From positions 1 through 17,826 of the forward strand of contig CAMLRJ010000015.1 of NCBI GenBank assembly GCA_946482345.1: a stretch of 17,826 bases of DNA. The letters run 5' to 3'. The notes beneath the pieces were generated by a model. That model had not been told where the DNA came from and made no database searches. It saw only the letters and a list, made by a program, of their open reading frames with translations. Within the stretch, counting starts at the first letter, position 1. Each line of letters opens with the position of its first letter. The position numbers and the translations under genes are program-made. The stretch is from an uncultured Cellvibrio sp. Its GTDB lineage: Bacteria > Pseudomonadota > Gammaproteobacteria > Pseudomonadales > Cellvibrionaceae. Of this stretch, positions 1 to 17,826 are shown piece after piece.

Positions 1-1
1 C

Positions 2-94
2 GCTGCTTTATTTATTGCCTTTTGGGGCATTTTTATTCGAGAAATTCATTTATTAGCGCCGGATCACAAATCAGCGCCCGAGGAAGATAATTAA
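2..94 (+). CDS. C-terminal end of an unidentified membrane protein (partial)
   Basis: An open frame enters from the left edge and ends in TAA at 92-94. The visible 30 residues hold a hydrophobic stretch (ALFIAFWGIFI) followed by a charged, hydrophilic tail ending SAPEEDN. This looks like a last membrane helix with a short soluble end. The stop codon overlaps the ATG of rdgC (TAATG), so the two genes are probably translationally coupled. The family cannot be told from this fragment. Confidence 0.55.
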   Translation, partial: AALFIAFWGIFIREIHLLAPDHKSAPEEDN

Positions 95-1002
95 TGTGGT
101 TTAAAAATTTACGCGTATTTCGTTTAACCCAACCCTGGACACTGACACACGAAGAACTGAATGAAAAATTAAATACATTTGGCTTTAATCCTTGCGGCAG
201 CATGGATTTATTTCGCTACGGATTTATGCCTCCTTTAGGTCATGATTCAGAGGAACTGGTGCACTCAACTAACGGACGAATGATGATATGCGCCAAACGT
301 CAGGAAAAAATTTTACCGGGTGGCGTAATCAAAGAACAAGTTGAAGAGAAAATTCTGGGCATTGAAAATGCCGAACAGCGAAAATTAAGCCGTAAGGAAA
401 AACAGAGCTTGAAAGATGACATTATTTTCTCACTCTTGCCAAAAGCGTTTACCCGATCACGCCTTGATTTCGCCTACATAGATCCAAAAACCAACTGGAT
501 TATAGTCAATAGTGCATCGGCCAAACGAGCTGAAGATTTAATGAGCAAATTGCGTGAAGCGCTGGGTTCGCTTCCCTGTATCCCACTCACCACCAAACAT
601 CTGCCAACACAAACCATGACAGGTTGGTTACGCGAAGCCAAGGTTGGTAATGAATTGGAATTGGGTGATGAATGTGAGTTGATTGCCAACAAAGACGGGC
701 GCATTATTCGTTGCAAAAAACAGGATCTCACTGCTACGGAAATTCGCAATCATCTGGATTTGGGTATGCAGGTCAGTAAACTCACTCTGATCTGGAAAGA
801 ATCCGTACACTTTTTGCTGGACGATCAATGTGCAATCAAACGCTTAAAATTTGAAGGCGATATCACTGATGGCCACAACGAACGGCAACCTGAAACCAAA
901 GCCGAACAATTTGATTTGGATTTTTCGATAATGTCACTGGAAATTGATGCCTTGTTAAAGTTACTGATAAAACAATTGGGCGGAATTGATAAGACTGAAT
1001 AA
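94..1002 (+). CDS. rdgC: RdgC, recombination-associated DNA-binding protein
   Basis: This 302-residue protein matches RdgC in length (about 300 residues in E. coli) and sequence. It opens with MWFKNLRVFRL, carries the GWLREAK region in the middle, and has the LTLIWKESVHFLLDD block near the C-terminus. RdgC is a ring-shaped dimer that binds double-stranded DNA without strong sequence preference and restrains RecA activity in the nucleoid; it is found mainly in beta- and gammaproteobacteria. The ATG at 94 is preceded by GAGGAAG at a suitable distance and overlaps the upstream stop codon. Nothing in the sequence suggests damage. Confidence 0.96.
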   Translation: MWFKNLRVFRLTQPWTLTHEELNEKLNTFGFNPCGSMDLFRYGFMPPLGHDSEELVHSTNGRMMICAKRQEKILPGGVIKEQVEEKILGIENAEQRKLSRKEKQSLKDDIIFSLLPKAFTRSRLDFAYIDPKTNWIIVNSASAKRAEDLMSKLREALGSLPCIPLTTKHLPTQTMTGWLREAKVGNELELGDECELIANKDGRIIRCKKQDLTATEIRNHLDLGMQVSKLTLIWKESVHFLLDDQCAIKRLKFEGDITDGHNERQPETKAEQFDLDFSIMSLEIDALLKLLIKQLGGIDKTE

Positions 1003-1046
1003 AAATCGCCGATTAATTCACATTCAACATCACAGGAATCACTGAA

Positions 1047-2105
1047 ATGAATTTTGATCATTTTTTTTCAAAACCAAATGTGTGCGTCAGCTTATTGTTA
1101 CTGGCTTTTACACTAACTGCCTGTAACCCATCGACATCCGATATGCAAAAACTGGAAGGCTTTGCCCAGGGCACTACTTATCACATCACTTACCTGCCCA
1201 ACGCAGAACATAAAATAAACCCAAAAGAAATTGAACAACAAATTGCTGCCGAATTTGAACGCATTGATCTGACACTCTCCAATTATCGCGATGATTCTGT
1301 TATTGAAAAATTCAACGCCAACCAAACCGATCAATCCGTCAGTGTTGATGCAGAATTGGTCAAACTAGTTGAGCAAGCACGTATCGTTTATCAAGCCAGT
1401 AACGGTTGTTACGATTTAACCATCAAACCTTTATTTGATTTATGGGGATTCAAAAAAGAGGTTTTTTCTCCTCCTTCTGATGAAGACTTATCCCTTGCCA
1501 TGTCAACCATCGGTATGAATTATTTGCAAACGGTGGATGCAACTCATTTACGCAAAATGATTCCCAAATTACGTATTGATATTTCATCAATAGGGCAAGG
1601 TTACACAGTTTCACGCATGGCAGCGATTTTGGAAAATCACAAAGTAGAAAGTTATTTAGTTGAAATCGGCGGTGAATTAAAAACCAAAGGGAAAAAACCC
1701 AATGGCGAATCCTGGAAAATTGCGCTCGAAAAACCATTACCCAACGAACGTAAACTTCACAAAATTGTGTCATTCGATTCCGGCGAACCTTATGCATTAA
1801 TGGCATCTGGCACCTATCGCCATTATTTCGACAGCAAGGGAAAACGTTACAGCCACATAATCGATGCCAGAACCGGCAAACCCATAGAACACAACACAGT
1901 ATCCGTCGCCGTTTTAAATCCTGACCCAACCATCGCAGACGCATGGTCAACCGCCCTGCTCTGTCTGGGCTCACAAGAAGGCTTAAAAATCGCCAACCAA
2001 AATAACATCGCCGCTTTATTTATTGACGACCAAAATGGTCAATTGCTTGAACGCAATTCGAAAGGGTTTAATGAATTGCAAGGGATTAGTTTTAGTGAGC
2101 CTTGA
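1047..2105 (+). CDS. apbE: FAD:protein FMN transferase ApbE (lipoprotein)
   Basis: A 352-residue ApbE-family protein. These Mg-dependent periplasmic enzymes split FAD and attach FMN to a Ser or Thr of flavoproteins such as Nqr and Rnf subunits. The N-terminus is a lipoprotein signal with lipobox LTAC, so Cys26 should be the lipidated residue. Family blocks follow: EGFAQGTTYHITY at the start of the mature protein, DISSIGQGYTVSRM, VEIGGELKTKG, YSHIIDARTGKP, and ADAWSTALLCLG. In the last block D298 and T302 match the spaced Asp/Thr metal ligands known for the family. No Nqr or Rnf genes lie in the window, so the target flavoprotein is elsewhere. The gene follows rdgC after 44 bases and could share its transcript. 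Confidence 0.95.
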   Translation: MNFDHFFSKPNVCVSLLLLAFTLTACNPSTSDMQKLEGFAQGTTYHITYLPNAEHKINPKEIEQQIAAEFERIDLTLSNYRDDSVIEKFNANQTDQSVSVDAELVKLVEQARIVYQASNGCYDLTIKPLFDLWGFKKEVFSPPSDEDLSLAMSTIGMNYLQTVDATHLRKMIPKLRIDISSIGQGYTVSRMAAILENHKVESYLVEIGGELKTKGKKPNGESWKIALEKPLPNERKLHKIVSFDSGEPYALMASGTYRHYFDSKGKRYSHIIDARTGKPIEHNTVSVAVLNPDPTIADAWSTALLCLGSQEGLKIANQNNIAALFIDDQNGQLLERNSKGFNELQGISFSEP

Positions 2106-2153
2106 TTGTCAAATCAATAGACTCGTTAAATTAATTTTTTTGACTCATACGAA

Positions 2154-2876
2154 ATGAAAACGAATCACATAGCATCCGAACACAGGTTGATTTTAAGAAA
2201 ACCAAAATCCGATGATCTTGAAATAATTAAAGAGCTATATGAAAAAAGTATTTCCATCCATAATCCCTGGGTATATGCACCTGAAAATTATCAAGCTTAC
2301 TTGGAACAGGAAAATCGCTATTTCGTTTGCTTATCGGAAACTGACGATATAGTTGGCACTTTCAATATCTCTGGAATAGTGCGCGGCTATTTTCAATCTG
2401 CTTATTTGGGTTACGAGGTATTCAGTCCTTATCAAGGAAGAGGCTACATGAGCGCAGGGATCAAATTACTTTTAAAAGAAGCTTTTGAAACTTTGAAACT
2501 ACACCGCTTGGAAGCGAACATTCAACCTGGAAACATTGCGTCTATTCGCCTTGTTTCCAAAACAGGATTTACCAAAGAAGGATTCTCAAAAAATTATTTG
2601 AAAGTGGGTGGTATTGAGTGGAAAGATCACGAGCGATGGGCAATTGTTAATAGTACTATAGAAATTGAAATTATTGGACCAGCTTTCAAGTGCGCACAAG
2701 ATGAAGAAATATTTTTTATGCGATTATCTGAGATAACTGGTTATGAAAAAATAATAGGTAAAGGTTTTAATTTATCCCTATCCGTTTCAAATGTCGAAAG
2801 AGAAATCGTAATCAAGCAAGTACAAGAAATTTGCGATCTATGGAACACTTCATATAAAGTCTTAAAAACTGAATAA
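2154..2876 (+). CDS. GNAT-family N-acetyltransferase (RimJ/RimL type) with a C-terminal extension
   Basis: A 240-residue protein. Residues about 8-170 read as a RimJ/RimL-like GNAT fold: the HRLILRKPKSDDLE opening, the acetyl-CoA binding turn YQGRGYM at residues 93-99, then LHRLEANIQPGNIASIRLVSKTGF, the usual late-strand motif. Members acetylate protein N-termini or small molecules; the substrate cannot be inferred. About 70 residues follow the usual end of the fold (starting near IEIEIIGPAFKC) and match nothing I recognise. The gene is visibly more AT-rich than its neighbours and stands alone between a plus-strand and a minus-strand unit, so recent acquisition is possible. Confidence 0.85.
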   Translation: MKTNHIASEHRLILRKPKSDDLEIIKELYEKSISIHNPWVYAPENYQAYLEQENRYFVCLSETDDIVGTFNISGIVRGYFQSAYLGYEVFSPYQGRGYMSAGIKLLLKEAFETLKLHRLEANIQPGNIASIRLVSKTGFTKEGFSKNYLKVGGIEWKDHERWAIVNSTIEIEIIGPAFKCAQDEEIFFMRLSEITGYEKIIGKGFNLSLSVSNVEREIVIKQVQEICDLWNTSYKVLKTE

Positions 2877-2913
2877 TTATTGTGACAATTTGTTTAACCG
2901 AAGATGTACCGAA

Positions 2914-3309
2914 TTAACCTCCCTTACAAAACCCTATCAACGCCCTCAACCCATTATTCCGTGAGGGCGTCATGTGTTTTTGCAGTTGGGATTTTTGTAA
3001 AAAATCTTCTTCGTTCCAATTGCGAATAAACTCAGGAGTTTGACCATTAAGTTGGACCAAAATAATCGCGGCCAAACCTTTAATGAGTTTACTTTGGCTG
3101 TCAAATAGGAAGTATTGAGCTTCGGGTGTTGATTCGGTGTTTATCCAACTATCCACTTCGCAACCTTTCAAAAGATGTTCAGGATGGTGTAGTGCGGGTT
3201 TGGGCTTGATCAGATCTGACCATTGTAAAATCAGGCGATATTTTTCTTGCCAGTTGTTGCTGTTGATCAAACGATGTAAATCGATTGATGATAAATCATC
3301 GGGCTGCAT
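2914..3309 (-). CDS. sufE: SufE/CsdE-family sulfur acceptor protein
   Basis: A 131-residue SufE-family protein. SufE and CsdE accept persulfide sulfur from a cysteine desulfurase (SufS or CsdA) on one Cys and pass it on for Fe-S cluster or tRNA modification work. The active Cys is C50 in LLKGCEVDSWI, aligning with the GCxSxVW motif. WQEKYRLIL near the N-terminus and LTPSR-like TPSRNNGLRALI near the C-terminus are also diagnostic. The ATG at 3309 lies inside the end of the tatD-family gene (14-base overlap), so translation is probably coupled. No desulfurase is nearby; SufE and CsdE cannot be told apart here. Confidence 0.88.
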   Translation of the reverse strand: MQPDDLSSIDLHRLINSNNWQEKYRLILQWSDLIKPKPALHHPEHLLKGCEVDSWINTESTPEAQYFLFDSQSKLIKGLAAIILVQLNGQTPEFIRNWNEEDFLQKSQLQKHMTPSRNNGLRALIGFCKGG

Positions 3310-4087
3310 GTTTTATTCCAAATAATGTTTCAGCGTTGCCTGTGGTTTGTTCGGCGATTTTGGTTAGAGGCAGTTGTTTTAAGCCCGCCAAACATTCTGC
3401 TATTTGAAGCAAATTGACCGGCGAATTCTTAGTTCCTTGCTGACCTTGCAGAGGCATATCCGGCGCATCGGTTTCCAATAATAAATAATCCAACGGAATT
3501 TTTTTGATGGCTTCGCGGGTTTTATTGGCTCGTTCGTAAGTGATGACACCCCCAATACCCAGATAAAATCCTGCATCAACAAAGGCTTTGGCTTGTTCGT
3601 AGCTGCCACTGAATGCATGAATCACACCACGCGATGTGAGTTGGTTTTTTTTGATGATGGCAATTAATTCAGTGTGTGTTTTTCGTGAATGTAAAATGAT
3701 GGGTTTGGACGATTTTTTAGCGGCATCTATATGCAATTGCAAACAGGCAATTTGCGTGGACAAATTCAGATCAATCACAGCATCCAAACCGGTTTCACCT
3801 ATAGCGACACAATTTTGTTCTGTCATCACTGCATTTAAATGACGGGATAAATCATCAAGATTCTGATTGATTAAAAAACTGTTGATCCACCAGGGATGAA
3901 GACCCGCCGCCCAGACAAGCCCCGAAAATTTTTCCGCAACTTGCTGTACTTGATGCCAGGAATCGGGGCTAACGGAGGGGATTAATAATTGTGTGATGCC
4001 CAATGTTTGGGCTTTTGACCAGATCAACTCACGCTGATCATCAAATTCCGCAAAATCAAAATGGCAATGACTGTCAAAAAAATTCAA
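3296..4087 (-). CDS. yjjV: TatD-family metal-dependent hydrolase, YjjV type
   Basis: A 263-residue TIM-barrel metallohydrolase of the TatD family, known as 3'-5' deoxyribonucleases. Metal-binding motifs appear in order: DSHCHFDF (H7, H9), GETGLD, ILHSRKTH, GVIHAFSGS and LLETDAPDMPL. GLHPWW, the HSRKTH block and GGVITYERANKTREAI match E. coli YjjV better than TatD or YcfH. The only start codon ahead of the HCH motif is TTG at 4087, with a weak GTGAG-type ribosome site, so translation may be modest. It is first in a two-gene unit with the SufE gene and is divergent from the gene at 4151. Confidence 0.93.
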   Translation of the reverse strand: MNFFDSHCHFDFAEFDDQRELIWSKAQTLGITQLLIPSVSPDSWHQVQQVAEKFSGLVWAAGLHPWWINSFLINQNLDDLSRHLNAVMTEQNCVAIGETGLDAVIDLNLSTQIACLQLHIDAAKKSSKPIILHSRKTHTELIAIIKKNQLTSRGVIHAFSGSYEQAKAFVDAGFYLGIGGVITYERANKTREAIKKIPLDYLLLETDAPDMPLQGQQGTKNSPVNLLQIAECLAGLKQLPLTKIAEQTTGNAETLFGIKHAAR

Positions 4088-4112
4088 GGTTGGCTCACTG
4101 GCGACTTGGGGC

Positions 4113-4121
4113 TGGTATACT
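4113..4121 (+). promoter_or_regulatory. Extended -10 promoter for the gene at 4151
   Basis: TGG followed by TATACT at 4116-4121 forms an extended -10 element (TGnTATAcT) about 30 bases ahead of the ATG at 4151. No convincing -35 box sits at the usual spacing, as expected for extended -10 promoters. The core GTATAC is palindromic, so a -10-like TATACC also reads toward the divergent nuclease gene on the other strand. Confidence 0.5.
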
Positions 4122-4150
4122 GCGAGGTCGATTAATTTACGCTCTGCATT

Positions 4151-4474
4151 ATGCCTTTAATTATCAAACCGACCAAAACCCGCCGTGAACTGCACGCTGA
4201 ACTTCAGGCAGAAGTAGAGGCTTATCTTGAACAAGGCGGGCAAGTGCAGGAAATTCCACGGGGTGCCAGTGGCCGCCCCCTTGGGAGCGGGCCTCTTTAT
4301 TCTGTGTTTGAGGGAGAATCTCACGAACAAAGAACTCTGGTTAACGATGTTGTCGCCGCTATAGAAGCTCGCAAGAAACCCCATCATTCAAAGCCACCCA
4401 TGTCGGGCCCCAAAAAGCGAGTGATCCTGGATGACTTCGGGCAACCCATTCGCTGGGAATGGGTCAACGAATAA
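4151..4474 (+). CDS. Small protein, possibly SutA-like RNA-polymerase-binding regulator
   Basis: A 107-residue hydrophilic protein without signal peptide or membrane segment. Residues 12-45 read LHAELQAEVEAYLEQGG then QVQEIPRGASGRP. This helix plus GGxVQxI pattern resembles, from memory, the RNA-polymerase-binding core of the Pseudomonas SutA regulator, which supports transcription in slow growth. The acidic N-terminal tail of SutA is missing, so the relation is uncertain. The C-terminus is basic in the middle (KPPMSGPKKR) and ends in an aromatic DFGQPIRWEWVNE. It has its own likely promoter at 4113-4121 but no strong Shine-Dalgarno sequence. Confidence 0.6.
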   Translation: MPLIIKPTKTRRELHAELQAEVEAYLEQGGQVQEIPRGASGRPLGSGPLYSVFEGESHEQRTLVNDVVAAIEARKKPHHSKPPMSGPKKRVILDDFGQPIRWEWVNE

Positions 4475-4482
4475 GAGTGAAA

Positions 4483-4896
4483 TTATTTACTGCCTGTTTT
4501 GTTGGATCGTGAACTATTGTGATCCTGAACACTCACCGCGGTACCCGCTTCGGTAATTGAGACGTTGAAAACACCGGTAGTATCAGTTGTCATGCGCATG
4601 GGTTTGTGTGTTCTTTTTCCTGTTGCCAAACCTGAAGCTGCATCACGAGGGCTTTTAACCTGATGATTTAACACGAGAGGAGTGGAAACTGCTTTGCCAT
4701 CTTTATCCGTTTGTTCAACTTTATACTCACCAACTGCCAGATCACTGATCACACAGGTTGCATTCGGACAAGACACAATTTTGGACTCACCATTAACACC
4801 CGTAAATTTTAAATAGATATCCGCTGCAAAACCGGGCGCACTAACAACCGCAAAAATACTAAACAAGATTGCCTGAAGAGAAATCATTTTTTTCAT
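4483..4896 (-). CDS. Small exported protein of unknown function
   Basis: A roughly 137-residue protein with a clear Sec signal peptide (MKKMISLQAILFSIFAVVS, cleavage probably after GFA before ADIYLKF). The mature part is about 114 residues with two close cysteines (SCPNATCVI) that could form a disulfide, and a Ser/Asn/Lys-rich end. I recognise no family. The frame is open to a GTG at 4908, but GGAG lies at 4903-4906, inside that extension, and is well spaced for the ATG at 4896 (or 4899), so I use the ATG. It converges on the SutA-like gene with only 8 bases between stops and is not obviously in an operon with motB. Confidence 0.7.
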   Translation of the reverse strand: MKKMISLQAILFSIFAVVSAPGFAADIYLKFTGVNGESKIVSCPNATCVISDLAVGEYKVEQTDKDGKAVSTPLVLNHQVKSPRDAASGLATGKRTHKPMRMTTDTTGVFNVSITEAGTAVSVQDHNSSRSNKTGSK

Positions 4897-4972
4897 CATA
4901 AACTCCACTTGGGCTAATGACCGGGATTAGTCAAAATCAAGACTAGCAGGGATAACTGAATTGAAAGTGAAG

Positions 4973-6169
4973 CTATTGCGCTGAATCTATCGCGTTATCA
5001 ATTTCATCAGGCGACAACACTGGCTTTTGCTCAACAGGGAATGAAATGCCCGTGGCTGATGAAGCCGATGTTGATGCAGCGGGTGTTGATTTACGCGTTT
5101 TGTTGTTGCCTCTTTGATCCATAACCTGCTGCCTATCCAGGCCTGAATCTACTGCGTTATCCACTTCATCAGCAGATAAGAAAGGGTTGGTTGATCGCGA
5201 ACCCGTGGAATTTTCAAAACGGGAATTTCCCGACTTGCCTCCATCCTGATTAATCAGTTGTTGCCCATCCAAACCCATTCCGCCATTGGTCAAAGCTTCG
5301 GCAACGGCTTTCTTCAACACAATAATCGCGATGCGCCGGTTAATCGGCTCTGTTGGTTGATCAATTAAATAAGGTGCTGCTGAACCCATGCCCTGCACAG
5401 TGGCTACTTTACTTTCGGGATACGAACCTTCCAGCAAAGCACGGCGCGCAGCGTTGGCACGATCAGCGGATAATTCCCAATTGGTGTAGGTTGCATTGGC
5501 ACCATAAGGTGTTGCATCGGTATGTCCGGTCACGCTGATTTTGTTTTGCACTTTATCCAGAATCGGCGCCAGTTCATGCAATACATCAACGGAATAAGGT
5601 TTTAAATTCGCACTGCCCACATCAAACATGGGACGTTGATCTTTATCGACAATTTGAATGCGCAAACCCAGCGCGGTGAAATCAATCAGGATTTGATCTT
5701 TAATTTGTTGAAACACAGAATCGAGCGCGTTGATCTCCTGTTCCAATTTCTTTTTCAATTCATCCAGCTGTTCCTGCTCACGTTTTTCCAATTGTTTTTT
5801 CAATTCATCTTCAGGAACATTTTCAGCCGTTTCCGGTTTGGTGTTGTCTTTGTAACCTTCCTTATCACTGGCATCTTCATTTTCAGGCTGATCGGATTGG
5901 GATTGTTGCAAGGGTTGATCCTGTGTAATCAAACCCAAATCCGCACCGCCCTCACCCACAACATACTCGCTGCCAGGGTCCTGAAAATATCCTGCAATTG
6001 CTTGTTGTTCATTTTGCGATGTACTACCCAACAACCACATCAACAAAAAGAAGGCCATCATCGCTGTCATAAAATCTGCGAGCGCTACTTTCCATGAGCC
6101 GCCGTGGTGACCGTGCCCGTGTTTCTTTTTTTTGATAATTATCGGTTGTGGTGCCGCGCCCTTTTCCAT
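4973..6169 (-). CDS. motB: Flagellar motor stator protein MotB
   Basis: A 398-residue stator B subunit, longer than the roughly 300-350 usual for the family. A basic N-terminus leads into one membrane helix, WKVALADFMTAMMAFFLLMWL, in which D32 is the ion-carrying Asp; the helix looks like the proton type. A Glu/Lys/Gln coiled-coil linker (about 95-150) precedes the OmpA-like peptidoglycan-binding domain (about 160-290), with VTGHTDATPYG and NWELSADRANAARR. The last 100 residues are a low-complexity tail with degenerate repeats (LSADEVDNAVDS and LSPDEIDNAIDS). The first in-frame start at 6172 is TTG; ATG at 6169 is preferred. It follows motA by 11 bases. Confidence 0.94.
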   Translation of the reverse strand: MEKGAAPQPIIIKKKKHGHGHHGGSWKVALADFMTAMMAFFLLMWLLGSTSQNEQQAIAGYFQDPGSEYVVGEGGADLGLITQDQPLQQSQSDQPENEDASDKEGYKDNTKPETAENVPEDELKKQLEKREQEQLDELKKKLEQEINALDSVFQQIKDQILIDFTALGLRIQIVDKDQRPMFDVGSANLKPYSVDVLHELAPILDKVQNKISVTGHTDATPYGANATYTNWELSADRANAARRALLEGSYPESKVATVQGMGSAAPYLIDQPTEPINRRIAIIVLKKAVAEALTNGGMGLDGQQLINQDGGKSGNSRFENSTGSRSTNPFLSADEVDNAVDSGLDRQQVMDQRGNNKTRKSTPAASTSASSATGISFPVEQKPVLSPDEIDNAIDSAQ

Positions 6170-6180
6170 CAATAACTACC

Positions 6181-7035
6181 TTATCTTTTTGCGCGATATT
6201 GTTCTTCCAGTTCTTTAAAACCGGGACGAACACTGTGGTAAATCACCTTACGCCCGAATTCAACCGCGATTTGTGGCGGCACACCATTCATGGATGCCAC
6301 CAAAACCGCTTTGATCGCTTCATAGGCGCGGGATTCTTCTCTTGCCATATGGTTGAGATAACTGGCGAAGGGGGCAATAAATCCATAAGCAAACAAAATC
6401 CCCAACAAAGTTCCGACCAATGCGGCTGCAACTGAAGCGCCAATCTCAGCGGGAGGGCCGCCAATCTTGCCCATGGTAATGACCACACCCAAAACCGCCG
6501 CCACAATACCGAAGCCGGGCAAACCATCGGCTGCGGTTTGCACAGCTCCGGGAATCAAACCGGCTTCCTGATGATGACCATCCATTTCCTGGTCAATCAA
6601 AGCTTCCAACTCATGCGGGGCCATATTGCCTGCGACCATGATGCGCAAGTAATCGCAAATAAATTCCACTATGTGGTGGTCTTTCATGATGGTGGGGTAA
6701 TTACTGAAAATGGGGCTGTTCTCCGGCTCTTCTATATCACCCTCAATCGCCATCAAACCTTCCCGACGGGTTTTATTAAAAATATCGTAAAGCAGCGTCA
6801 GCAAATCCATATAAAACTCCTTTTTATATTTGGATGGTTTGATAAGAGTGACCGCAGACTTGATAACGCCAATAGAAACTGAAAGTGGATTGCCAATAAT
6901 CATGGCTCCAAAGGAGGCACCGCAGATGATCATCACCTCAATAGGCGACATTAATACCAACACATTACCGCCGTGAATGGTAAAACCTACACCTATACAC
7001 CCCAGCACCACGATAATCCCGATAAAGATATTCAC
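6181..7035 (-). CDS. motA: Flagellar motor stator protein MotA
   Basis: A 284-residue MotA, four membrane helices with a large cytoplasmic loop. Helix 1 is IFIGIIVVLGCIGVGF. The loop contains RREGLMAIE and EEPENSPIF, where the charged residues that contact FliG lie in the family. Helix 3 has the proline motif DGLPGFGIVAAVLGVVITM and helix 4 GFIAPFASYL; both prolines are the ones conserved for torque generation. The frame opens at GTG 7050, but AGGAGGT within it is spaced for GTG at 7035, giving the family's usual N-terminus and length. Motor role: with MotB it forms the ion channel driving flagellar rotation. No other flagellar genes are present here. Confidence 0.95.
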   Translation of the reverse strand: MNIFIGIIVVLGCIGVGFTIHGGNVLVLMSPIEVMIICGASFGAMIIGNPLSVSIGVIKSAVTLIKPSKYKKEFYMDLLTLLYDIFNKTRREGLMAIEGDIEEPENSPIFSNYPTIMKDHHIVEFICDYLRIMVAGNMAPHELEALIDQEMDGHHQEAGLIPGAVQTAADGLPGFGIVAAVLGVVITMGKIGGPPAEIGASVAAALVGTLLGILFAYGFIAPFASYLNHMAREESRAYEAIKAVLVASMNGVPPQIAVEFGRKVIYHSVRPGFKELEEQYRAKR

Positions 7036-7062
7036 TGTCACCTCCTCCACTTATTCTTTTTG

Positions 7063-7090
7063 AGTATAGGCGCGATGAATATGGCTTCAA
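7063..7090 (-). promoter_or_regulatory. Sigma-70-type promoter of motA-motB
   Basis: Reading the minus strand, TTGAAG (7090-7085) and TATACT (7068-7063) are separated by 16 bases and lie just ahead of the motA ribosome site. This is a housekeeping-type promoter; I saw no FliA (sigma-28) pattern in the gap, so the stator genes may be expressed apart from the late flagellar regulon. Confidence 0.6.
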
Positions 7091-7188
7091 GGTAGATATG
7101 TGCGCCAAATCCCTTCTTTACAAACCATAGACATTTATTAGTAAAAACGATTAAATCGCCGACTCGTTTGCATCAACTGGATAGAAAA

Positions 7189-8877
7189 ATGGCAATTATT
7201 GGTATTGATTTGGGAACCACCAACAGCAGCTGTGGAGTATGGACTGAACAGGGTGTGAAGTTAATTCCAAATCGTCTGGGTGATTTATTAACACCATCCG
7301 TTGTTGGTCTGGATGATAAAAATAATATTAGCGTTGGCCGCGTCGCCAAAGAAAGATTAATCAGCCACAGCGATAAAACCGTTGCCGTCTTCAAACGACT
7401 CATGGGTACCGAGCACAAAGTTATTTTGGGTAATAAACAATTCACTGCAACCGAATTATCCGCGCTTGTACTGCGCTCACTAAAAGAAGATGCCGAAAAT
7501 TTTTTAGGTGAAGAAGTCACCGAAGCCGTCATCAGTGTTCCGGCTTATTTTAATGATAATCAACGTCACGCCACCAAAACTGCTGGCGAATTGGCAGGAC
7601 TCAAAGTTGAACGATTGATCAACGAACCCACTGCCGCCGCCATTGCTTACGGATTACATGAAAAACAGGAAGGCACTTTTTTAATTCTGGACATGGGCGG
7701 CGGCACTTTCGATGTTTCCATTCTGGAATTTTTTGAAGGTGTGATGGAAGTTCACGCCAGCGCCGGTGATAATTTTTTGGGCGGTGAAGATTTTGTTGAT
7801 GCCATGATTAACGATGTGTTGCAGCAACTTGATATTAATCGACAATCACTCTCGGCACAGGAAACCAATCAATTACTGATGCAAATGGAAACTGCAAAGC
7901 GCCGGATTGGAACCAAAGAACAACAAATTTTAAATTTACACATTGCAAAAACCGATCACACTTTCACAGTCACTGATGAATGGTTTACCAAAATTGCCAC
8001 GCCACTTTTATTGCGGGCCAAACGCCCGATTGAGCGAGCATTAAGCGACGCCAATATGTCACCCCAGGCAATTGATGATGTAGTTCTGGTTGGCGGCGCA
8101 ACACGTATGGGAATTTTTCGTTCAACGATTGGCCGCATGTTTGGCCGCTTGCCATCCTGTCATCTTGATCCTGATTGTGCGATTACCATGGGCGCCACTA
8201 TTCAAGCAGGATTAAAATCCAAAGATAAAGCGCTATCCGATATTGTTCTGACAGATGTTTGCCCTTACACATTAGGCACTGATGTCGTTAACGAAAATAC
8301 CAATGAGGGCGGATATTTTTTACCGATCATTGAACGCAATTCCGTTGTTCCCATTAGTGTCACACGTCGATTGGTCACAGCACACGATAATCAAAAACAA
8401 TTGTCGATTGGCATTTATCAGGGTGAAAACCGTTTGGTCAGTAAAAATATTTTACTGGGCCGATTAACGCTGGATGTTCCACCGGGGCCTGCCGGAAAAG
8501 AAGCGGTTGATGTTCGTTACAGTTACGACATGAATGGCTTGTTGGAAGTCGATGTAAAAGTCGCATCAACCGGAAAAAGTATTAATAAAGTGATTGAACA
8601 ATCACCCGGCAGCCTGACAGCTGAAGAAAAAGAAAAAGCGCGATTGCGTTTGGCTGCATTAAAATTTCATCCTCGCGATCAGGAAACCAATCGCGCACTG
8701 CTTGCACGGGGGGAACGGCTTTATGAGTCCAGCCTCGGTGAAAAACGCGAAAAAATTGCGCAGATACTAGCTGATTTCGATCACATACTGGAAAAACAAA
8801 ATCCGGTTGAAATTAAAAAAGCTGTCGCACAATTGGAAGTTTTATTAAACCAACTGGATACCGAGGAATGGTTGTAA
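7189..8877 (+). CDS. hscC: HscC-type Hsp70 chaperone
   Basis: A 562-residue Hsp70 resembling E. coli HscC (Hsc62) more than DnaK. The nucleotide-binding domain is complete: GIDLGTTNSSCGVW at the start, VISVPAYFNDNQR, INEPTAAAIAYGL, LDMGGGTFDVSIL and DDVVLVGGATRMG. Blocks typical of HscC are LVLRSLKEDAENFLGE and VHASAGDNFLGGEDF, plus VYQGEN-like IYQGENRLVSKNILL in the substrate domain. The lid is short and the DnaK-style C-terminal tail is missing, which fits HscC length (about 556). The open frame reaches a TTG at 7168, but ATG 7189 with GGAT upstream gives the expected N-terminus. It abuts the J-like gene at 8878, its probable co-chaperone. Confidence 0.92.
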   Translation: MAIIGIDLGTTNSSCGVWTEQGVKLIPNRLGDLLTPSVVGLDDKNNISVGRVAKERLISHSDKTVAVFKRLMGTEHKVILGNKQFTATELSALVLRSLKEDAENFLGEEVTEAVISVPAYFNDNQRHATKTAGELAGLKVERLINEPTAAAIAYGLHEKQEGTFLILDMGGGTFDVSILEFFEGVMEVHASAGDNFLGGEDFVDAMINDVLQQLDINRQSLSAQETNQLLMQMETAKRRIGTKEQQILNLHIAKTDHTFTVTDEWFTKIATPLLLRAKRPIERALSDANMSPQAIDDVVLVGGATRMGIFRSTIGRMFGRLPSCHLDPDCAITMGATIQAGLKSKDKALSDIVLTDVCPYTLGTDVVNENTNEGGYFLPIIERNSVVPISVTRRLVTAHDNQKQLSIGIYQGENRLVSKNILLGRLTLDVPPGPAGKEAVDVRYSYDMNGLLEVDVKVASTGKSINKVIEQSPGSLTAEEKEKARLRLAALKFHPRDQETNRALLARGERLYESSLGEKREKIAQILADFDHILEKQNPVEIKKAVAQLEVLLNQLDTEEWL

Positions 8878-10143
8878 ATGGATATTTGGCAAATTCTGGA
8901 GATAGAACCTACTCCCGATCAAAAAGCGATTAAACGCGCCTACTCCAAAAAATTAAAAGTCACTCGTCCGGATGAAAATGCAGAAGCTTTTCAAAGCTTA
9001 CACTACGCTTATAAAGCCGCATTACATCAAGCCACTTATTGGGATGAATATCAGCAAGAATATAAAGATGATACTGATGAATCCAAACAACCCGAGCATC
9101 AGGACGAATCAGAAAGCCAACGAACTGCAGAAATATCAATAATCACTGAACAGCCAATTATTGATTCACCTGTTGAGCCCACATTGGAAACTGCCGACTT
9201 GAATCCACCAGACAATTCCGTTGACGAAACAACTGTGGAAACCCAGGTTAATCCTTTACAAATGGAGGGTGAACGTTTATTGGGTTTAACTGAATTATTT
9301 CTGGCGACAAGTAATGGTGGACAAAACAATCCGAAAAATTGGACATTTATTATTGAGTCGCCTTTTATTCTTGAAGATCATTTTAATTGGCGATTGGGTT
9401 TGGAGTTACTGCGAGTTATCCACGAACACAATCTTAATCATGTTGCCAAAGTATCATCACTGGTTGGGCAAGAAGCCCTGACCTATCTCAATTCCATTTT
9501 TAACTGGATGGATAATCGATACCATGTGACCCGCGCGTTGGGCGATGATTACAACACATGGTTGGATATGATCAGGGACAACAACGAATCAGAAAAAAAT
9601 TATCGCGATAAAATTCGCGGCGGAAAAAATCTGCTGTTACAACAAAAAAATACTGAACAGGCAACCCAGCCAACAGCCCGACGATCCAGCCTTGCTTTCA
9701 GCCGGTTTTGCGCATTTTTTCTTGACTGCATTTTTTTACTTATGCTGATTGGTCTGCTGGCAAATGGTGAAAATACCGATGGTAAAACCATCTCCTCTCA
9801 AGCCTTGGCTATTTTATCGATGTTTGCCGTGTTTATTTATTTCGGTGGATTTGAAGCCTCTATATTACAAGGAACCCCCGGCAAAAAAATTATGAAGCTT
9901 GCCGTTATTACCGATCAGGGAAATCCTCTTGAAGTTCTACATGCCTCGTTCAGAACCTTATGCTTCTTTGCTTTTTATATTTTCTTTTTTACAGTGCCTG
10001 CAGGCATCTCGGCACTACTGCGTTCATTTGATATAGATTTCTATGTTTTATCCATAGCGATACAAGCTTATGGAATTTATTTAGCAGCAAGGCCGATTAA
10101 TTTTTACGACAAAATTTCAAAAACGCGGGTTATTCAAATTTAG
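8878..10143 (+). CDS. Degenerate J-domain protein fused to an RDD membrane domain
   Basis: A 421-residue protein starting on the base after the hscC stop. Residues 1-50 form a short J-domain of the DjlB/DjlC kind (DIWQILEIEPT, IKRAYSKKLK, EAFQSLHYAYKAAL). The HPD catalytic tripeptide reads R30-P31-D32. Residues 52-120 are an acidic Glu/Asp/Gln/Thr linker, and 125-230 a soluble segment with WTFIIESPFI and YNTWLDMIRD. Residues about 262-421 are an RDD domain: SRFCAFFLDCIFLLML, a second helix near 290-312, GTPGKKIMKLAVITDQG, and FYDKISKTRVIQI at the end. It likely anchors or recruits HscC at the inner membrane. That the J part still stimulates ATPase is uncertain without the His. Confidence 0.85.
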   Translation: MDIWQILEIEPTPDQKAIKRAYSKKLKVTRPDENAEAFQSLHYAYKAALHQATYWDEYQQEYKDDTDESKQPEHQDESESQRTAEISIITEQPIIDSPVEPTLETADLNPPDNSVDETTVETQVNPLQMEGERLLGLTELFLATSNGGQNNPKNWTFIIESPFILEDHFNWRLGLELLRVIHEHNLNHVAKVSSLVGQEALTYLNSIFNWMDNRYHVTRALGDDYNTWLDMIRDNNESEKNYRDKIRGGKNLLLQQKNTEQATQPTARRSSLAFSRFCAFFLDCIFLLMLIGLLANGENTDGKTISSQALAILSMFAVFIYFGGFEASILQGTPGKKIMKLAVITDQGNPLEVLHASFRTLCFFAFYIFFFTVPAGISALLRSFDIDFYVLSIAIQAYGIYLAARPINFYDKISKTRVIQI

Positions 10144-10168
10144 TTTCACTCAAATTCCCTCACCCTGG

Positions 10169-10189
10169 CCCTCTCCCGGAGGGAGAGGG
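10169..10189. repeat. GC-rich hairpin (REP-like)
   Basis: CCCTCTCCC at 10169-10177 and GGGAGAGGG at 10181-10189 form a perfect 9-bp stem with a 3-base loop, preceded by CCCTCACCCTGG. This kind of sequence is widespread as an intergenic repeat in proteobacteria. It sits 25 bases after the J-like/RDD gene and could stop or stabilise that transcript, though no T-run follows. Confidence 0.75.
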
Positions 10190-10193
10190 ATAT

Positions 10194-10217
10194 CAATTCC
10201 TGCTAAAGAGGGAATTG
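10194..10217. repeat. Short inverted repeat
   Basis: CAATTCC at 10194-10200 and GGAATTG at 10211-10217 are perfect 7-base arms around a 10-base loop, immediately after the REP-like hairpin. Confidence 0.6.
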
Positions 10218-10223
10218 GCTCCT

Positions 10224-10300
10224 CACTTTGAAAAAGGGGATTTAAAGTGGTCAAATTTACGAAGATTTTAAATCCCCCCTGCCCCCCCTTTTTCAAAGTG
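10224..10300. repeat. Long inverted repeat, MITE- or REP-like element
   Basis: CACTTTGAAAAAGGGG (10224-10239) is exactly complementary in reverse to the sequence ending at 10300. Inside it, GATTTAAA (10239-10246) pairs with TTTAAATC (10267-10274), with a C-rich bulge (about 10275-10284) on the right arm. The result is a long interrupted stem just ahead of the DUF1244 gene. The CCCCTTTTTCAAAG core is a commonly dispersed repeat in many bacteria. No coding sequence lies in 10144-10328. Confidence 0.75.
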
Positions 10301-10328
10301 GGGGAAAATCACATCAAGAGAAAATCGT

Positions 10329-10589
10329 ATGAACATAAAAGACTTACCCCAAGCTACACAAGAAAAACTGGAAGCGGCCGCTTTTCGTGAATTATTGGCG
10401 CATCTGGATACCAGAAAGGATGTGCAGAATATTGATTTGATGAATCTGGCGGGGTTTTGCCGAAATTGTTTGAGTAAATGGTATCAAGCCGCCGCCAAAG
10501 AACAAGGTATTGAACTATCACAGGATGAAGTGCGCGAGCGTATTTATGGCATGACCTATGAGCAATGGAAAAAAGATTACCAACGCTAA
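10329..10589 (+). CDS. DUF1244-family protein
   Basis: An 86-residue protein that matches the DUF1244 family over its whole length. The signature DVQNIDLMNLAGFCRNCLSKWY lies in the middle, with paired cysteines (CRNC), and VRERIYGMTYEQWKKDYQ ends it. The family's function is unknown; the conserved Cys pair could bind metal or be redox active. It starts at an ATG 28 bases after the long inverted repeat, so its leader could be structured. Its TAA interlocks with the TAG of the convergent sensor gene. Confidence 0.9.
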   Translation: MNIKDLPQATQEKLEAAAFRELLAHLDTRKDVQNIDLMNLAGFCRNCLSKWYQAAAKEQGIELSQDEVRERIYGMTYEQWKKDYQR

Positions 10590-13500
10590 TGTATGCTTGC
10601 ATCCACAACCAAATGTTCACGAGCCAACGAACTGGTAATTTGCAATTGATTGAGCGCAAATAATACTGGCAAATTGGTTTGTACTGCCGGGTTAATGGGT
10701 GTTTGATGCGAGTCACCACTGGCAGAAATACTCACCCAACAATTTCTACCGGAGCGTTTGGCAATATACAAAGCACGATCAGCGGTATCCACCACTTGCT
10801 CCCAATCCAATGCCGTTGGTGAATGCGCGTAAAAGGGATAAGCCGCAAACCCTATGGAACACGATTTGTGAATAATCGTATTGTCGCCTATATCAAATGG
10901 ATAAGCTGCAACTGACTGCCTGATACGTTCGACCATATCACTGACTTCAGCGCGCGAACAATAACGCAATACAATTAAAAATTCCTCGCCGCCCCATCGA
11001 ATCACATAGTCGGAGTCACGGAGATTTTTTTCCAATAACCGGCTTAATTGTTCAAGCACTTTGTCGCCCGCTGCGTGACCGTGGGTATCGTTTACCTCTT
11101 TAAAGAAATCCACATCCAGCAAGACAAACACCAAATCAGAATCGGTTAAGTTTGCAGGCAAATTTTTATTCTGAATCCAATCCTGATAACTGCGATCAAC
11201 CAGCGCCACATCACTGACTATGGATTTATTCAGGAATCGACGATTGTGCAAGCCGGTTAACGGATCAGTCAAACTGGCTTCTTCAATTTTTAAATAGGCA
11301 TCATGCAAACGTTGTTGTGCCAAACGTAAACCTTCATTGGTTTTATTTAATTCCTGCGTGCGCTCTGCCACTTTTTTATCCAGATGCCGCGATGCATCCA
11401 ACAATTGTAAATGGGTCGCGACCCTTGCCAATAATTCTTCTTTTTCAATTGGCTTGGTCAGGAAATCATTACCACCCACATCAAACCCCATCACCAGATC
11501 ATTGGTCTGATTTCTTGCCGTTAAAAAAATAATCGGTAATTCATGGGTGGGATAGGCCATGCGTAAACGCTTGCAGGTTTCGTATCCGGATAGTTTCGGC
11601 ATCATGATATCGAGCAAAACCAAATCAACATCCCTTGCCTGTTCAACTATGGCGATTGCATCTTCACCGGAACCCGCTTCGCTGACGCGATAATCGCGAA
11701 AACTTAAATAATTCATCAACACTTTACGATTCAAGGCATCGTCATCTACAACCAGAATATGTGCGCCCTGTTTGTCGTAATCGGAAAAATCATTTATTTC
11801 CAAAATATGATTTCGCTCAGCTTTGATTAAATTAACCAGACTGCGCGTAAATTCGCGATTGCGAGGATCATCGGATTTTTGCAAATCTTTTTCGTAAGGC
11901 AAGGTGAAACAAAAAGTTGACCCTTTGTCGGGAATGGATTCGACGGTTAACACGCCGCCGTGCAACTCAACTAATTGTTTACTGATGGTCAGGCCCAGCC
12001 CCGTTCCGCCATGATGACGCTCCAGATGTCCATCTGCTTGCTGGAAAGCTTCGAAAATATCGTGCAGTTTATTTTCCGGAATACCAATTCCGGTATCACG
12101 TATATATACCGCCAGATTTTGCTCAGCAATTTTTGCTTCGATACGAATATAACCCTGTTCAGTAAACTTGACGGCATTACCAATCAGGTTATACAAAATT
12201 TGTAAGATCCGGTCTTCATCAGCAATGACACCGGGGAAATTATCGCCCAATAAATTTTCCATCAGGATTTTTTTATCACCCAGCAGTGGCTTGGTCAAAC
12301 TGATTACCACATCAACCAACACTGATAAATCCACCACTTTTTTATGCAGGTTTAATCCTTTGTTACGCAATTTTGCAAAATCCAGAATATCATCCACCAA
12401 TGTGGCCAAACGTTTTCCGCCGGTTGCAATCAAACCCAGACTGTGTCGAATCGATTCAGGTACTTCACCTTCAACACCATCGCGCAGCGATTCTGCAAGG
12501 CCGATGATTCCATTCAGAGGCGTACGCAATTCATGTGAAGTGTTAGCGAGGAATTCATCTTTTAATTTATCAATTTCCTGCAAACGCCTCACCAAAGATC
12601 GTTCCTGCTCAACTTGTTGACGTTCAAAATACAAACGCATTTGTTGTGTGCGCCAAATCCAGAAAGCAAACGCCAATATCACCAATAAATAAATTGCATA
12701 GGCCCACCAGGTAGCCCACCACGCCGGTGCAATATGAATGGTTAATCTGGCGGGTTCCGAATTCCAAACACCATCATTATTACTGGCTTTGACTTCAAAT
12801 TGGTATTCACCCGCATCGAGATTGGTATAGGTCACTGAATGGCGATTACCGGCATTAATCCAATCCGTATCAAAACCAATCAAACGATACAGATATCGAT
12901 TTTCTTCCGGCATTTGATAATTCAATGCCGCAAATTCCAGAGTAAAAACCGTATCCTTGTGCGACAGATTCAGATGCGATGTGTGGGTAATGGATTTTTC
13001 AAGCGGAGAATTTTTTTCATTCGGTATTACTTTTTTATTGAAGATGGAAAAATCGGTAAAGACGACCGGTGCCCGATGCGGATTGGTAGTAATCGATGAA
13101 GGGTCAAACAACACAAACCCCTTGCTGTTACCCAACATAATTTCACCGGATGAAAACAAAATTGACGCATTACGATTAAATAAATTATCGGCTAACCCAT
13201 GACGCTTATCGAAATTGCGAAACTCATGAGTTTTTGGATCAAAACGCGAAATACCTTTTTGCGTTCCCAACCAGAGATAACCGTCTTTGTCTTCAATAAT
13301 TCCGGCAACCACATCATCGGATAAGCCGTCTCTGGTAGTAAATGCACGAAACTCACCGGTTTCCCGATTCATTTTGTTTAAACCACCACCATCTGTACCC
13401 AACCAAAAATCACCGCGTGAATCTTCAAAAATAGAAAAAATAAAATCAACACTTAATGATTTTTGATCACGTATTTTGTGGGAGTAGCGAGTAAATTTAC

Positions 13501-15139
13501 CGCTGTCAGGATCCAATAAATAAAGGCCGCGAATAGAACCCACCCAAATTCTTTCCTGTTTATCCTGATAAATCACACGCGAATAAAGTACTTTCTCACC
13601 ATCCATTTGTGCCGACTCCGGCAAATAGCGCCGGAACAATCCTGTAGCAGGGTCCAACCTGTTGATTGCTTCTTCAGTCGCTACCCAGATAAATCCTTTT
13701 TTATCGGTAATCACTGACCAGGCTTCGCGACCTTGCATGGAATGTGGATTATTGGCATCCGGCAGATAATGTGTAAATTGGCCAGTAGGGATATGTAATT
13801 TATTTAAACCACCGGCCAAAATGCCTAACCATAAATTCTGTTGTGAATCCAAAGCCGTAGCCAGTATGGTACTGCCTGTTAATCCATTCGGATTTTTTGG
13901 ATCAAATTCATAGCGAGTAAATCGTTCACGTTTTTTAGCAAAAAAATTTAACCCATAACCTGCACCTATCCACAGATTTTCTTTATTGTCTTTTACTGAG
14001 GACAAGACACCACCGTCAGTTAAACTATTAGGTTTGGTTGAATCGTGACGGTAATTGCGAAACACCGATGCTTGTCGATCAATCACATCTATACCGGATG
14101 GGAAATAACCCAACCAAATGCTGCCGGTATTATCTTCAAATAATTCATTGATGACATAATTACCGGGAGATCTTGCATCCTGTTCGCTATAAACAAATCG
14201 ACTGAATGTTTTACCGCCCAGTGAACGATGATAAACCGCACTGCCATCACCTACCCAGAGATTACCCAATGAATCTTCAAGCACAGCCCATACCGTTGCG
14301 CTCTTTTCATTTTTTGCATGCTCAATTTTTTCAAAAATATTGTTGGCTTTATTGAAGCGAAATAAACCGGCATCGTAACTGGCGGCCCAGATATTGTGAT
14401 GTTTATCCTGATAAATTCTTCTGACATCTGAAAATGTTCTTCCACCTGCCCGATTGTATTCCTGCGTTTCACCTGTATCCGGATGCCAACGAATAACACC
14501 GGCACTTTGAGTTCCCAACCACAAATAACCCGCATCGTCATAAGCGATTGACCACACCATTGGCGATGCAGTTTTTTCAAGCGCGGCTATTTTTCGATAT
14601 ACCGATTCGTGCGTCTGCAGATTAAATTCCGAAACACCTTCGCGTGTTGCCAACCAGAGTGTTGTGTTATCTTTTTTTGCAATCGCCAAAACATCAACAG
14701 ATTCAACTTCCGCATTCAACACACTTTTAATTTGCCATGATGTGAATTTATGCGCTGATGCATCGAAATAACTCAAACCTTTTCGGGTAGCAACCCAAAT
14801 ATCGCCTTGATCAGCTGTCAACAAGTCATTGATATAACTGTGATTCAAACTGTGTGTTTGCATTTCATCGTGGCGAAACAAGGTGACATTGTAACCATCG
14901 TAACGGGCCAATCCATTTGCGCCACCAAACCACATAAATCCGGTTTGATCCTGTGCGATGGAGTTGATGTAACCTATTCCGGCCAGTTGGTCAGGCAAAA
15001 TATGGCGAAATGAAAAATAGGCTGAAGGTTGCGCAGCCTGAATCGACTGCGCAATCAATATAAAAAACACCAACAAAGCTTTATTTAAAAAACTTTGTTG
15101 CAGTTGTGTCGTTATTGTTCTTATAGTTTGGCCGATCAA
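10586..15139 (-). CDS. Hybrid sensor: double propeller, histidine kinase, receiver and GGDEF
   Basis: A 1517-residue one-protein signalling system. A signal peptide (ends near SIQAAQ) exports residues about 38-735, in which I count 14 regulator-propeller repeats of the WLGT/WVAT-GL kind, enough for two 7-bladed propellers. A Y_Y_Y domain follows (about 735-800, YRLIGFDTDWINAG), then one membrane helix (about 808-826). The kinase has H869 in TSHELRTPLNG and an intact ATPase lobe (NAVKFTEQG, DTGIGIP, GGTGLGL). The receiver has D1177 in LLDIMMP. The C-terminus is a GGDEF cyclase with GGEEF at 1383-1387 and an RxxD inhibitory site (R1374-D1377). TTG at 15139 follows AGGA and is the best start. 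It lies 30 bases after the SMP-30-like gene. Confidence 0.92.
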   Translation of the reverse strand: MIGQTIRTITTQLQQSFLNKALLVFFILIAQSIQAAQPSAYFSFRHILPDQLAGIGYINSIAQDQTGFMWFGGANGLARYDGYNVTLFRHDEMQTHSLNHSYINDLLTADQGDIWVATRKGLSYFDASAHKFTSWQIKSVLNAEVESVDVLAIAKKDNTTLWLATREGVSEFNLQTHESVYRKIAALEKTASPMVWSIAYDDAGYLWLGTQSAGVIRWHPDTGETQEYNRAGGRTFSDVRRIYQDKHHNIWAASYDAGLFRFNKANNIFEKIEHAKNEKSATVWAVLEDSLGNLWVGDGSAVYHRSLGGKTFSRFVYSEQDARSPGNYVINELFEDNTGSIWLGYFPSGIDVIDRQASVFRNYRHDSTKPNSLTDGGVLSSVKDNKENLWIGAGYGLNFFAKKRERFTRYEFDPKNPNGLTGSTILATALDSQQNLWLGILAGGLNKLHIPTGQFTHYLPDANNPHSMQGREAWSVITDKKGFIWVATEEAINRLDPATGLFRRYLPESAQMDGEKVLYSRVIYQDKQERIWVGSIRGLYLLDPDSGKFTRYSHKIRDQKSLSVDFIFSIFEDSRGDFWLGTDGGGLNKMNRETGEFRAFTTRDGLSDDVVAGIIEDKDGYLWLGTQKGISRFDPKTHEFRNFDKRHGLADNLFNRNASILFSSGEIMLGNSKGFVLFDPSSITTNPHRAPVVFTDFSIFNKKVIPNEKNSPLEKSITHTSHLNLSHKDTVFTLEFAALNYQMPEENRYLYRLIGFDTDWINAGNRHSVTYTNLDAGEYQFEVKASNNDGVWNSEPARLTIHIAPAWWATWWAYAIYLLVILAFAFWIWRTQQMRLYFERQQVEQERSLVRRLQEIDKLKDEFLANTSHELRTPLNGIIGLAESLRDGVEGEVPESIRHSLGLIATGGKRLATLVDDILDFAKLRNKGLNLHKKVVDLSVLVDVVISLTKPLLGDKKILMENLLGDNFPGVIADEDRILQILYNLIGNAVKFTEQGYIRIEAKIAEQNLAVYIRDTGIGIPENKLHDIFEAFQQADGHLERHHGGTGLGLTISKQLVELHGGVLTVESIPDKGSTFCFTLPYEKDLQKSDDPRNREFTRSLVNLIKAERNHILEINDFSDYDKQGAHILVVDDDALNRKVLMNYLSFRDYRVSEAGSGEDAIAIVEQARDVDLVLLDIMMPKLSGYETCKRLRMAYPTHELPIIFLTARNQTNDLVMGFDVGGNDFLTKPIEKEELLARVATHLQLLDASRHLDKKVAERTQELNKTNEGLRLAQQRLHDAYLKIEEASLTDPLTGLHNRRFLNKSIVSDVALVDRSYQDWIQNKNLPANLTDSDLVFVLLDVDFFKEVNDTHGHAAGDKVLEQLSRLLEKNLRDSDYVIRWGGEEFLIVLRYCSRAEVSDMVERIRQSVAAYPFDIGDNTIIHKSCSIGFAAYPFYAHSPTALDWEQVVDTADRALYIAKRSGRNCWVSISASGDSHQTPINPAVQTNLPVLFALNQLQITSSLAREHLVVDASIH

Positions 15140-15169
15140 ATTCTCTTCCTGTTTGAGTTACACCATGCT

Positions 15170-16003
15170 TTACAATGACAACTGATAAGCCGTCACTGTG
15201 TTTTTGAAAAAATTAGGAACCAACACTAATTTTTTGCCAGGAACAAAACCTATATCCGCGGTATTGATTTTATCAGCGCGCGAATCAATTAATTGCGTTA
15301 ACTTTCCTTTGGCATCCACCAAATAAACCAAACCTGGCCAACAGGACACGACAAAAGTTTTTTTAGCTACAGGTTCTATACCATCAATATTTTCAGCAAA
15401 ACCGCTGGCGACAACCGATATCTTTTTGTCTTTATCGACCTGTTGTAATTCCTTACCTGCACCGACCAACATTTTCGATTTAACAAAAGCCAAACCATTG
15501 GCATTAACAACGTTTTCCAGAAACACGTCCAATTTGCCATTTTTTAACTGGTAGATTTTATTGATGCGCGTGTCTGACACAAACACATCACCCGCCGGAT
15601 TAACGGCAACGTCATTCAAAAATACAGCACCTTCTGCAGGTATGCGCGAAATCACTTTTGCTTTGGCAATATCGATTGTCACCAAATGATCAATATCCGA
15701 CACATAAAGGAGATTATCTTTTGCGGCCATACCTTTGGGTGCATTCAATCCGGTAACCCAGTCTTTCTCAAGCAATTTGCCACTGGTATCAATAAGTGCG
15801 ATGCCGCCCTTGCCATCTTTACCGGTGGGTTCACCTTCAATTTGCGATACAAACACATGGTCTTTGTTTTTGATGGGGTAATACAGAACCGACTCGGGAA
15901 CAGCAAGACCATCCAGCTGCCACACCTGGGTTAATTTGGGTTCAGCCAGAACCATGGAAGCCACAAAACACAGCGACAACAACGAACCGGATCGAATCAA
16001 CAT
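15170..16003 (-). CDS. Exported SMP-30/gluconolactonase-like beta-propeller protein
   Basis: A 277-residue protein with a signal peptide (MLIRSGSLLSLCFVASMVLA, cut before EP). The mature chain reads as a six-bladed SMP-30/NHL-like propeller: VFVSQIEGEP, NAPKGMA, LYVSDIDHLVTID, FLNDVAVNPAGDVFVSDT, NANGLAF, and a final VLVPNFFKNTVTAYQL. NDVAV...VFVSDT holds the Asn/Asp positions that bind the metal in SMP-30 lactonases, but the other ligands are not clearly present, so enzymatic activity is unproven. ATG at 16003 has AGGGG nine bases ahead. It is upstream of the sensor gene on the same strand with a 30-base gap, so the two are probably co-transcribed and act in the same periplasmic process. Confidence 0.8.
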   Translation of the reverse strand: MLIRSGSLLSLCFVASMVLAEPKLTQVWQLDGLAVPESVLYYPIKNKDHVFVSQIEGEPTGKDGKGGIALIDTSGKLLEKDWVTGLNAPKGMAAKDNLLYVSDIDHLVTIDIAKAKVISRIPAEGAVFLNDVAVNPAGDVFVSDTRINKIYQLKNGKLDVFLENVVNANGLAFVKSKMLVGAGKELQQVDKDKKISVVASGFAENIDGIEPVAKKTFVVSCWPGLVYLVDAKGKLTQLIDSRADKINTADIGFVPGKKLVLVPNFFKNTVTAYQLSL

Positions 16004-16116
16004 AATTGAATACCCCTTTGATAATTGAGATTAGCAACACACTGTAAAAACGGAAGAGAAGAGACTGATTACTTAACAAAACAGGGATTACAACGCCAAA
16101 GCCGATCCCCATAAAC

Positions 16117-16142
16117 GAAAAACCCCATCATGCGACGGGGTT
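16117..16142 (-). terminator. Intrinsic terminator of infA
   Basis: On the minus strand, AACCCC (16142-16137) pairs with GGGGTT (16126-16121) around a 10-base loop, followed by a T-run. It begins 4 bases after the infA stop codon and should insulate infA from the SMP-30-like gene. Confidence 0.8.
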
Positions 16143-16146
16143 CGGA

Positions 16147-16365
16147 TCATCTGGCTCTGTAGGTAATTCGACCTTTGGTCAAATCATAGGGGGTCATTTC
16201 GACTTTTACTTTGTCCCCCGTGAGTATGCGAATGTAGTTTTTACGCATCTTGCCGGAGATATGCGCCATCACAACATGGCCATTTTCCAGCTTTACCCGG
16301 AAAGTTGTATTGGGAAGGGTGTCTACAACTTCACCATCAAATTCTATGCAATCATCTTTCGCCAT
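16147..16365 (-). CDS. infA: Translation initiation factor IF-1
   Basis: A 72-residue protein, the standard IF-1 length, with an S1-type OB fold. ETLPNT-like [16 protein letters not shown] and the block [19 protein letters not shown] leave no doubt. IF-1 binds the A site of the 30S subunit and helps IF-2 and IF-3 start translation. ATG 16365 is preceded by AGAGGA. Here it sits alone, with its own terminator, directly downstream of the integron integrase gene (139 bases apart). Confidence 0.98.
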
Positions 16366-16504
16366 GCGGCATTGTCCTCTGGTAGTTTGACCTGTGTTTA
16401 CAGGGATTAAAAAACGGGGCGAATTGTGCCTTATTTAACCAGCAACGCCAAGCAAAGAATGCAAAAAACTGATGATTATCCTTTATCCCCTGCGCCACTC
16501 AGGG

Positions 16505-17491
16505 CTATAAATCATCCAACGGGCTTTTGACTTTATCCCCCAATTCATCTAACACATGCAGGTAGATCTCGGTTGTCCGAATATCGCTGTGCCCCATCAA
16601 GGTCTGGATTTGTTTTAAATCGTATTTTGCTTGCAATAAACGGGTGGCGAAGGAGTGGCGGAAAGTGTGGCAACTGGCCTGCTTGTGAATCCCACATTTT
16701 TTTATTGCACGTTTGACATGCGATTGAATTGTCGTTGGAAAAATATGATGCCGCCGAACAGCATTCCCACGAGGATCTTTACTCAAGGTCAATGATGGAA
16801 ACAAAAATTGCCATGCCAGTGATTGACCAGCGTTCGGATATTTCTTGTCGAGACGATTCGGCATATAAACGCTATCAACACCTTTTTGAATATCCAATTC
16901 TAATAATTTTTCAACGATTAAAATTTGTTGCTGCAAGGGTTCAATCAATTTTTGTGGTAGCAGTGTGGTTCTGTCTTTAAATCCTTTTCCATTAATCACT
17001 ATCAAATAACCCATTTTAAAATCCACATCTTTAACTCGTAACCTCAACACCTCCGACACTCGAAGCCCAGAGCCATACATAAGCTGCCCCATTAATTTAT
17101 AGGGATTTTCCAGTTTTTCGAAAATACTGATTGCCTCCTGATGCGAAAACACAGCTGGAATGCGCGCCGTTTTTTTAGCGTAACTGAATTCAAGATTTTC
17201 GATAGGCTTTTTCAGAAACCGGTTGTACAAATATATCAGCGCATTCAACGCTGTTTTCTGGGTATTAGGTGCAACATTCTGCTGCAGTGTCAAAAACGAA
17301 AGATATTCACGCACCTCTTCCGCATGCATTTGTGCCGGATGTTTCTTTTTGTGAAATAAAATAAATTGCCTGACCCAATAAATATAAACTTGCTCTGTGG
17401 CATAACTCTTGCCGTCCAGACGAATAAACGCCCGGAGCTGATCCATAAATTTTGTCGGTGATGGAGGGATAGGAAAACGAACATCATCCAT
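16505..17491 (-). CDS. intI: Integron integrase IntI (tyrosine recombinase)
   Basis: A 328-residue tyrosine recombinase of the integron type (class 1 IntI is 337). It recombines attC sites of gene cassettes with attI beside its own gene. The catalytic set is complete: R144 (GSGLRVSEV), K169 (NGKGFKDR), H275 and R278 (CHTFRHSFA), H301 (MGHSDIRTT), Y310 (EIYLHV). The IntI-only segment is present at 227-250, WQFLFPSLTLSKDPRGN followed by VRRHHIF, which separates it from XerC/XerD and phage integrases. The frame is open to 17608, but ATG 17491 follows GAGG at 8 bases and gives the family's DDVRFPIPPSP-type N-terminus. It appears intact. Confidence 0.95.
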   Translation of the reverse strand: MDDVRFPIPPSPTKFMDQLRAFIRLDGKSYATEQVYIYWVRQFILFHKKKHPAQMHAEEVREYLSFLTLQQNVAPNTQKTALNALIYLYNRFLKKPIENLEFSYAKKTARIPAVFSHQEAISIFEKLENPYKLMGQLMYGSGLRVSEVLRLRVKDVDFKMGYLIVINGKGFKDRTTLLPQKLIEPLQQQILIVEKLLELDIQKGVDSVYMPNRLDKKYPNAGQSLAWQFLFPSLTLSKDPRGNAVRRHHIFPTTIQSHVKRAIKKCGIHKQASCHTFRHSFATRLLQAKYDLKQIQTLMGHSDIRTTEIYLHVLDELGDKVKSPLDDL

Positions 17492-17618
17492 AACAATAAC
17501 CTCATTCAAGTCCATGAATAAAAAATGAGCCTCAAGCTCGCGGAACCGCAGTCTACTTTTCACCCGGAAATAATACAACTGCCTTATCACAGTTTTTATT
17601 TGGAACACCCTTAACTAA

Positions 17619-17645
17619 TTGATAGAAAAAGCTTTTTCCTGTCAA
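17619..17645 (-). promoter_or_regulatory. Probable intI promoter with palindromic spacer
   Basis: A perfect -35 hexamer TTGACA (17645-17640) is followed after 15 bases by TATCAA (17624-17619) on the minus strand. The spacer holds GAAAAAGCTTTTTC (17625-17638), a perfect 14-base palindrome and possible operator. Transcription would start near 17612, leaving a roughly 120-base leader before the ATG at 17491. Confidence 0.5.
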
Positions 17646-17661
17646 AATTCCACTACTTTCT

Positions 17662-17719
17662 GGAGATATACAGCGCCCACAGCTAAATACTTGAAATAAT
17701 GCAGCGCGGAGATATATAG
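17662..17719. repeat. Direct repeats in the attI region
   Basis: GGAGATATACAG (17662-17673) and GGAGATATATAG (17708-17719) differ at one base and are 46 bases apart. They lie where class 1 integrons carry the DR1 and DR2 accessory IntI-binding repeats. Confidence 0.55.
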
Positions 17720-17746
17720 TCGGCGCTGTCTATTAAACTGTTAGGT
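17671..17746. other. attI-like integron recombination site
   Basis: GTTAGGT at 17740-17746 fits the GTTRRRY core at which cassettes join integrons, in the context AAACTGTTAGGT that resembles attI1 (AAACAAAGTTAGGC). It lies upstream of, and on the opposite side from, the intI reading frame, as in all integrons. CAGCGCC (17671-17677) and GGCGCTG (17722-17728) form inverted arms, and a further CAGCGC is at 17702-17707. Bases after 17746 should be the start of the first cassette; the 80 bases left contain no start codon ATG. Region 17492-17826 otherwise holds no gene. Confidence 0.7.
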
Positions 17747-17826
17747 GTTCTCTTATTTTTAGTTTGCCTGGCTTTGCGAGAAGTTTCGGTTTTTAGTTGC
17801 AGCAAATAATTTCTTATTCGTGTTTT

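Follow-up and report, generated by a model that had tools for sequence, protein, structure and literature searches.

In integrons, the integrase IntI joins folded single-stranded attC sites to a double-stranded attI site. Saccharophagus is a genus related to the host group of the DNA analysed here. Saccharophagus degradans 2-40 is described as carrying in its chromosome a 41-kb integron whose 40 genes share a single strand, together with a 140-bp repeat (PMC2386152). Vibrio superintegrons are placed beside the gene rplT, an arrangement described from several species, and the block concerned is believed to have travelled together with the integron (PMC1382264). Class 1 mobile integrons are known from plasmid records. 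Among the papers listed for Cellvibrio integrons and for chromosomal integrons, titles and abstract openings point to no report on the locus described below (see also PMC8352920, PMC10462680).

The DNA analysed here (hereafter the window) is a stretch of 17,826 nucleotides, the right end of which very probably carries the head (integrase gene and attI site) of an integron resident in the chromosome of a gammaproteobacterium related to Cellvibrio (Table 1). The original prediction was of a resident chromosomal integron beside infA, the gene for translation initiation factor IF-1; the head, an orientation in which cassettes would follow to the right, and the chromosomal setting are supported, whereas infA as a set position is not. 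The locus shares with the integrons of five Cellvibrio-group loci (L082-L086) an integrase that is 55-69% identical, the same attI motif and an array expected on the attI side, but it has different neighbours, and arrays are visible in those loci and not within the window. The S. degradans 2-40 system is, by its description, likewise a chromosomal integron. The Vibrio superintegron likewise has its integrase beside a translation gene, rplT there and infA here; rplT keeps that place in both V. cholerae and V. vulnificus, whereas infA is without recurrence in 60 listed pairs. IntI1 of class 1 integrons belongs to the same integrase family and is 43.6% identical to the window IntI, which is encoded in a chromosomal gene block.

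Table 1. Features at the right end of the window and the evidence used to place them.
Feature	Position	Strand	Evidence or remark
Neighbouring SGL/NHL beta-propeller-like gene, in the block motB-motA-DUF1244-kinase-SGL	15170..16003	(-)	Weak NHL match, E 4e-4
infA (translation initiation factor IF-1), a neighbour outside the integron	16147..16365	(-)	TIGR00008, E 6.1e-37
infA upstream region	16366..16504	(-)	Alignment with 7 relatives
intI, integron integrase, 328 aa	16505..17491	(-)	TIGR02249, E 7.1e-116; ATG at 17491 set by homologues
attI, ending in core GTTAGGT (17740-17746)	17662..17746	(+)	blastn to relatives' intI upstream regions and shared motif
Possible cassette promoter Pc, TTGAAA / 18 nt / TATAGT	17691..17720	(+)	10/12 consensus matches; inferred
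80 bases past the attI core, expected start of first cassette	17747..17826	(+)	No complete gene or attC

The integrase gene is intact. Its open frame runs from 16505 to 17608 with a GTG start, and homologues begin at the internal ATG. In a family profile search, the 'integron integrase' model TIGR02249 scored 387 bits against a cut-off of 265. The conserved catalytic motifs of IntI hold R144, K172, H275, R278, H301 and Y310, which we take to be the catalytic residues of this enzyme, and a segment at about residues 197-249 that is mostly missing from XerC and XerD in the alignment is presumably the IntI-specific insert. A tree of 141 rows was built from 117 of the best 120 IntI listed (P0114, P0117 and P0118 fell outside the length limits), 15 genome IntI, four XerC, four XerD and the window protein. 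All eight XerC/XerD rows lie on one side of a branch with a support of 99, in a tree made by a quick method and subject to a warning that the Xer rows and three distant IntI rows are joined by long branches; the window IntI is grouped with P0001-P0004 (support 98). The insert, the profile score and the tree place the protein among the IntI-type tyrosine recombinases, as had been anticipated from its catalytic residues and IntI-specific segment, and the proposed comparison with XerC and XerD gave the separation expected. Between the window and five relatives, intI differs at 0.56-0.62 of third codon positions, compared with 0.25-0.28 of first and 0.15-0.17 of second positions, and the excess at third over second positions speaks for purifying selection. 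The window IntI is presumably an active recombinase.

This integrase type is common in the family. Of 21 genomes in the G007 genus, 16 have an integron integrase match (E up to 1e-40), as do 111 of the 144 genomes of its family (E up to 1e-60). The window adds a further lineage to the known integrons. The closest IntI in the Cellvibrio group of G002 and G007 shares about 65-69% identity with that of the window, and the closest protein among the matches listed, 91% identical, comes from a contig of 7218 bases.

Beside intI stands the GTTRRRY core of an integron attI, GTTAGGT, in the attI-like context originally proposed. The sequence TAAACTGTTA, which ends in this core, is common to seven of the eight relatives aligned (L088 is the one without it), and the attI motif is conserved at the level of sequence. 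Resemblance between the window and the eight relatives ends at the core, as would be expected where cassettes insert. When the stretch upstream of intI was compared by blastn with the same place in relatives, L082 matched over 17662-17743 with an E of 3e-6, L089 and L085 matched close to the core in pieces some 32-37 nt long (E 1e-5), and L090 matched with an E of 0.006; matches to L067 and L086 were weak (E 0.25 and 0.89), and L083, L084 and L088 gave none. The left boundary of attI was drawn from similarity alone. The direct and inverted repeats that had been noted upstream of intI both exist, the former at 17662-17673/17708-17719 (12 nt, 92%) and the latter at 17666-17680/17719-17733 (15 nt, 87%). 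The similarity of attI to the same place in relatives is stronger evidence than these repeats.

IntI, encoded leftward, would act on circular cassettes, recombining their folded single-stranded attC sites with the core of the double-stranded attI. New cassettes would enter between the G and the TT of that core, and a promoter within attI would serve for their expression to the right. Promoter-like pairs are as frequent in shuffles as in the attI region (4.2 expected, four observed), so what argues for the putative Pc is the recurrence of its TATATAGT stretch in the alignment with L082, L085, L089 and L090. An exact pattern search of 17381-17826 for the LexA box CTG-N10-CAG, a mark of SOS control in integrons, found none; the nearest LexA-like sites, with five of the six core bases, are at 17768 and 17787, beyond attI. 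For comparison, one survey gives a predicted LexA box for 56.6% of 1,103 integrase promoters (PMC3108266). The window holds no tRNA and no Rfam match at gathering level.

A strict attC finder initially gave four candidates, of which the one from L084 was dropped and three served as blastn queries, and a covariance model was then built on 26 sites of five loci; 17 of its 44 predicted pairs are changed on both sides. Among nine relatives' intI loci searched, several of them cut by contig or fetch ends, the model found 57 matches in eight (E <= 4e-14), 26 of these being sites from which the model was built and 31 being others. All lie on the attI side of intI in array orientation, with 12 in L082, 11 each in L083 and L084, 9 in L085, 10 in L086, 2 in L087, 1 each in L089 and L090, and 0 in L088. 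Five of the seven relatives with TAAACTGTTA thereby carry 9-12 attC sites on the attI side. Weaker matches below these 57 fall on the opposite strand of the same near-palindromic sites; L082 has three weak matches (E 0.003 to 0.64), two of them on the far side of intI, and L079 has one (E 0.7). In L082-L086 the attC sites have a length of about 130 bases and for the most part agree at 70-96%, and so resemble the 140-bp repeat reported from Saccharophagus.

In the window, which ends with its contig 80 bases after the core, the model had no match, and this would also be seen if intI and attI remained beside an array that is empty or lost. L088 offers a precedent, having intI but no attI motif, and no attC match in the roughly 10 kb searched on its attI side. 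Because of L088, and because intI is broken in L090, decayed integron heads occur in this group. The window nevertheless keeps the attI motif, unlike L088, its intI appears to be under purifying selection, and the sequence after its core has no similarity to any relative aligned, as is the case for cassettes. We therefore consider a head without cassettes unlikely, and cassettes of the resident integron are likely to lie beyond 17826.

The surroundings of the integron, judged on its left side, agree with the plain chromosomal setting, without transposon or resistance genes, that had been described. Its neighbours are motB, motA, a DUF1244 gene, the kinase gene, SGL and infA. Fifteen of the 16 main genes of the window have ordinary family matches, with no transposase, resistance or transfer gene besides intI; the gene at 4483-4908 has no family match. 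At all eight SGL loci read in relatives, motB, motA and DUF1244 form a block with SGL, joined at six by the hybrid kinase (the other two are without a long match to it); neither infA nor intI occurs in the stretches read there. The gene names clpS, clpA, ate, aat, motA, motB, apbE, sufE and tatD were checked, those of the infA locus in L079. Between motA and the DUF1244 gene, separated by about 0.2-0.3 kb in the eight relatives' loci, the window instead has an Hsp70-family gene and an RDD-domain gene, the latter with a weak, sub-threshold J-domain match (7168-10143).

The genes next to intI were also compared among eight Cellvibrio-group loci. The next gene is common to L086, L087 and L088; each of the remaining five loci has no gene in common with any other locus (frames of at least 110 aa, within at most 9 kb). 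The shared gene stands at the integrase 3' end even though the L087 integrase is 45% identical to that of the window, a hint that this integron position recurs.

The kinase, SGL and intI may be associated beyond the window. The database entry for each protein cluster gives the size of its longest contig, and sizes were compared across the best 120 rows of each of the IntI, SGL and kinase lists. Relatives of IntI (68%), SGL (71%) and the kinase (76%) share one contig size, 10626 bases, and one source; the proteins are P0028, P0126 and P0245, and the P0028 cluster spans two contigs. Among the best 120 rows, exact size matches numbered 12 between the SGL and kinase lists, whose genes are syntenic neighbours (0.28 expected by chance), two of at least 5 kb between intI and SGL (0.08) and one between intI and the kinase (0.13). 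This suggests that the three genes lie close together in one more lineage, a reading of their closeness and not of their order or of infA. Two further pairings were left out of account: P0001 with P0135, both of 7218 bases and from one source, was set aside on a chance rate of about 0.08 for exact intI-SGL matches of at least 5 kb and on differing identities (91% and 61%), and P0018 with P0182 (2707 bases) was dropped on account of differing sources.

These observations bear on whether the integron was brought in recently by a plasmid or a transposon. A sample of 390 genomes from the order contains five with an IntI 63-67% identical to the related P0039 (E up to 1e-125), one of them with an internal stop, and the type therefore probably moves between lineages over time. 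However, the best 5000 plasmid records with IntI relatives are all below 60% identical (the top one at 45.7%), the 15 ordinary window genes include none of the kinds that accompany mobile elements as listed above, and the apparent linkage of kinase, SGL and intI in a second lineage would indicate an older, resident position. Viral contigs yielded no IntI relative; five stretches fitted a pattern, none of them a relative. A recent arrival is accordingly highly improbable, and residence in the chromosome is the preferred reading.

The position of infA is the one local oddity of an otherwise ordinary chromosomal setting. The gene is intact and 99% identical to infA of G002 and G007, whose loci L002 and L048 bear the name Cellvibrio. 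It has a terminator-like hairpin at 16120-16143, and likeness to the relatives' infA upstream region extends to near 16475, which leaves about 30 bases before the intI stop. Its relatives are found elsewhere. At all 11 infA loci compared (10 genomes, G019 having given two), clpA and ate flank infA, and the genes follow one another as clpS (where the contig reaches), clpA, infA, ate and aat; in L119, about 1.4 kb separates clpA from infA. The matches listed, 150 for intI in 106 genomes, gave 60 pairs with both genes on one contig (41 family genomes), of which none lay within 20 kb, the nearest being 35.9 kb apart. The fetched flanks of 51 loci also contain no infA. The proposal that placement next to infA marks a fixed integron position is thus not supported by the comparison of relatives that it called for, intI never adjoining infA in the 11 loci or 60 pairs, and on these loci and pairs a family-wide fixed position at infA is rejected. 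Separately, intI and infA share a contig in seven genomes (G013, G109, G093, G136, G137, G133 and G134) at a spacing of about 141-194 kb, which recurs loosely.

The order SGL-infA-intI was found in the window alone, and neither infA junction occurs in the relatives' loci read, as would be expected if two or three loci had been joined into a chimera during assembly. Yet there is no GC shift across the junctions (0.41-0.44 across 14.0-17.5 kb), infA retains its own upstream region and hairpin, and the shared contig size of 10626 bases links kinase, SGL and intI elsewhere. We judge such a chimera quite unlikely, and an assembly fault to be the less likely account compared with an arrangement particular to this lineage. 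How a lineage-specific order arose can be outlined only tentatively. The integron might have joined the region just upstream of infA, and infA with its own upstream region would have left the clpA-ate position and come to stand between kinase-SGL and intI. Such an event would parallel rplT in Vibrio, although in a different family and with a different gene, with a translation gene kept at the integron head and moving along with the integron.

The window represents one more lineage among Cellvibrio-group chromosomal integrons, and it comes with an attI site and with an attC model that could find its cassettes. If the linkage to infA is fixed in this lineage, infA would be a further translation gene kept next to the head of an integron, comparable to rplT in Vibrio, and the case would be relevant to whether integrons settle at essential genes or drag them along.
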